A DNA stretch of 64,000 nt, taken from the NCBI GenBank assembly GCA_022565665.1, contig JAIUMI010000004.1:62001-126000 (forward strand). The letters run 5' to 3'. This stretch comes from Glycocaulis sp. Lineage in GTDB: Bacteria; Pseudomonadota; Alphaproteobacteria; Caulobacterales; Maricaulaceae. The notes under the pieces are model-generated. The model searched no databases. It was not told the origin of the DNA and was given only the letters and a program-made list of their open reading frames with translations. Below are positions 1 to 64,000 of the stretch, one piece after another (position 1 is the stretch's first letter; each line of letters starts with the position of its first letter). The position numbers were made by a program, and so were the translations under genes.

Positions 1-1
1 G

Positions 2-922
2 TTCGTCATCCTGCTTACGCTGGCCGGTGTGTTCTTCTTCATGTGGCTCGCGCAGATCAGTTTTGACCGCGAGTACAAGCAGTACGACATCGTGTTTGAA
101 GGACCTGTACGGGGGTTGAGGGTAGCCTCCGAGGTGCGCTTCAACGGTATTCAGGTCGGCGAGGTGACTGATCTCGGGCTGAACCCGGAAGACACCACCG
201 AGGTGATCGCACGCGTGCGCGTCGATGCCGGCACACCGGTGCGCCTGGACAGCGTGGCCCAGCTCGAACCACAGGGGCTGACGGGCCTTTCCTATATCCA
301 GATTTCGTCGGGCTCGTCTGACCAGCCTCTGCTTGAAACCCGCGCCGGGGACCGTCCCGCGCGCATCTTCGCCCGGCAGACACAGCTTGATCTGCTGGTG
401 CAGGGCGGTGAGACGCTGCTGGAAACCGCCCAGACAACCGGCCTGCTGGTCAACCGGCTTCTCAGCGAGGAGAATCAGGAGAATTTCGCGGTCCTGCTGG
501 ACAATCTGGCCGTCATTTCCGGCCAGATGGCCGAGAATGGAGCGCTGCTGGAAGAGCTGCGCGCCAGCGTGGTGGCGGTGGAGCGCGCCGCGCAGGACAT
601 GAGCACGGCGGCTGCCAGTATCGAACAGTTCGGCGAGACGGCGGAGCGTTTCCTGCTGGAAGAGGTCGCGCCCATGGTCGCAGAGACCGAAGCGGCTTCC
701 ATCGCGGTCAATCAGGCGAGCATGGAAACCTATGACGCGCTGGTCGCCATCCGGCCGGGGCTTGAGACCTTCGCCAATGACGGCGTCTATCAGCTGAACG
801 CCGCCGCCCATGACATACGCCAGCTTGTCGAGACGCTGGAGCGTCTGGCGGCCGGGCTTGAAAACGATCCTGCTGCCCTGCTGACACGGCCGCGCGGCGA
901 GGAAGTGGAGGTGCCCCAATGA
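2..922 (+). CDS. MCE (MlaD-like) lipid transporter substrate-binding protein, 5' partial
   Basis: The 5' end lies outside the window; the frame is open from base 2, so the GTG at 29 is not the real start. The visible N-terminus is a hydrophobic helix (about 18 residues up to FFFMWLAQ), followed by a single MCE domain of about 80 residues (from YDIVFEGPVRGL to TGLSYIQISSG) and then a long Glu/Ala-rich helical region of about 180 residues. This is the architecture of MlaD-type proteins, which are anchored in the inner membrane, form a ring and pass phospholipids across the periplasm. The stop overlaps the start of the next lipoprotein gene by four bases (ATGA). The matching permease and ATPase genes are expected just upstream, outside the window. 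Confidence 0.88.
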   Translation, partial: FVILLTLAGVFFFMWLAQISFDREYKQYDIVFEGPVRGLRVASEVRFNGIQVGEVTDLGLNPEDTTEVIARVRVDAGTPVRLDSVAQLEPQGLTGLSYIQISSGSSDQPLLETRAGDRPARIFARQTQLDLLVQGGETLLETAQTTGLLVNRLLSEENQENFAVLLDNLAVISGQMAENGALLEELRASVVAVERAAQDMSTAAASIEQFGETAERFLLEEVAPMVAETEAASIAVNQASMETYDALVAIRPGLETFANDGVYQLNAAAHDIRQLVETLERLAAGLENDPAALLTRPRGEEVEVPQ

Positions 923-1590
923 TACCGCGTATCCGCGTCCGCGCTCTTGCCATTGCCCTTGCCGGAATGGCGGCAGTCGGCCTGTCCGCCTGCGTCTCGC
1001 TTTTGCCCGAGCAGCAGCGCGTTACGCTCTACCGCCTGTCCAGTCACCTGCCCGCAGAGGCTTCTGCGCCGCATGATGCGCCTGTCGTGCGAGTCGGCCG
1101 GCCCTTTGCCCCGCGGGCCCTGTCGGGAGACAGGGTGGCGCTCGATACCGGCGAGGGGCGGATTGCCTACATGGCCGGCGCCAGCTGGGTCAGCCCGGTG
1201 CCATTCCTGGTGCAGGAACTCATCATGGACACGTTTGACCGGCGCGCGGAAAGCGTGATGGCAGCGCGGCCCGATGAAGGCGTGGCTGCACGCTATGATC
1301 TCAGACTGGAACTGCGCCGCTTCGAGGCGGTCTATGATGAGGGCGAGGGCAGGGCGCCGCGCGCCGATGTGGCCCTGCGCGCCCGGCTCATTGACGGGGC
1401 CAATCGCGAAGTTGCGGGCCTGCGCTCCATCAATGTGTCCCAACGCGCCTCCAGCAACCGCCAGAGCGCGATCGTGGACGCATTCAGCCGGGCGGCATCC
1501 GAAGCGGCGGCCGAGCTGGTGGACTGGACCGGCGAGCGCGTGGCGGCGAGCGAAGCCGCCGCCGATGAGGCTCTTGCGCAGCAGCAGTGA
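919..1590 (+). CDS. ABC-type transport auxiliary lipoprotein (PqiC/ABC_trans_aux family)
   Basis: 223 residues. A lipoprotein signal peptide is clear: Arg-rich start, hydrophobic stretch, and lipobox L22-S23-A24-C25, so the mature protein should be acylated at Cys25. The body (YRL near residue 38, then about 160 residues) has the pattern of the ABC_trans_aux / PqiC family, lipoproteins that accompany MCE transport systems. It overlaps the MlaD-like gene by four bases, so the two are translationally coupled and presumably act together in lipid trafficking between the membranes. The family assignment rests on context, lipobox and length more than on a strong motif. Confidence 0.8.
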   Translation: MIPRIRVRALAIALAGMAAVGLSACVSLLPEQQRVTLYRLSSHLPAEASAPHDAPVVRVGRPFAPRALSGDRVALDTGEGRIAYMAGASWVSPVPFLVQELIMDTFDRRAESVMAARPDEGVAARYDLRLELRRFEAVYDEGEGRAPRADVALRARLIDGANREVAGLRSINVSQRASSNRQSAIVDAFSRAASEAAAELVDWTGERVAASEAAADEALAQQQ

Positions 1591-1601
1591 TTGCGCCGGG
1601 A

Positions 1602-1626
1602 GAGAGGTGCCGGTAAAACGCCTCTC
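1602..1626 (+). terminator. possible hairpin terminator after the MCE operon
   Basis: An 8-bp stem GAGAGGTG / CGCCTCTC with a 9-base loop starts 12 bases after the lipoprotein stop and ends 12 bases before tRNA-Val. There is no T-run after it, so it could be a weak or factor-dependent terminator, or a processing signal for the tRNA transcript. Confidence 0.35.
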
Positions 1627-1638
1627 CTCTGGTCCCAA

Positions 1639-1714
1639 GGGTGGTTAGCTCAGCTGGTAGAGCAACTCGTTTACACCGAGTAGGTCGGCGGTTCGACCCC
1701 GTCACCACCCACCA
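1639..1714 (+). tRNA. tRNA-Val (anticodon TAC)
   Basis: A full cloverleaf can be drawn: acceptor stem GGGTGGT/ACCACCC (7 of 7 pairs), D arm GCTC...GAGC, anticodon stem ACTCG/CGAGT with loop TTTACAC giving anticodon TAC, and T arm GGCGG-TTCGACC-CCGTC. The discriminator is A and the CCA end is encoded. The total length is 76 bases. It reads the GTA codon and, through wobble, other valine codons. Confidence 0.97.
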
Positions 1715-1875
1715 GAGTCCCGCTTTTTTCCAAGGGTGCGGCGTGGTGTTTGCAGCGGCAGACCCGCTGCAGGTGCATTTACCGGCACCTCATCTACCGA
1801 ACGTGCTTGACCGGGAAAACGGCGCCCATTAGGAAACGCGTCTCGCTGGCAGAAACGCTGCTGGCAAGGCCCCAC

Positions 1876-1952
<77 letters not shown>

Positions 1953-1978
1953 CTTCCCCAACCGGAAAAAGCGCAAAA

Positions 1979-2005
1979 AAAAGACCGCCTATCGGGCGGT
2001 CTTTT
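1979..2005 (+). terminator. bidirectional intrinsic terminator after tRNA-Asp
   Basis: The stem GACCGCC/GGCGGTC has a 5-base loop TATCG and is flanked by eight As on the left and TTTT on the right, so it forms a good hairpin with a U-tract for either strand. It ends the tRNA transcript and, in the other direction, the phosphatase gene whose stop lies at 2031. Confidence 0.88.
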
Positions 2006-2030
2006 GCGTTTCGGCGCGTGGCTTGAGAGC

Positions 2031-3443
2031 CTATTTCTCCCGTGACGTGCAGGCAAAGCCGTCCGGTCCTGTGTCCTCGTCGGCGCATTCACGCACCGGC
2101 GGCAGGCTCGCCAGATCGTCGGCAATCCATACCGAGCCATCGTCCCGGCGGGTCAGCGTGAACGCGTCATAGAGCGCCCCTTGTGCGGTCCAGGCGGTGT
2201 AGGCGAGTTCATCGCGCGAGAAGTCGATCAGCTGATAGAACTGGGTGCCTTCGCCCCAGCGGTCGGCCTCGTTCGCGACGCGGTCATTGAGCGCGTACAT
2301 CTTGCCGCCCACCACCGACACGACGCTTACCGGCCCGGTCTGCGGGGCAGGTTCAGCGTCCGGACGGCGCGGATTGTCCAGATTGCTCCAGCGGCCATAG
2401 CAATGATCATGGCCCTGCAGGACAAGATGGATGCCCACCTCCTCGAACAAGGGCAACCACGCCTCGTGGATCAGGTCGGTGTTTTCAGGCCGCGCACAGG
2501 TGATGAGCGGCTGGTGCATGACCACTACGTTCCAGTTGGCGTCGCTGGCGAGGGCCACCTCGCGGATCCAGTCGGTCGTTGCTTCCATCTGGCCAAGGCT
2601 CAACACGGCTGTCACGTCCGGCACGATGAAACGCACGCCCTGATAGTCGGAGTAGAAGGACGTCGCCTGCGCGGTCGGGACGCCATTTTCCGGCAGGACG
2701 AATTGCACCGGCCAGTGCGGCCCGAGCACGCGCACGGAGCTGCCATCGGGCATCTCGCCGGGAATGTATTCATGATTGCCGGCAGCAGGAATTTGAGGGA
2801 TCGAAGCATAGATATGCCGCCCGGTATCCCACCACTGGCCCCACTCATCGTCATGGACCATGTCGGCGCGCTGGGAGACGAAGTCGCCCGCCGTGGTGAT
2901 CACGGCCGGATTGCCGGCGTGGCGAATGGCCTGGGTGATCACGCGGTGACCGACCTCGCCAATATAGTTCTGCACATCGCCCAGATAGATGAGCTGGAAG
3001 GGTTCATCGCTGTCGGTGGCGGTGCGGAAATCTATCCAGCCAGTCCAGCCATAGGCACCCTCAACGCGGTAGCTGTAAGCGGTGCCGGGTTCCAGACCGT
3101 CAATCGCGAAGAGATGGTGGTGCGCCAGGCCATTTTCGGTTTCCAGCACGCGGGTCTCGGCTTCGAAGACCTGACGCTCCGGGTTCTGGGCGGGGCCGGG
3201 GACGGCGCGCACCAGTTCAAGACGGCCCACGCTCTGGCGGGCGTCGGTGCGGTAGGTAATGCCGACGGAGCGGGCCGGATCGGCTCCGACGGTCAGCGTG
3301 ATCCGGTCAGGAAGGCCGGTGGGCGCATAAGGTGCGCCCGGCGCATGCGGTGCAGGCGGATTGGGCAGGGCGCGCGGCTCGTTGGCACTGGCGGGCAGCA
3401 CAAAGGCCAGAGCCACAGCCGTGGCGGCAAACATACGCTTCAT
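2031..3443 (-). CDS. secreted purple-acid-phosphatase-like metallophosphoesterase
   Basis: 470 residues. Signal peptide 1-20 (PASA before NEP), a Pro-rich linker, a fibronectin-III-like N-terminal domain at about 45-142 as in purple acid phosphatases, then a calcineurin-type metallophosphoesterase domain. Metal-ligand motifs are in order: GDVQNY 155-160, AGDF with Asp187, GNHE 222-225, VVMH with His310 and GHDHCYGR with His345/His347. It should hydrolyse phosphate esters in the periplasm or outside the cell; the substrate cannot be read from the sequence. It has its own transcript: terminator at 1979-2005 downstream and a convergent tRNA region. Confidence 0.85.
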   Translation of the reverse strand: MKRMFAATAVALAFVLPASANEPRALPNPPAPHAPGAPYAPTGLPDRITLTVGADPARSVGITYRTDARQSVGRLELVRAVPGPAQNPERQVFEAETRVLETENGLAHHHLFAIDGLEPGTAYSYRVEGAYGWTGWIDFRTATDSDEPFQLIYLGDVQNYIGEVGHRVITQAIRHAGNPAVITTAGDFVSQRADMVHDDEWGQWWDTGRHIYASIPQIPAAGNHEYIPGEMPDGSSVRVLGPHWPVQFVLPENGVPTAQATSFYSDYQGVRFIVPDVTAVLSLGQMEATTDWIREVALASDANWNVVVMHQPLITCARPENTDLIHEAWLPLFEEVGIHLVLQGHDHCYGRWSNLDNPRRPDAEPAPQTGPVSVVSVVGGKMYALNDRVANEADRWGEGTQFYQLIDFSRDELAYTAWTAQGALYDAFTLTRRDDGSVWIADDLASLPPVRECADEDTGPDGFACTSREK

Positions 3444-3518
3444 GGCGAACCTCTCCTGTCAGATGGCTGACGGCAGTGGTAGCAGGCGCAGTTGATGCTT
3501 TTGCGAAGGTTACATGTC

Positions 3519-4757
3519 CTATTCGTGACGCAGCGCGTCGATAGGGTTGAGGCGGCTGGCCTGATGGGCCGGATAGAATCCGAACAGGATACCGACACCG
3601 GCCGCCGCCGCGATGGCAACAAGGGCGATGACCGGTTCGATCGAGACCGCAAACTGGCCCAGCGATTCGACCACCAGTGCGCCAATCGCCCCGCCGACCA
3701 TGCCGATCAGCCCGCCTGCCGCGCACAGCACCACGGCTTCGATCAGGAACTGGTTCCTCACGTCCGCGCGCCGCGCGCCTATGGCGAGGCGCAGGCCGAT
3801 CTCCCGCGTGCGCTCGGTCACCGAGACCAGCATGATGTTCATGATCCCGATACCGCCCACGACCAGCGAAATCACCGCAGTTGCCGCGAGCAGCAGGCCC
3901 AGCTGGCTTTCGGTCTCGCTGCGCGCGCGGATGAATTCGGCGAAATTGACCACGGAGAAATCATCATCCGCGCCGGGCCGGATATTGCGCCGCACGCGCA
4001 TCAGGTCGGAGATTTCCTCCGAGGCAATATCGAGATTGCGCGCGTGATCTATGCCCAGCCAGACGGTCTGCACCGGATTTCTGACCCCGGCGCGCGAGAA
4101 GCCGGACAGACGGTCGCGCATGGTGGTGGTGGGTACGAAGATCACATCGTCCTGGTCCTGCCCCCAGCTGGACTGGCCGCGGTCTGCGAGTATCCCGACC
4201 ACTTCCAGCGGTACGCCGTTGACCCGTACATTGGCGCCGAGCGCGCCGCCTGCCGGGAACAGCTCGTTGACCACGGTGCGTCCGAGAACGGCGACACGCG
4301 CGGCCCCGTCCAGCTCCGGCACGGTGAAGGCGCGGCCCTCCACCACGTCCCAGTCACGCACGAAGAAATAGTCAGGGTGGGAGCCCACCACTTCGGTAGA
4401 CCAGTTCACACCGTCGACCAGCGCCGTCAGGCCGCGCTGCTGGATGACGCCGGCCGCCGCGATGATGTAGGGGACTTCCTCACGCAGGGCTTCCACATCC
4501 TCATCGGTCAGAGGCGCAGCCGAGCCTGCCCCGCCGCGCACGCCGCCCCGGAAGGAGGAGCCGGGCCGCAATTGCAGCGAATTGGCGCCCAGCGCGCTGA
4601 TCTGGGCATCCACAGCGGCTTTTGCGCCTTGCGAGATAGAGATCATCACGATGACCGAGCCCACGCCGATGATGACGCCCAGCATGGCCAGAAAGCTGCG
4701 CAGGGCGTTCACCCGCAAGGCTGTCAGCGCGACGGAGACCGCTGCCATCGGGTTCAT
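3519..4757 (-). CDS. MacB-type ABC transporter permease (FtsX/MacB_PCD)
   Basis: 412 residues with the MacB plan: one N-terminal membrane helix (about 20-42, FLAMLGVIIGVGSVIVMI), a large periplasmic MacB_PCD domain to about 270, then an FtsX domain with three helices at the C-terminus. The segment ERTREIGLRLAIGA before the second helix is the typical coupling region of the family. The family works as a mechanotransmitter that powers export from the periplasm through an outer-membrane TolC channel. No TolC gene is present in the window. It overlaps the ATPase gene by four bases. There is no fused ATPase, so this is the split MacB type. Confidence 0.9.
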   Translation of the reverse strand: MNPMAAVSVALTALRVNALRSFLAMLGVIIGVGSVIVMISISQGAKAAVDAQISALGANSLQLRPGSSFRGGVRGGAGSAAPLTDEDVEALREEVPYIIAAAGVIQQRGLTALVDGVNWSTEVVGSHPDYFFVRDWDVVEGRAFTVPELDGAARVAVLGRTVVNELFPAGGALGANVRVNGVPLEVVGILADRGQSSWGQDQDDVIFVPTTTMRDRLSGFSRAGVRNPVQTVWLGIDHARNLDIASEEISDLMRVRRNIRPGADDDFSVVNFAEFIRARSETESQLGLLLAATAVISLVVGGIGIMNIMLVSVTERTREIGLRLAIGARRADVRNQFLIEAVVLCAAGGLIGMVGGAIGALVVESLGQFAVSIEPVIALVAIAAAAGVGILFGFYPAHQASRLNPIDALRHE

Positions 4758-5437
4758 TTGCTGTCCTCCACAATTAGACCATCCCGGAAGATGATACGCC
4801 GTTTGGCGCGCGCGCCCACATCGGCCTCATGGGTCACGAGAATGAGGGTGATGCCCGACGCGTTGAGCTGGTCGAAAATGTCCATCACATCGTCAGACGT
4901 CCTGGTATCGAGCGCGCCGGTGGGCTCGTCAGCCAGCAGGATGCGCGGCTCGTTGGCCAGCGCCCGGGCAATGGCCACGCGCTGCTGCTGACCGCCGGAA
5001 AGCTGAGAGGGATGGTGGTCCATACGGTCCCCCAGCCCCACCATTTCAAGGCAAGCCGCTGCCCGCTCACGGCGCTCGGATGCCGGCATCCCGCGATAGA
5101 GCAGGGGCAGGGCGACATTATCCAGCGCCGTGGTGCGCGGCAGCAGGTTGAACTGCTGGAAGACGAAGCCGACCATCTCGTTACGGAAACGGGCAAGATC
5201 ATCCGGCGAGCGGTTGAGCAGGGACTGCCCGGCTATCGTCAGCTCCCCGCCGGAAGGCGTGTCGAGCGCCCCCAGCATGTTCATGAAGGTGGATTTGCCA
5301 GACCCCGACGCGCCCATCACGGCGACATACTCGCCCTCGGCGATGTCACAATCGACACCGCGCAGGGCGTGCACATCGCCGCCGCCCAGCCGGTAGACGC
5401 GTGTGAGCTGGCGGGCGCGTATCAGTGGCGCGCTCAT
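4754..5437 (-). CDS. MacB-type ABC transporter ATP-binding protein
   Basis: 227 residues, a complete ABC ATPase: Walker A GASGSGKST 42-50, Q-loop Gln94, signature LSGGQ 146-150, Walker B LLADEP with Asp170/Glu171, and the LolD/MacB-subfamily motif EPTGALD. It supplies ATP hydrolysis for the permease encoded directly downstream and overlaps both neighbours (start shares base 5437 with the end of the adaptor gene; end overlaps the permease start), so all three proteins are translationally coupled. Confidence 0.93.
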   Translation of the reverse strand: MSAPLIRARQLTRVYRLGGGDVHALRGVDCDIAEGEYVAVMGASGSGKSTFMNMLGALDTPSGGELTIAGQSLLNRSPDDLARFRNEMVGFVFQQFNLLPRTTALDNVALPLLYRGMPASERRERAAACLEMVGLGDRMDHHPSQLSGGQQQRVAIARALANEPRILLADEPTGALDTRTSDDVMDIFDQLNASGITLILVTHEADVGARAKRRIIFRDGLIVEDSK

Positions 5438-6930
5438 CAGCGGGTCTCGCGCACGCGCACGACCACCTGGTCCCCCGCCGAGAGACCTTCGCCCATGATC
5501 TGGGTGTGTTGACCGTCTGACAGGCCAACCCTGACCGGGCGCGACTCGATGCGCCCGTCGGCACGCCGGATCCAGACCGTGCCGCGCTGCACTTCTTCAC
5601 GTCCGCCGCGGCGCTGCCCGCCCTGACGGCCTCCGCCTTGCGCGGCCTGCGCCATCATCTGGTTCAGCCGCGACATCTCTTCGGCGGTCAGCACATCGCC
5701 CAGCGCGCGCTGGATGGCCGCCTGGAAGCCACCGGGGCCACCACCGCCGCCGCCACCGCCCCGGCGCATATTCTCCATTGCGCCTTCGAGCGCCCGTTCG
5801 GCTGCTGCGCGCCGGTCGGCGGGCAGCTCCAGCGGGTCGAGCAGGCGGGCAAACATGGCCGCGCCCGGCCCACCGCGGCCCGGCTGGCCGGAGCCTGCGC
5901 TGCTTTCCACGACAAGGCTCTCGGCGGCCCCGCGCGGCTGGAAGCGCAGGGCAGTCGCCGGAACGGTCATGGCGCCTTCCACCTCACCGGTGATGATGTT
6001 CACATTGGCCGTCATGCCGGGCAGCAGGCGCTGGCCTGGATTATCCGCCTCGATCACCACCGTATAGGTGACGACATTCTGCTCGGTGATGGCGGCCAGG
6101 CGCACCTGACGCACCGCACCCTCAAAGCTGCGCTCGCGGAAGGCGTCGACCTCAAAGGTAACCGGCTGACCTACGGCGATCTGGCCAATATCGGCCTCGT
6201 CCACACGCGCTTCGATCTGAATGCGGGAGAGATCGCGCGCAATGATGAAGAGGACCGGCGCATTAAGGCTCGCAGCGACAGTCTGGCCCACATCGACCTG
6301 ACGGTCGATCACCACGCCATCAATCGGCGAGCGGATGGTGGTCCGGTTGAAATCAACCTGCGCGCTTTCAAGGCTCGCCTGTCGCTGGTCCAGCGTTGCG
6401 CGGGCATTTCTCAGATTGGCCTCGGCGACCTGCACGCTGGCTCTCGCCGAATCCCGCGCCGTCTCGGCCGTGTCGAACTGAACGCGCGAGAAGGTGCCGC
6501 GCTCCACCAGTTCGCGCGCGCGCTCGAAGGCGCGCTCAGCCTCGCGCAGTTCCGACCGCGATCGGGTGAGATTGGCCTGGCTGACCGCGACCTGTGCCTG
6601 CGCCACCTCGAGGGAGGCCTGTGCCTCGCGCACACGGGTTTCGAAGGTCTGCGGGTCGATGCGCGCAATGATCTGGCCAGCTTCCACCTCGTCGTTGAAA
6701 TCGGCCATCAGCTCCAGAATCTGGCCGGACAGCTGCGAGCCGACCTCAACCGTGATCAGCGGCGCAATGGAGCCGGTGGAGGCCACGCGCCGGGAGAGGT
6801 CACGCGATTCAATGGCCGCAGTTTCGATCTGCAGCGCATTGCCATTACGGGTGCCAAAAGCCTGCCAGCCGAAAATGGCGGCGGCGCCCAGCGCGATGAC
6901 GACAAGGGCCGGTATCAGGAAGCGTTTCAT
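5437..6930 (-). CDS. MacA/HlyD-type periplasmic adaptor subunit with Gly-rich insertion
   Basis: 497 residues. N-terminal membrane anchor (about 4-25), then lipoyl half-motif, a long Ala/Arg/Glu-rich coiled-coil hairpin (about 95-200), second lipoyl half (VDVGQTVAAS) and a beta-barrel to about 330, as in MacA. Ordinary MacA-like adaptors have about 370-420 residues; here a segment of about 116 residues (roughly 333-448) separates the barrel from the last 49 residues. It contains two predicted helices and poly-Gly/Arg-Gly tracts. First gene of the exporter operon; its upstream region is 6931-7271. The substrate is unknown; families of this type export peptides, lipopeptides or macrolides. Confidence 0.86.
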   Translation of the reverse strand: MKRFLIPALVVIALGAAAIFGWQAFGTRNGNALQIETAAIESRDLSRRVASTGSIAPLITVEVGSQLSGQILELMADFNDEVEAGQIIARIDPQTFETRVREAQASLEVAQAQVAVSQANLTRSRSELREAERAFERARELVERGTFSRVQFDTAETARDSARASVQVAEANLRNARATLDQRQASLESAQVDFNRTTIRSPIDGVVIDRQVDVGQTVAASLNAPVLFIIARDLSRIQIEARVDEADIGQIAVGQPVTFEVDAFRERSFEGAVRQVRLAAITEQNVVTYTVVIEADNPGQRLLPGMTANVNIITGEVEGAMTVPATALRFQPRGAAESLVVESSAGSGQPGRGGPGAAMFARLLDPLELPADRRAAAERALEGAMENMRRGGGGGGGGPGGFQAAIQRALGDVLTAEEMSRLNQMMAQAAQGGGRQGGQRRGGREEVQRGTVWIRRADGRIESRPVRVGLSDGQHTQIMGEGLSAGDQVVVRVRETR

Positions 6931-7271
6931 AAATCAGGTCCGTACGAAGAGGGGCGCCAGCGCTTTTGCAGGTTTGTCTGGCGTTGGGAACAACGTTCAA
7001 CACGTTCATTTTCCGTCGCTTACATGAACCTGCCATGAGATTCGACCAGCCAGATGCGAATGGCTCGCAATAACGGGTGTCTAAATGCTGGAAATTTCGG
7101 CGGATTCCTGCCTGTTACGGCTTGCGGCGGGCGGCGGTGCGCACTAGCTTCCGCCCCGATTTGACAGGCCGGTAACATTTCTGTCAGGGACTGACGACCG
7201 CGTCCCGTCAGGCAGGATTTCCGGTTGCCTGCGGGATAATCGGACCGGTCACGAGAGAGCCAGGGCGGACC
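6931..7271. other. divergent intergenic region between exporter operon and nuo operon
   Basis: 341 bases with no credible gene. It must hold the promoters of both operons. Visible items: a perfect -35-like TTGACA at 7161-7166 with no good -10 at 16-18 bases; a TATAAT-like GATAAT at 7235-7240, 32 bases before the nuoA start; and an inverted repeat TGACAG-N13-CTGTCA at 7162-7186 that overlaps the TTGACA. On the minus side GGAC at 6939-6942 is a weak ribosome site for the adaptor gene. I cannot assign a promoter with confidence. Confidence 0.4.
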
Positions 7272-7637
7272 ATGGACGCGCTACTTCTGGAATACCTTCC
7301 CATCCTGATCTTCTTCGCCATCGCGCTGGCCATGGGGATCGGGTTCATCGTGGCGGCTGCGGTTCTCGCGCCCAGCGATCCTGACCCGGAGAAGGTGTCC
7401 ACATACGAGTGCGGCTTCAACGCGTTCGAGGATGCGCGCATGAAGTTCGACGTCCGCTTCTACCTCGTGGCGATCCTGTTCATCATCTTCGATCTGGAAG
7501 TGGCCTTCCTCTTCCCGTGGATATTCCCGATCTATGAAGGCAATATCTTCGCTTTCTGGTCGATGATGGTTTTCCTGACCGTGCTGACGGTCGGTTTTAT
7601 CTATGAGTGGCGCAAGGGCGCCCTCGACTGGGAGTAA
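7272..7637 (+). CDS. nuoA: NADH-quinone oxidoreductase subunit A
   Basis: 121 residues, usual length for NuoA (ND3). Three membrane helices (about 7-30, 64-86, 92-112) and the conserved ND3 loop [20 protein letters not shown] between the first and second helices, including the Cys that reports the active/deactive state in the mitochondrial protein. It is part of the membrane arm of complex I next to the quinone site. First gene of the nuo operon; the stop is six bases before nuoB. Confidence 0.97.
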
Positions 7638-7643
7638 GCGATC

Positions 7644-8207
7644 ATGGCGAACCCCTCCGCTCCCGCATTGTCCGCCGCCCGCACCGGCGTGCCGGCCTAC
7701 GACCCCAAAAAGCATGACCCGTTCTTTGACGGGCTGTCTGATCAGCTGGCCGACAAGGGCTTTCTGGTTGCGCGCGCTGATGATCTCATCACCTGGGCGC
7801 GCACCGGCTCGCTGATGTGGATGACGTTCGGTCTGGCCTGCTGCGCTGTCGAGATGATGCAGGCGGCCATGCCGCGCTACGACCTTGAGCGCTTCGGCGC
7901 CGCGCCGCGCGGCTCCCCCCGTCAGTCCGACGTGATGATCGTTGCGGGCACGCTCACCAACAAGATGGCGCCGGCCCTGCGCAAGGTCTACGACCAGATG
8001 CCCGAGCCCCGCTATGTCATCTCCATGGGCAGCTGCGCCAACGGCGGTGGCTATTATCACTATTCCTACTCGGTGGTACGTGGCTGTGACCGGATCGTGC
8101 CGGTCGATATCTACGTCCCCGGCTGCCCCCCGACCGCCGAAGCGCTAGTCTACGGCATTCTCCAGCTTCAGAAGAAGATCCGCCGGGAAGGCACGATCGA
8201 GCGCTAG
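7644..8207 (+). CDS. nuoB: NADH-quinone oxidoreductase subunit B
   Basis: 187 residues. It carries the terminal iron-sulfur cluster N2 that reduces quinone: ligands Cys66 and Cys67 ([10 protein letters not shown]), Cys131 (GSCANGGG) and Cys161 (PGCPP). The N-terminal 30 residues are a variable extension. The start ATG at 7644 is well placed after the nuoA stop. It pairs with NuoD at the arm junction of complex I. Confidence 0.97.
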
Positions 8208-8237
8208 TCCACCCGTTTCAACCCCGCGAGCTACCCC

Positions 8238-8855
8238 TTGAGCAAGCCAGACACCCTTTCCGAACTCGCCGCGCACATCTCTGATGCGCTGAGCGAGGAT
8301 GTGCGCGAGCATGTGATCTCCCATGACGAGCTGACCTTGCACATTCATCGCGACCGGGTGGTCAAGGTGCTGACCTTCCTGCGCGATGACCCCAGCTGCC
8401 GGTTCACGACGCTGATCGATATTTGCGGGGTCGACTGGCCGTCGCGGTCTGACCGCTTTGACGTCGTCTACCATTTGCTTTCCATGCATCAGAATACGCG
8501 CATCCGGGTGATGCTCGCCGTTGCGGAAGACACCAGCGTTGATAGCGTGGTCGACATCTTCCCGGCTGCCAACTGGTTCGAGCGTGAAGCGTTCGACATG
8601 TATGGCGTGGTATTCGATGGCCATCCGGATTTGCGCCGCATCCTCACCGATTACGGGTTTGAGGGTTTCCCGCTGCGCAAGGACTTCCCGCTCACCGGCT
8701 TTGTAGAGGTGCGCTATGACGAGGCGCAAAAGCGTGTCGTCTATGAGCCGGTGAACCTCGTGCAGGAATACCGCGACTTCGATTTCCTCTCGCCCTGGGA
8801 AGGCGCCAGGCTCGTCATTCCCGGCGACGAGAAGGCGGAAGGGGGCGGCCAATGA
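8238..8855 (+). CDS. nuoC: NADH-quinone oxidoreductase subunit C (TTG start)
   Basis: 205 residues; the 30-kDa subunit of complex I, separate from NuoD (not fused as in E. coli). The conserved segment [20 protein letters not shown] followed by [21 protein letters not shown] is plain. The start is TTG at 8238 and no clear Shine-Dalgarno sequence precedes it; no in-frame ATG lies close by, and the N-terminus [12 protein letters not shown] fits the family. The stop overlaps the GFA gene start by four bases (ATGA). Confidence 0.95.
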
Positions 8856-9289
8856 GCGCCCAAGCTAAGACAGCCAAGGGTCAGTGCCTGTGCGGGGACG
8901 TGCGCTTCACCGTAGCGCTCAAGAACACCCATCTGGACGCCTGTCATTGTTCCTATTGCCGGGCCTGGTGTGGTGGTGGGCCGTTCCTGGGCGTATCGTG
9001 TGCCGAGCCGCCTGTGTTCGAGTCCGAAGAGGCTGTTGGCGTCTATTCGTCTTCCGAATGGGGTGAGCGCGTGTTCTGCAAGAACTGCGGCTCCACGCTC
9101 TTCTGGCGCATGAAGGATGGTTCGAGTGTCTCAGCGTCCGCCGGCGTGCTTGATCTCGGTAACGAGGCTGATCTGACCTTGCAGATATTCGTGGACGAGA
9201 AGCCGGCCTATTACAAATTCGCCAATAAAACCAAAATGATGACGGGCGCTGAAGTGTTTGCGCAGTTTGCGGGCGGGCAGGAAGGCTAG
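8852..9289 (+). CDS. GFA/CENP-V family zinc-binding protein inside the nuo operon
   Basis: 145 residues. It has the cysteine pattern of the GFA (glutathione-dependent formaldehyde-activating / CENP-V) fold: Cys12-x-Cys14, Cys31-x-Cys33-x2-Cys36 and Cys76-x2-Cys79, which bind one structural and one catalytic zinc in the family. The family includes glutathione S-hydroxymethyl transferases, but most members have no proven substrate. It overlaps nuoC by four bases and ends four bases before the nuoD ATG, so it is made together with complex I; a direct link to the complex is not shown. Confidence 0.87.
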
Positions 9290-9293
9290 AACA

Positions 9294-10484
9294 ATGGCTG
9301 AGCAGGACATCCGCAATTTCACCATCAATTTCGGCCCCGTGCACCCGGCCGCACACGGCGTGTTGCGCATGGTGCTGGAGCTGGACGGCGAGGTGGTCGA
9401 GCGCGTGGACCCGCATATCGGCTTGTTGCACCGCGGCACCGAGAAGCTGCTGGAGCACAAGACCTATCTTCAGGGCATCGGCTATTTCGACCGGCTCGAT
9501 TACGTCGCGCCGATGAACCAGGAGCATGCTTTCTGTCTGGCGGTGGAGCGCCTTGCCAGCATTCCGGTGCCCAAGCGCGGCCAGTATGTGCGCGTACTCT
9601 ACTGTGAGATCGGCCGCATCCTCAACCACCTGCTGAACGTCACCACGCAGGCGATGGATGTCGGCGCGCTCACCCCGCCGCTCTGGGGCTTTGAAGAGCG
9701 CGAAAAGCTGATGATCTTCTATGAGCGTGCGTCAGGTGCGCGCTTGCACGCGCACTATTTCCGTCCCGGCGGCGTGCATCAGGACCTGCCACAGGAATTG
9801 ATCGACGATATCGCGAAATGGTGTGAGGAATTTCCCAAGGCGCTCAACGATATCGACGCGCTTCTGACCGATAACCGCATCTTCAAGCAGCGCAACGCCG
9901 ATATCGGTGTCGTGTCGAAGGAGGATGCGCTGGCCTGGGGTTTTTCTGGCGTGATGGTACGCGGGTCCGGCATGGCGTGGGATTTGCGCCGTGCGCAGCC
10001 CTACGAGGTCTATGACGAGCTCGATTTCAGAATAGCCATCGGCAAGAATGGCGATTGCTATGACCGCTATCTCGTCCGCATGGAGGAGATGCGCGAGTCC
10101 TGCAAGATCATGCAGCAATGCTGTGAGTGGCTGTCAAAGCCGGAAAATCAGGGCGAGGTGCTGCCGACCGATACCAAGTTCGCCCCGCCGCGCCGTGCCG
10201 AGATGAAGCGCTCCATGGAAGCGCTCATCCATCACTTCAAGCTCTATACCGAGGGCGTCCACGTGCCCGAAGGCCATTACTATGCCGCTGTGGAAGCGCC
10301 CAAGGGCGAGTTCGGCGTCTATCTGGTCGCTGACGGCACCAATACGCCTTACCGGGTGAAAATCCGCGCGCCGGGCTTTGCCCATCTGGCGGCCATGGAT
10401 CACCTCAACAAGGGCCACATGCTGGCCGATGTGTCGGCCATTCTCGGCTCGCTGGATATCGTGTTCGGGGAGGTGGACCGGTAA
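9294..10484 (+). CDS. nuoD: NADH-quinone oxidoreductase subunit D
   Basis: 396 residues, the 49-kDa subunit forming the quinone pocket with NuoB. Family hallmarks: [17 protein letters not shown] at the N-terminus, the quinone-site loop with His and Tyr residues, and the C-terminal [10 protein letters not shown] start at ATG 9294 (MAEQDIRNF) rather than an in-frame upstream start at 9258, which lies inside the GFA gene and adds residues not seen in the family. The stop TAA shares its last base with the next ATG. Confidence 0.97.
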
Positions 10485-10858
10485 TGCTCGCCGCCCACGT
10501 CATCGCTGAGGCCGCGACCGGCCCCGCGCTCGTCGCGGAACGCCAGCTCGCCGCGTATAATGCGCGCGATCTGGACGCGTTCTGCGCGTGCTTTGCTGGT
10601 GACGTGGAAGTCTATGATTTTCCGGGCGTGCTGAGCCTTAAAGGGCAGGCGGCATTCCGCGCGCGCTATGCCGAGCGGTTCAAGGCCGAAGGGCTGGAAG
10701 CCATCGCCGTCCACCGCGCCGTTATCGGGTCTCGCGTGATCGACCAAGAGCGCGTCTGGCTGGAAGGCCGGGCTAAGTCCGCGCCGGTCGATCTCGTTGT
10801 CATTTACACCGTGCGCGATGATGTAATCGCGCGCGTCGACTTCATCAGGGAAGGGTAG
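10484..10858 (+). CDS. NTF2-like/SnoaL-type small protein inside the nuo operon
   Basis: 124 residues with the NTF2-like pattern: N-terminal helix ERQLAAYNARDLDAFCACFA, the strand DVEVYDFPG, a helix with AFRARYAERF, and C-terminal strands ending DVIARVDFIREG, which match the nuclear-transport-factor-2 / steroid delta-isomerase-like fold. Enzyme function, if any, cannot be told. It begins on the last base of the nuoD stop (taATG) and ends five bases before nuoE, so it is coupled to complex I expression. Confidence 0.8.
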   Translation: MLAAHVIAEAATGPALVAERQLAAYNARDLDAFCACFAGDVEVYDFPGVLSLKGQAAFRARYAERFKAEGLEAIAVHRAVIGSRVIDQERVWLEGRAKSAPVDLVVIYTVRDDVIARVDFIREG

Positions 10859-10863
10859 CCGGG

Positions 10864-11736
10864 ATGAGCGTGCGCCGTCTTGCGACCGCTGAACAGCAGC
10901 CGGAAAGCTTCGCGTTTTCAAAGGAAAGCGAGAAGAAAATAACGTTCTGGATGAACAAGTATCCAGACGACCGGAAAGCCTCTGGCGTCATTCCGCTGCT
11001 CTGGCTGGCCCAGAAGCAGGAGGGCTGGGTATCTGAACCGGCCCTGCGCGAGATCGCGGCGCGCTGCGAGATGCCCTATATCCGTGTCTACGAGGTCGCG
11101 ACCTTCTACACCATGTTCAATCTGGAGCCGGTGGGTGAACACCTGATCCAGGTATGTGGCACCACGCCGTGCTGGCTGCGCGGGTCTGATGATCTCAAGG
11201 CCGTGTGCGAAAGCCGTATCGGCAAGAAGGGCCGCGGCCATGTCAGCGCCGACGGGAAATTCTCCTGGGAAGAGGTGGAATGCCTCGGGGCCTGCTCCAA
11301 CGCGCCCATGGTGCAGATTTCCAACAAGAATGGCGATTTCTACTATGAGGATCTGACCGGCGAAGCGCTGGAAAAAATCCTTGATGATCTCGCGGCGGGC
11401 AAGCCGGTCGAGATGGGCCCGGTGACGGGACGAAAATGCTCCGAGCCGTTCCAGGCCGAAGTACCTGTGCTGGTCGACGCCTCGCTCTATGACGGGAGCC
11501 TCGCCAAGCCGGTCAAGAGACTGCCCAACGCCGCCAAGGCGGAAAAACCGGCCGCGGTAAAAAAGGCCAAGCCGGCCCGCAAGGCGCCTGACGCCGACGA
11601 GGCGGGCGCGCCGGTGAAAAACCCCGCCTCACAGAAAGCCGCGGCGAAGAAGGCTGCGCCCAAAGCCGCCGCAAAGAAGACGCCCGCCAAGAAACCGGCG
11701 GCGAAAAAGCCTGCCGCCAAGAAGGATGCTGACTAA
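10864..11736 (+). CDS. nuoE: NADH-quinone oxidoreductase subunit E with Lys/Ala-rich C-terminal tail
   Basis: 290 residues. The thioredoxin-like core (about 15-180) binds the [2Fe-2S] cluster N1a through Cys98, Cys103, Cys140 and Cys144. E. coli NuoE has about 166 residues; here about 110 extra residues follow. The last 70 (222-290) are low complexity, rich in Lys, Ala and Pro with repeated AAKK/PAKK units like the tails of histone H1 or HU-type proteins. Residues 181-221 form a more ordinary linker. The stop shares a base with the nuoF start. Tail function is unknown; strong positive charge suggests nucleic-acid, membrane or protein contacts. Confidence 0.95.
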
Positions 11737-13037
11737 TGCTTCTTCAGGACAAGGACCGGATTTTCACGAACCTTTACGGTCGTCATGACTGGCGTCTGGC
11801 CGGCGCCAAGCGCCGCGGCTGCTGGAACGGCACAAAAGAAATTCTTCAGCAGGGCAGCGACTGGATCATCGACGAGATGAAGGGCTCCGGCCTGCGCGGC
11901 CGGGGCGGTGCGGGCTTCCCGACGGGTCTCAAATGGTCGTTCATGCCGCGCGAAGTGGGCGCGCGCCCGCACTATCTGGTCGTCAATGCGGACGAGTCTG
12001 AACCCGGCACCTGCAAGGACCGGGAGATCATGCGCAATGACCCCCACCATCTGATCGAAGGCTGCCTTATCGCCAGCTTCGCGATGCAGGCCCATGCCTG
12101 CTACATCTACATTCGCGGCGAATACGTGCATGAGCGCGAGCGGCTGGAAGCGGCCATTGCCGAGGCCTATGAGGCCAAGCTCATCGGCAAGGACAATGTT
12201 CATGGCTGGGATTTCGACCTCCACGTCCACCATGGCGCCGGGGCCTATATCTGCGGGGAGGAAACCGCGCTTCTGGAAAGCCTTGAGGGCAAGAAGGGCC
12301 AGCCGCGCATGAAGCCGCCATTTCCGGCCAATGCCGGGCTCTATGGCTGCCCCACCACCGTGAATAATGTGGAATCCATCGCTGTTGCGCCAACCATCCT
12401 GCGTAGGGGCAAGGAGTGGTTCCTCCAGTTTGGCCGTCCGAACAATTCCGGCACCAAGATTTTCTCCATTTCCGGCCATGTGAACGCGCCGTGCAATGTG
12501 GAAGAGGCAATGTCGATCCCGCTGAAAAAGCTGATCGACACCTATGCGGGCGGCGTGCGCGGCGGCTGGGATAATCTGAAAGCCGTCATTCCGGGTGGCT
12601 CGTCCGTGCCGCTTATCCCGAAAGATATCTGCGACGATGTGCTGATGGATTTCGACGCGCTGCGCGATGTGAAATCAGGGCTCGGCACCGCGGCCGTCAT
12701 CGTGATGGACAATTCCACCGACGTGGTGAAGGCGATTGCCCGCATCAGCTATTTCTACAAGCACGAAAGCTGTGGCCAGTGCACGCCCTGCCGTGAGGGC
12801 ACGGGCTGGATGTGGCGCGTGCTGGTGCGCATGGCGCGCGGCGAGGCGGAGATCGGCGAGATCGACGATCTGCTGGATGTGGCCGGGCAAGTGGAAGGCC
12901 ACACGATCTGCGCGCTGGGCGATGCGGCGGCCTGGCCGGTGCAGGGCCTGATCCGCCATTTCCGCCACGAGATCGAGGACCGGATCAATAATTACCGCGC
13001 CGGCAAGCCGGTCTTTGTGCCGGTCGCAGCGGAGTAG
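11736..13037 (+). CDS. nuoF: NADH-quinone oxidoreductase subunit F
   Basis: 433 residues; it binds NADH, FMN and the [4Fe-4S] cluster N3. Flavin/NADH glycine-rich motif [10 protein letters not shown] at about 55-64, second nucleotide motif [19 protein letters not shown], and cluster ligands Cys346, Cys349, Cys352 ([13 protein letters not shown]) with Cys392 (HTICALGD). Starts on the last base of the nuoE stop. Confidence 0.98.
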
Positions 13038-13041
13038 GGGT

Positions 13042-13338
13042 ATGAAACACTTCATCCTCTTCTACGAGACCGCGCCGGACTACATGGAGCGCCGGGGTGA
13101 GTTCCGCTCGGTCCACCTCAGTCTTGCGCGCGAGTTTGAAGCGCGTGGCGAACTGGTGCTGGCCGGTGCGCTGGCCGATCCGCCCGACGGCGCGGTGCTG
13201 GTGTTCAAGGGTGAAGACAAAAGCGTCGCCGAGCGGTTTGCGAACGAGGACCCGTATGTGAAAAACGGGCTGATCGCGCGCTGGCACGTGCGTGAATGGA
13301 CAACCGTAGTGGGCGACGGCGCCCTGACGAAAGTTTGA
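13042..13338 (+). CDS. YciI-family small protein inside the nuo operon
   Basis: 98 residues from ATG 13042 (MKHFILFYE). The sequence has the YciI / ferredoxin-like dimeric pattern: first strand HFILFYETAPDY, a helix with R-x-x-HLSLA (His25 region), the central GELVLAGALADPPDGAVLVF, and the C-terminal strand ARWHVREW. YciI proteins use a His-Asp pair and bind small molecules; their function is mostly unknown. It starts four bases after the nuoF stop and precedes nuoG by 28 bases. Confidence 0.85.
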   Translation: MKHFILFYETAPDYMERRGEFRSVHLSLAREFEARGELVLAGALADPPDGAVLVFKGEDKSVAERFANEDPYVKNGLIARWHVREWTTVVGDGALTKV

Positions 13339-13366
13339 AGCCCCAAGGGGCCGTGGAGCAGGTTTG

Positions 13367-15478
13367 ATGAGCGAGAATACGCGCACCATCATCATTGACG
13401 GCGAGGAAGTCACCGTCCCGCAGGATTATAACTTGCTGCAGGCAGCCGAAGCGGCGGGCCGCGAGATTCCGCGCTTCTGCTATCATGAGCGCCTGTCGGT
13501 TGCCGGCAATTGCCGCATGTGTCTTGTGGAGCTGGTCGGTGCGCCCAAGCCCGTGGCCTCTTGCGCCTTTTTGGTGAAGGACATGCGCGGCGGGCCCAAT
13601 GGCGAGCCGCCTGCCATGCGCACGCTCTCCCCGCTGGTCAAGAAGGCGCGCGAAGGGGTGATGGAGTTTCTCCTCATCAACCACCCGCTGGACTGCCCGA
13701 TCTGCGACCAGGGCGGCGAGTGCGATCTGCAGGACCAGTCGCTCATGTATGGCCGCGCCAATTCGCGCTTTGCCGAGAACAAGCGCGCGGTCGAAGAAAA
13801 GCATATGGGTCCGCTCATCAAGACGGTGATGACACGCTGCATCCAGTGTACGCGCTGCGTGCGCTTTGCGACCGAGATCGCCGGCGTGTCCGAGCTGGGC
13901 GCCATCGGGCGCGGCGAGGACATGGAGATCACGACCTATCTGGAGCAGTCCATGACATCGGAGCTGTCCGGCAATGTCATCGATCTGTGCCCGGTCGGCG
14001 CGCTCACCTCGCGCCCCTACGCCTTCAATGCGCGCCCCTGGGAGCTGACCAAGACCGAGAGTATCGACGTCAACGACGCGCTGGGCGCCAATATCCGCGT
14101 GGACAGCCGCTCTGGCGCGGTGCTGCGCATCATGCCGCGCATCCATGATGACGTGAACGAGGAATGGATTTCCGACAAGACGCGTTTTGTGTGGGACGGC
14201 CTTGCCCGCCAGCGCCTCGACACGCCCTATGTGCGCAAGGGCGGCAAGCTCACCGCCATCGGCTGGGATGAGGCGCTGGGCGTAGCCGCCGACAAGCTCT
14301 CCGGCGACGCATCGAAAATTGGCGTGATCGCCGGTGATCTCAATGATGCCGAAGGCCTGAAAGCAGCCAAGGACCTGTTTGATGCGCTCGGCGTAAAGTC
14401 GCTCGATTGCCGTCAGGACGGCGCGAAAATCGGGGCAGGACCGCGTCAGGGCTATCTCTTCAACGCGACGATTGCCGGGATCAGCAAGGCGGATGCCATC
14501 CTGCTGATCGGCACCAATCCGCGCCTTGAGGCGCCGGTGCTCAATGCCCGTATCCGCCAGCGCTGGCTCAATTCGGATTGCCAGATTGCGGTGATCGGTG
14601 AGGCGGCAGACCTCACCTACCCTTACGAGCATCTGGGCAGCGGGCCGGATGCGATTGCCGCGCTCGCCAAGAAGCGCGCAGGCTTCATCAAGACACTCAA
14701 AGACGCAAAGAACCCGATCATCATTCTCGGCAATGCCGCGACCGCCCGCGCCGATGGTGCGCAGGTGCTGCGCGCAGCCGGCGAGCTGGCGAAAGCCGCT
14801 GGCGTCGTGCGTGAGGGCTGGAATGGCTTCGCGGTCCTGCACACGGCGGCCAGCCGCGTGGCCGGTCTCGATATGGGCTTCCTGCCCGGTGAAGGCGGGC
14901 GCGATACGGCCGGAATCCTCGCCGCTGCGGGCAAGGGTCAGCTTGATACGGTCGTGCTGCTCGGCGCTGACGAGATTGATACATCGAAGCTCGGCAAGGC
15001 CTTCGTCATCTATGTCGGCCATCACGGCGATGCCGGTGCGATGCGCGCCGATCTGATATTGCCGTCAGCGGCCTACACCGAAAAACCGGGGCTTTACGTG
15101 AACACTGAAGGTCGTGCGCAACTGGCCGACCGGGCCGTGTTCCCGAAGGGCGAGGCCAAAGAGGACTGGGCGATCTTCCGCGCGTTGTCGGCGCGTCTGA
15201 ACAAGACGCTGCCCTATGACAGCCTGAACGCGCTGCGGGCAAAGCTGATCGAGGAGATCGAGAGCTTCGGCCAGATCGACCATGCGCCGGGCGCGGAAGG
15301 CGCATCCGGTTTTGATCCGGCAGCGCTGGGCGAAGCGGGCGAAGTCTCTTCTGAGCCTTTCGCAAGCCCGATCAGCGATTTCTATCTGACGAACCCGATA
15401 GCGCGGGCATCAAAGACGATGGCGGAGTGCTCGGCAGCGGCGAAGGCTGCGCGTGCGACGCTGCAGGCGGCGGAGTAG
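13367..15478 (+). CDS. nuoG: NADH-quinone oxidoreductase subunit G
   Basis: 703 residues from ATG 13367 (a TTG three bases upstream is also in frame; a GGAGCAGG site precedes both). Iron-sulfur ligands: N1b Cys38, Cys49, Cys52, Cys66; N5 His106, Cys110, Cys113, Cys119; N4 Cys158, Cys161, Cys164, Cys208. The molybdopterin-oxidoreductase-like remainder is shorter than in E. coli NuoG (about 900), as usual in alphaproteobacteria and mitochondria, and there is no N7 cluster motif. The stop is six bases before nuoH. Confidence 0.97.
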   Translation: MSENTRTIIIDGEEVTVPQDYNLLQAAEAAGREIPRFCYHERLSVAGNCRMCLVELVGAPKPVASCAFLVKDMRGGPNGEPPAMRTLSPLVKKAREGVMEFLLINHPLDCPICDQGGECDLQDQSLMYGRANSRFAENKRAVEEKHMGPLIKTVMTRCIQCTRCVRFATEIAGVSELGAIGRGEDMEITTYLEQSMTSELSGNVIDLCPVGALTSRPYAFNARPWELTKTESIDVNDALGANIRVDSRSGAVLRIMPRIHDDVNEEWISDKTRFVWDGLARQRLDTPYVRKGGKLTAIGWDEALGVAADKLSGDASKIGVIAGDLNDAEGLKAAKDLFDALGVKSLDCRQDGAKIGAGPRQGYLFNATIAGISKADAILLIGTNPRLEAPVLNARIRQRWLNSDCQIAVIGEAADLTYPYEHLGSGPDAIAALAKKRAGFIKTLKDAKNPIIILGNAATARADGAQVLRAAGELAKAAGVVREGWNGFAVLHTAASRVAGLDMGFLPGEGGRDTAGILAAAGKGQLDTVVLLGADEIDTSKLGKAFVIYVGHHGDAGAMRADLILPSAAYTEKPGLYVNTEGRAQLADRAVFPKGEAKEDWAIFRALSARLNKTLPYDSLNALRAKLIEEIESFGQIDHAPGAEGASGFDPAALGEAGEVSSEPFASPISDFYLTNPIARASKTMAECSAAAKAARATLQAAE

Positions 15479-15484
15479 GGGCGC

Positions 15485-16537
15485 ATGACCGATTTCATCT
15501 CCGAGTTCGGACCGGTCTGGGGCACGGCGCTGGCGGTCGGCCAGATCCTCGCCTTCATGGTCGTGCTGCTCCTGTCGCTCGCCTTCCTGCTCTTGATGGA
15601 TCGCAAGGTCTGGGCGGCGGTGCAGATGCGCAAGGGCCCCAACGTGGTAGGCGCGTTCGGCCTGTTGCAGTCGTTTGCCGACTTCCTGAAATTCGTGCTG
15701 AAGGAAATCATCATTCCGGCAGGCGCGGACCGTCCGCTCTTCATCCTCGCCCCGCTGATCACCTTCACGCTCGCCTTCATCGCCTGGGCCGTGATCCCCG
15801 TTGCGCCGGGCTGGGTGATCTCCGACATCAATGTCGGCATTCTCTACATCTTCGCGATTTCCTCGCTCGGCGTGTACGGCATCATCATTGGCGGCTGGGC
15901 GTCGAACTCGAAATACCCCTTCCTCGGCGCGCTGCGCTCGGCCGCGCAGATGGTGTCCTACGAGGTCTCCATCGGTTTCGTGATCGTGACCATCCTCGTC
16001 ATGGCCGGCACGATGAACCTCTCGGCCATCGTCGCCGCGCAGGAAGGTGGTTTCTGGAACTGGTTCGTGTTCTCGGCGGGCATGCTGCCCTGGCCGGCCT
16101 TCCTGATCACCATTCCCATGTTCGTGATCTTCTTCATCTCGGCGCTGGCGGAGACGAACCGGCCGCCCTTTGACCTGCCGGAAGCGGAATCCGAACTCGT
16201 GGCCGGCTATCAGGTGGAATATTCCTCCACGCCGTATCTCCTCTTCATGATCGGGGAATATCTCAACATCGTGCTGATGTGCGCGCTGATGACGGTACTG
16301 TTCCTGGGCGGCTGGCATGCGCCGTTCGATGTCGCACCGTTCACCTGGATCCCGCCGGTCTTCTGGTTCGCGCTGAAAGTGCTGTTCCTCTTCTTCATGT
16401 TCGCGATGGTGAAGGCCCTGGTGCCCCGCTACCGCTATGACCAGCTCATGCGTCTGGGCTGGAAAATCTTCCTGCCGACCTCGCTCGCCGCCGTCGCGGT
16501 GATGGGCGGCATCGTCGTGTACTCGAACGCAAGCTAG
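15485..16537 (+). CDS. nuoH: NADH-quinone oxidoreductase subunit H
   Basis: 350 residues, about eight membrane helices (ND1). It has the conserved quinone-channel signatures: [40 protein letters not shown], and [19 protein letters not shown] with its acidic residues. It forms the connection between the quinone pocket and the proton-pumping arm. Confidence 0.98.
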
Positions 16538-16546
16538 GACTCACCC

Positions 16547-17035
16547 ATGAGCCGTATCGCCCAAACCCTGCGCGGAGCCGCCCTGATGGATTTCTGGGGC
16601 GCGTTCGGCCTTGGCATGCGCCAGCTGCTCAAGCCGAAGCCGACCGTGAACTATCCCTTCGAGAAGGGGCGCCTGTCGCCCCGCTTCCGGGGGCAGCACG
16701 CCCTGCGCCGCTACGCCAATGGCGAGGAGCGCTGCATCGCCTGCAAGCTGTGCGAGGCGGTGTGCCCGGCCCAGGCCATCACCATCGAGGCCGAACCGCG
16801 CGAGGACGGCTCGCGCCGCACCACGCGCTACGATATCGACATGGTCAAATGCATCTATTGCGGCTTCTGTCAGGAAGCCTGCCCGGTGGATGCGATCGTG
16901 GAAGGCCCGAATTTCGAATACGCCACCGAGACACGTGAAGAGCTCTACTACGACAAGGACAAGCTTCTCGAGAACGGGGATCGCTGGGAACGTGAGATTG
17001 CCCGCAACCTCGAACTCGACGCCCGGTATAGGTAA
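16547..17035 (+). CDS. nuoI: NADH-quinone oxidoreductase subunit I
   Basis: 162 residues; two [4Fe-4S] clusters (N6a, N6b) with ligand sets Cys63/66/69/73 ([12 protein letters not shown]) and Cys102/105/108/112 ([12 protein letters not shown]). The N-terminal amphipathic helix and the segment before the first cluster ([11 protein letters not shown]) are typical. The next 106 bases to nuoJ contain a small palindrome and no gene. Confidence 0.98.
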
Positions 17036-17069
17036 CGCTAGAAGGGCGCCCGACTCATATTAGCCCGGC

Positions 17070-17086
17070 CCGGAAAGTCTTTCCGG
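17070..17086. repeat. perfect small palindrome in the nuoI-nuoJ spacer
   Basis: CCGGAAAG and CTTTCCGG are separated by one T, so each strand can fold into a tight 7-bp hairpin with a 3-base loop. It lies in the only spacer over 100 bases inside the nuo operon. There is no T-run behind it. It could be an RNA processing or stability element that sets the ratio of subunits on either side, or have no role. Confidence 0.5.
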
Positions 17087-17141
17087 TGCCGTTTCAGGAC
17101 CAGACGGCCCGCGGCCATTTTGATGGGCCCAAGGGGGGAAT

Positions 17142-17750
17142 ATGCTGCAGGCAGCGGCGTTCTATATTTTGGCATCTACAGCGGTGATCTCCGCCTTCAT
17201 GGTGGTGGCCGCGCGCAATCCCGTGCGCGCCGTGCTGTTCCTCATCCTGACCTTCTTCTCCGCCGCCGGGCTCTTCGTGATGCTGGGCGCGGAGTTCCTC
17301 GCCATGCTGCTGGTCATTGTCTATGTCGGCGCGGTGGCGGTGCTGTTCCTGTTCGTCGTGATGATGCTGGACGTGGACTTTGCCGCGCTGAAAGAAGGCT
17401 TCCTCAACTATCTGCCGCTCGGCGGCGCGGTCGCGCTGGCACTGGCCGCGATCCTCGCCCTGACCGGCATTGGCTGGGTCACGGCTGATACGGCGGCGAC
17501 CTCGCTGCAGGCGCCCATTCCGGCCGATATGAGCAATCCTCAAGCGCTTGGAGCGGTGCTCTATGACCGCTACGTGCTCTTCTTCCAGTTGGCCGGCCTC
17601 ATCCTGCTGGTCGCCATGATCGGCGCAATCGTGCTGACGCTGCGCCACCGTGACGGTGTGCGCCGCCAGAACATTGCCCGTCAGGTGGGCCGCAAGCGTG
17701 AGGACGCTGTCGAGCTTGTCGACGTGAAATCAGGCGAGGGGATCGGCTAA
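17142..17750 (+). CDS. nuoJ: NADH-quinone oxidoreductase subunit J
   Basis: 202 residues, five membrane helices (ND6). The conserved third-helix region [22 protein letters not shown], with the pi-bulge glycine, is clear. A GGGG-rich ribosome site lies just upstream of ATG 17142. The C-terminus is a charged tail of about 30 residues ([18 protein letters not shown]). The stop TAA shares its last base with the nuoK ATG. Confidence 0.97.
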
Positions 17751-18061
17751 TGCTCGAGATCGGTCTGGGACATTATCTCACCCTTGCCGCGATCCTGTTC
17801 ACGATCGGGGTTTTCGGGATTTTCGTGAACCGCAAGAACGTCATCATTCTCCTGATGTCGATCGAGCTCCTGCTGCTCGCGGTCAATATCAATCTGGTGG
17901 CCTTCTCGGCCCATCTTGGCGATCTCGCCGGCCAGGTCTTTGCGATGTTCATCCTGACCGTGGCCGCAGCGGAGGCTGCTGTGGGCCTTGCCATCCTCGT
18001 CGTCTTCTTCCGCAACCGCGGCGATATCGCGGTTGAGGGCGTCAATCTGATGAAGGGCTAG
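17750..18061 (+). CDS. nuoK: NADH-quinone oxidoreductase subunit K
   Basis: 103 residues, three membrane helices (ND4L). The two buried glutamates of the proton path are visible in the segments [11 protein letters not shown] and [12 protein letters not shown]. Starts within the nuoJ stop and is followed 10 bases later by nuoL. Confidence 0.98.
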
Positions 18062-18071
18062 AGCGGCAGTC

Positions 18072-20045
18072 ATGGCTTATATCGTCGTCCTTGGACCCCT
18101 TCTTGCCGCGATCATCGCCGGCCTGTTCCACAAACAGATCGGCACGCGGGCAAGCCAGACCATCACCACCGGCGCGGTGATCATCGCGGCGCTGGGCTCT
18201 GCCTGGCTCTTCATCGATGTGGCCATGCTGGGCAATGCGCGCACCTATCAGCTCGCGCAGTGGATGGCGGTGGGTGATTTCAATATCAGCTGGGATATCC
18301 GGCTGGATTCGCTCTCGGCGGTGATGCTGGTCGTGATCACCAGCGTGTCCGCGCTCGTGCACGTCTATTCCTGGGGCTATATGGCCGAGGATCCGCACCG
18401 TTCGCGCTTCTTCGCCTACCTCTCGCTCTTCACCTTCGCCATGCTCTCGCTGGTGACGGCGGACAACTTCCTCCAGATGTTCTTCGGCTGGGAAGGCGTG
18501 GGGCTTGCCTCCTATCTGCTGATCGGCTTCTGGTACAAGAAGAAGTCGGCCAATGACGCGGCCATCAAGGCGTTCGTCACCAACCGGGTCGGCGATTTCG
18601 GCCTTGCGCTCGGCGTGATGGCGGTGTTCGCCGTGTTCGGCTCGCTCGCCTTCGACGACGTGTTTGCGCAAGTTCAAGACGGCACGGCGCAGACCCTCAC
18701 CGTCTTCGGCATGGAGTTCATGGCGCTTGAGCTGATCGCCTTCCTCCTCTTCATCGGCGCGATGGGCAAATCGGCGCAGTTCTTCCTGCATGTCTGGCTT
18801 CCCGACGCGATGGAAGGCCCGACGCCGGTTTCCGCGCTCATCCACGCCGCGACCATGGTGACGGCGGGCGTATTCCTGGTGTGCCGCTGCTATCCGATCT
18901 ACGAGCTGGCACCGAACACCTCGGCCATCATCACCTTTATCGGCGCTACGACGGCGCTCTTTGCCGCGACCGTTGGCCTTGCGCAGAACGATATCAAGCG
19001 CGTGATCGCGTATTCGACCTGTTCGCAGCTCGGCTACATGTTCTTCGCGGCCGGCCTCGGGCTCTATTCGGCCGCGATGTTCCACCTCTTCACGCACGCC
19101 TTCTTCAAGGCGCTGCTCTTCCTCGGCGCAGGCTCGGTCATCCATGGCCTGCATCACGAGCAGGACATGCGCAATATGGGCGGCATCTACAAGCTCCTGC
19201 CCGTCACCTGGATCATGATGCTGATCGGCACGCTGGCGCTGACCGGCGTTGGCATTCCGCTACTGAACCTTGGTTTCGCCGGCTTCTACTCGAAGGACAT
19301 GATCATCGAGGAAGCCTTCATGGCAGGCGCGGACGGCGTGGCGTTCGGCTTCTTCGCCTTTGTGGTGGCGCTGATCGCGGCCGGCCTCACCTCCTTCTAC
19401 TCCTGGCGCCTCATTTTCATGACCTTCCACGGCAAGTTCCGCGGCGACAAGCACACGCTTGACCATGCCCATGAAAGCCCGTGGATCATGATCGTGCCGC
19501 TTCTGCTGCTGGCCATTGGCGCGGTGTTTGCGGGCGGTTTCTTCCGCAGCGATTTCGTGGCCCGTGGCGCGCTGGAATTCTGGGGCGGCAGCTTGCCAGC
19601 TGGCCCCTATGCCGAGGGCAATTACGGGGAGGGGGCAACCGGCCACCATCCGCCGGCCTGGGTGCTGTTCGCGCCGGTGACGGTGACGGCCATCGGCTTC
19701 ATCCTCTCCTACTGGTTCTATGTGGTGAAGGAAGGTCTGCCCGCGAAAATCGCCGCGCGTGGCGGTCCGCTGCACAGCTTCCTCTACAACAAATGGTATT
19801 TCGACGAGATCTACGACTTCGTCTTCGTGCGCGGTGCGCGGGGGCTCGGCGATCTGTTCTGGAAGATCGGTGACAAGCGCCTGATTGACGGGCTGGGCCC
19901 GGATGGCTTTGCCGCCACCGCACTTAAGGCCGGTCAGCGCGTCGTGCGCCTGCAGTCGGGCTATCTCTATCACTATGCGTTTGTAATGCTGATCGGCGTT
20001 CTCGGCCTTGCCGTCTGGCTGGTCGCGCGGGCCGGGGGACAATAG
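18072..20045 (+). CDS. nuoL: NADH-quinone oxidoreductase subunit L
   Basis: 657 residues, antiporter-like subunit (ND5) at the distal end of the membrane arm, about 16 helices plus a C-terminal lateral helix. Visible motifs: [19 protein letters not shown] with the key Glu, the broken-helix Lys region [31 protein letters not shown], and [20 protein letters not shown]. The stop is two bases before the nuoM ATG. Confidence 0.98.
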
Positions 20046-20047
20046 GC

Positions 20048-21562
20048 ATGCTTGGACAACTCCCCATCCTTACCGCGCTCACCTTCCTGCCTGCGCTTGG
20101 CGCGCTCGCCATCCTGATCCTGCGCGCCATGATGCGTTCGGAGGACCAGGCAGCGCTGGACCGCAATGCGCGCGGCGTGGCGCTGTTCGTGACGCTGTTC
20201 GTCTTCGCGCTCTCCATCCTCCTGGTGCTGGAATTTGATACCGCCCAGCCAGGCTTCCAGTTCGTGGAAACCATTCCGTGGCTGGTCGATCTGGGCATCA
20301 ACTACAAGATGGGAGTGGACGGGCTATCAGTCCTGTTCGTGCTGCTGACCGCCTTCCTGATGCCGATCTGCATTCTGGCAAGCTGGAAGCTGGAAAAGCG
20401 TGTTGCCGACTATATGGCCGCCTTCCTGATCCTCGAGACGCTGGTGATCGGGATTTTCTGCGCGCTCGATCTGGTGCTGTTCTACATCTTCTTTGAAGGC
20501 TCGCTGATCCCGATGTTCCTGATCATCGGCGTGTGGGGCGGGGCCAACCGCATCTATGCGGCCTTCAAATTCTTCCTCTACACCTTCCTTGGCTCCGTGC
20601 TGATGCTGGTGGCGATGATCTACATGTTCGTCACGGCGGGTACGACCGACATCCCGACGCTCCTCACCTATGACTTCGCCCGTGAGGCGCAGACATGGAT
20701 GTGGCTCGCCTTCTTTGCCTCGTTCGCGGTGAAGATGCCGATGTGGCCGGTCCACACCTGGCTGCCTGACGCGCACGTGGAGGCGCCGACCGCTGGCTCG
20801 GTTATTCTGGCCGGTATCCTGCTGAAGCTGGGCGGCTACGGCTTCCTGCGCTTCTCCCTGCCCATGTTCCCCGATGCGAGCGCCTTCTTCGCGCCGATGG
20901 TGATGGTCCTGTCGGTGATCGCCATCGTCTACACCTCGCTCGTTGCCTTCCGGCAGACCGATATCAAGAAGCTGATCGCGTACTCGTCCGTCGCCCATAT
21001 GGGCTTTGTGACGATGGGCCTGTTCACCATGAACGAGCTGGGCGTGCAGGGTGCGATCTTCCAGATGATCTCGCACGGCTTCATCTCCGGCGCTCTCTTC
21101 CTGTGCGTAGGCGTGATCTATGACCGCTTCCACACCCGCGAGATCGCCTTCTATGGCGGGCTTGTGCACAAGATGCCGGTGTTTGCCGCCTTCTTCGCGC
21201 TCTTCACCATGGCCAATGTCGGCCTGCCGGGCACGTCGGGTTTCGTCGGCGAGATCATGACCATGTTTGGCGCGTTCCAGTACGATCCGCGCGTGGCTGT
21301 CGGTGCAGCGCTCGGCGTTATCTTCTCGGCCGTCTACATGCTCACCCTCTACAAGAACGTGGTGTTTGGCGAGATCACGAATGCGAAGATCGAGTCTGCG
21401 ACCGATCTTGACTGGCGCGAGTGGGTGAACCTCTCCGTGCTCGGCTTCATGGCGATCTGGCTCGGCTTCTTCACCACGCCGATCACCGATGTCACGTCTG
21501 CCTCCGTCGAGGCGCTCATCTCCCAGTACCAGGCTGCTCTGGCAGCTTCGGCGAACCCGTAA
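20048..21562 (+). CDS. nuoM: NADH-quinone oxidoreductase subunit M
   Basis: 504 residues, about 14 membrane helices (ND4), second antiporter-like subunit. Conserved Glu in [17 protein letters not shown], the Lys-bearing helix [27 protein letters not shown] and [19 protein letters not shown] are all present. Directly follows nuoL. Confidence 0.98.
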
Positions 21563-21580
21563 CTCCAAGGCACGACGCCC

Positions 21581-23029
21581 ATGACCGCGACCGAGCTGCT
21601 TGCTGATCTCCGCCTTATCGTCCCCGAGCTGGTGCTGGCCATCGGTGCGCTGGGCCTGCTCGTGGCGGGCGTGTTCATCCGGGGCGAGCAGGCAGCTTCG
21701 CGCCTCGTCTCCATGGTGTCGATGGCGCTGCTAGTGCTGGCGGCGGGCGTTGCGGTGTTTCTGGCGCCGGAAGGCGGCGGCACGGCGTTCAATGGCGCGA
21801 TCATACTCGATAGCTTCGCGCTCTACGCCAAGGCCGTGGTCTTCCTTGCTGCCGCTGTCGCGCTGGTGCTGGCGGGCAATTTCCTGGAGGCCGAACGCAT
21901 TGGCCGGTTCGAGTATCCGGTGCTCATCCTGCTGGCGACGCTCGGCATGTCGGTCATGGTCTCGGCCAATGACCTGATCACGCTCTATCTCGGCCTAGAG
22001 CTGCAATCGCTCTCGCTCTACGTGCTTGCCGCGTTCAACCGTGACAGCCTGCGCGCGTCCGAAGCCGGCCTGAAATATTTCGTGCTCGGCGCTCTCTCCT
22101 CCGGCCTGCTGCTCTATGGCGCGTCACTGGTTTACGGCTTTGCCGGTTCCACCGGGTTTGACGCGATTGCGCTAGCGGCTGCCGATCCGTCTGTCGGCCT
22201 CATTTTCGGCCTCGTCTTCGTGGTCTCCGGCCTTGCCTTCAAGATTTCCGCCGCGCCCTTCCACATGTGGACACCGGATGTCTATGAGGGCGCGCCGACG
22301 CCTGTGGCCGCCTTCTTTGCCACCGCGCCAAAATTTGCCGCCATGATGCTGTTGATCCGCGTGCTGATGGAGCCGTTTGGCGCCATGGCCGACCAGTGGC
22401 AGCAGATCACCATCATTCTGGCCATCCTCTCCATGGCCATCGGCGCGCTCGGCGCGCTCCTGCAAACGAATATCAAGCGCCTGATGGCCTATTCCTCCAT
22501 CGGTAATATGGGCTATGCGCTCGTGGGCCTGTCGGCGGGCACCGAAGCGGCTGTGTGGGCGGTCATGCTCTACATGACGCTCTACGTGATCGGTGTCGCC
22601 GGTGCGTTCGGTGTCATCCTGTCCATGCGCCGCGCTGAGGGCATGGTGGAACGGATCGAGGATCTGGCAGGGCTCTCCAAGACCCGGCCCGGCCTCGCGC
22701 TTGCCTTTACCGGGCTGCTCCTGTCCATCGGCGGCATGCCCTTCCTTGTCGGCTTCTTCGGCAAGTTCCTCGTCTTCTTCGCCGCCGTGCAGGCGGGCCT
22801 GATCTGGTTGGCCGTGCTGGGCGGGCTCTTCTCCACGATCTCGATTGCCTACTATCTGATGGTACTGAAGCGCGTCTGGTTCGACGAGCCGGTGGCCGAG
22901 TTCCTGCCTGCGCCTGCCAGCATCGCCGTCATCACGCGCGTAGCCGGGATCGGCACGGTCGGCCTTCTCCTGCTGGTACCCTTCATGCTGGGTCAGGTCA
23001 TGCAGGCGAGCGCCGTATTCGGCGGGTAG
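21581..23029 (+). CDS. nuoN: NADH-quinone oxidoreductase subunit N
   Basis: 482 residues, about 14 membrane helices (ND2), third antiporter-like subunit. Key features: YLGLELQSLSLYVLAAFNR with the channel Glu, KISAAPFHMWTPDVYEGAPTPVAAFFATAPK, and IKRLMAYSSIGNMGYALVGL. Last complex I gene; its stop is directly followed by the birA ATG with no spacer. Confidence 0.98.
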   Translation: MTATELLADLRLIVPELVLAIGALGLLVAGVFIRGEQAASRLVSMVSMALLVLAAGVAVFLAPEGGGTAFNGAIILDSFALYAKAVVFLAAAVALVLAGNFLEAERIGRFEYPVLILLATLGMSVMVSANDLITLYLGLELQSLSLYVLAAFNRDSLRASEAGLKYFVLGALSSGLLLYGASLVYGFAGSTGFDAIALAAADPSVGLIFGLVFVVSGLAFKISAAPFHMWTPDVYEGAPTPVAAFFATAPKFAAMMLLIRVLMEPFGAMADQWQQITIILAILSMAIGALGALLQTNIKRLMAYSSIGNMGYALVGLSAGTEAAVWAVMLYMTLYVIGVAGAFGVILSMRRAEGMVERIEDLAGLSKTRPGLALAFTGLLLSIGGMPFLVGFFGKFLVFFAAVQAGLIWLAVLGGLFSTISIAYYLMVLKRVWFDEPVAEFLPAPASIAVITRVAGIGTVGLLLLVPFMLGQVMQASAVFGG

Positions 23030-23767
23030 ATGACCCTTCGGATCGAACACTTTTCCGAGCTGGACTCCACCAATGAGGAAGCACGCCGCCGCGCATTGGA
23101 CGGTGAACGTGGCCCCTTATGGATACGTGCCGACCGGCAGGGGGCAGGGCGCGGGCGCCGCGGGCGCGCCTGGGTCAGCGAACCGGGTAATCTCTTCATC
23201 ACCGGGCTCTACGTGCTCGATGCAAGCGCAGGCGAGGCGGCGAAACTTTCCTTCGCCGCTGCCTTGAGCGTGGCCGACCTGATTGAGGAAGCCGCGCCGG
23301 GGCTCGGCCCGCGCCTGAAATGGCCCAATGACGTGCTGGTCGATGGCAAAAAGATCTGCGGCATATTGCTGGAGTCTGGCTCTGCGCCCGGTGGCGGGCT
23401 GTGGCTGGCGGTCGGGATTGGCGTCAATCTCGCCCATCATCCGGACGACGCCGAGCGTCCGGCGACCAGCCTTGCTGCCCATGGTGTGCAGCCGGAACCA
23501 GCCCATGCAGGCGAGCGCCTCGCGCATCATTTCGACACATGGCTTTCGCGCTGGCAGATGAGCGGATTTGCCCCGATACGGGACGCCTGGCTTACCCGCG
23601 CACACGGGCTCGGGGAGCGCTGCACGGCCCGGCTGGAAGCCGAGACGGTGGAGGGCATCTTTGCCGACCTCATGGCAGACGGCGCGCTGCGGCTGGATTT
23701 GGCAGATGGCACGAGACGGCTTATCTCCGCGGGCGATGTGTTCTTCTCCGGCCCCGTGAAAGGCTGA
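23030..23767 (+). CDS. birA: biotin--[acetyl-CoA-carboxylase] ligase
   Basis: 245 residues, catalytic core plus C-terminal SH3-like domain. The biotinyl-AMP loop [17 protein letters not shown] and the segment [21 protein letters not shown] are diagnostic. There is no N-terminal helix-turn-helix, so it attaches biotin to carboxylase carrier domains but cannot act as the E. coli-type biotin repressor. The gene begins on the base after the nuoN stop, so it should be translated by ribosomes finishing nuoN. Confidence 0.95.
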
Positions 23768-23771
23768 CCCG

Positions 23772-24560
23772 ATGCTGCTCGCTATCGATTGCGGCAATAC
23801 CAATACGCTCTTTGCTGTCCATGACGGCACGGACTGGCGCGCGCAATGGCGCACGGCAACCTACACGCCGCGCACGGCGGATGAATATGCCGTCTGGCTC
23901 GCCCAGCTGATGAGCCTGCAGGGGCTGAGTTTCGAAGACCTTTCGGCCTGCGTGATCTCGTCCGTGGTGCCGCAATCGCTGTTCAACCTGCGCAATCTGG
24001 CACGGCGTTATCTGAAGGCCGAGCCGCTGGTGATAGGCGATGCGGGCGTCAATCTCGGCATCACGGTCAATCTCGACCGGCCGGGCGAGGCGGGCGCGGA
24101 TCGGCTGGTCAACGCGCTGGGCTGCCGGGTGAAATATCCGGGCCATCTCATCATCGTGGATTCCGGCACGGCGACGACGTTCGATGTCGTGTCGTCGGAC
24201 GGCGCGTTCGAGGGCGGTATCATCGCGCCCGGCATCAATCTTTCCATGCAGGCATTGCACAATGCGGCCGCACAGCTGCCGCGCATCGCCATCGAGAAGC
24301 CGCCCAGCGTGATCGGCAAGAACACGGTCGGGGCCATGCAGTCCGGCGTGTTCTGGGGCTATATCGACCTGATTGACGGGCTGGTGACGCGCATCCGCGC
24401 CGAGTATGGCCAGCCCATGACGGTCATCGCGACCGGCGGCGTGGCTTCGCTCTTTGAAGGGGCCTCGGCAAGAATCGACCATTTCGACGCGGATGTGACC
24501 ATTCGCGGCCTACTTGAAGTCTGGCGGCTGAACAGCGCCGCGAAGGGAGCGCGCGCGTGA
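23772..24560 (+). CDS. coaX: type III pantothenate kinase
   Basis: 262 residues. N-terminal phosphate motif [19 protein letters not shown] with Asp6, then [10 protein letters not shown] and [12 protein letters not shown] as in type III (CoaX) enzymes of the ASKHA fold. It carries out the first step of coenzyme A synthesis and is not inhibited by CoA in known members. The birA-coaX pairing is common. It overlaps the RNase J start by four bases. Confidence 0.95.
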
Positions 24561-26230
24561 GCAAGGCTGAAGAGTCGATCTACTTCGTCCCGCTGGGCGG
24601 GTCGGGCGAGATCGGGATGAACCTCAATCTCTACGGTTTCGGCCCGGAACATGACCGCAAGTGGATCATCGTTGATTGCGGCGTGACGTTCGGCGATCTC
24701 TCCACGCCCGGCGTGGACGTGATCCTGCCTGACCCGCGCTTTATCGAGGACCAGAAGCATAACCTGCTCGCCATCGTGCTGACCCATGCCCATGAGGACC
24801 ATATGGGCGCCGTCGCCTATCTCTGGGAGCGGCTGCGCTGCCCCATCTTCGCGACGCCCTTCACCGCCTATCTGATGCGCGACCGGCTGGCCGAGCGTGA
24901 TTTGCTGGGCGAGGCCAAGGTCCGCGAGATTGATCTCAATGGCCGGTTCGGAATCGGCCCGTTCGATCTGGAACTGATTACGTTGACCCACTCCATCCCG
25001 GAGCCCAATGGGCTGGCGATCCGCACCCCTGCAGGTCTTGTCCTGCACACGGGTGACTGGAAGCTCGACCCCGATCCGCTGGTCGGTGCCCCCACCGACG
25101 CCGAGGCCATCAAGGCGCTCGCCAAAGAGGGCATCATGGCCATGGTGTGCGATAGCACCAATGTTTTCACGCCGGGCGAGGCGGGCTCTGAAGGCGATGT
25201 GAGGGCCGAACTGACCAAGGTGATCGGCGAGCAGAAGGGCCGGGTGGCCGTAGCCGCCTTCGCCTCCAATGTCGCACGCCTTGAGACAGCCGTGCTGGCC
25301 GCTGAAGCCAATGGCAGGCGTGTCTGCCTGCTCGGCCGGTCCATGCACCGCATGGCCAATGCGGCCAAGTCGGTGGGGCTGCTGCAATCATGCGCGCCCT
25401 TCATCGAGGAAGACGAGGCGGGCTATTTCCCGGCCGACAAGATCGCCTTCGTGTGTACGGGAAGCCAGGGCGAACCGCGTGCCGCGCTCTCGCGCATCGC
25501 CAATGGCGATCATCCCAATATCACGCTGGGCAAAGGCGATACGGTCATCTTCTCCTCGCGCATCATTCCGGGCAATGAGCGCGGCATTTTCGACATGATG
25601 AACCGGCTGGCCGCGCGCGGCATAAAGCTTATCACCGAGCGTGACCGGGCTATCCACGTCTCCGGCCATCCGTGCCGCGATGAGCTCAGACAGATGTATG
25701 AGTGGGCAAACCCGCGCGTGGCGATCCCCGTCCATGGCGAGACGCGCCATTTGATCGAGCACGCCGACTACGCGAAAAAGCTTGGCATCAAGCAGGCACT
25801 GATCCCGAAGAATGGCGCGGTCATCGAGATCAACGCGCAAGGCGCACGTATCATTGACGAAACGCCGGCCGGGCGGCTGCATCTGGACGGCAATGTGATC
25901 GTGGCGGCCGATGCGCCCTCCATGCGCGAGCGGCGCAAGCTGGCCTATGCCGGCGCCATCACGGTCGGCATGGCGATATCGGGCAAGGGCGAAATAGTGT
26001 CGGGTCCGGATATCCGCGCCATCGGCGTGCCTGATGCCCATGAAATGGAGCATGATGATTTTCTCGATGCGCTGGCCGATGCGGTCGAGCGGGCCTTTGC
26101 CGAACTGGGCAGGAAGGCGCGCCGCGACGAGGACGAGGTGGAGGAGGCGGTGCGCCGCGCCGTGCGCCGCGAGGCCAACAGGCTATGGGGCAAGAAGCCC
26201 GTGGTCGAGGCCATGGTATTGATGACGTAA
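24557..26230 (+). CDS. rnj: ribonuclease J
   Basis: 557 residues (GTG start at 24557). Metallo-beta-lactamase core with zinc motif HAHEDH at 77-82, then the beta-CASP domain (VACFAS-like [26 protein letters not shown]) and the [11 protein letters not shown] segment, followed by a C-terminal domain. RNase J has endo- and 5'-3' exonuclease activity and matures rRNA and mRNA; alphaproteobacteria often have it as well as RNase E. It overlaps coaX by four bases; the next ATG is 11 bases after its stop. Confidence 0.95.
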
Positions 26231-26241
26231 GGGATGTTTCC

Positions 26242-26670
26242 ATGAAGATCGGACGGCTCAACCATGTGGGTGTCGCCACGCCTGACGTGAAAGCGGCGGC
26301 GAAAACCTATGCCGAGCTTTATGGCGCAACCGATGCCACCGAGGCGAAGGACTTTCCCCATCTGGGCGTGCGGGTGATCTTCGTCTCCGTGCCCAACATG
26401 CAGATCGAGCTGATCGAGCCGTTGGGCGAAGACAGCCCGATCCACAAATTCCTGGAGAAGAACCCGAAGGGTGGCCAGCACCATATGTGCTTTGAAGTCA
26501 GTGACATAATCGTGGCACGTGATGCGATGCGTGAACGCGGCGCGACGGTTCTCGGCACGGGCGAGCCCTATATCGGAGCGCATGGCGTGCCGGTCATCTT
26601 CGTCCACCCGAGGGACACGGGCGGCGTGCTGATCGAGTTGATGCAAGCACCGGGTATGGGAGGTCATTGA
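26242..26670 (+). CDS. mce: methylmalonyl-CoA epimerase
   Basis: 142 residues from ATG 26242, a vicinal-oxygen-chelate protein: NHVGVATPDVKAAAKTY at the N-terminus, the metal ligands His in NHVG, His in GGQHHMCFEV, and Glu in VLIELMQ near the C-terminus. It interconverts (S)- and (R)-methylmalonyl-CoA in propionyl-CoA use. An in-frame upstream start at 26185 lies inside the RNase J gene and is not used here. Overlaps the DUF1467 start by one base. Confidence 0.95.
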   Translation: MKIGRLNHVGVATPDVKAAAKTYAELYGATDATEAKDFPHLGVRVIFVSVPNMQIELIEPLGEDSPIHKFLEKNPKGGQHHMCFEVSDIIVARDAMRERGATVLGTGEPYIGAHGVPVIFVHPRDTGGVLIELMQAPGMGGH

Positions 26671-27047
26671 TGACAGAGCGAGCACCCATCATCGTCCAGC
26701 CAGCTTTCCGCTATCTCGGCATGTTCCTCACCATGCTGTCGCTGGTGATCCTGTTTGCCCAGCTTTTCGTGCGCTCGGGCGAGGTGGGGTTTGTTGAAGG
26801 CATTGTCGTCTATCTGATCACCTGGTGGATCGTGATCTTCACCGTTCTGCCCATACGCATTCAGGGCCAGTACGAGACCGGCGAGATCGTGGAAGGCTCG
26901 GAGCCGGGCGCGCCGGTCAATCCGCGCCTGAAGGAGAAGGCCTTCCTCACCACCGTTATCACCAGCGTGCTCTGGCTGATCTTCTTTGCGGTGATGGAGC
27001 TGGGGATTGTCGACCTCAACACGCTCTGGGGGCCGGAGTACCGGTAG
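26670..27047 (+). CDS. DUF1467 family small membrane protein
   Basis: 125 residues with three hydrophobic helices (about 14-33, 41-64 and 90-112) and a charged loop between the second and third. This matches the DUF1467 family, found in alphaproteobacteria next to mce and proS; the function is unknown. ATG 26670 overlaps the mce stop (tgATGA). A TTG three bases earlier is also in frame but less likely. Between its stop and proS, 99 bases show no gene and no terminator with a T-run. Confidence 0.82.
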   Translation: MTERAPIIVQPAFRYLGMFLTMLSLVILFAQLFVRSGEVGFVEGIVVYLITWWIVIFTVLPIRIQGQYETGEIVEGSEPGAPVNPRLKEKAFLTTVITSVLWLIFFAVMELGIVDLNTLWGPEYR

Positions 27048-27146
27048 GGCGGATGGCGTGCGCCGCCGCAAAGCCCGCCTTGTAAGGCGTGCCAGCGCGG
27101 TCTAATCCTCAATTCACCACACACCTGACCAGATGAGCCCTTACCC

Positions 27147-28484
27147 ATGCGCCTTAGCCGGTTTTTCCTGCCCGTCCTGAAAGAAACGCCTGCAGACGCG
27201 CAGATTGTGTCCCACCGGCTGATGCTGCGCGCCGGCATGATCCGCCAGCAATCGGCGGGCATCTATTCCTGGCTGCCGCTGGGCTTCAAGGTGCTCAAGA
27301 AGATCGAACAGATCGTACGCGAGGAGCAGAACCGGGCAGGGGCCATTGAACTCCTCATGCCGACCCTGCAATCGGCTGATCTGTGGCGCGAGAGCGGGCG
27401 CTATGACGGCTATGGCAAGGAGATGCTGCGCATTGTCGACCGCCATGAGCGCGACCTGCTCTACGGGCCGACCAATGAGGAAATGATCACGGAGATTTTC
27501 CGCTCTTACTGCCGGTCCTACAAGGACTTGCCGAAAAACCTCTATCACATCCAGTGGAAGTTCCGCGACGAGATCCGCCCCCGCTTTGGCGTGATGCGCG
27601 GCCGCGAATTCCTGATGAAGGATGCCTATTCGTTCGATCTGGACGAGGCAGGCGCGCGCCGGGCCTATAACCGCATGTTCGTGGCCTATCTCAACACGTT
27701 CGAGCGCATGGGGCTGAAAGCGGTGCCGATGCGCGCCGATACCGGCCCGATCGGTGGCGATCTCTCCCACGAATTCATCATTCTGGCCGAGACCGGCGAG
27801 AGCGAGGTGTTCTGCGATTCAGCCCTCGTCGACATGGGCGCGCCGGGTCTTGATGTGGATTTTGATGGCGACCTCCAGCCGCTTGTCGATGCGCGTACCT
27901 CGCTCTATGCCGCGACCGACGAGATGCACGAGGCGGCCCGCTTCGAGAGCGAAGTACCCGCCGAACGGCGCCTGTCCGCGCGCGGGATCGAGGTCGGCCA
28001 TATTTTCTACTTCGCGACGAAGTATTCCGAGCCCATGAAAGCTGTCGTGACCCATCCTGATGGCAAGGACCGCCCCGTTCACATGGGTTCTTACGGTGTT
28101 GGCGTGTCACGCCTGCTGGGCGCGATCATCGAGGCCCATCACGACGAGGCGGGGTGCATCTGGCCGGAAGAGGTTGCGCCCTTCGGTGTAGGCATCATCA
28201 ATCTGAAAACCGGTGATGCGGACACCGATGCGGCCTGCGCCAAGGCCTATGACGCGCTGACGAAGGCCGGCAAGGATCCGCTTCTCGATGACACCGATGA
28301 GCGCCCTGGCGGCAAGTTCGCCACCATGGACCTTATCGGCCTGCCCTGGCAGCTCGTCATCGGCCCGCGCGGGCTGAAAGAGGGCAAGGTGGAGGTGAAG
28401 CACCGCGCCAGCGGCGCGCGCCACGAGCTGAGTCTGGAGGACGCGATAGCACGCCTCGCCGAAGGGAGCCTGCCGCGTGGCTGA
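27147..28484 (+). CDS. proS: prolyl-tRNA synthetase
   Basis: 445 residues, class II aminoacyl-tRNA synthetase of the short bacterial form without the large editing insertion. Motif regions are plain: [15 protein letters not shown] start, [60 protein letters not shown], and a C-terminal anticodon domain. Charges tRNA-Pro in the cytosol. Overlaps lolC by eight bases. Confidence 0.97.
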
Positions 28485-29802
28485 AGGAGCCACCAGACCA
28501 GCCAAGGGGGCTAACGGCGCTGGCGCGTTCAGCGCCTTCGAGTTCATGCTCGCCTTCCGCTATCTGCGCACACGGCGCAAGCATGGCGGGGTGACGCTGA
28601 TTTCGGTGATCTCCTTTGTCGGCATCATGCTGGCCGTGACGGCGCTGATCGCGGTCATGTCCATCATGAACGGCTTCCGGCATGAATTGCTGTCGCGCCT
28701 TCTGGGCGTGCAGCCGCATGTCTATGTCTACACCACCGATAACCGCCTGCTGACCGATGAACTGACCAACCAGATCAATGCCGTACCGGGCGTGCGCATG
28801 GCAGGCCCTGTCATCGCGGCGCAGGCGCTCCTCAGCTCTGAGCGGGCCGCCACCGGTGCGCAGGTGATCGGCGTGCGTCCGCAAGATCTCGCCCGCTTCG
28901 ATCTTATTGCCGGTGATGGCGAGGCCGCTGCGGCTGGCGGAGGCATTGTGCAGGGCTCGGCAGACGAGTTCGGCGTCGGCCATCATGGCGGGGACGGCAT
29001 TCTGATTGGTTCCGGCATTGCCGCCCATCTGGGTGTCAGCGCGGGCGATACCGTCACCCTGCTCGCGCCGCAGGGTGCCTCAACCCCCATGGGCACTGTG
29101 CCGCGCCGCAAGAACTATGTGGTCGAAGGCGTTGTTTCCATGGGTGTTCTCGATCTCGACCGCATCTATGTGTTCATGCCGCTGGAGCAGGCCGCGCTCT
29201 TCTTCAACCGCACCGGCGCGGACTATATCGATATCCGGGTGACCAACCCCGATGCGCCCGAAGCCGTCGTCGAGGCGGTGCGCCAGCTTGTGCCGCCGGG
29301 CTCGGCTGTCTTTGACTGGCGGCGGCAGAACCAGTCCTTCTGGACCGCGCTGCAGGTGGAGCGCATGGCGATGCGGCTCATCCTCTCCATCATCGTGCTG
29401 ATCGCGGCCATGAACATCATCTCCGGCCTTGTCATGCTGGTGAAGAATAAGAGCCGCGATATCGCCATCCTGCGCACGATGGGTGCGACGCAAGGCTCGA
29501 TAATGCGGATCTTCCTGATCTCTGGCGCAATGATCGGCGTGCTGGGTACAGCGGCGGGCATCGTGCTCGGCATCCTCATCGCCGTCTTCATCGGGCCGAT
29601 ACAGGATTTCCTCGCCTTCGTGACGGGCGTCGATGTGTTCGATCCGTCGGTCTATCTCTTGTACCGCCTTCCCGCGCGGCTGGACTGGGCCGAAGTGGTG
29701 TTCGTGGCCTTCTGGGGCTTTGCAACCGCGCTGCTGGCCACGCTGCCGCCATCCTGGCGGGCAGGGCGCATCGATCCGGTGGAGGCGCTGCGCTATGAGT
29801 GA
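28477..29802 (+). CDS. lolC: lipoprotein-releasing ABC transporter permease (LolC/LolE family)
   Basis: 441 residues, GTG start at 28477 overlapping the proS stop. One N-terminal membrane helix (about 42-66, after [18 protein letters not shown]), a large periplasmic domain, and three C-terminal helices with the family segment [24 protein letters not shown]. Takes lipoproteins out of the inner membrane and hands them to LolA. Alphaproteobacteria normally encode one LolC/E-type permease that probably forms a homodimer; lolD follows with an eight-base overlap. An internal start at a later Met is possible. Confidence 0.93.
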
Positions 29803-30475
29803 GCCGGCTCTCTCCCTGCGCGGCCTGGTGCGCCGCTACGAAACGGATGCCGAAACCATCGAGGTGCTGAACGGCGCCGATCTCGACCTCATGCCGGGCG
29901 AGCTGGTGGGCCTTGTCGGGCCGTCGGGGTCTGGCAAGTCCTCGCTGCTCCATGCCGCTGCACTTCTGGAAAAACCCAATGCGGGTTCGGTGAAGATCGG
30001 CGGGATTGATGGTCTGGCACTGAACGAGCGCGGACGCACCGCTTTGCGCCGCCGTGAAATCGGGTTTGTCTATCAGTTCCACCACTTGCTAGCTGAACTT
30101 GATGCGATGGATAATGTCGCTCTGCCCCGCCTCATCGCAGGGGAGAGCCACAAAAGCGCCCGCGCCAAGGCAAAAGGCTGGCTGGAAAAGCTGGGGCTTG
30201 GCGCGCGTCTCACTCACCGCCCGCCCCAGCTCTCCGGCGGCGAGCAGCAACGCGTAGCCATCGCCCGCGCGCTGGTCAGTAATCCGCGTGTCCTGCTGGC
30301 TGATGAACCAACCGGCAATCTCGACCCCGCCACCTCCGATCAGGTGTTTGACGCGCTCGCCAGTGCCTGCCGGGAGGCGGGCGCGGCCGCGCTCGTGGCC
30401 ACCCACAATCTGGCGCTCGCCGAGCGCATGGACCGGGTGGTGACGTTTGAGAACGGGCGGATCGTCGTCGCCTGA
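29795..30475 (+). CDS. lolD: lipoprotein-releasing system ATP-binding protein
   Basis: 226 residues from ATG 29795 ([11 protein letters not shown]). ABC ATPase with Walker [10 protein letters not shown] 42-50, signature LSGGE 146-150, Walker B LLADEP with Asp170/Glu171 and the subfamily motif EPTGNLDP. Powers the permease encoded just upstream. A longer open frame from 29633 exists in this reading frame but runs inside lolC and adds nonfamily residues. Confidence 0.95.
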
Positions 30476-30540
30476 CCAGCGGTCACGCGCTTTCGAACCT
30501 GCTGCTTTTCCACGGGAATTAAAAAAGATTCCGATTCGGT

Positions 30541-30569
30541 TTGACGCCGGAACAAATAGGGAATATATG
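30541..30569 (+). promoter_or_regulatory. sigma-70-type promoter of the sidA-like gene
   Basis: TTGACG (30541-30546), a 17-base spacer and TATATG (30564-30569) form a strong housekeeping promoter pointing at the 30-codon gene; the transcription start would be near 30576-30578. LexA-type box 1 lies inside the spacer and touches the -10, box 2 covers the start point. Confidence 0.75.
30550..30564 (+). promoter_or_regulatory. LexA-type SOS box 1 (GAAC-N7-GAAT)
   Basis: Reads GAACAAATAGGGAAT, one base away from the alphaproteobacterial LexA operator GAAC-N7-GAAC (GTTC-N7-GTTC on the other strand). It sits between the -35 and -10 elements, where a bound repressor would block RNA polymerase. Confidence 0.72.
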
Positions 30570-30574
30570 TGTTG

Positions 30575-30589
30575 GAACAAAACATGAAT
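30575..30589 (+). promoter_or_regulatory. LexA-type SOS box 2 (GAAC-N7-GAAT)
   Basis: Reads GAACAAAACATGAAT, again one base from the consensus, same orientation as box 1 and 25 bases downstream of it, at the expected transcription start. Two sites with the same single deviation in one short region are unlikely by chance in DNA of this composition. Confidence 0.62.
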
Positions 30590-30620
30590 TAACGATCATT
30601 CCGCCATAGGAGACAGGCAC

Positions 30621-30713
30621 ATGAAACGGTTCTTCGAAGAGGCCAGCGCAGCGTTCGTGACGGTCGGATTTGTGGCTGTGATGCTTACTTGGAGCACCGC
30701 TCTGGCGGGCTGA
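30621..30713 (+). CDS. sidA: 30-residue membrane peptide, probable SidA (SOS-induced cell division inhibitor)
   Basis: Seen: ATG 30621, 30 codons and TGA; a good ribosome site GGAG at 30609-30612, eight bases before the ATG. The product starts MKRFFEEASAAF (charged, amphipathic) and continues with one hydrophobic helix, VTVGFVAVMLTW, to the end. It lies between lolD and dnaE under a promoter with two LexA-type boxes. Known: Caulobacter crescentus SidA is a 29-residue, single-helix inner-membrane peptide, induced by DNA damage through LexA, that blocks division by acting on FtsW/FtsI, and to my recollection its gene is beside dnaE. Inferred: this is the same gene. Without an alignment another small stress peptide cannot be excluded. 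Confidence 0.78.
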   Translation: MKRFFEEASAAFVTVGFVAVMLTWSTALAG

Positions 30714-30761
30714 TTTTATGGCGTGGACCGTTAGACTGGCCTGCGAATCTGAAAGGCGAGG

Positions 30762-34235
<3,474 letters not shown>

Positions 34236-34290
34236 ACTGGCGCGCCTGCATCCTGATGAAAGCGGCTCTGCGCTTTCGTGACGGCAAGGC

Positions 34291-34319
34291 TTGTGCACAA
34301 GGCATTGTGCGCCTATAAG
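34291..34319 (+). promoter_or_regulatory. sigma-70-type promoter of the rpsB operon
   Basis: TTGTGC (34291-34296), a 17-base spacer and TATAAG (34314-34319). It faces rpsB and implies a leader of about 135 bases. The spacing and the match to the -10 consensus make this the best promoter in the 228-base gap after dnaE. Confidence 0.7.
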
Positions 34320-34325
34320 CCCGCC

Positions 34326-34463
34326 CGCAATCCCGCACACGGGGCAACGGCAGGTACGCGTCATGCGTGCCCACGTCGATCCGGTGCCGCGCTGGCTCTC
34401 GTTTTTCGGTGAGGGGCAGCAGGCTCCGCCCTGTGGAGGCCAACCGGAAAAGGAAAACTGAAT
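34326..34463 (+). promoter_or_regulatory. long 5' leader of rpsB-tsf, possible autoregulatory structure
   Basis: About 135 untranslated bases between the promoter and the rpsB ATG. It includes the hairpin GGTACGC-GTCAT-GCGTGCC (7 pairs with one G-T and loop of five) and a purine-rich ribosome site GGAAAAGGAAAAC directly before the ATG. In several bacteria S2 represses rpsB-tsf through the leader RNA; whether this leader does so cannot be told by eye. Confidence 0.4.
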
Positions 34464-35315
34464 ATGGCCCTTCCTGACTTCTCCATGCGTCAGCTGCTCG
34501 AAGCTGGTGCGCATTTCGGTCACCAGACCCACCGCTGGAACCCGAAAATGAAGCCCTTCATTTTCGGCGAGCGTTCCAACATCCACATTATCGATCTGTC
34601 CCAGACGGTCCCGCTCCTTCACCAGGCCCTGGTGAAGGTGCGCGATGTTGCCGCTGGCGGCGGGCGTATCCTGTTTGTCGGCACCAAGCGTCAGGCCCAG
34701 GAGCCGATCGCCCAGGCCGCCCAGCGCTGCGCGCAATATTACATGAATCATCGCTGGCTCGGCGGCACGCTGACCAACTGGCGTACCATCTCGATCTCGA
34801 TCGGCCGTCTGCGCGAGCTGGAAGGTATTCTCGATCAGGAAGGCGGCCCGCAGGGTCTCACCAAGAAAGAGACGCTGATGCTCTCGCGTGAGCGCGAGAA
34901 GCTGGAGCGCTCGCTTGGCGGCATCAAGGAGATGGGCGGCACGCCCGATCTCATCTTCGTGATCGACACCAACAAGGAAGCGATCGCCATTCACGAAGCG
35001 CGCCGTCTGAACATCCCGGTCGTGGCCGTGGTGGACACCAATTGCGATCCCGATCCGGTCGATTTCCCGATCCCCGGCAATGACGATGCGGCGCGCGCCA
35101 TCGCGCTCTATTGCGATCTGGTGGCGGATGCGGTGCTCGACGGCATTTCTGACAGCCAGGCCGCGCTGGGCGTAGACCTTGGTGCCTCGGAGGCCCCTGC
35201 GGTCGAGCCGGCACTGAGCGAGCCTGCCGCTGAAGCCGCTGCCGAGGAAGCCCCGGCGGAAGAAGCCCCGGCTGCTGAGGTGGTCGAACCGGCTGCCGAA
35301 GAATCCAAAGCCTGA
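34464..35315 (+). CDS. rpsB: 30S ribosomal protein S2 with acidic Ala/Glu-rich tail
   Basis: 283 residues. Residues 1-238 are ordinary S2: [69 protein letters not shown]. After residue 240 comes a tail of about 44 residues made almost only of Ala, Glu, Pro and Val. Such acidic extensions of S2 occur in alphaproteobacteria and are dispensable in appearance, but their role is not known. First gene of the long plus-strand run to lpxB. Confidence 0.97.
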
Positions 35316-35348
35316 TCAGAGCACAAGAAGAAAAACAGGAGACTCCCC

Positions 35349-36290
35349 ATGGCCGAGATCACAGCCGCTCTCGTCAAGGACCTGCGCGAACGCACCGGCG
35401 CGGGCATGATGGACTGTAAAAAAGCGCTGGCCGAGACCAATGGCGACCTGGAAGCGGCCATTGACTGGCTGCGCAAGAAGGGTCTGTCCAAAGCTGCCAA
35501 GAAAGCTGACCGCGTAGCCGCTGACGGCCTTGTCGGCGTGTCGGTTGCCGTTAAAGGCAAGGGCATGGCCGGCGCCGCCGTCGAGGTGAACGCAGAGACC
35601 GATTTCGTGGCGCGCAACGAGCTGTTCCAGGCCGCCGTGGCCGAAATCACGGCGCTGGGCATTGATGCGGGCAATGTCGAGGCGCTGGGCGCGGCCAAGA
35701 TGGCCTCTGGCGAGGCGGTCGCTGACCATCTGACCAATCTCATCGCCAAGATCGGCGAGAACATGTCCCTGCGCCGTGTGCAGACCGTATCGGTCAGCGA
35801 AGGCGTGGTGGCGAGCTATATGCACAATGCCGCGGCCGAGGGGCTGGGCAAGATCGGCGTGCTCGTCGGTCTTCAATCCTCCGGTGATCAGGCCAAGCTC
35901 GCCGAACTCGGCCGCAAGGTCGCCATGCACGTGGCCGCCGGTTCGCCAGCTGTCGCCCTGGCGGTGGACGTGGATGAGCTCTCCGCCGACGTCGTCGAGC
36001 GCGAGAAGGCCGTGTTTGCCGATCAGGCCCGCCAGTCCGGCAAGCCTGAAGCCATCATCGAGAAGATGGTCGAAGGCCGTCTGCGCAAGTTCTACGAGGA
36101 AGTCGTGCTTCTCAAGCAGGTCTTCGTACTTGACCCGGACCACACGGTGGAAGGCGCCCTGAAGGCGGCTGAAGCCGATGTCGGCGCGCCGATCAAGCTG
36201 ACCGGCTTTGTGCGCATGGTCCTCGGTGAAGGCGTGGAGCGCAAGGAAGAGGACTTCGCCGCCGAGGTGGCCGCACTCGGCAAATCGTGA
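35349..36290 (+). CDS. tsf: elongation factor Ts
   Basis: 313 residues; EF-Tu nucleotide exchange factor. Signature [34 protein letters not shown] at the N-terminus, [10 protein letters not shown], and the dimerization core with [10 protein letters not shown]. Preceded by AGGAGA at 35338-35343. It follows rpsB in the standard order. Confidence 0.98.
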
Positions 36291-36298
36291 TTGTGTCT

Positions 36299-36331
36299 GG
36301 CGGCGGATGGCTTCACAAAGCCTCCGCCGCC
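36299..36331 (+). terminator. GC-rich hairpin between tsf and pyrH (attenuator-like)
   Basis: GGCGGCGGA and TCCGCCGCC form a perfect 9-bp stem around a 15-base loop that can pair further (TGGC/GCC). It starts eight bases after the tsf stop. A weak T content follows (TTCCTGTGT), so read-through to pyrH is likely; it may lower expression of the downstream genes relative to rpsB-tsf. Confidence 0.5.
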
Positions 36332-36357
36332 TTCCTGTGTGCCGGAGTATCTGCCCT

Positions 36358-37122
36358 GTGACCGACCAGCCCGCCAAGCCCCGACCGGCCCCTTCCGGAC
36401 CCTATCGCAGGGTGTTGCTGAAGATTTCCGGCGAGGCGCTGATGGGCGATCAGGCCTACGGGATTGATATGGGTACCGCCGAACGCATCGCCGAGGAAGT
36501 TGGCGCTGCCGTTGCGGCCGGCTATGAGCTGTGTCTGGTTATTGGCGGCGGGAATATCTTCCGCGGCCTGTCGGCAGCAGCCAAGGGCATGGACCGGGCG
36601 GCAGCCGACTATATGGGCATGCTGGCCACGGTCATGAATGCGCTGGCCATGCAGACTGCTCTGGAGCGGCGCGGCGTGCAGACCCGCGTGCAGTCCGCCA
36701 TACCGATGACCACGGTGTGCGAGCCCTATATCCGCCGGCGGGCCGTGCGGCATATGGAAAAGGGCAGGGTGGTAATCTTCGCCGCCGGCACCGGCAACCC
36801 CTTCTTCACCACCGATACGGCGGCGGCGCTGCGCGCAGCTGAAATGGGCTGTGATGCGCTGTTCAAGGGGACGCAGGTCGATGGAGTGTACTCCGCCGAC
36901 CCCAAGACGCACCCGGATGCCGAGCGCTATGACCAGCTGGACTACCTTGATGTGATTGCGCGGGATCTGAAGGTGATGGATGCTTCAGCGGTGACGCTGA
37001 TGCGCGACAACCAGATTCCGATCGTGGTGTTTGATATCAACCGCTCGGGCGGACTTGCCGATGTGCTCGACGGTCATGGCCTGTGTACGGTAGTGGGCCC
37101 AAAACCCAAGAAGACAAGCTGA
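36358..37122 (+). CDS. pyrH: UMP kinase (GTG start)
   Basis: 254 residues from GTG 36358. Amino-acid-kinase fold: [32 protein letters not shown], and the acceptor region [26 protein letters not shown]. Makes UDP from UMP in the cytosol. There is no ATG nearby upstream in frame that is not inside the hairpin region; conserved residues begin at about 18, after a Pro-rich start. Confidence 0.96.
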
Positions 37123-37130
37123 GGACGATC

Positions 37131-37697
37131 ATGAGCAAGGCAGGCGATTTTGACTTCAAGGATATCAGCCGTCGCATGGAAGGCGCTGTCGAGGCGCTGA
37201 AGAAGGAATTCTCCGGCCTGCGCACGGGCCGTGCGAGCCCGGCCCTGCTGGACCCAATCAAGATCGATGCCTATGGCAGTCTGACGCCGATCAACCAGGT
37301 CGGCACGGTCACCGTGCCGGAGTCGCGCATGCTGTCGGTTCAGGTCTGGGACAAGAATCTTGCCCCCGCCGTCGACAAGGCGATCCGCAATTCCTCGCTT
37401 GGTCTCAACCCTGTTGTGGAAGGCACGCTGATCCGCATTCCGATCCCGCCGCTCAACGAGGAGCGCCGCGCAGAACTGGCCAAGACGGCGGGCAGCTATG
37501 CCGAGCAGGCCCGCGTGGCCGTGCGCAATGTGCGCCGTGACGGCATGGATGCGCTGAAAAGGGCCGAGAAGGACAGCCTGATCAGCGAGGACGAGCACAA
37601 GCGCCTGTCCGATCAGGTCCAGAGAGAGACCGACTCCTCGATCGAATCCATCGACCAGCTTCTCAAGCAGAAGCAGGAAGAAATCACCCAGGTCTGA
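37131..37697 (+). CDS. frr: ribosome recycling factor
   Basis: 188 residues from ATG 37131. Three-helix bundle signature: [40 protein letters not shown] and the C-terminal [22 protein letters not shown]. Splits post-termination ribosomes with EF-G. Eight bases separate it from the pyrH stop; GAGGA precedes the ATG. Confidence 0.98.
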
Positions 37698-37735
37698 GCG
37701 GCATCGCACCGAAGAGGCCGGGGAGGCCCCAGCTT

Positions 37736-38455
37736 ATGTCAGCCGCGTCCGGTGAACCGGCGAGAACCCCCGCTCATGTCGCCATCATCATGGACGGCAA
37801 CGGGCGCTGGGCTGCCTCACGCGGGCTGCCGCGCGCTTTGGGGCACCGTCAGGGCGTGGAGGCCGTGCGCGCGCTTATCAAGGGTGCAGGAGGTCTCGGC
37901 CTGACCCATCTCACCCTGTTCGGGTTCTCCACCGAGAACTGGCAGCGTCCGCAGGACGAGGTGAACGCGCTGTTTGATCTGCTGCGCCAGTTTGTAGGCG
38001 CTGATCTTGCGGGGCTGGCGCGCGAAGGGGTGCGTGTCCGCATCATCGGCAGCCGGGACGGGCTTTCGGACGATCTTCTGGAGATAGTAGAGCGTGCCGA
38101 GCGCGATACCCGGCACAATACCCGCTTCCATCTGACGGTCGCGTTCAATTACGGCGCGCGCGACGAGATTGTGCGGGCCGTCAACGCGCTCACGGCCCGG
38201 GCGGCAGAGACGGGCAAGGCCCAGCCGCTGGACGAGGCGGAGTTTGCGGCCGTGCTCGATACGCAGGGCCTGCCCGATCCCGACCTCATCATCCGCACCA
38301 GCGGCGAGATGCGGCTTTCCAACTTCCTGCTCTGGCAGGGGGCCTATTCGGAACTCGTTTTTATTGACGTACTCTGGCCGGACTTCACGCTCGAGCACCT
38401 GCGTGAGGCCATCGCCGTGTTCCAGAGCCGCGAGCGGCGTTTCGGGGGGCGTTGA
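37736..38455 (+). CDS. uppS: isoprenyl transferase (undecaprenyl diphosphate synthase)
   Basis: 239 residues, cis-prenyltransferase: VAIIMDGNGRWA at 15-26 with catalytic Asp20, LTLFGFSTENW, FNYGARDEIV, and the C-terminal DLIIRTSGEMRLSNFLLWQGAYSELVF. It makes the C55 lipid carrier for peptidoglycan and other wall polymers. Overlaps the region of the cdsA start. Confidence 0.97.
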   Translation: MSAASGEPARTPAHVAIIMDGNGRWAASRGLPRALGHRQGVEAVRALIKGAGGLGLTHLTLFGFSTENWQRPQDEVNALFDLLRQFVGADLAGLAREGVRVRIIGSRDGLSDDLLEIVERAERDTRHNTRFHLTVAFNYGARDEIVRAVNALTARAAETGKAQPLDEAEFAAVLDTQGLPDPDLIIRTSGEMRLSNFLLWQGAYSELVFIDVLWPDFTLEHLREAIAVFQSRERRFGGR

Positions 38456-38457
38456 TC

Positions 38458-39282
38458 ATGGCGCCGTCCACAAGCCCGCAGGCCGGTCCGCGCGATCCGG
38501 TCTTATTGCGCCGTCTGGTCTCCGCCCTTGTGCTGGCCCCCTTGGCGCTCGTCCTGGTATGGTTCGGCGGGTATCCGTTTGCCATCTTTGTGGCGGCCTT
38601 TGCCGCGGCCATGGCATGGGAATGGGTGCGCATGTCAGACCGGGAGGCACCGCCACGCGCCTTTGCGCTGGCCACCGGCACGGCAGTTGGCGCGGTGCTG
38701 CTGGCAGCACAGGGCGAGGCCGGGTGGTGCGCCTTCTGGATCGTGGCGGGTGCGCTTGGCAGCTGGCTGGACCGCCGCCGCCGGGACAATCCGCATGAGG
38801 CGGCCATTGGCGTGGTCTATGTGGCGGTTGCGGCCTCCATTCTGGTCTGGCTGCGCGCCGACAGCCTGACCGGGCTGGTCTTCCTGTTCGCAGTAGTGTG
38901 GGCCGCAGACACCTTCGCCTATTTGGCAGGGACGTGGCTTCGCGGGCCGAAGCTTTTGCCTGCGGCCAGCCCGAACAAGACGTGGACAGGCCTGATCGCA
39001 GGCCTTGCCTTTGGCAGCGCGGCTGGCGCGGCGGTGGCGATGTGGGCGGGAATGGATCTGGTGCACGCGCTGATGGTCGCACTGCCGCTGGCACTCAGCG
39101 CGGTGGCCGGTGATCTGGTAATGTCCCTCGCCAAGCGCCGCTTTGGCGTGAAGGATGCAGGCTCTCTCATTCCGGGGCACGGCGGCGTGCTCGACAGGGT
39201 GGATGCACTAATGCTCGCAGCAGTTTTTGCAGGATTGTTCGCGTTTCTGGCGCCGGGTGGCTGGCCGGGCGGGGCAGTATGA
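38458..39282 (+). CDS. cdsA: phosphatidate cytidylyltransferase
   Basis: 274 residues, eight or so membrane helices. The C-terminal CDP-alcohol signature KRRFGVKDAGSLIPGHGGVLDRVDALM and SPNKTWTGLIAG are diagnostic. It makes CDP-diacylglycerol for phospholipids. I start at ATG 38458, three bases after the uppS stop; a TTG at 38452 is also in frame. Overlaps dxr by four bases (ATGA). Confidence 0.95.
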   Translation: MAPSTSPQAGPRDPVLLRRLVSALVLAPLALVLVWFGGYPFAIFVAAFAAAMAWEWVRMSDREAPPRAFALATGTAVGAVLLAAQGEAGWCAFWIVAGALGSWLDRRRRDNPHEAAIGVVYVAVAASILVWLRADSLTGLVFLFAVVWAADTFAYLAGTWLRGPKLLPAASPNKTWTGLIAGLAFGSAAGAAVAMWAGMDLVHALMVALPLALSAVAGDLVMSLAKRRFGVKDAGSLIPGHGGVLDRVDALMLAAVFAGLFAFLAPGGWPGGAV

Positions 39283-40490
39283 GCACACGTACCATCTCCA
39301 TTCTCGGCGCGACCGGTTCTGTAGGGCTGGCCACACTTGACCTGATCGCAGCCGCTGACCGGGATGCCTACCGCATCGTCGCGCTGACGGCTGGCACCCG
39401 CGCGCGCGAGCTGGCCGCGCTGGCGCTGAAATTCCGGCCGGCCTTTACCGCTATAGCCGATGAGACAGCCGCGCCGGTGCTGGCAGAAGCGCTGGCCGGG
39501 ACCGGCCTGTCATGGGGTGCGGGCAGCGATGCCGTCATCGAGGCGGCCAGGCTGGATGCGGACTGGACAATGGCGGCCATCGTGGGCGCTGCGGGGCTGG
39601 CGCCCACGCTGGCGGCGGTGGCGCGGGGCAAGACGCTGGCGCTTGCCAACAAGGAAGCTCTTGTCTGCGCTGGCCCCCTCTTCATGCAGGCTGCGCGCGC
39701 GTCGGGCGCGACAGTTCTGCCCGTGGATTCGGAGCATAACGCCATCTTCCAGGCGCTGGGCGGTTGCGATGCCAGCGCGGCGCGCCGCATCATCCTGACG
39801 GCCTCCGGCGGCCCCTTCCGCGACAATTCCCTGGCTGACATGGCCCGCATGCGCCCTGACGATGCGGTGGCCCACCCGGTATGGCCGATGGGCGCGAAGA
39901 TTTCGGTGGATTCCGCCACCATGATGAACAAGGGCCTGGAGGTCATCGAGGCCTGCCACCTCTTTGCGCTGCCACAGAGCCAGGTGGATGTGCTCATCCA
40001 TCCCCAGTCCATCATCCACGGTCTTGTCGAGCACGTGGATGGGGGGCTGATCGCCCAGATGGGCTCGCCGGACATGCGCACGCCCATCGCGCACGCGCTG
40101 GGCTGGCCGGACAGGGTGGAGACCGATGTCGCACGGCTCGATCTGGCCGCGCTCGGTGCGCTCACCTTCTTTGCCCCCGATCCCCAGCGCTTCCCAGCGT
40201 TGTCGCTGGCCCGCTCCGCGTTCGAGGCGGGAGGGGCAAGCCCACTGGTGCTGAATGCCGCCAATGAGGTGGCTGTGGACGCCTTTCTGAATGGTCATGT
40301 CGGCTTCCTTGACATTGCCGCCATCGTTGAAGACTCTCTGGCCGAGGGTGAGGGGATTGCCAGAGGTCCGCTGAATGATTTCGACGCGGTATTCGCAGCC
40401 GATGCGGAAGCCCGCAGGATTGCGCTTGGCTTTGCAACCGCGCGTTCGGCCCAGGCAGCCGGACTTGCCCAGGGGGGGCTAGCCAGGTGA
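39279..40490 (+). CDS. dxr: 1-deoxy-D-xylulose 5-phosphate reductoisomerase
   Basis: 403 residues. NADPH motif ILGATGSVGLATLDLI, LANKEALVCAG, VDSEHNAIFQAL, SGGPFRD and SVDSATMMNKGLEVIEA (metal and substrate residues) are present. Second step of the MEP isoprenoid pathway, which supplies UppS. The stop overlaps the rseP GTG by four bases (GTGA). Confidence 0.97.
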   Translation: MSTRTISILGATGSVGLATLDLIAAADRDAYRIVALTAGTRARELAALALKFRPAFTAIADETAAPVLAEALAGTGLSWGAGSDAVIEAARLDADWTMAAIVGAAGLAPTLAAVARGKTLALANKEALVCAGPLFMQAARASGATVLPVDSEHNAIFQALGGCDASAARRIILTASGGPFRDNSLADMARMRPDDAVAHPVWPMGAKISVDSATMMNKGLEVIEACHLFALPQSQVDVLIHPQSIIHGLVEHVDGGLIAQMGSPDMRTPIAHALGWPDRVETDVARLDLAALGALTFFAPDPQRFPALSLARSAFEAGGASPLVLNAANEVAVDAFLNGHVGFLDIAAIVEDSLAEGEGIARGPLNDFDAVFAADAEARRIALGFATARSAQAAGLAQGGLAR

Positions 40491-41683
40491 CAGACATCCT
40501 CGGATCCGGCCTGCTCAGCATCGCCGCCTTTGTGGCGGTGATCTCCTTTGTCGTGGTGATCCACGAGCTTGGCCACTATTTTGCCGGCCGGGCCTTTGGC
40601 GTTCACGCCGAGGCGTTCTCCATAGGCTTCGGCCCCACCCTTTTCAGCTGGAAAGACAAGCGCGGCACGATCTGGCGGATCGCGGGCCTGCCGCTTGGGG
40701 GGTATGTCCGCTTTCTGGGCGATGCCAATGCGGCCAGTGCTCCCGATCATGCAACGCTGGAGCGCCTGCGGGCCGAGCGTGCTGACGCTGATCAGGTCTA
40801 CCATTTCAAACCGGTCTGGCAGCGCGCGGTGATCGTCGCGGCCGGCCCTGCTGCCAATTTCGTGCTGGCCATCCTGCTGTTTGCGGCGATTGGGATGACG
40901 CGGGGCGAGACGGTGATCGAGCCGCGCGTCGGCAGTATCGTGGAGGGCAGTCCCGCCGAGACGGCCGGGTTTGAGCCTGGCGACGTCCTTCTGACCATTG
41001 ACGGGCAGCGCGTGCGCACCTTTACCGATCTGTCCCAGTCAGTCATGACTCGCGCGGGTACGCCCATGCGCTTCGTGGTCGAGCGGAGCGGGCGGGAAGT
41101 GCATCTGGCCGCCACGCCGCGCCGCGAGATGCGCCCGGACGGGCTGGGCGGCACGCGCGCATTTGGCTTTCTTGGCGTAGGTCTTGCAGAAGATGCAACG
41201 ATCACCCAGCGCCGGTTCGGACCTGTCGAGGCGGTGGGGCATGGCGTTTCACGTACCGCCGATGTGACAGTCACGATCGTGGATTATCTGGGCCGGCTGG
41301 TAACCTTCCGCGCCTCGCTGGAACATATCAACGGGCCGCTGGGCATTGCCACTACGGCAGGTCAGATTGCCAACACGGCGGTCGCCGCACCGGCTGCTGA
41401 TCCTGCCAGTCATGATCTTGTAAGTGCAGCGTCGCGCCTGGCCACGAGCCTGCTTCTGCTGGCTGCACTGCTCTCTGTGGCGATCGGTTTGATGAATCTC
41501 CTGCCGATCCCGGTTCTAGACGGTGGCCACCTTGTGTATTACGCCTACGAGGCCGTTGCAAAGCGGCCGCCAAGTCCTGGTGTGCAGGCGATGGGATTCC
41601 GGGCCGGCCTGGTCCTGATCCTCGGCCTGCTGGTCGTCGCCACTTGGAATGATTTGAGTTATCTCGTTGGCCTGTTCTCGTAG
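40487..41683 (+). CDS. rseP: RseP/MmpA-type site-2 intramembrane zinc protease (GTG start)
   Basis: 398 residues. HExxH motif in VVIHELGHYFAGRAF (first helix), one PDZ domain (about 140-215, with GSIVEGSPAETAGFEPGDVLLTIDG) and the second catalytic motif NLLPIPVLDGGHL in the third helix. It cleaves membrane-bound regulators; the Caulobacter homologue MmpA degrades the PodJ fragment and E. coli RseP acts on the anti-sigma-E factor. It lies directly before bamA. Confidence 0.95.
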   Translation: MTDILGSGLLSIAAFVAVISFVVVIHELGHYFAGRAFGVHAEAFSIGFGPTLFSWKDKRGTIWRIAGLPLGGYVRFLGDANAASAPDHATLERLRAERADADQVYHFKPVWQRAVIVAAGPAANFVLAILLFAAIGMTRGETVIEPRVGSIVEGSPAETAGFEPGDVLLTIDGQRVRTFTDLSQSVMTRAGTPMRFVVERSGREVHLAATPRREMRPDGLGGTRAFGFLGVGLAEDATITQRRFGPVEAVGHGVSRTADVTVTIVDYLGRLVTFRASLEHINGPLGIATTAGQIANTAVAAPAADPASHDLVSAASRLATSLLLLAALLSVAIGLMNLLPIPVLDGGHLVYYAYEAVAKRPPSPGVQAMGFRAGLVLILGLLVVATWNDLSYLVGLFS

Positions 41684-41716
41684 GGCCGTAAAGTAAACGT
41701 TTGAGTGGTGAGGCCC

Positions 41717-44095
41717 ATGAAGTTCCTTCTCTGCACGCTCCTGGCGTCCGGCCTGCTTGGCACAGCTTCGGTTTCCGGCGCTGCCGCCCAGCCCGCCGGT
41801 CAGGGCGCTGAGCCTGCCGAACCCAGCATCGGGGAACCGGTGCGCGCCGAGCAGGTGATGCAGATCCTCGTCGAGGGCAATCAGCGCGTCGAAGCCGACA
41901 CCGTTCTTTCCTATCTGCTGATCCGCCCCGGTGATGTGGCTGACCCGCGCCTTGTGAACCTGTCGATCCAGACCCTCTGGGCCACCAATCTGTTCGCCGA
42001 TGTGCGTATCGCGCAGGAAGCCGGCACGCTGATCGTCTATGTGCGCGAGAACCCGATCATCAACCGGGTGGTGATCGAGGGGAACCGCGCGATCAATGAC
42101 AGCCGGATCACAGACGAGATACAGCTTCAGCCGCGCACCCTGTTCACCCGTGCACGCGTCCAGGCCGATGTGCAGCGCATTCTGGAAGTGTACCGGCGCT
42201 CCGGCCGGTTTGCCGTGCAGGTTAACCCGCAGATCGTGGAGCTGCCGCAGAACCGGGTCGATCTCGTCTTTGAAATCTCCGAGGGTCCGACGACCGGCGT
42301 GCGCCGGATCAATTTTGTCGGCAACCGCGCTTTCGCTGACCGGCGCCTGCGCGGCGAGATCGTGACCACGGAGGCCCGCTGGTGGCGGTTCTTCTCGTCC
42401 AACGACAATTATGATCCCGACCGCCTGGAGTTTGACCGCGAGCAATTGCGCGAATTCTACGCTGACCGCGGCTATGCCGATTTCCGGGTGAGCTCCGCCA
42501 TTGCCGAGCTGACACCTGACCAGTCCGGCTTCTACATCACCTATACGGTTGATGAGGGGCAGGTCTACAATTTCGGGGAGATCACGGTGACAACCGAGAT
42601 CCCCGATCTGGACAGCGATTATCTTGAGCGCATTGTCTCCACCCGTACCGGCTCGCTCTATGTCGGCAGCCGGATCGAGGAGTCCATTGATACGCTGACC
42701 TTTGCTGCCGGTGCGGCCGGTTATGCCTTCGTCGATGTGCGCCCGCGCGTGCGTACCAACCGCGAGAGCCAGACGGTTGACATCGAGTACGTGATCAATC
42801 CCGCGCCGCGCGTCTATATCGAGCGGATCGACATTATAGGCAATTCGCGCACGCTCGACCGGGTCATCCGCCGCGAGATGGAGCTGGTGGAAGGCGATGC
42901 CTTCAACCAGGTGCTGATCAACCTGTCGCGTTCGCGTGTCCGCCGCCTCGGCTTCTTCGAGAATGTCGAGATCGATCCGGTGCAAGGCAGCGCGGCTGAT
43001 CGCGCCCGCGTGGAGGTGCGCGTGACCGAACAGCCTACCGGTGAGCTGGCTTTCGGCGTGGGTTACTCCTCCACCGACTCCTTCCTGGTGGACTTCTCGG
43101 TCTCCGAACGCAATCTGCGGGGCCGCGGCCAGTTCCTGCGCTTCCGCGTATCGAGCAGCTCGCGCCGGCGCCAGATCGATATCCGCTTCACCGAGCCGCG
43201 CTTCCTGGACCGCAATCTGGCCGCCGGTTTCGACCTGTTCCAGATCCGCTCCAACTTCTCGCGCGAGGCTTCGTTCGAAACCGAATCAACCGGCTTCAGC
43301 CTGCGCACCGGGTTCCCGCTGACCGCGTCGGTGGAAGCAGGGTTGAACTATACGCTGCGTAATGACGAGGGGCGGACCTTCTCGGGTGTATCGGAGGCCA
43401 TCCGCCGCGCGGCAGGGTCACGCATGACCTCGCTTGTGGGCTACTCGGTTGCCTGGAACCGCGTTGACGATTTCCGCTTCCCGACCCGCGGGTTCACGAT
43501 GAGCATGAACCAGGACATTGCGGGCGTGGGCGGTGATGTCCGCTATGTGCGGACCGAGGCGCGCGGCGCGGTGTACCGCAACGTGTTCCGCCGCGATATC
43601 GTGCTCAGCCTGACGGGCGAGACCGGCTATGTACTCGGCTGGGGCGGTGATGATGTCCGCATCAATGACCGCTTCTTCAAGGGCGGCAATTCGTTCCGCG
43701 GTTTCGAGACAGCTGGTGTCGGCCCGCGTGTGGTGCAGCGCCGTGAGGACGGCACGCTAATTCGCGGCGATGCGCTGGGCGGCAATTTCTACGCCATTGG
43801 CGCGCTCGAGCTTGGCTTCCCGCTGGGCCTGCCGGAGCAGTACGGCATTCGTGGCAGTGTCTTCACAGAGTTTGGCACGATGGGGCTTTTGCCTTCAGTT
43901 GACCAAATTACGGACACCGGCGGGACAACCTCGCCCTTCACAATTGACGAACTCGCACCGCGAGTCTCGGTGGGCGTCAGTATTTTCTGGGATTCGCCTT
44001 TCGGGCCGGTCCGTTTCGACTTCGCAGAAGCGGTGGTCTATCAGGACTATGACCGCCGTGAATTCTTCCGTTTCAGCACAAGCACAGGGTTCTAG
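41717..44095 (+). CDS. bamA: outer membrane protein assembly factor BamA
   Basis: 792 residues from ATG 41717, which gives a normal signal peptide (MKFLLCTLLASGLLGTASVSGAAAQ, shown by its Lys start and AAAQ end); GTGs at 41705 and 41708 are in frame but break the signal. Five POTRA domains follow (about 45-425, e.g. QILVEGNQRVEADTVLSYL), then a 16-strand Omp85 barrel with the RGFETAGVGPR segment of the L6 loop and the terminal Phe. It inserts outer-membrane proteins together with the chaperone encoded next. Confidence 0.96.
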   Translation: MKFLLCTLLASGLLGTASVSGAAAQPAGQGAEPAEPSIGEPVRAEQVMQILVEGNQRVEADTVLSYLLIRPGDVADPRLVNLSIQTLWATNLFADVRIAQEAGTLIVYVRENPIINRVVIEGNRAINDSRITDEIQLQPRTLFTRARVQADVQRILEVYRRSGRFAVQVNPQIVELPQNRVDLVFEISEGPTTGVRRINFVGNRAFADRRLRGEIVTTEARWWRFFSSNDNYDPDRLEFDREQLREFYADRGYADFRVSSAIAELTPDQSGFYITYTVDEGQVYNFGEITVTTEIPDLDSDYLERIVSTRTGSLYVGSRIEESIDTLTFAAGAAGYAFVDVRPRVRTNRESQTVDIEYVINPAPRVYIERIDIIGNSRTLDRVIRREMELVEGDAFNQVLINLSRSRVRRLGFFENVEIDPVQGSAADRARVEVRVTEQPTGELAFGVGYSSTDSFLVDFSVSERNLRGRGQFLRFRVSSSSRRRQIDIRFTEPRFLDRNLAAGFDLFQIRSNFSREASFETESTGFSLRTGFPLTASVEAGLNYTLRNDEGRTFSGVSEAIRRAAGSRMTSLVGYSVAWNRVDDFRFPTRGFTMSMNQDIAGVGGDVRYVRTEARGAVYRNVFRRDIVLSLTGETGYVLGWGGDDVRINDRFFKGGNSFRGFETAGVGPRVVQRREDGTLIRGDALGGNFYAIGALELGFPLGLPEQYGIRGSVFTEFGTMGLLPSVDQITDTGGTTSPFTIDELAPRVSVGVSIFWDSPFGPVRFDFAEAVVYQDYDRREFFRFSTSTGF

Positions 44096-44099
44096 AACC

Positions 44100-44696
44100 A
44101 TGACTTTCACCCGCAAGACCGTCTTTTCGCGGCTTCGCGCAGTTTTCGCTGGCCTGGCGCTTGCTCTTGGCGCCATGGGCGCGGCCAACGCACAGACCAT
44201 TCTGGTCATCAATGAAGAGACCATCCTGACCGAGAGCCAGGTCGGCCGTCACATCGCGTCCCAACTGGAAACCATCGGCCGGGAAATCCAGACCGAGCTG
44301 GAGCAGGCTGCTGCGCCTATCAACCAGGAGAACGAGGCCCTTCAGGCCGAGACCTCCGCGTTGAGCCAGGATGCCATCCAGCAGCGTCCCGATCTCATCC
44401 AGCGCATACAGGAGCTGCAGCAGAACGCCCAGCAGCTCGAGCGGCTGCGCCGTTTGCGCCAGCAGGAACTCGTGGCAACAGAGCGTCAGGCTCTCCAGCC
44501 GGTTCTGCAGGCCCTGCAGGGCGTGCTGCAGGAAGTGGTGAACGAGCGTAATGCGACCGTTCTGCTCGACCAGAGCCAGGTGGTGTATGCCGCCGAGAGC
44601 ATTGATGTCACGCGGACGGTGATCGAGCGTCTCGACCAGCGCATTCAGACCACGCCGGTGACGCGCGTGCGTGCCCCCACGGGCAACGGCCAATAG
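44100..44696 (+). CDS. skp: Skp/OmpH family periplasmic chaperone
   Basis: 198 residues. Signal peptide 1-31 (GAANA before QTILVIN), then a nearly continuous Gln/Glu/Leu-rich coiled-coil (about 50-170) that forms the tentacles in Skp, and a short C-terminal strand DVTRTVIERLDQRI. It holds unfolded outer-membrane proteins in the periplasm. It starts five bases after the bamA stop and its last codons are near the lpxD start. Confidence 0.93.
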   Translation: MTFTRKTVFSRLRAVFAGLALALGAMGAANAQTILVINEETILTESQVGRHIASQLETIGREIQTELEQAAAPINQENEALQAETSALSQDAIQQRPDLIQRIQELQQNAQQLERLRRLRQQELVATERQALQPVLQALQGVLQEVVNERNATVLLDQSQVVYAAESIDVTRTVIERLDQRIQTTPVTRVRAPTGNGQ

Positions 44697-44706
44697 GCCG
44701 TACACC

Positions 44707-45777
44707 GTGGGTGCCGATCCACGTTTTTTCAGGCGGCTTGACCGCCTGACGGCACAGGACATCGCCGGTCAGCTCGGAAGCGGGCTGGCCGGCGATGCCG
44801 ATTCAGTGGCAGACGATGTGGGCGCGGCCGGCCAGGCCGAGCCCGGTGAGCTGGTCTTCATTACCTCGCCGGTCCTGCCTGGTGCGTTGCGCTCGCGTGC
44901 CGGCATTGTGATCGGGCCCGCGCTGAAGGAGCCGGTGTCCGGCCTGGCGGCGGGAATGGCCTATATCACGCACGCCTCGCCGAAGGCGGCCTTCGCGCTG
45001 ATAGCCCCGCACATACTGACGCCGTTGAGCCATACCGGTTCCGAACCTGTCTCAATCGACGCACGGATCGATCCGGCGGCAAGCCTTGCGCCCGGCGTGG
45101 TGGTCGGTCCCGGTGCGGTGATCGAGGCCGGCGCCATCATCGGCGCCAATGCCGTGATCGGACCGGGCGTTGTGGTCGGTGAGGGCACGCAGATAGGCGC
45201 AGCGGCGGTGATCCATTGCACGCTAATCGGCAGGGATTGCCGTATCGGACCGTGCGCGGTGATTGGCGAGGCCGGGTTCGGCATTGCGCCGGGCCCCAAA
45301 GGACTGGTCGATCTTCCTCATTTCGGCCGGGTGCGGATCGGCAATGAGGTCCGGGTCGGTGCCAACTGCACCATTGATCGCGGCATGTTCGGCGACACCG
45401 TGCTGCGTGACCGGGTGCGCATCGATAATCTCTGCCATATCGCGCACAATGTGGATGTGGGCGAAGATACGCTGATGGCGGCATTTGCAGGGGTATCCGG
45501 CAGCGTGAATATCGGGCGCGGCGTCCAGTTCGGCGGCCGGGTGGGCGTGGTTGATCACGTCACGATCGGCGATGGCGCGCGCCTGGCGGCGAGCGCTGCT
45601 GCGGCCAAGGACGTGCCGCCGGGGGAAACCTGGGCGGGCATACCGGCCCAGCCGATACAGAAATGGCTGCGGGAGCTGGCCCTGATGAAGAAGCTCAATG
45701 CGGCGGGCCGTGTTGACCGCAAGGGCAAGGCGGGGCAGGAAAAGAACACACCATCAGGCGGCCCGGGCGAGGACTGA
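44707..45777 (+). CDS. lpxD: UDP-3-O-acylglucosamine N-acyltransferase (GTG start)
   Basis: 356 residues from GTG 44707 (MGADPRFFRRLDRLTAQDIA), ten bases after the skp stop. The left-handed beta-helix of hexapeptide repeats is obvious (DARIDPAASLAPGVVVGPGAVIEAGAIIGANAVIGPG), with the catalytic His region DNLCHIAHNVDVG. Third step of lipid A synthesis. An earlier in-frame GTG at 44671 lies within skp and is less likely. Confidence 0.95.
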   Translation: MGADPRFFRRLDRLTAQDIAGQLGSGLAGDADSVADDVGAAGQAEPGELVFITSPVLPGALRSRAGIVIGPALKEPVSGLAAGMAYITHASPKAAFALIAPHILTPLSHTGSEPVSIDARIDPAASLAPGVVVGPGAVIEAGAIIGANAVIGPGVVVGEGTQIGAAAVIHCTLIGRDCRIGPCAVIGEAGFGIAPGPKGLVDLPHFGRVRIGNEVRVGANCTIDRGMFGDTVLRDRVRIDNLCHIAHNVDVGEDTLMAAFAGVSGSVNIGRGVQFGGRVGVVDHVTIGDGARLAASAAAAKDVPPGETWAGIPAQPIQKWLRELALMKKLNAAGRVDRKGKAGQEKNTPSGGPGED

Positions 45778-45782
45778 CAGCG

Positions 45783-46238
45783 ATGAGCGAAACCGCCGGA
45801 GAGATCGGACCTGACGAGATTCTCGCGCGGCTGCCGCACCGTTTTCCTTTCCTGCTGGTGGACCGGGCCCACTCCTATGTGGAGGGCCAGTCGATCACGG
45901 GTATCAAATGCGTTTCGGCGGGCGAGCCGTATTTCGCCGGTCATTTTCCCGGTTTTCCGGTCATGCCTGGCGTCCTGATCATTGAGGCACTGGCGCAGAC
46001 CGGCGCGGTTCTCATGTCCAAGACGCTTGATGCGGACATCAATAATACCGTGATCTTGTTCATGGGCGTGGAGAAGGCGCGCTTCCGCCGTCCTGTCCGG
46101 CCGGGCGATGTGCTGGAAATGCCGGTCCGGGTGACGGATACCCGCAGAGGCATTTTCCGTTTCGAGGGCGAGGCGCTGGTGAATGGCCGCAAGGTCGCCG
46201 ACGCGTCCTTCTCCGCGACCTCGGCACAGAACTCCTGA
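45783..46238 (+). CDS. fabZ: 3-hydroxyacyl-ACP dehydratase FabZ
   Basis: 151 residues, hot-dog fold. Catalytic His54 in [14 protein letters not shown] and Glu68 in [11 protein letters not shown]. It dehydrates beta-hydroxyacyl-ACP in fatty acid synthesis and competes with LpxA/LpxD for substrate, which explains its usual place between these genes. Starts five bases after lpxD. Confidence 0.98.
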
Positions 46239-46257
46239 CAGGGAAGGCGACAGCGCG

Positions 46258-47049
46258 TTGAGTACCGTCATTCATCCCAGTGCCATCATCGAACAGGGTG
46301 CCCAGATCGGCGCTGACGTCCAGATCGGCCCGCTTTGTCATATCGGCGCGAAGGCGCGTATCGGCGACCGGGCGCGCCTGGTCTCCCATGTCAGCGTGCT
46401 GGGCCAGACCACGCTTGGCGAGGAGTGCATCGTGCATCCCTTTGCCGCGCTCGGCTCTCCGCCGCAGGATTTCAAGTACAAGGGCGGTGATGTCAGCCTT
46501 GTCGTCGGCGCGCGCAATGTGATCCGCGAGCATGTGACCATGCATCTGGGCACCGAGGGCGCGCGTGCGATCACCCGCGTGGGCTCGGGCGGGTATTTCA
46601 TGGTTGGCTCCCATGTCGGCCATGACTGCATCGTCGGAGACAATGTGGTGTTCGCCAATAACGCCACGCTGGGCGGCGAGGTGACGATTGGCGACTACGT
46701 CATCATGGGCGGGCTTTCGGCCATCCACCAGAAATGCCGTGTGGGGCGCTATGCCTTTGTGGGCGGCGGCGCACCGGTGACGGGCGATATCATCCCGTAC
46801 GGCATGGTGGACAATCACGGCTATCTCGCCGGACTCAATCTGGTAGGCCTGAAGCGGCGCGGCTTCTCGCGCGACCTCATTCACGACCTGCGCGCGGCCT
46901 ACCGGCTGATCTTTGCCGCCGAGGGCGCGTTCTCCGAGCGAATCGGGGATGCCAGCCGTCTGTTCGAGCATCGACCTGAAGTGATGGAAATCATCGATTT
47001 TGTTAAGGCGCCCGCTGCCCGTCCGCTGTGCGGCCCGGAACAGGGCTGA
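46258..47049 (+). CDS. lpxA: UDP-N-acetylglucosamine O-acyltransferase (TTG start)
   Basis: 263 residues from TTG 46258 ([23 protein letters not shown]); GGGAAGG lies just upstream. Hexapeptide-repeat beta-helix with the catalytic His in [19 protein letters not shown] and the C-terminal helical domain ([23 protein letters not shown]). First step of lipid A synthesis. An open frame from 46183 exists but begins inside fabZ. Confidence 0.96.
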
Positions 47050-47054
47050 GCACA

Positions 47055-47909
47055 ATGGCCAAGGGCTGGACGCGTCTGGGCCTCATTGCCGGGGGCGGAG
47101 CCCTGCCGGCGCATGTGGCACGCGCGGCCGAGGCAGATGGCAAGCTGGGTTGTGTCATCGCCCTGTCGGGATTTGCCAACCCGGCGGACTTCAACGCGCC
47201 AACCGAGCGCTCTATTGGCCAGTACGGCCATGTGATACGCGATCTTCGCGCGGCGGGCTGCGATGCGGTGTGCTTTGCCGGGATTGTGACCCGCCCGGAT
47301 TTCCGCAGCCTGATCCCTGACCTGGAAGGCGCCAAACTCCTGCCCCGGCTCGTAGCGGCGGCGGTAAAAGGTGATGACGCGCTGCTGCGCGCGGTCGTCA
47401 AGGCGTTCGAGGATGAAGGCCTTGCGGTGATCGGCGCAGATGCGCTGATCGACAGCCTGCTGGCGCCAGAGGGCGTGCTGGGCACGGTTGCGCCCGATGA
47501 AGCCGCGACAGCAGACGCGGCGAAAGCCATGCAGATCGCCGCGTCTATCGGCGCGATGGATATCGGGCAGGGGGCTGTCGTGTGCGACGGGCTGGTCCTG
47601 GCCGTGGAGGCGCAGGAGGGCACCGACGCCATGCTGGCACGCGTGGCAGGCCTCCCGGAAGCCATACGCGGTACAGCAGACACACGCCGGGGCGTGCTCG
47701 CCAAATGCCCCAAGCCGGTGCAGGAGCGCCGCGTGGACCTGCCTGTGGTGGGCGTTGAAACGGTGGAGGGGGCCGCCCGCGCGGGGCTGGCCGGGATTGC
47801 GGTCGAGGCCGGTTCGGCCTTCATTATCGGCCATGAGGCGGTAGCCCGCGCGGCAGACGCGCACGGCCTCTTCGTTATCGGCCTGCCGGGCCAGCAAACA
47901 AAGCCATGA
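47055..47909 (+). CDS. lpxI: UDP-2,3-diacylglucosamine diphosphatase LpxI
   Basis: 284 residues from ATG 47055. LpxI (DUF1009) features: GLIAGGGALPAHVA at the N-terminus, the KAPKP-type C-terminal motif here LAKCPKPVQERRVDLPVVGVETVEGAA, and GIAVEAGSAFIIG. It removes UMP from UDP-2,3-diacylglucosamine; it replaces LpxH in alphaproteobacteria. Between lpxA and lpxB as in Caulobacter. Overlaps lpxB by four bases. Confidence 0.95.
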   Translation: MAKGWTRLGLIAGGGALPAHVARAAEADGKLGCVIALSGFANPADFNAPTERSIGQYGHVIRDLRAAGCDAVCFAGIVTRPDFRSLIPDLEGAKLLPRLVAAAVKGDDALLRAVVKAFEDEGLAVIGADALIDSLLAPEGVLGTVAPDEAATADAAKAMQIAASIGAMDIGQGAVVCDGLVLAVEAQEGTDAMLARVAGLPEAIRGTADTRRGVLAKCPKPVQERRVDLPVVGVETVEGAARAGLAGIAVEAGSAFIIGHEAVARAADAHGLFVIGLPGQQTKP

Positions 47910-49072
47910 GCGCTGCCCGCCCTTTAAGGGTCTTTATCGTCGCTGCGGAGACGTCCGGCGATCTCATCGGCGCGGAGCTGATCCGTGCGCTGCGGGCCGA
48001 AAGCGCTGACGTAGAGATCGCCGGCGCAGGCCGTGAGGCGATGGCCGCTGAAGGCGTATCAAGCGATATAGACCTGACTGAACTCTCGGTTCTCGGCCTG
48101 TTTGACGGCTTGAAGATATTGAAGCAGGTCCATGAAAAGGCACAGGCTTGCGCGGACGCCGCTGCGGCCTTCAAGGCAGACCAGATCGTCCTGATCGATT
48201 CCTGGGGCTTCATGCTGCGCGTGGCCTGGAAGGCACGCAAAACCTGCCCGGATGCGCAGCTGGTGAAATATATCGGCCCGCAAGTGTTCGCCACGCGCCC
48301 CGGCCGGGCGAAGGTGCTGGCCAAGGCCGTCGATCATCTTCTGGCGATCCACACCTTCGATCCACCCTATTACGAGGCCCACGGCCTGCCGGTCACGGTG
48401 GTCGGCAATCCTGTGCTGGAACGCGAACTCAAGGGCGATGGCGCGGCTTTCCGCGCCCGGCACGCCATCGCGCCCGATGCACGCGTGGTGCAGCTGCTCT
48501 TCGGCAGCCGCAATTCGGAAGTGAAAACGCTGTTCGACGACTTTGCCGCCAGTGCCGCCGAACTCGTCAGCTCTCGCCCCGACGTTCGTCTGGTCAGCGT
48601 GCTGGCACCCTCGGTGGAGGCCATGGTGCGCGAACGTCTGGCGGCGCGTGATGATCTTTCCGGTCTCTTACTGGTGGGGCCGGAGGAGCGTCTGGACGCG
48701 TTTGCCGCGTCTGATCTGGCGCTCGCCTGCTCTGGCACGGTGACGCTGGAGCTGTCACGGATGGGTGTGCCCAGCGTTGTGGCCTACAGGCTCGATGCGC
48801 TGGCCTGGACCATAGCCTGGAACTTCCTGATGCGGGCGGACTATGTGAGCCTGGTCAACCTCGCCGCCGGTGAGGAATTACTGCCCGAACGCCTGCAGAC
48901 ACACGCCACACCGGAGCATCTCGTGCCCGAGCTGGAAAGGCTGCTGGATGATCCGGCACACCGCGCGGCGCTTTCAACGCGCCTCAAAGAGGTGACGCAG
49001 GAGATGGCGGGCGGCGATGCGCGCGCCAGCGTGAATGCCGCGCGCGCGCTGCTTGAACTCCGGCCGCTCTGA
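47906..49072 (+). CDS. lpxB: lipid-A-disaccharide synthase
   Basis: 388 residues, GT19 glycosyltransferase. Visible: FIVAAETSGDLIGAELIRAL, YIGPQVFATRPGRAK (YxxPxxWAW-type position), VGNPVLER, LLFGSRNSEVKTLFDDF and LACSGTVTLELSRMGVPSVVAYR. It joins lipid X and UDP-diacylglucosamine at the inner membrane face. Last gene of the run; a strong terminator follows 16 bases after the stop. Confidence 0.96.
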   Translation: MSAARPLRVFIVAAETSGDLIGAELIRALRAESADVEIAGAGREAMAAEGVSSDIDLTELSVLGLFDGLKILKQVHEKAQACADAAAAFKADQIVLIDSWGFMLRVAWKARKTCPDAQLVKYIGPQVFATRPGRAKVLAKAVDHLLAIHTFDPPYYEAHGLPVTVVGNPVLERELKGDGAAFRARHAIAPDARVVQLLFGSRNSEVKTLFDDFAASAAELVSSRPDVRLVSVLAPSVEAMVRERLAARDDLSGLLLVGPEERLDAFAASDLALACSGTVTLELSRMGVPSVVAYRLDALAWTIAWNFLMRADYVSLVNLAAGEELLPERLQTHATPEHLVPELERLLDDPAHRAALSTRLKEVTQEMAGGDARASVNAARALLELRPL

Positions 49073-49082
49073 GTTTCGCGCC

Positions 49083-49122
49083 AAAAAACCCCGGACGGTG
49101 AACCGGTCCGGGGCTTCTTCTC
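49083..49122 (+). terminator. bidirectional terminator between lpxB and gltA
   Basis: CCCCGGAC (49089-49096) pairs with GTCCGGGG (49106-49113), loop of nine bases with possible inner CGG/CCG pairs. Six As lie on the left (T-run for the minus strand) and CTTCTTCT on the right, so it can end both the lpx operon and the convergent gltA transcript. Confidence 0.88.
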
Positions 49123-49137
49123 GATATCTGATCCGCG

Positions 49138-50442
49138 TCAGCGCTTGTTGACGGGCACGTAGGCACGCTCGTTCGCGCCGGTGAAGATCTGGCGCGGACG
49201 GCCGATCTTCTGGCTCGGATCCTCGATCATCTCGCTCCATTGCGCGATCCAGCCCACGGTGCGGGCCAGCGCGAAGAGCACGGTGAACATCTCGGTCGGG
49301 AAGCCCATCGCGCGCAGCGTGATGCCCGAATAGAAATCGATATTGGGATAGAGCTTCTTCTCGACGAAATACTCGTCTTCCAGCGCGATGCGCTCCAGCT
49401 CCATGGCCACGTTCAGCAGCGGATCATCCTTGATGCCCAGCTCGCCCAGCACTTCGTGGCAGGTCGTGCGCATCACTTTCGCGCGCGGGTCATAATTCTT
49501 GTAGACACGGTGGCCAAAGCCCATCAGGCGGAAGGGATCATCCTTGTCCTTGGCCTTGCGGACATATTCAGGGATACGGTCCACCGAGCCGATCTCGGCC
49601 AGCATGTTAAGCGCCGCCTCGTTGGCGCCGCCATGGGCCGGACCCCAGAGCGAGGCAATGCCGGCCGCGATACAGGCAAAGGGGTTGGCCCCGGACGAGC
49701 CAGCCAGGCGGACCGTGGAGGTGGACGCGTTCTGCTCGTGATCGGCGTGCAGGATGAAGATGCGGTCCATGGCGCGCGCCAGGGTGGGGGAGACCTTGTA
49801 GTCCTCCGCCGGGACGGCAAAGCACATGCGCAGGAAGTTGGACGCGTAATCAAGCTCGTTGCGCGGACTGATGAAGGGCTGGCCGACCGAGTACTTGAAC
49901 GCGCGCGCCGCAATCGTCGGCATTTTCGCGATCATGCGGTGGCTGGCGATGGTGCGCGCTTGCGGATCATTGACGTCTGTGGAGTCGTGATAGAAGGCCG
50001 ACAGCGCGCCGACTGTTCCCACCATTACCGCCATCGGGTGTGCATCGCGCCGGTAGCCACGGAAGAACTGGTCGAACTGGTCGTGCAGCATGGTGTGACG
50101 GCGGATCGTCCAGTCGAACGTCTCCAGCTCACTCGCGCTTGGCAGTTTGCCGTGCATGAGCAGGTAGGCGACCTCGATGAAGTTGGATTGCTCGGCCAGC
50201 TGGTCGATCGGATAGCCGCGATAGAGCAGCACGCCCTTGTCGCCATCGATATAGGTGATCTGGCTTTCACAGCTCGCCGTGGAGGTGAAGCCCGGATCGT
50301 AGGTGAACACGCCCGCATCGCGGTAGAGCGTGCGGATATCGATCACATCAGGGCCGACAGAGCCCGCATATACCGGCAGATCATAGGTCTTGCCCTCCAG
50401 GGTAAGCTGGGCGGTGCCCTTCTTTTCGGCCTTGCTCTTCAT
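49138..50442 (-). CDS. gltA: citrate synthase
   Basis: 434 residues, type II hexameric citrate synthase length. Catalytic segments: [63 protein letters not shown] and [11 protein letters not shown] with the essential His and Asp. It condenses oxaloacetate and acetyl-CoA. AAGGGA precedes the ATG; 30 bases separate it from gltX on the same strand. Confidence 0.98.
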
Positions 50443-50472
50443 CGGTCCAATCCCTTCACGTCAGATTGTCAT

Positions 50473-51876
50473 TCATGCCCGCAGACGGTCGTCCAGCCGC
50501 GCAAGCGATTCCTCACGGCCCAGAAGGGCCAATACCAATCCCATGTCCGGCGCCGGTGCGCCGCCCGTCATGGCCGCCCGCAAGGGCTGGCCGATCTTGC
50601 CAAACCCAACCCCTTCGGCTTCGGCAAAACCCTTGAGGGCCTCGCCAATCGCCTCCGGCGTCCAGTCATTGTGTGTGGCGAGGCGCTCGCGCAGCCGGGA
50701 TAGCCGGTCCAGCGCCTCGGCAGACAGGTGTTTTGAAACCGCCTCATCGGGTGTGAACGGGCGGTGCCGGAGGAGAAAATAGGCCTGCGTTTCCATCTCG
50801 GCGAGTGTTTTTGACCGTTCTTTCAGTGAACCCATCGCGGCCTGCAGGCGGGGCCTGGCGGTATCGGCGGGAACAATGCCATCATGGCCTGCCAGACGGG
50901 CCATCAGCAGGTCCAGAAGCCGCGCATCATCGGCCAGCTTCATGTGATGATGGTTCACGAAGGCCATCTTGTCGAAATCCAGCCGGGACGGGGCCTTGTT
51001 CAGCCCGTCCAGCGAGAAGGCCTCGATCAGCTCGGCATCTGAAAACAGTTCCTGATCGCCATGGCTCCAGCCGAGGCGCGCCAGATAATTGCGCAAGCCC
51101 TCGGGCAGATAGCCCATGTCGCGATAGGCCTCCACGCCCAGCGCGCCATGGCGCTTGGAGAGCTTCTTGCCGTCGGGCCCGTGAATGAGCGGTATATGGG
51201 CAAAGACCGGCCGGTCCCAGCCCAGCGCATCATAAAGCTGGGCCTGACGCCCGCCATTTACCAGGTGATCATCGCCCCGGATGATGTGGGTCACGCCCAT
51301 ATCATGGTCATCGACCACGACAGCGAGATTATAGGTCGGGTTGCCGTCGGCGCGCAGCAGGATGAGGTCATCAAACTCCTTGGCGGCCCAGCGCACGTCG
51401 CCCTGAACGGCGTCATTCAGCGTGACATCGCTGTCGCCAGCGCGAAAGCGGACCGTAAACCGGCGGTCATCGGGCGGCGTGCCGCCGCCATCGCGCCAGG
51501 GAGAGCGCAGGGCGCGGCCTTCGGCAAAGGCCTCCTCGCGCAGCTTTTCCACCTCTTCAGGCGTGCAATAGCAGCGGAAGGCGTGTCCGGAGGCGACCAG
51601 CGAGTCCACCACTTCGCGATGGCGGTCAGCGCGCGCGTGCTGGGATACGGCATCACCGTCCCATTCAAGACCCAGCCAGCGCATGCCGCCCAGAATCGCA
51701 TTCACGGCTTCCGTGGTGGAGCGCTCGCGGTCCGTATCTTCGATACGCAGCTTGAACCGGCCGCCTGTCTTGCGGGCAAAAAGATAGTTGAACAAGGCCG
51801 TGCGCGCCCCTCCGATATGGAGGAAGCCGGTCGGCGATGGCGCGAAGCGCGTGATGATCTCGGTCTTTTGTTGCAC
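50473..51876 (-). CDS. gltX: glutamyl-tRNA synthetase (GTG start proposed)
   Basis: 467 residues from GTG 51876 (VQQKTEIITRFAPSPTGFLHIGGART). Class I HIGH motif FLHIGGART and KLSKRHG, with the family's normal length of about 470. An in-frame ATG at 51975 would add 33 residues with no family likeness and would overlap the comEC start region. No Shine-Dalgarno sequence precedes the GTG, so a leaderless transcript is possible. Charges tRNA-Glu. Confidence 0.94.
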   Translation of the reverse strand: MQQKTEIITRFAPSPTGFLHIGGARTALFNYLFARKTGGRFKLRIEDTDRERSTTEAVNAILGGMRWLGLEWDGDAVSQHARADRHREVVDSLVASGHAFRCYCTPEEVEKLREEAFAEGRALRSPWRDGGGTPPDDRRFTVRFRAGDSDVTLNDAVQGDVRWAAKEFDDLILLRADGNPTYNLAVVVDDHDMGVTHIIRGDDHLVNGGRQAQLYDALGWDRPVFAHIPLIHGPDGKKLSKRHGALGVEAYRDMGYLPEGLRNYLARLGWSHGDQELFSDAELIEAFSLDGLNKAPSRLDFDKMAFVNHHHMKLADDARLLDLLMARLAGHDGIVPADTARPRLQAAMGSLKERSKTLAEMETQAYFLLRHRPFTPDEAVSKHLSAEALDRLSRLRERLATHNDWTPEAIGEALKGFAEAEGVGFGKIGQPLRAAMTGGAPAPDMGLVLALLGREESLARLDDRLRA

Positions 51877-51973
51877 GTGCGAGGGGTTGCTGCGCTGCGA
51901 AGGTGCGCGATGATTAGCATGTATGGCGCGCAAAGAGATAGTCTTGCTGCTGAAGTGTAGCAGGATGGACGCC

Positions 51974-54124
51974 ATGTGGGGGAGAGCACGGGCCGGATTA
52001 GCGCAGCTTGTCCCGCGCCATCGCTATGGCCGGGTGGCGCTGCGCGCGCGCATTTTTGAGCGTCTGAGAACGCTGCTGCCTGCCCGCTCGGTGCGGGCGG
52101 CCGGGCTGGTTTTGTGGGCGCCTCTCGCCTTCGGCCTCGGCGCGGCGGGCTATATCTCGCTCTCAAACGAACCGCCCGCCATGCTTCCCGTATGGCTCTG
52201 GGCAGCAGCCGCTTTCGCTGCGCTACTGGCGCTGTTCCTGCGCGCGCGCCCGGTGATGATGGTGGGCGCCGCTCTGTCCGCCTGCCTGCTGGCGGGCTTC
52301 GCCCACACGCATAGCCGCGCTCTTTCCATGGTGCCGCCTGAGATCGCGCTCTCTGACCGTGCCCGCGCCATAGAAGGCTGGGTGGAACGTATAGAGCGAC
52401 GCGGCGCGGCGGGCCGCGTGGTGCTGCGGGTGACGGCTCTGGAACACGCCAACGGCGCGCTGCCCCACCGAGCCCGCCTGCGCATCAACACCACCACGCT
52501 GATGCCGGGAGATGCGATTTCGGTACGCGCCGTGCTGTCGCGGCCGCGCGGGCCGGTGGCGGCGGGCGGATATGACGGTGCGCGCGCGGCCTGGTTTGAA
52601 CGCATTGCGCTTGCCGGCTTTTCCGTCACGAGGCCGGAGCCGGTCGCAATTGAGGGCCACGAGAGATTGCGGGCCTTCCTGGCGTGGCGCTGGCGGCTGG
52701 CCCAGCGCATTGCCGATATCGCGGGTGGGGAGGCGGGCCCTGTCATAGCGGCATTGCTGACAGGCGAACGCTCCGGGGTGAGCGAGGCCCATGCCGAGGC
52801 GTTGCGCCTGTCCGGGCTTGGCCATATCCTGGCGATTTCCGGCATGCACATGGCCCTGCTGGCGGGCGGGATATATTTCGCCGCGCGCTGGGGCATTGCC
52901 GCCATCGAGCCGGTCGCGCGCGCCATGGATCCGCGAAAGCCGGCCGCTCTAATCGCGCTCGCCGCCGCTTTGGGCTATCTCGTATTGTCCGGCGCGGCCG
53001 TCTCCACCCAGCGTGCCTTCGTGATGGCGGCGGTGATGTTTGCCGCGATATTGCTGGAACGACGGGCGGTGTCCTTTCAGTCGCTGGCGCTCGCTGCCCT
53101 CATCATCCTCATCCTGACGCCTGAAAGCGTGGCCGCTGCCGGTTTCCAGATGAGCTTTGCGGCCACCGCTGCCCTGATCGCCGTCTACGAAGCCTGGCAG
53201 AGATGGCGCATGACGCGCGTGCGCACCGCGCCGGGCCTTGTGGGCCGGGCGCGTGATGCCTTTGCGGGGCTGGCCGTAACGAGCCTGGTAGCGGGCGGAG
53301 CGACGGGGCTTTTTGCCGCCTTCCACTTCCAGCGCATGGCCGCCTATGGCTTTGGAGCCAATCTTGCCGCCATGCCGGTCTTTTCCTTCTGGGTGATGCC
53401 CGCAGGCGTGATCGGCCTCGCTTTGACCCCGTTCGGGCTGGAGGCCTTACCGCTCAAGGTCAGCGCGGCAGGCATGGAGATCGTGCTGGCCATCGCCACA
53501 TGGACTTCCAGCCTGCCGGGCGCGGCCATTCCGGCCATCGCCCCTTCCGGGCTCATCATCGCGCTCTATGCCGCGGGCTTTGCCATTATCGCGTTTGGCA
53601 AAGGACTGGTACGCGCGGCAGGCGCGCCGGTCGTGGCCGCAGGCATGGCGCTGTGGGCTCTCTCGCCGCCGCCGGACATGATGGTCACCTCATCGGGCGT
53701 GCTGGTGGCACGCAGCGCAGAGGCGCAAGAGGGGGAGGATGGCTGGTTTGTCTCCGACCGCAGGCGGGGCCGGTTCGAGGCGGGCGTCTTGTTACAGCGG
53801 GCAGGGACGGGGCTTTCGGCTGCGCCCCGAGGCGAGATGGCGTGTGATCCGCTGGGATGCTTCACGATTACCCGCGAGGGCCTGCGCATCGCGATCAGCG
53901 AGCATCCGGCCTCGCTGGAGGAGGACTGCACCCGTGCCGATCTCATCATTGCCCGTGCCGCAATAAGCCCATGGCTGAAACGGCGCTGCGCCGCGCCGGT
54001 TCTGGATGCGAGCGCCCGCGAAGAGCTGGGCGGGGCCGAGTTCTGGGTGCGTGATGGCCGCATCGTACGCTTACGCGGTGCCAATGACGCGGTACGCAAC
54101 CGGATCTGGGGCCGCGAGAGCTGA
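51974..54124 (+). CDS. comEC: ComEC/Rec2-family DNA-uptake channel protein
   Basis: 716 residues from ATG 51974, chosen because AGGA lies eight bases before it; ATG 51965 and an open frame to 51923 are alternatives. Several N-terminal helices, an OB-like periplasmic DUF4131 domain (about 120-190), then the Competence domain with about eight helices and the core motif LLTGERSGVSEAHAEALRLSGLGHILAISGMHMALL. The C-terminal 150 residues are soluble but have no HxHxDH metallo-beta-lactamase motif, so the nuclease-like domain of Bacillus ComEC is lacking or degenerate. Its stop faces lexA (stop to stop, 18 bases). Confidence 0.9.
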   Translation: MWGRARAGLAQLVPRHRYGRVALRARIFERLRTLLPARSVRAAGLVLWAPLAFGLGAAGYISLSNEPPAMLPVWLWAAAAFAALLALFLRARPVMMVGAALSACLLAGFAHTHSRALSMVPPEIALSDRARAIEGWVERIERRGAAGRVVLRVTALEHANGALPHRARLRINTTTLMPGDAISVRAVLSRPRGPVAAGGYDGARAAWFERIALAGFSVTRPEPVAIEGHERLRAFLAWRWRLAQRIADIAGGEAGPVIAALLTGERSGVSEAHAEALRLSGLGHILAISGMHMALLAGGIYFAARWGIAAIEPVARAMDPRKPAALIALAAALGYLVLSGAAVSTQRAFVMAAVMFAAILLERRAVSFQSLALAALIILILTPESVAAAGFQMSFAATAALIAVYEAWQRWRMTRVRTAPGLVGRARDAFAGLAVTSLVAGGATGLFAAFHFQRMAAYGFGANLAAMPVFSFWVMPAGVIGLALTPFGLEALPLKVSAAGMEIVLAIATWTSSLPGAAIPAIAPSGLIIALYAAGFAIIAFGKGLVRAAGAPVVAAGMALWALSPPPDMMVTSSGVLVARSAEAQEGEDGWFVSDRRRGRFEAGVLLQRAGTGLSAAPRGEMACDPLGCFTITREGLRIAISEHPASLEEDCTRADLIIARAAISPWLKRRCAAPVLDASAREELGGAEFWVRDGRIVRLRGANDAVRNRIWGRES

Positions 54125-54142
54125 CATAGCTCCCGCGCAGCC

Positions 54143-54817
54143 CTAGTGATAGCGGCGGATCAGCCCGACCAGACGGCCCTGCACCTGCACCCGGTCCGGA
54201 CCGAAAATGCGCGTCTCATAGGCCGGATTGGCCGCTTCCAGCGCAATCGATCCGCCCTTGCGGCGCAGGCGTTTGAGCGTGGCTTCCTCATTATCGACCA
54301 GCGCCACGACAATCTCGCCATTATTGGCCGTATCGCCGCGTTTGATGATCACCACATCGCCATCGAGAATGCCTTCCTCGATCATGGAATCGCCTTCCAC
54401 TTCGAGTGCGAAATGCTCCCCGCCGGAAATCATCTGGGCCGGTACGCCCAGCCGGTCGCGCTCATGCTGGATAGCCTCGATCGGCACACCGGCAGCGATC
54501 TTGCCAAGCAGGGGCACGCCGATGGAGTCAGAGACCGTATCGGAACGGGAGAAATCAGCCTGCACCACATTGTCACTCGTGCTGCGGGCGGGCGGTGCGG
54601 CAGAATCCGGCAGTTTGAGCACTTCGAGCGCCCGTGCCCGGTGGGGCAGGCGGCGGATGAAGCCGCGTTCTTCCAGAGCGCTGACCAGCCGGTGCACACC
54701 CGATTTGGAGGCGAGTTGCAGCGCGTCCTTCATCTCGTCGAAGGAAGGCGACACGCCATCTTCGGACAAGCGCTTGTGAATAAAGAGCAAAAGCTCGTGC
54801 TGCTTGCGGGTGAGCAT
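54143..54817 (-). CDS. lexA: SOS repressor LexA
   Basis: 224 residues. N-terminal winged helix-turn-helix (1-65; [33 protein letters not shown]), linker, then the self-cleaving S24 peptidase domain: cleavage bond Ala109-Gly110 ([10 protein letters not shown]), nucleophile Ser144 (EGDSM) and general base Lys182 (ATLKRL). When RecA filaments form, it cuts itself and frees SOS genes. Its own promoter carries a perfect SOS box at 54881-54895, so it is autoregulated. It follows trpC on the same strand. Confidence 0.98.
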
Positions 54818-54880
54818 GAGGGGCCTCGCAATCGAAGTGTTTACAACCTTGCCGGAACAAAACCGGAAGCGTTCCGATTT

Positions 54881-54909
54881 GTTCTATACCTGTTCCGCTG
54901 GCCGGTCAA
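54881..54909 (-). promoter_or_regulatory. lexA promoter with overlapping SOS box
   Basis: Read on the minus strand: TTGACC (54909-54904), 17-base spacer, TAGAAC (54886-54881). The perfect operator GAAC-N7-GAAC occupies 54881-54895 and covers the -10 element. A third GAAC half-site lies six bases after it (54871-54874 region), and an imperfect GAAC-N7-GAAG-like element at 54855-54869 in the other orientation. The leader to the ATG is about 57 bases. Confidence 0.85.
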
Positions 54910-54913
54910 GCAT

Positions 54914-55723
54914 TTACGCGCTCTGCAGGGCAGGCGGCGTCATCAGCGTACGCACCGCTACGCTGACATCTGCCTGCCGCATAAGACTTTCTCCCACCAG
55001 TAGAGCGCGGGCTCCGGCCGTTTTCAGGCGCTGCGCGTCGGCGGGGGTGAAAATGCCGCTTTCGGCGACCAGAAACCGGTCCGCGCCGACCATGGGAGCT
55101 AGCGATTCGAAGGTCTCCAGGCGGGTCTCGAAGGTACGCAGATTGCGGTTATTCACCCCGATCAGCGGCGAGGAGAGGGCGAGCGCGCGCTCCATCTCGG
55201 GTGCGTCATGCACCTCGATCAGCGCGTCCATGTCCCAGCGGCTCGCTTCGTCGACCAGCTCGGCGGCGAGCGTGTCATCCACGGCGGCGAGGATGACAAG
55301 GATGCAGTCCGCACCCAGCGCGCGCGCCTCGGCCACCTGCCAGGGATCAAACAGGAAATCCTTGCGCAGGGCGGGCAGGGAGACCGCCGCGCGGCCCGCG
55401 CTCAGATGCTCGTCCGCGCCCTGAAAACTCTCGGTGTCGGTGAGGATGGAAAGGCAGGTGGCGCCGCCTGTCTCATAGGCCTTGGCCAGTGCAGGCGGGT
55501 CGAAATCCTCGCGGATCAGGCCCCTGGAGGGGCTCGCCTTCTTGATCTCGGCAATGAGGCCCAGCCCGGTCTCGCTTGCGGCGCGTTCCAGCGCGGCGGC
55601 AAAGCCGCGTACCGGCGATGCGGCGCGGGCGGCAGAGGCAATTTCCTCATAGCTGCACACAGCCTTGCGCCGGGCGATATCGGCCTTCTTGTACTCGGCG
55701 ATGCGGGCGAGCGTATCGCTCAT
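54914..55723 (-). CDS. trpC: indole-3-glycerol phosphate synthase
   Basis: 269 residues, TIM barrel without a fused TrpF. Conserved: [21 protein letters not shown] with its catalytic Lys and Glu, [39 protein letters not shown], and [15 protein letters not shown]. Overlaps trpD by four bases. It is separated from lexA by 96 bases that hold the lexA promoter. Confidence 0.97.
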
Positions 55724-56754
55724 GGCGTGGCCTCCGGCGGCAGATTGGTAATGGCGGCGAGCTGATCGAGCGCGTCCTGCGCCGCGCCCTCGTCAATGGC
55801 GCGCGCGGCGAGTTCCACGCCCTCTCTCCAGTCGCCAGCGAGTCCTGCCAGCATCAGCGCTGCACTGGCATTCAGCATGACGATATCGCGGTAAGGCCCT
55901 GTCTCACCTTGCAAAAGCGCTTTCAGGGCGGCGGCGTTCTCCGCTGGCTCGCCGCCTTTCAGATCATCAAGGCTCGCGCGAGGAAGGCCTGCGTCATCCG
56001 GCGTGATGGTGAACTCACGGATCGTGCCGTCGGGTTCCAGGCTCGCAATCTGAGTCTCGCCCGTGGTAGTAATTTCATCCAGCCCGTCAGAGCCATGCAC
56101 GATGAAGGCGCGTTCGGCACCGAGATCGCGCAGCGCCTCGGCCAGCGGGACCAGCCAGCGCGCATCGAACACGCCCAAGAGCTGGCGTTTCGCGCCTGCC
56201 GGATTGGAGAGCGGGCCCAGCAGGTTGAAGACGGTGCGCACGCCCAGCGTCTTGCGCGCCGGGGCGACATGGCGCACCGCGCCGTGATGGGCCTGCGCGA
56301 AGAGAAAGCCGACGCCCGCCTCGGCAATCGCGCGCTCCACAAGGCTGATATCAGCCATCAGGTTTACGCCGCAAGCCTCTAAAACTTCAGCAGAACCGGA
56401 TTTTGATGAGGCGGCCTTGTTGCCATGCTTGGCAACCGTCGCGCCTGCACCAGCGGCCACCAGAGCGGCAGCGGTGGAGATATTCCACGTCCCGCGCGCA
56501 TCCCCGCCCGTGCCGCATGTATCAATGGCATTACCGGGCACGCTCACCCGCACCATGCGCGCCCGCATGGCCCGCGCGCCGGTGGCCAGCACGTCCGGAT
56601 TCTCGCCGATGGCGGCCAGCCCGATCAGGAAGCCGCCAATCTCGGCCAGATCGGCCTCGCCCTCCATCAGCGCGTCAAACGCGGCTTCCAGCGCGGCCTG
56701 TTCGGGCAGGCGGCCGCTGGCAAGCGCCGTGATGGCAGGGCGCAGCGCGCTCAC
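55720..56754 (-). CDS. trpD: anthranilate phosphoribosyltransferase
   Basis: 344 residues. PRPP-binding region [52 protein letters not shown] is unmistakable when read in parts (GTGGD, NIST, KHGN). Uses anthranilate from TrpE/TrpG. Overlaps trpG by four bases and trpC by four bases. Confidence 0.97.
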
Positions 56755-57338
56755 GCCGCGCGGTCCGTGGCAAGGCCGGAAAGGGCCAGGAAGTTGGCCA
56801 GCAAAGCGTGGCCATGTTCCGACGCGATGGATTCGGGGTGGAACTGCACGCCGTGGATAGGCCGGGTCTTGTGCATCAGGCCCATGATCTCGCCATCGGC
56901 GGTGCGCGCATTGACGATCAGCTCACTCTCTTCAGAGAGCTCCACCGCCAGAGAGTGATAGCGCGTGGCCTCATAGGGCGAGGGCAGGCCGGCAAACACC
57001 CCCGTGCCGTCATGGGTGATGGGGCTGGTCTTGCCGTGCATGATCTCGCGCGCGGCGACCACCTTGCCGCCAAATGCCTGTCCGATGGCCTGATGGCCAA
57101 GGCAGACGCCAAGAATGGGGAGGCTCCCCGGCGCGGTCCCTATCAGCTCAAGGCAGATGCCCGCCCGGTCCGGATCGCACGGCCCCGGCGAGATGACGAT
57201 GGCAGACGCACCGAGCGACAGGGCCTCGCCCGCGCTCATGTCATCATTGCGGATGACGCGCGTATTGGCCCCCAGCTCCTGGAAATAATGGACCAGGTTG
57301 AAGGTGAAGCTGTCATAATTGTCGATGATCAGCAGCAT
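56751..57338 (-). CDS. trpG: anthranilate synthase component II (glutamine amidotransferase)
   Basis: 195 residues from the ATG at 57338 (MLLIIDNYDSFTFNL). Class I amidotransferase triad: Cys79 in LGVCLGHQAIG, His167 and Glu169 in VQFHPES. It gives ammonia to TrpE, whose gene is on the same strand but separated by a plus-strand gene. Alphaproteobacteria often use this enzyme for folate synthesis as well. An upstream in-frame start at 57395 adds nonfamily residues. Confidence 0.96.
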   Translation of the reverse strand: MLLIIDNYDSFTFNLVHYFQELGANTRVIRNDDMSAGEALSLGASAIVISPGPCDPDRAGICLELIGTAPGSLPILGVCLGHQAIGQAFGGKVVAAREIMHGKTSPITHDGTGVFAGLPSPYEATRYHSLAVELSEESELIVNARTADGEIMGLMHKTRPIHGVQFHPESIASEHGHALLANFLALSGLATDRAA

Positions 57339-57432
57339 GGCGCGCCCGGCCCCTTTTTCGCAGTGCAGCGGGCAATCTAGAGAGCCATTGCGCACGCCTC
57401 AACGGCTACGACTCAGCTTATGGCTGATTTTC

Positions 57433-58359
57433 ATGTCGAACCCGGCAACACCCTTCATCTATCTGGCCAGCGCGGCGGCCGCCTGCATCCTCATGTGTGC
57501 GGGGCTGGCCTTCGAGCTGGGCCAGAAGGCAGGCGCGGTGAACCCGCCGGAGATCATCACCATCAGCGCGCCTGAACGTCTTGCCGCCCCGGTTCGTGAG
57601 GCCCCCGCGGAACGGCCCGAACCGGCGTCTGACCGCTCCATGGAATTTGCCAGCGGGCTGCGCTCCATGGTCAGCAATGCGCCGGTGCTGGCGGTGATCA
57701 TTGACGATATCGGCCCGGATCGGGAGGTGGCAGAGGCGCTGATCGCGCTGGATATCCCGCTCACCCTGTCCATCCTGCCCTTCGCGCGTGAGGCTGAGGC
57801 GATTGCCCATGAGGCGGTAACGGTGGGGCTCGACGTCTTCCTGCACCTGCCCATGGAGCCTGTGGGGCTGGACGATCCCGGGCCCAATGCGCTGACCCGT
57901 CACTTGAGCGAAGCGGAGATGGAGCGCCGCGCGCTCTGGGCGCTATCGCGTGTACCGGGCGCGATGGGCTTCAATAATCATATGGGTAGCGCGATGACGC
58001 GAGATGAGGCAGCGCTGCGACGGGCGTTTGCCCATTTCGCGGGGCGCGATCTGGTATTTGTGGATTCGCTCACCCATCCGGCCAGCCGGGCAGCGGTCAT
58101 TGCGGCGGAAGCCGGGATGCAGGCAATGCGGCGCGATGTGTTCCTGGATCACGTGCGCAGCCCCGAAGCGGTGGATGCGGCGCTGGAACACGCGTTGAGG
58201 CTCGCCGCTGAACGCGGGGCCGCCATCGCCATCGGCCATCCCTATCCGGTTACGCTGGAAGCGCTTGAGGGTTTGGCGGAGCGGGCAGCAGAGCACGGCG
58301 TGGAACTGGTTGGCATGTCGGTGCTGGCTGCGCGTGAGCGGGCGTCAGAGGCGAGCTAG
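57433..58359 (+). CDS. divergent polysaccharide deacetylase family protein (DUF610/YibQ-like)
   Basis: 308 residues from ATG 57433. N-terminal membrane helix (about 8-30), a Pro/Ala-rich linker, then a divergent NodB-like domain: VLAVIIDDIGPDREVAEALIALDIPLTLSILPF, HLPMEPVG, and GFNNHMGSAMT, as in the DUF610/YibQ group. Likely periplasmic, acting on a cell-wall or capsule sugar; substrates are unknown. It sits on the opposite strand between trpG and trpE, and its TAG stop shares the bases CTAG (58356-58359) with the trpE stop. Confidence 0.88.
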   Translation: MSNPATPFIYLASAAAACILMCAGLAFELGQKAGAVNPPEIITISAPERLAAPVREAPAERPEPASDRSMEFASGLRSMVSNAPVLAVIIDDIGPDREVAEALIALDIPLTLSILPFAREAEAIAHEAVTVGLDVFLHLPMEPVGLDDPGPNALTRHLSEAEMERRALWALSRVPGAMGFNNHMGSAMTRDEAALRRAFAHFAGRDLVFVDSLTHPASRAAVIAAEAGMQAMRRDVFLDHVRSPEAVDAALEHALRLAAERGAAIAIGHPYPVTLEALEGLAERAAEHGVELVGMSVLAARERASEAS

Positions 58360-59858
58360 GCAAACCGCCATGCTTCCTCGGCGGCGCGGAACACGGCGCG
58401 GGCCTTGTTGACCGTTTCCAGGCGTTCGGACTCCGGATCGGAGTCCAGCACCATGCCGGCGCCTGCCTGCACGTGCATCATGCCGTCCTTGATGACCGCC
58501 GTGCGCAGCGCGATGCAGGTATCAAGACTGCCATCAGCACCGAAATAGCCCACCGCCCCGGCATAGATGCCACGCCGGTGGGGCTCCATCTCCTCGATGA
58601 TCTCCATCGCCCGCACCTTGGGGGCGCCGGACACGGTGCCAGCCGGAAAGCCTGCGAAGAGGGCGGAGATGGCGTCCTCGCCCTCGGCCAGATCGCCCTC
58701 CACATTGGAGACAATATGCATGACATGGCTGTAGCGCTCGATCAGTTCGCGATCGGTTACGCGCACGCTGCCGGGTTTGGCCACCCGGCCCACGTCATTG
58801 CGGCCAAGGTCCAGAAGCATGAGATGCTCGGCCAGCTCCTTGGGATCGGCTTTCAGCTCGGCCTCGTAGGCGGCGTCCTGTTCGGGTGTGGCGCCGCGCG
58901 GACGGGTGCCGGCAATGGGGCGCACCGTTACCTTGCCATCGCGCACGCGCACCAGGATTTCCGGGCTCGATCCGGCAATCGCAAACCCGTCCAGGTCGAA
59001 GAAGAAGAGGAAGGGCGAGGGGTTGGTCCGGCGCAGCGAGCGATAGAGCGCGAAAGGCGGCAGCGCAAAGGGCGCGGAGAAGCGCTGGCTGCCGACGATC
59101 TGGAAGGCGTCACCGGCGCGGATATAGGCCTTGGCGGTTTCCACATGGGCGCGAAAGGCCGCGTCACCGGTATTGCTCAGAGGGGCTTCAGAAGGTGCGC
59201 CAGGCGTGCCTGCGCGGTGTCCGGGTGCCGGAGCCTCCAGCCGCGCGAAAACGGCCTCTATGCGCCTTGCAGCGGCCATGACGGCGTCTTTCGCGCTTTG
59301 TCCCGGCGTGATGCGGGCAGGCGCTGCGGCGGTGATTTCCTGAGCGATGGCATCAAACACCACCATGACGCGCGGACGCATGAGCAGCGCATCGGGCGTA
59401 CCCAGCGGATCGGGCGCAGCCGTTGCGGGCAGGCGCTCCACCTCGCGGATCATGTCATAGCCGAGATAACCGAACAGCCCTGCCGCGATGGGCGCCAGCC
59501 CTTCGGGCATGTCGAGCGCGGATTCGGCCAGCAGGGTCTTGAGCGAGGTGAGGGCGCTGCCTGCCGCTTCAAACCGTTCCGGCACGTCTTCAAAGCCGTC
59601 TGCGCGGGCTATCGAAGCCTCGCCAGCCCGGCTCTGCCAGAGCAGGTCAGGGTCCAGCCCGATAGCCGAATAGCGCCCGCGATACGCGCCGCCCTCGACG
59701 CTTTCCAGAAGGCAGCTATGGCGCACGCCATCGCGCAGCTTCAGATAGGCAGACACCGGCGTTTCAAGATCGTCCACGCGCCGGGCGGTCAGCAGCACGC
59801 GACCATCCGCCTCGCAGCGGGCAATGGCCGCTTCGATATCGGCGGACGCAATCGCCAT
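58356..59858 (-). CDS. trpE: anthranilate synthase component I
   Basis: 500 residues. N-terminal regulatory domain (with LLESVEGGAYRGRYSAIGLDPDLLW) and the C-terminal chorismate-binding domain: QIVGSQRFSAPF, ILVRVRDGKVTVRPIAGTRPRG, LGRNDVGRVAKPGSV, and GTVSGAPKVRAMEIIEEMEP. Makes anthranilate from chorismate with TrpG. I see no leader peptide with Trp codons before it; the PpiD-like gene ends 14 bases upstream on the same strand, so the two may be cotranscribed. Confidence 0.97.
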   Translation of the reverse strand: MAIASADIEAAIARCEADGRVLLTARRVDDLETPVSAYLKLRDGVRHSCLLESVEGGAYRGRYSAIGLDPDLLWQSRAGEASIARADGFEDVPERFEAAGSALTSLKTLLAESALDMPEGLAPIAAGLFGYLGYDMIREVERLPATAAPDPLGTPDALLMRPRVMVVFDAIAQEITAAAPARITPGQSAKDAVMAAARRIEAVFARLEAPAPGHRAGTPGAPSEAPLSNTGDAAFRAHVETAKAYIRAGDAFQIVGSQRFSAPFALPPFALYRSLRRTNPSPFLFFFDLDGFAIAGSSPEILVRVRDGKVTVRPIAGTRPRGATPEQDAAYEAELKADPKELAEHLMLLDLGRNDVGRVAKPGSVRVTDRELIERYSHVMHIVSNVEGDLAEGEDAISALFAGFPAGTVSGAPKVRAMEIIEEMEPHRRGIYAGAVGYFGADGSLDTCIALRTAVIKDGMMHVQAGAGMVLDSDPESERLETVNKARAVFRAAEEAWRFA

Positions 59859-59872
59859 TGGCTGGTCCCGCC

Positions 59873-61759
59873 CTAATCCGGATCTGTACGGCCGAGCGCG
59901 GCGTCGCGCAGGGCGGTATTTATCTGCACCGGATAGGTATCGAGGAGGCCCCGCTCCAGCGCCGCAATCACGTCGTTCTGCAGGGCATCGGAAACATTAC
60001 GGCGCTGTTCGCTGCGCGTCTCGGCCTGGCTCACGCTGATATCGGTGACGATGGCAATGGCGCGCGTACGCTGATCTCCCGCGCGCGTCTCGAACGGCTG
60101 GTTCAGCGGCGCACGGAACGCCGCGGACACAAGAGCCTGCGTGAACGGCCCGGCCGTCTGGGTGCGCATCAGCGTCGTTTCCTCGACCCGTGCGCCGGCG
60201 ATCTCACTGGCCGCTTCGTCAAGGCTTGCGCCCTCGGCGATACGCGTCATGGCGGTGGTCACGAACTCCTCCAGCCGGTCGTCGATCTGGCGCATCCGCC
60301 AGAAGGCAGCGGCCTGCTCGCGCACGGTTTCCAGATCGGCAAGCTCGGATTCACGCACGGCGTCGACGCGCAGGGCAAAATAGCCGTCATCGCCGAACTG
60401 TATCAGCCCGGTATCGAAGCCTTCCTCGGTCTCGAACACATGGCGCAGGATCTGCTCCTCGCGCAGCAGGCTCATCAGAGGCGCGCCGGTAATCTCGAAG
60501 CCTTCTGCCGTGATGAAGTCAAAACGCTCCACCGGAATGGCGGCAGCGTCGGCAGCCTCCTCCAGCGTGGCGCCCCGCCCGCGCGCTTCCTCGAAATTGG
60601 CCAGTGCATCGAGCACCTGGAACTCGGCCGTCTCGCCCGCGAGTTCGGTACGCAGTTCGTCGGCAATGGACTCAAAGGACGGTATTTCGGGGTTGGTCGC
60701 CTGCTCCACAAATACCGCGCGCCAGCCCAGCCGGCCCTGGACTGCGCGGATCTCGCCGGTATCCATGTCGAAGACAGCCGAGGCAACGGCCTGATCGGGG
60801 ATGGCAAAGATTTCCGCGTTCTCGATGCGGATGGCATCGCCCAGCCCCATATCGCGCGCGGCCGCTTCGGCCGTCTCACCGGCGCGGACGCGTTCTGCGA
60901 GTGCCTCTGCAGTCTGTTCGTCCGGCGTCACCCACTGGGCAAAGCTGCGCAGTGCCGGATCGGACAGGCCGCCCGTTTCAAGGCGCATCTCGTAAAGCTC
61001 GCGCAGCTCGTCCTCGTCGATGGCAATGTCGGGGGAAACCAGCGCCGGATCGAGGCGCACCAGCGTGAAGCGGCGTTGCTCGGGCAGGGTGAAGAAGGGG
61101 GCGTTTTCCTCGATGAAGGCACGCAGCCGGTCGTCATCGGGCTCGCCCACATCACCGGCCAGGCTTGGCGGAATGAGCAGGGCGCGGATGGTGCGCTGCT
61201 CGCCCTCGAACCGCGCGCGCAGCCCGGCGAAAAGGTCCGGCGGCGTGGCCCCTGACAGGGCCGCATCGATGAATTGCTGGCGGCGCAGATCGGAGCGCAA
61301 TTGCCGCTCGAAGGCCGCTTCGTTCCAGCCTTCCTGGCGCAGGAACTCCATGTAGGAGGCCCGGTCAAACCTGTTGGTGAACACGCTCTGGAAGGCCGGG
61401 GCGGAACTGATCAGGTCGAATACCTGCTGATCGGTGGCGGCAAGGCCGAGTTCGCGTGCCTGTGCGCTGATGGCGGCCTGGGCCACCATGGTGGAGATGA
61501 TGCTGTCGCCGAGCCCGGCCGCGTCGGCCTCCTGCTGGGTGACACGGGGATTTTCCATCTGGATGCGCCGCATCTCGCGCTGCATGGTGCGGCTGACCTC
61601 CTGGGCCGTCACCCGCTCATTGCCGACCGTAATGACCGCATTGCCGGTGCCGGTGAAAATGTCATTGATGCCGAACAGGGCAAAGGCGGCGACCACCGGA
61701 ACGATGATGACCACAACGGCGATCGGCGAACGCGCCAGGCTGCGAATAAGCGTTAGCAT
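59873..61759 (-). CDS. PpiD-like periplasmic chaperone with SurA-type N-domain and degenerate parvulin domain
   Basis: 628 residues. One N-terminal membrane helix (about 12-32, IAVVVIIVPVVAAFALFGI), SurA_N-like chaperone region (VTAQEVSRTMQREMRRI), a central parvulin-like region (about 255-360, with FAQWVTPDEQTAEALAERV and GWRAVFVEQ) in which usual catalytic residues are not clear, then a helical C-terminus. As in the PpiD family it should help fold proteins leaving the Sec channel. First gene of the minus-strand run with trpE; divergent from tpiA. Confidence 0.88.
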   Translation of the reverse strand: MLTLIRSLARSPIAVVVIIVPVVAAFALFGINDIFTGTGNAVITVGNERVTAQEVSRTMQREMRRIQMENPRVTQQEADAAGLGDSIISTMVAQAAISAQARELGLAATDQQVFDLISSAPAFQSVFTNRFDRASYMEFLRQEGWNEAAFERQLRSDLRRQQFIDAALSGATPPDLFAGLRARFEGEQRTIRALLIPPSLAGDVGEPDDDRLRAFIEENAPFFTLPEQRRFTLVRLDPALVSPDIAIDEDELRELYEMRLETGGLSDPALRSFAQWVTPDEQTAEALAERVRAGETAEAAARDMGLGDAIRIENAEIFAIPDQAVASAVFDMDTGEIRAVQGRLGWRAVFVEQATNPEIPSFESIADELRTELAGETAEFQVLDALANFEEARGRGATLEEAADAAAIPVERFDFITAEGFEITGAPLMSLLREEQILRHVFETEEGFDTGLIQFGDDGYFALRVDAVRESELADLETVREQAAAFWRMRQIDDRLEEFVTTAMTRIAEGASLDEAASEIAGARVEETTLMRTQTAGPFTQALVSAAFRAPLNQPFETRAGDQRTRAIAIVTDISVSQAETRSEQRRNVSDALQNDVIAALERGLLDTYPVQINTALRDAALGRTDPD

Positions 61760-61867
61760 GAAAGTCCATCAGCAACGGGGTTGGTTAAAGACGGCACATT
61801 CCCGAACAGCGCCGTCATCAGCGCGCGAACCTAGCCGGGCATACACGGGCGGGCAAGGCTGGCTGGC

Positions 61868-61881
61868 GTCTGTAGACAGAC
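61868..61881. promoter_or_regulatory. possible operator between ppiD-like gene and tpiA
   Basis: GTCTGT and ACAGAC form 6-base inverted arms around AG. It lies in the middle of the 241-base divergent gap, 108 bases from the ppiD-like start and 119 bases from the tpiA start. I found no convincing promoter pair next to it. Confidence 0.3.
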
Positions 61882-62000
61882 GGGCAGGCGGGTGCAGGTG
61901 CGGGGTTTGCCGCAGGGCGCGCTGGCTGGTATCGCTTCGGCAAGCTTGGCGCGCCTGAAACAGGCCCGCCGCACAACCATAAACGGGCAGGGGGATATCC

Positions 62001-62735
62001 ATGGCGCAGCGCCGCCCGCTCATTGCGGGAAACTGGAAAATGCATGGGCTGAAGGCCGATACCGGATGGGTGGAGGCGTTTGCGGCGGCGGCCGATACAG
62101 GCGCATGTGATGTGCTGGTGTGCCCGCCCTTTACCCTGCTGGAAACGATGGGCGGCCTGCTGTCACGCCATGGTCTCGCGCTCGGTGCACAGAACTGCGC
62201 CGAGGAGGCAGAAGGTGCGTTCACCGGGGATGTGTCCGCCGCGATGCTGGCCGATGCGGGATGCTCCCACGTGATTGTAGGCCATTCCGAGCGCCGCGAG
62301 GGGCACGCGGAGAGCGATGCTCTGGTCCGGCGCAAGGCGCTGGCCGCGATCGAGGCCGGTCTGGTGCCGGTCATCTGCGTGGGCGAGCACCGCGCCGAGC
62401 GTGAAAGCGGGCAGGCGGTGGAAACGGTTCTGGCCCAGCTCGCGGGGAGCCTGCCGGATATTTCCGCCACCCAGCTGGTCGTCGCGTATGAACCGGTCTG
62501 GGCCATAGGCACAGGGCTGACGGCCGGTCCCGAGGAAGCGCAGGCCATGCACGCCGCCATCCGCGCGGCCTTCCCGGGTGCAGACCGCGACCGGTTGCGC
62601 ATTCTTTATGGTGGTTCGGTCAAGCCCGGGAACGCCGCTGCCCTGATGGCCTGCCCGGATGTGGATGGCGCGCTGGTGGGTGGGGCGAGCCTCGATCCGG
62701 ATGCGTTTGCACAGATTGTTAACCTAGCTTCCTAA
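62001..62735 (+). CDS. tpiA: triosephosphate isomerase
   Basis: 244 residues. TIM-barrel active site complete: Asn11 and Lys13 (GNWKMHG), His95 (VIVGHSERR), Glu164 (VAYEPVWAIGTG), then the phosphate loop region LYGGSVKPGNA. Glycolysis/gluconeogenesis, cytosol. GGGGGA lies upstream of the ATG. Slightly short, as in other alphaproteobacteria. Confidence 0.98.
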   Translation: MAQRRPLIAGNWKMHGLKADTGWVEAFAAAADTGACDVLVCPPFTLLETMGGLLSRHGLALGAQNCAEEAEGAFTGDVSAAMLADAGCSHVIVGHSERREGHAESDALVRRKALAAIEAGLVPVICVGEHRAERESGQAVETVLAQLAGSLPDISATQLVVAYEPVWAIGTGLTAGPEEAQAMHAAIRAAFPGADRDRLRILYGGSVKPGNAAALMACPDVDGALVGGASLDPDAFAQIVNLAS

Positions 62736-62798
62736 GGGGATTTTCAGACTTAACAGGCATTTTCCACCTATCACGGGGAACGGACAGACATCCCCCGA

Positions 62799-63803
62799 AT
62801 GGGTGGCGTGATGAAGAATATTGATTACAGGCGTGCGTCGGTTTTGCTGTTTGATCCTGTCGGGGTGAACCTGCGCAATACCCGCTACGCGCTCCACGAG
62901 CTGGGCTTTCGCGAGATCAGCTGCCTGAGCTCGCTGGCCGAGTTCAAACGCCGTCTGGAAGATACCTCTCCCGACCTGATCATGGCCGAGCTGGTCAATA
63001 ACAAGAACGAGATGCTGCGCGCGGTGAAGTCTGTGCGCGCGGGCGAGCTGGGCCGCAATCCGTTCGTCGTCTTCGTGCTCACCAGCTGGGTACGCGACGG
63101 GCAGATGGTCAAGCAGGCGATCAATGCGGGCGTGGACGATGTGATCATCCGCCCGTTCTCCACCACTTTTGCCGAGGAACGGATCCGCACGCTGGTACGT
63201 GCGCGCAAACCCTTCGTCGTGACGAGCGACTATATCGGTCCGGATCGCCGCACGGACGCACAGCGCGAGAAGGGCACCACCGCTCCGATTGATGCGCCCA
63301 ACACGCTGCAGGCGGTCACCGAGGCCGATGAGGGTGCGCTGGACGAAGCCAACCGCTGGATAGCGGAAGCCCGCCGGACCGTGGAGGCTGAACGCGTCAA
63401 GCGGCTGTGCATGCGCCTTTCGGTAGGCGTCGAGGTTGGCGTGCGCGAGCTGAAGGAAGGCAATGATGCGGTGCTGGATCTCGGTGACATGCAGCGCACC
63501 GCCAAGGAATTGCGCCTGCGTCTGGCCCGGCAGGGTGCAGGCGAGGCCTCGCGCATTGCGTTTGCGCTCTATCAGGTGTGCGAGGAGCTGATGGGCGATG
63601 GCGGCTTCACGCTGGCCAATCTGAATCTCGTCAAGGAACTGTCCATGGGCGTACTGGCCGCGCAGGCCAGCGGCGACGATGTGGAAGCCTCGGTTGCCGA
63701 GATTGAAAAGACGGTGGAAGTGCTCCGCCGGCGGCTGTCGCCCGTGCGGCAGTTGGGGAGTGGCGCTGAGGGAACGCCTGCGCTACAACGCGCCGCAAGT
63801 TGA
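62799..63803 (+). CDS. receiver-domain protein with degenerate phosphorylation site
   Basis: 334 residues from ATG 62799; ATG 62811 (MKNIDYRRAS) is an equally good start. Residues 13-135 have the receiver (CheY-like) fold: VLLFDPVGVNLRNTRYAL, SPDLIMAELV, FVLTSW and IIRPFS. The phosphoacceptor Asp position holds Glu64 and the conserved Lys position holds Arg118; only one acidic residue (Asp19) is at the first strand end. Then a YIGPDRR motif (145-151) and a helical C-terminal part (about 165-330) of unknown fold. No DNA-binding or enzyme output domain is seen. Between tpiA and secG. Confidence 0.82.
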   Translation: MGGVMKNIDYRRASVLLFDPVGVNLRNTRYALHELGFREISCLSSLAEFKRRLEDTSPDLIMAELVNNKNEMLRAVKSVRAGELGRNPFVVFVLTSWVRDGQMVKQAINAGVDDVIIRPFSTTFAEERIRTLVRARKPFVVTSDYIGPDRRTDAQREKGTTAPIDAPNTLQAVTEADEGALDEANRWIAEARRTVEAERVKRLCMRLSVGVEVGVRELKEGNDAVLDLGDMQRTAKELRLRLARQGAGEASRIAFALYQVCEELMGDGGFTLANLNLVKELSMGVLAAQASGDDVEASVAEIEKTVEVLRRRLSPVRQLGSGAEGTPALQRAAS

Positions 63804-63809
63804 TCTTGC

Positions 63810-63828
63810 CGCCCCGCATGACGGGGCG
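63810..63828. repeat. small GC-rich hairpin before secG
   Basis: CGCCCCG and CGGGGCG form a 7-bp stem with loop CATGA, seven bases after the receiver gene stop. No T-run follows, so it is at most a weak or rho-assisted terminator or an RNA stability element ahead of secG. Confidence 0.4.
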
Positions 63829-63851
63829 CCCAAAAGCGTGTTGCAGGTTAC

Positions 63852-64000
63852 ATGACCACGGTTCTTCTCATTATCCAGATTCTGGTAGCGATCGGCCTGG
63901 TGGCGGTCGTGCTCATGCAGCGTTCCGAAGGCGGGGCGCTGGGCATTGGCGGCGGCGGGCCCGGCGGCATGGTCACGGGGCGCGGTGCGGCCAATCTCCT
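63852..64000 (+). CDS. secG: preprotein translocase subunit SecG, 3' partial
   Basis: Only the first 49 codons are inside the window. The first helix (MTTVLLIIQILVAIGLVAVVLMQ) is followed by RSEGGALGIGGGGPGGMVTGRGAANL, which matches the SecG loop with its Gly-rich stretch. Part of the SecYEG export channel. Order tpiA ... secG is usual in alphaproteobacteria. Confidence 0.94.
   Translation, partial: MTTVLLIIQILVAIGLVAVVLMQRSEGGALGIGGGGPGGMVTGRGAANL

What the first reader, a model, noticed from the sequence alone, without database searches (positions are those of the whole stretch)
30621..30713. A 30-codon, single-helix membrane peptide gene before dnaE: probable SidA division inhibitor
The gene is too short for most gene finders, yet it has a clean ATG, a GGAG ribosome site eight bases upstream, an amphipathic charged N-terminus and one hydrophobic helix. 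Its promoter carries two LexA-type boxes. Size, topology, SOS control and (as I recall) position next to dnaE all match Caulobacter SidA, which halts division by acting on FtsW/FtsI after DNA damage. It is the clearest small-protein system in the window, and if confirmed extends the SidA checkpoint beyond Caulobacter.
Basis: partly seen in the sequence, partly recalled or inferred. Interest (0 to 1): 0.85.

Follow-up and report, generated by a model that had tools for sequence, protein, structure and literature searches.

The report
SidA-like SOS division-inhibitor peptide before dnaE
A real, easily overlooked 30-amino-acid membrane peptide gene sits under DNA-damage (LexA-type) control just before the main DNA polymerase gene, and relatives of it stand in the same place in many Alphaproteobacteria, so the cell-division brake known as SidA in Caulobacter is probably more widespread than its database model shows.

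Summary
In detail: window 30621-30713 (+) encodes a 30-aa single-helix peptide with a ribosome site and two GAACN7GAAT boxes, 48 bp before dnaE. It is a gene: the frame is intact in the six genus members read and substitutions are mostly synonymous. In its GTDB family 71 of 72 dnaE loci read carry box, peptide and dnaE. At the same place in Caulobacter and Phenylobacterium the peptide passes the curated SidA model NF033228. The window peptide does not match that model; it is tied to the Caulobacteraceae peptides by synteny, LexA-type boxes, near-ungapped alignment and profile comparison, while single-sequence similarity is weak. Bradyrhizobium, Kaistia and Stappia have the same arrangement. 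Best reading: a remote SidA homologue that holds the FtsW/FtsI/FtsN complex inactive during SOS. Gene, operators and place are well supported; division inhibition is inferred. The spread is new relative to the NCBI model; the founding SidA paper was not readable here.

The parts
30541..30546 (+). -35-like TTGACG, with TATATG 17 nt downstream (30564-30569) as candidate -10; LexA-type box 1 lies between them
   Evidence: read by eye, TTGAC located; the consensus scanner found no promoter at its threshold. TTGAC 9-10 nt before a box occurs in 18 of 72 family loci
30550..30564 (+). LexA-type box 1, GAACAAATAGGGAAT
   Evidence: present in the five other genus members read
30575..30589 (+). LexA-type box 2, GAACAAAACATGAAT, 25 bp after box 1
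   Evidence: spacing of 24-25 bp in 14 of 19 neighbouring box pairs of the family loci
30608..30613 (+). ribosome-binding site AGGAGA
30621..30713 (+). sidA-like microprotein gene, 30 aa, one hydrophobic helix (about residues 10-28)
30762..34235 (+). dnaE (DNA polymerase III alpha), next gene on the same strand, 48 bp after the peptide stop; no terminator-like site found between
29795..30475 (+). lolD-like ABC transporter ATPase, upstream neighbour
   Evidence: translation; name recalled from the sequence, no family search run; start chosen by eye inside the ORF that opens at 29633
54149..54817 (-). lexA of the same genome, in the window (model match 54149-54814, ATG read by eye at 54817); its promoter carries GAACAGGTATAGAAC at 54881-54895

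Best explanation
The ORF is a SidA-like, LexA-repressed, single-pass inner-membrane microprotein. Without damage LexA sits on two operators, one inside the promoter and one just after it. DNA damage activates RecA, LexA is cleaved, and the peptide is made, probably with some read-through into dnaE. The helix then inserts in the inner membrane and holds the late septal peptidoglycan complex (FtsW/FtsI/FtsN) in its inactive state, so division waits until repair is done. Shown here: the gene, its coding constraint, its LexA-type operators, its conserved place before dnaE, and its relation to peptides of which the Caulobacter ones match the curated SidA model. Inferred from C. crescentus SidA: LexA binding and induction, membrane insertion, FtsW/FtsN contact, division arrest.
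For: Box plus peptide before dnaE in 71 of 72 loci read in the family. Peptides at the same place in Caulobacter (two) and Phenylobacterium (one) match SidA NF033228 at 73.7, 60.2 and 67.2 bits (cut-off 35), one other Caulobacterales bin at 37.5; Brevundimonas and Asticcacaulis match below the cut-off at 26.9 and 26.5 bits (E 3.3e-6, 4.5e-6). Profile-profile: window group (11 sequences) vs Caulobacteraceae group (19) E 4.9e-6, probability 86%, in register from residue 1; vs Rhizobiales group (11) E 5.1e-7, 92%. Window vs the L026 Caulobacter peptide 34% identity. Column 7 is D/E in 94% and column 17 F in 85% of 79 distinct sequences, weighted. Search of 289 class genomes with profile A1: 9 of 10 hits at E<=0.01 lie just before dnaE, the window's own included. 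Purifying selection. The operators resemble those before lexA and recA of the same genome. SidA is a 29-aa inner-membrane protein acting on FtsW (passages of PMC4211646).
Against: The window peptide alone gives no NF033228 match at E<=10. A Caulobacteraceae-only HMM recovers 3 of 60 held-out loci at E<0.01, does not find the window (E 9.1), and scores two unrelated ORFs at E<1. With a Caulobacteraceae+Rhizobiales model the window scores 6.7 bits, equalled or beaten by 5 of its 200 layout-preserving shuffles, and 13 of 30 held-out peptides of its kind stay below the 99th percentile of shuffles. A few related records lack the peptide, among them one labelled Caulobacteraceae (L045) and one labelled Hyphomonadaceae (L047). 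FtsW position 31, whose A31K change strongly suppresses SidA, is T in this genome; F145 and A246 are kept but prove nothing. Both boxes are one base off consensus. No expression or division data.
Confidence: 0.77

Rival explanations
1. The peptide is an SOS-induced membrane-active small protein of another sort (like E. coli DinQ): it stresses or depolarises the membrane rather than binding the divisome.
For: Single hydrophobic helix and LexA-type promoter; DinQ is an SOS-regulated toxic single-transmembrane peptide (start of abstract of PMC3567139 in the listing; depolarisation recalled). Function was not tested here.
Against: Constraint on particular columns (acid 7, F17, W24) and kinship with curated SidA suit a specific binding helix better; no Rfam element at the locus.
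Confidence: 0.1
2. The ORF is a leader peptide or translational coupler that regulates dnaE, its amino acids mattering little.
For: It stands before dnaE, about 5-255 nt away in the loci; one family genome keeps the box directly before dnaE with no peptide (L196).
Against: Variable distance to dnaE, no attenuator fold (z 0.15), no terminator-like site, amino-acid-level selection.
Confidence: 0.06
3. Convergent: unrelated short helices arose repeatedly beside a conserved LexA-controlled dnaE promoter; the window peptide and SidA share only composition.
For: Direct HMM similarity between Caulobacteraceae SidA and the window peptide is weak.
Against: In-register profile matches between three clades (Caulobacteraceae vs Rhizobiales only E 1.4e-4, 52%), intermediate scores in Brevundimonas and Asticcacaulis, similar length and the same acid-7/F17 pattern.
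Confidence: 0.08

Closest known systems
SidA of Caulobacter crescentus (CCNA_02004 in PMC10769358; NCBIfam NF033228)
   Same: 29 vs 30 aa, one helix, LexA-type operators, directly before dnaE in Caulobacter-type loci, nearly ungapped alignment
   Different: 34% identity to the L026 Caulobacter peptide; no match to NF033228; two boxes, while about 97% of C. crescentus SOS promoters have one (PMC12700426 passage); W24 where L026 has V
DidA of C. crescentus
   Same: single-helix division inhibitor acting on FtsW/I/N (PMC4211646 passages)
   Different: 71 aa, DriD-controlled and SOS-independent, binds FtsN; not compared by sequence here
YneA, ChiZ, SosA (SOS or damage-induced division inhibitors of B. 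subtilis, M. tuberculosis, S. aureus)
   Same: small membrane proteins; modelled on FtsW TM7, as SidA is, at low confidence (PMC13396833 passages)
   Different: LysM domain (YneA, ChiZ) or extended region (SosA); no homology claimed or tested
SulA of E. coli
   Same: SOS division inhibitor (PMC4211646 passage)
   Different: acts on FtsZ polymerisation, not on the septal wall synthases

Membership tests
SidA | about 29 aa with a single transmembrane helix | tested here: met
   30 aa, best 17-residue Kyte-Doolittle mean 1.87; no membrane experiment
SidA | LexA operator of the GTTCN7GTTC type in the promoter | tested here: met
   two GAACN7GAAT boxes, each one base off consensus; lexA and recA of this genome have full GAACN7GAAC. 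LexA binding itself not tested
SidA | position directly before dnaE (feature found here in Caulobacter-type loci) | tested here: met
SidA | match to NCBIfam equivalog NF033228 over its cut-off of 35 bits | tested here: not met
   no match at E<=10. In one search the model is over its cut-off in 0 of 289 class genomes (own included) and in 1 of the 14 controls, which the output does not name
SidA | profile-level homology to Caulobacteraceae SidA | tested here: met
   hhalign E 4.9e-6, 86%; but a Caulobacteraceae-only HMM alone fails on the window peptide (E 9.1)
SidA | induced by DNA damage through RecA/LexA | not testable with these tools
   needs expression data
SidA | inhibits division, binds FtsW, suppressed by ftsW/ftsI mutations | not testable with these tools
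   only FtsW residues at suppressor sites were compared: F145 and A246 kept, position 31 is T; not discriminating
YneA/ChiZ | LysM domain | tested here: not met
   30 aa; no Pfam match for the window peptide at E<=1

The most novel reading that the evidence does not exclude
A LexA box - single-helix microprotein - dnaE locus is an old, vertically kept SOS checkpoint of the Alphaproteobacteria (Caulobacter and Maricaulis relatives, Parvularculaceae, Rhizobiales and further lineages), mostly unannotated because the peptides are some 26-46 aa and too diverged for the SidA model; SidA of Caulobacter is one branch of it. A nearly fixed acid at residue 7 and a heptad of A/S10-F17-W24 would be the divisome-binding face, and coupling to dnaE would raise the replicative polymerase while division is held.
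Probability: 0.6. Interest if true: 0.75.

Novelty: new member of a known kind. Interest (0 to 1): 0.62.

Why it matters
In the passages seen here SidA is described only for Caulobacter, and NCBI's SidA model passes its cut-off in 0 of 289 sampled class genomes (a sample spread over many families, with only four genomes of the window's order). If the dnaE-linked peptides are SidA homologues, many Alphaproteobacteria, symbionts such as Bradyrhizobium among them, have an unrecognised SOS division checkpoint with a known candidate target (FtsW/FtsN). The dozens of diverged natural variants also give a ready set for finding which residues of a single helix stop FtsW. The apparent natural loss in one genome (L196) and the dnaE linkage make the coupling between replication and division testable.

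Tried and rejected
Rejected: leader-peptide or RNA-element reading (no fold beyond shuffles, no terminator-like site, no Rfam hit). Not decisive: FtsW suppressor-site conservation. Of the two genomes without the peptide that were compared, Phaeospirillum has both F145 and A246 and Stella has A246, while peptide-bearing Stappia and Aquisalinus have M145 and Kaistia S246. A helical periodicity of conservation was only suggestive (P 0.064). Pfam and PHROGs gave only weak chance-level matches and PDB none. The class search with the 30-column profile alone found 10 of 289 genomes; reading upstream of dnaE found more. Founding papers (Modell 2011, da Rocha 2008, Erill 2004) are not held, so earlier notice of wider SidA conservation cannot be excluded. 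The listings of the library searches that I saw showed no such report (of the papers found, passages only were read). misread minus-strand FtsW loci and crashed; one search replaces both.

Full report
Observation. The ORF at 30621-30713 (+) reads MKRFFEEASAAFVTVGFVAVMLTWSTALAG. It lies between a lolD-like ABC ATPase (ending 30475; name from the translation only) and dnaE (30762-34235; TIGR00594 match). AGGAGA stands before the ATG with GGAG ending eight bases upstream. The two boxes are GAACN7GAAT at 30550-30564 and 30575-30589. With one box before lexA they are the only three GAACN7GAAY sites in the window. Three such sites in 64 kb is what chance gives (2.3 expected), so the evidence is in their placement: lexA (54149-54817, minus) has GAACAGGTATAGAAC some 63 nt upstream, and recA of the same genome has GAACACAAGCAGAAC about 120 nt upstream of its match. 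By eye, box 1 lies between TTGACG and TATATG, and lexA has the same TTGAC-then-box order; the promoter scanner found nothing at its threshold.

It is a gene. The six members of the window's genus that were drawn, own included, keep the frame. Between the window and L090 there are 24 differences, 5.5 of them nonsynonymous against 17.8 expected without selection (P 6e-7); against L092 P 6e-6; against the most distant member, L098, only P 0.02. By eye the boxes and the ORF align across the genus better than the rest of the intergenic DNA.

It is conserved in place. Reading the short ORFs upstream of dnaE in 110 loci (L009-L118) with an iterated HMM found the peptide in 85: 55 of 80 named genome records and 30 of 30 family loci, window included (titles). 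The HMM was seeded from eleven such peptides, so one search is not independent of them. A further 41 of 42 family loci were positive, so 71 of 72 in all. The family search covered 79 genomes, of which 73 had a dnaE match; one weak match (G017) was not fetched. A test that uses no peptide profile (LexA-type box followed within 5-90 nt by a 24-50 aa ORF with a hydrophobic stretch) gave 71 of 72 family loci, 48 of 78 named loci and 18 of 126 class loci, against 0.1, 0.0 and 0.0 per set in dinucleotide shuffles, and 0, 1 and 1 with the box pattern reversed (2 named and 1 class locus with under 250 nt upstream were dropped). A box without such an ORF was seen in 1 family, 3 named and 12 class loci; shuffles give 2.4, 3.5 and 4.9 boxes per set. 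The class loci are 127 of the 265 genomes with a dnaE match among 289 searched, chosen from the rows most like the window's dnaE, so 18 of 126 is not a class-wide rate. By HMM 13 of 87 class loci were positive at E<0.05; the HMM was not run on the 40 loci.

Who has it. Named positives are Caulobacter, Phenylobacterium, Brevundimonas, Asticcacaulis, Maricaulis, Oceanicaulis, Robiginitomaculum, Aquisalinus, a Parvularculaceae bin, Parvibaculum, Tepidicaulis, a Rhodobiaceae bin, Bradyrhizobium, Nitrobacter, Tardiphaga, Pseudolabrys, a Rhizobium-labelled bin, Kaistia, Stappia and a PS1-clade bin. The 25 negatives include Stella, Caenispirillum, Phaeospirillum, Kiloniellaceae, Minwuiaceae, Rhodospirillales and Asaia-labelled records, and also one record each labelled Caulobacteraceae (L045) and Hyphomonadaceae (L047); L073 and L080 have only 65 and 167 nt upstream. 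Many records are metagenome bins whose labels may be wrong. Searching 289 class genomes with profile A1 (which contains the window peptide and its relatives) gave 10 hits at E<=0.01; comparing coordinates with the dnaE search, 9 of the 10, own genome included, lie within about 300 nt upstream of dnaE on the same strand, the exception being G110. Of 11 class loci with a box but no HMM hit, five (L158, L169, L172, L221, L242) have a 31-35 aa hydrophobic ORF after the box and six do not by the test; L318 and L335 also have one. So the profile probably undercounts.

Is it SidA? NCBIfam holds an equivalog model for SidA, NF033228. The dnaE-upstream peptides of two Caulobacter records (73.7 and 60.2 bits) and one Phenylobacterium (67.2) pass its cut-off of 35, and a Caulobacterales bin passes at 37.5. 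Brevundimonas (26.9 bits, E 3.3e-6) and Asticcacaulis (26.5, E 4.5e-6) match below the cut-off; the Maricaulaceae-type (L101), Robiginitomaculum, Bradyrhizobium and Aquisalinus peptides tried do not match, nor does the window peptide (22 of 45 members of A1 matched at E<=10). The C. crescentus locus itself was not read. The window peptide is 34% identical to the L026 Caulobacter peptide. Profile against profile, the window's group joins the Caulobacteraceae group at E 4.9e-6 (86%) and the Rhizobiales group at E 5.1e-7 (92%); Caulobacteraceae against Rhizobiales is weaker, E 1.4e-4 (52%). Against this: an HMM of Caulobacteraceae alone recovers only 3 of 60 held-out loci at E<0.01 (29 at E<1, beside two unrelated ORFs) and misses the window (E 9.1), whereas Rhizobiales and Maricaulaceae models recover 16 of 67 and 14 of 55 at E<0.01 (47 and 46 at E<1, no unrelated ORF), and the Rhizobiales model finds the window at E 0.008. 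With a Caulobacteraceae+Rhizobiales model 17 of 30 held-out peptides of the window's kind beat the 99th percentile of layout-preserving shuffles; the window itself is equalled or beaten by 5 of its 200 shuffles. So homology rests on synteny, shared operators and group profiles together, not on a single pairwise score. I therefore call it a SidA-like remote homologue, not an NF033228 member.

How it probably works. C. crescentus SidA is a 29-aa inner-membrane protein, the primary SOS division inhibitor; [quoted passage not shown] The gene is CCNA_02004 (PMC10769358, passage). A 2026 paper models SidA on TM7 of FtsW, not at high confidence (PMC13396833, passages). The constrained columns here, D/E at 7 (94%), A/S at 10 (88%), F17 (85%) and W24 (63%) in 79 distinct sequences from the 85 loci, weighted, fall at spacings of 3, 7 and 7, which suits one face of a binding helix; the test for helical periodicity was not significant (P 0.064). 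In FtsW, numbered by the L026 Caulobacter protein (A31, F145, A246 there), this genome keeps F145 and A246 and has T at 31; across eleven genomes these sites do not sort with presence of the peptide, so they neither support nor refute.

Verdict. Function is inferred. Relative to the database model the spread is new; whether it is in print is open, because the founding paper could not be read here.

Noticed in passing
One draft assembly (610 contigs).
   Followed up: partly
window 54149-54895 (minus): lexA of the genome is in the same window, with a GAACN7GAAC operator in a promoter laid out like that of the peptide (TTGAC, then box).
   Followed up: partly
L158, L169, L172, L221, L242, L318, L335: Class loci with a LexA-type box before dnaE and a short (31-39 aa) single-helix ORF after it that the family HMM misses (first five) or was not run on (last two); possible further diverged branches of the same family.
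   Followed up: partly
NCBIfam NF033228: The SidA model's cut-off (35 bits) leaves out the Brevundimonas and Asticcacaulis peptides tried at the same locus (26.9 and 26.5 bits, E below 1e-5); the cut-off may be too strict.
   Followed up: no
G000 contig C10, 4699-9869 (outside the window): A second DnaE-type polymerase (minus strand) with a GAACAAAATAAGAAC box about 2.2 kb upstream of it, the layout expected of an imuA-imuB-dnaE2 SOS operon (operon identity recalled).
   Followed up: no
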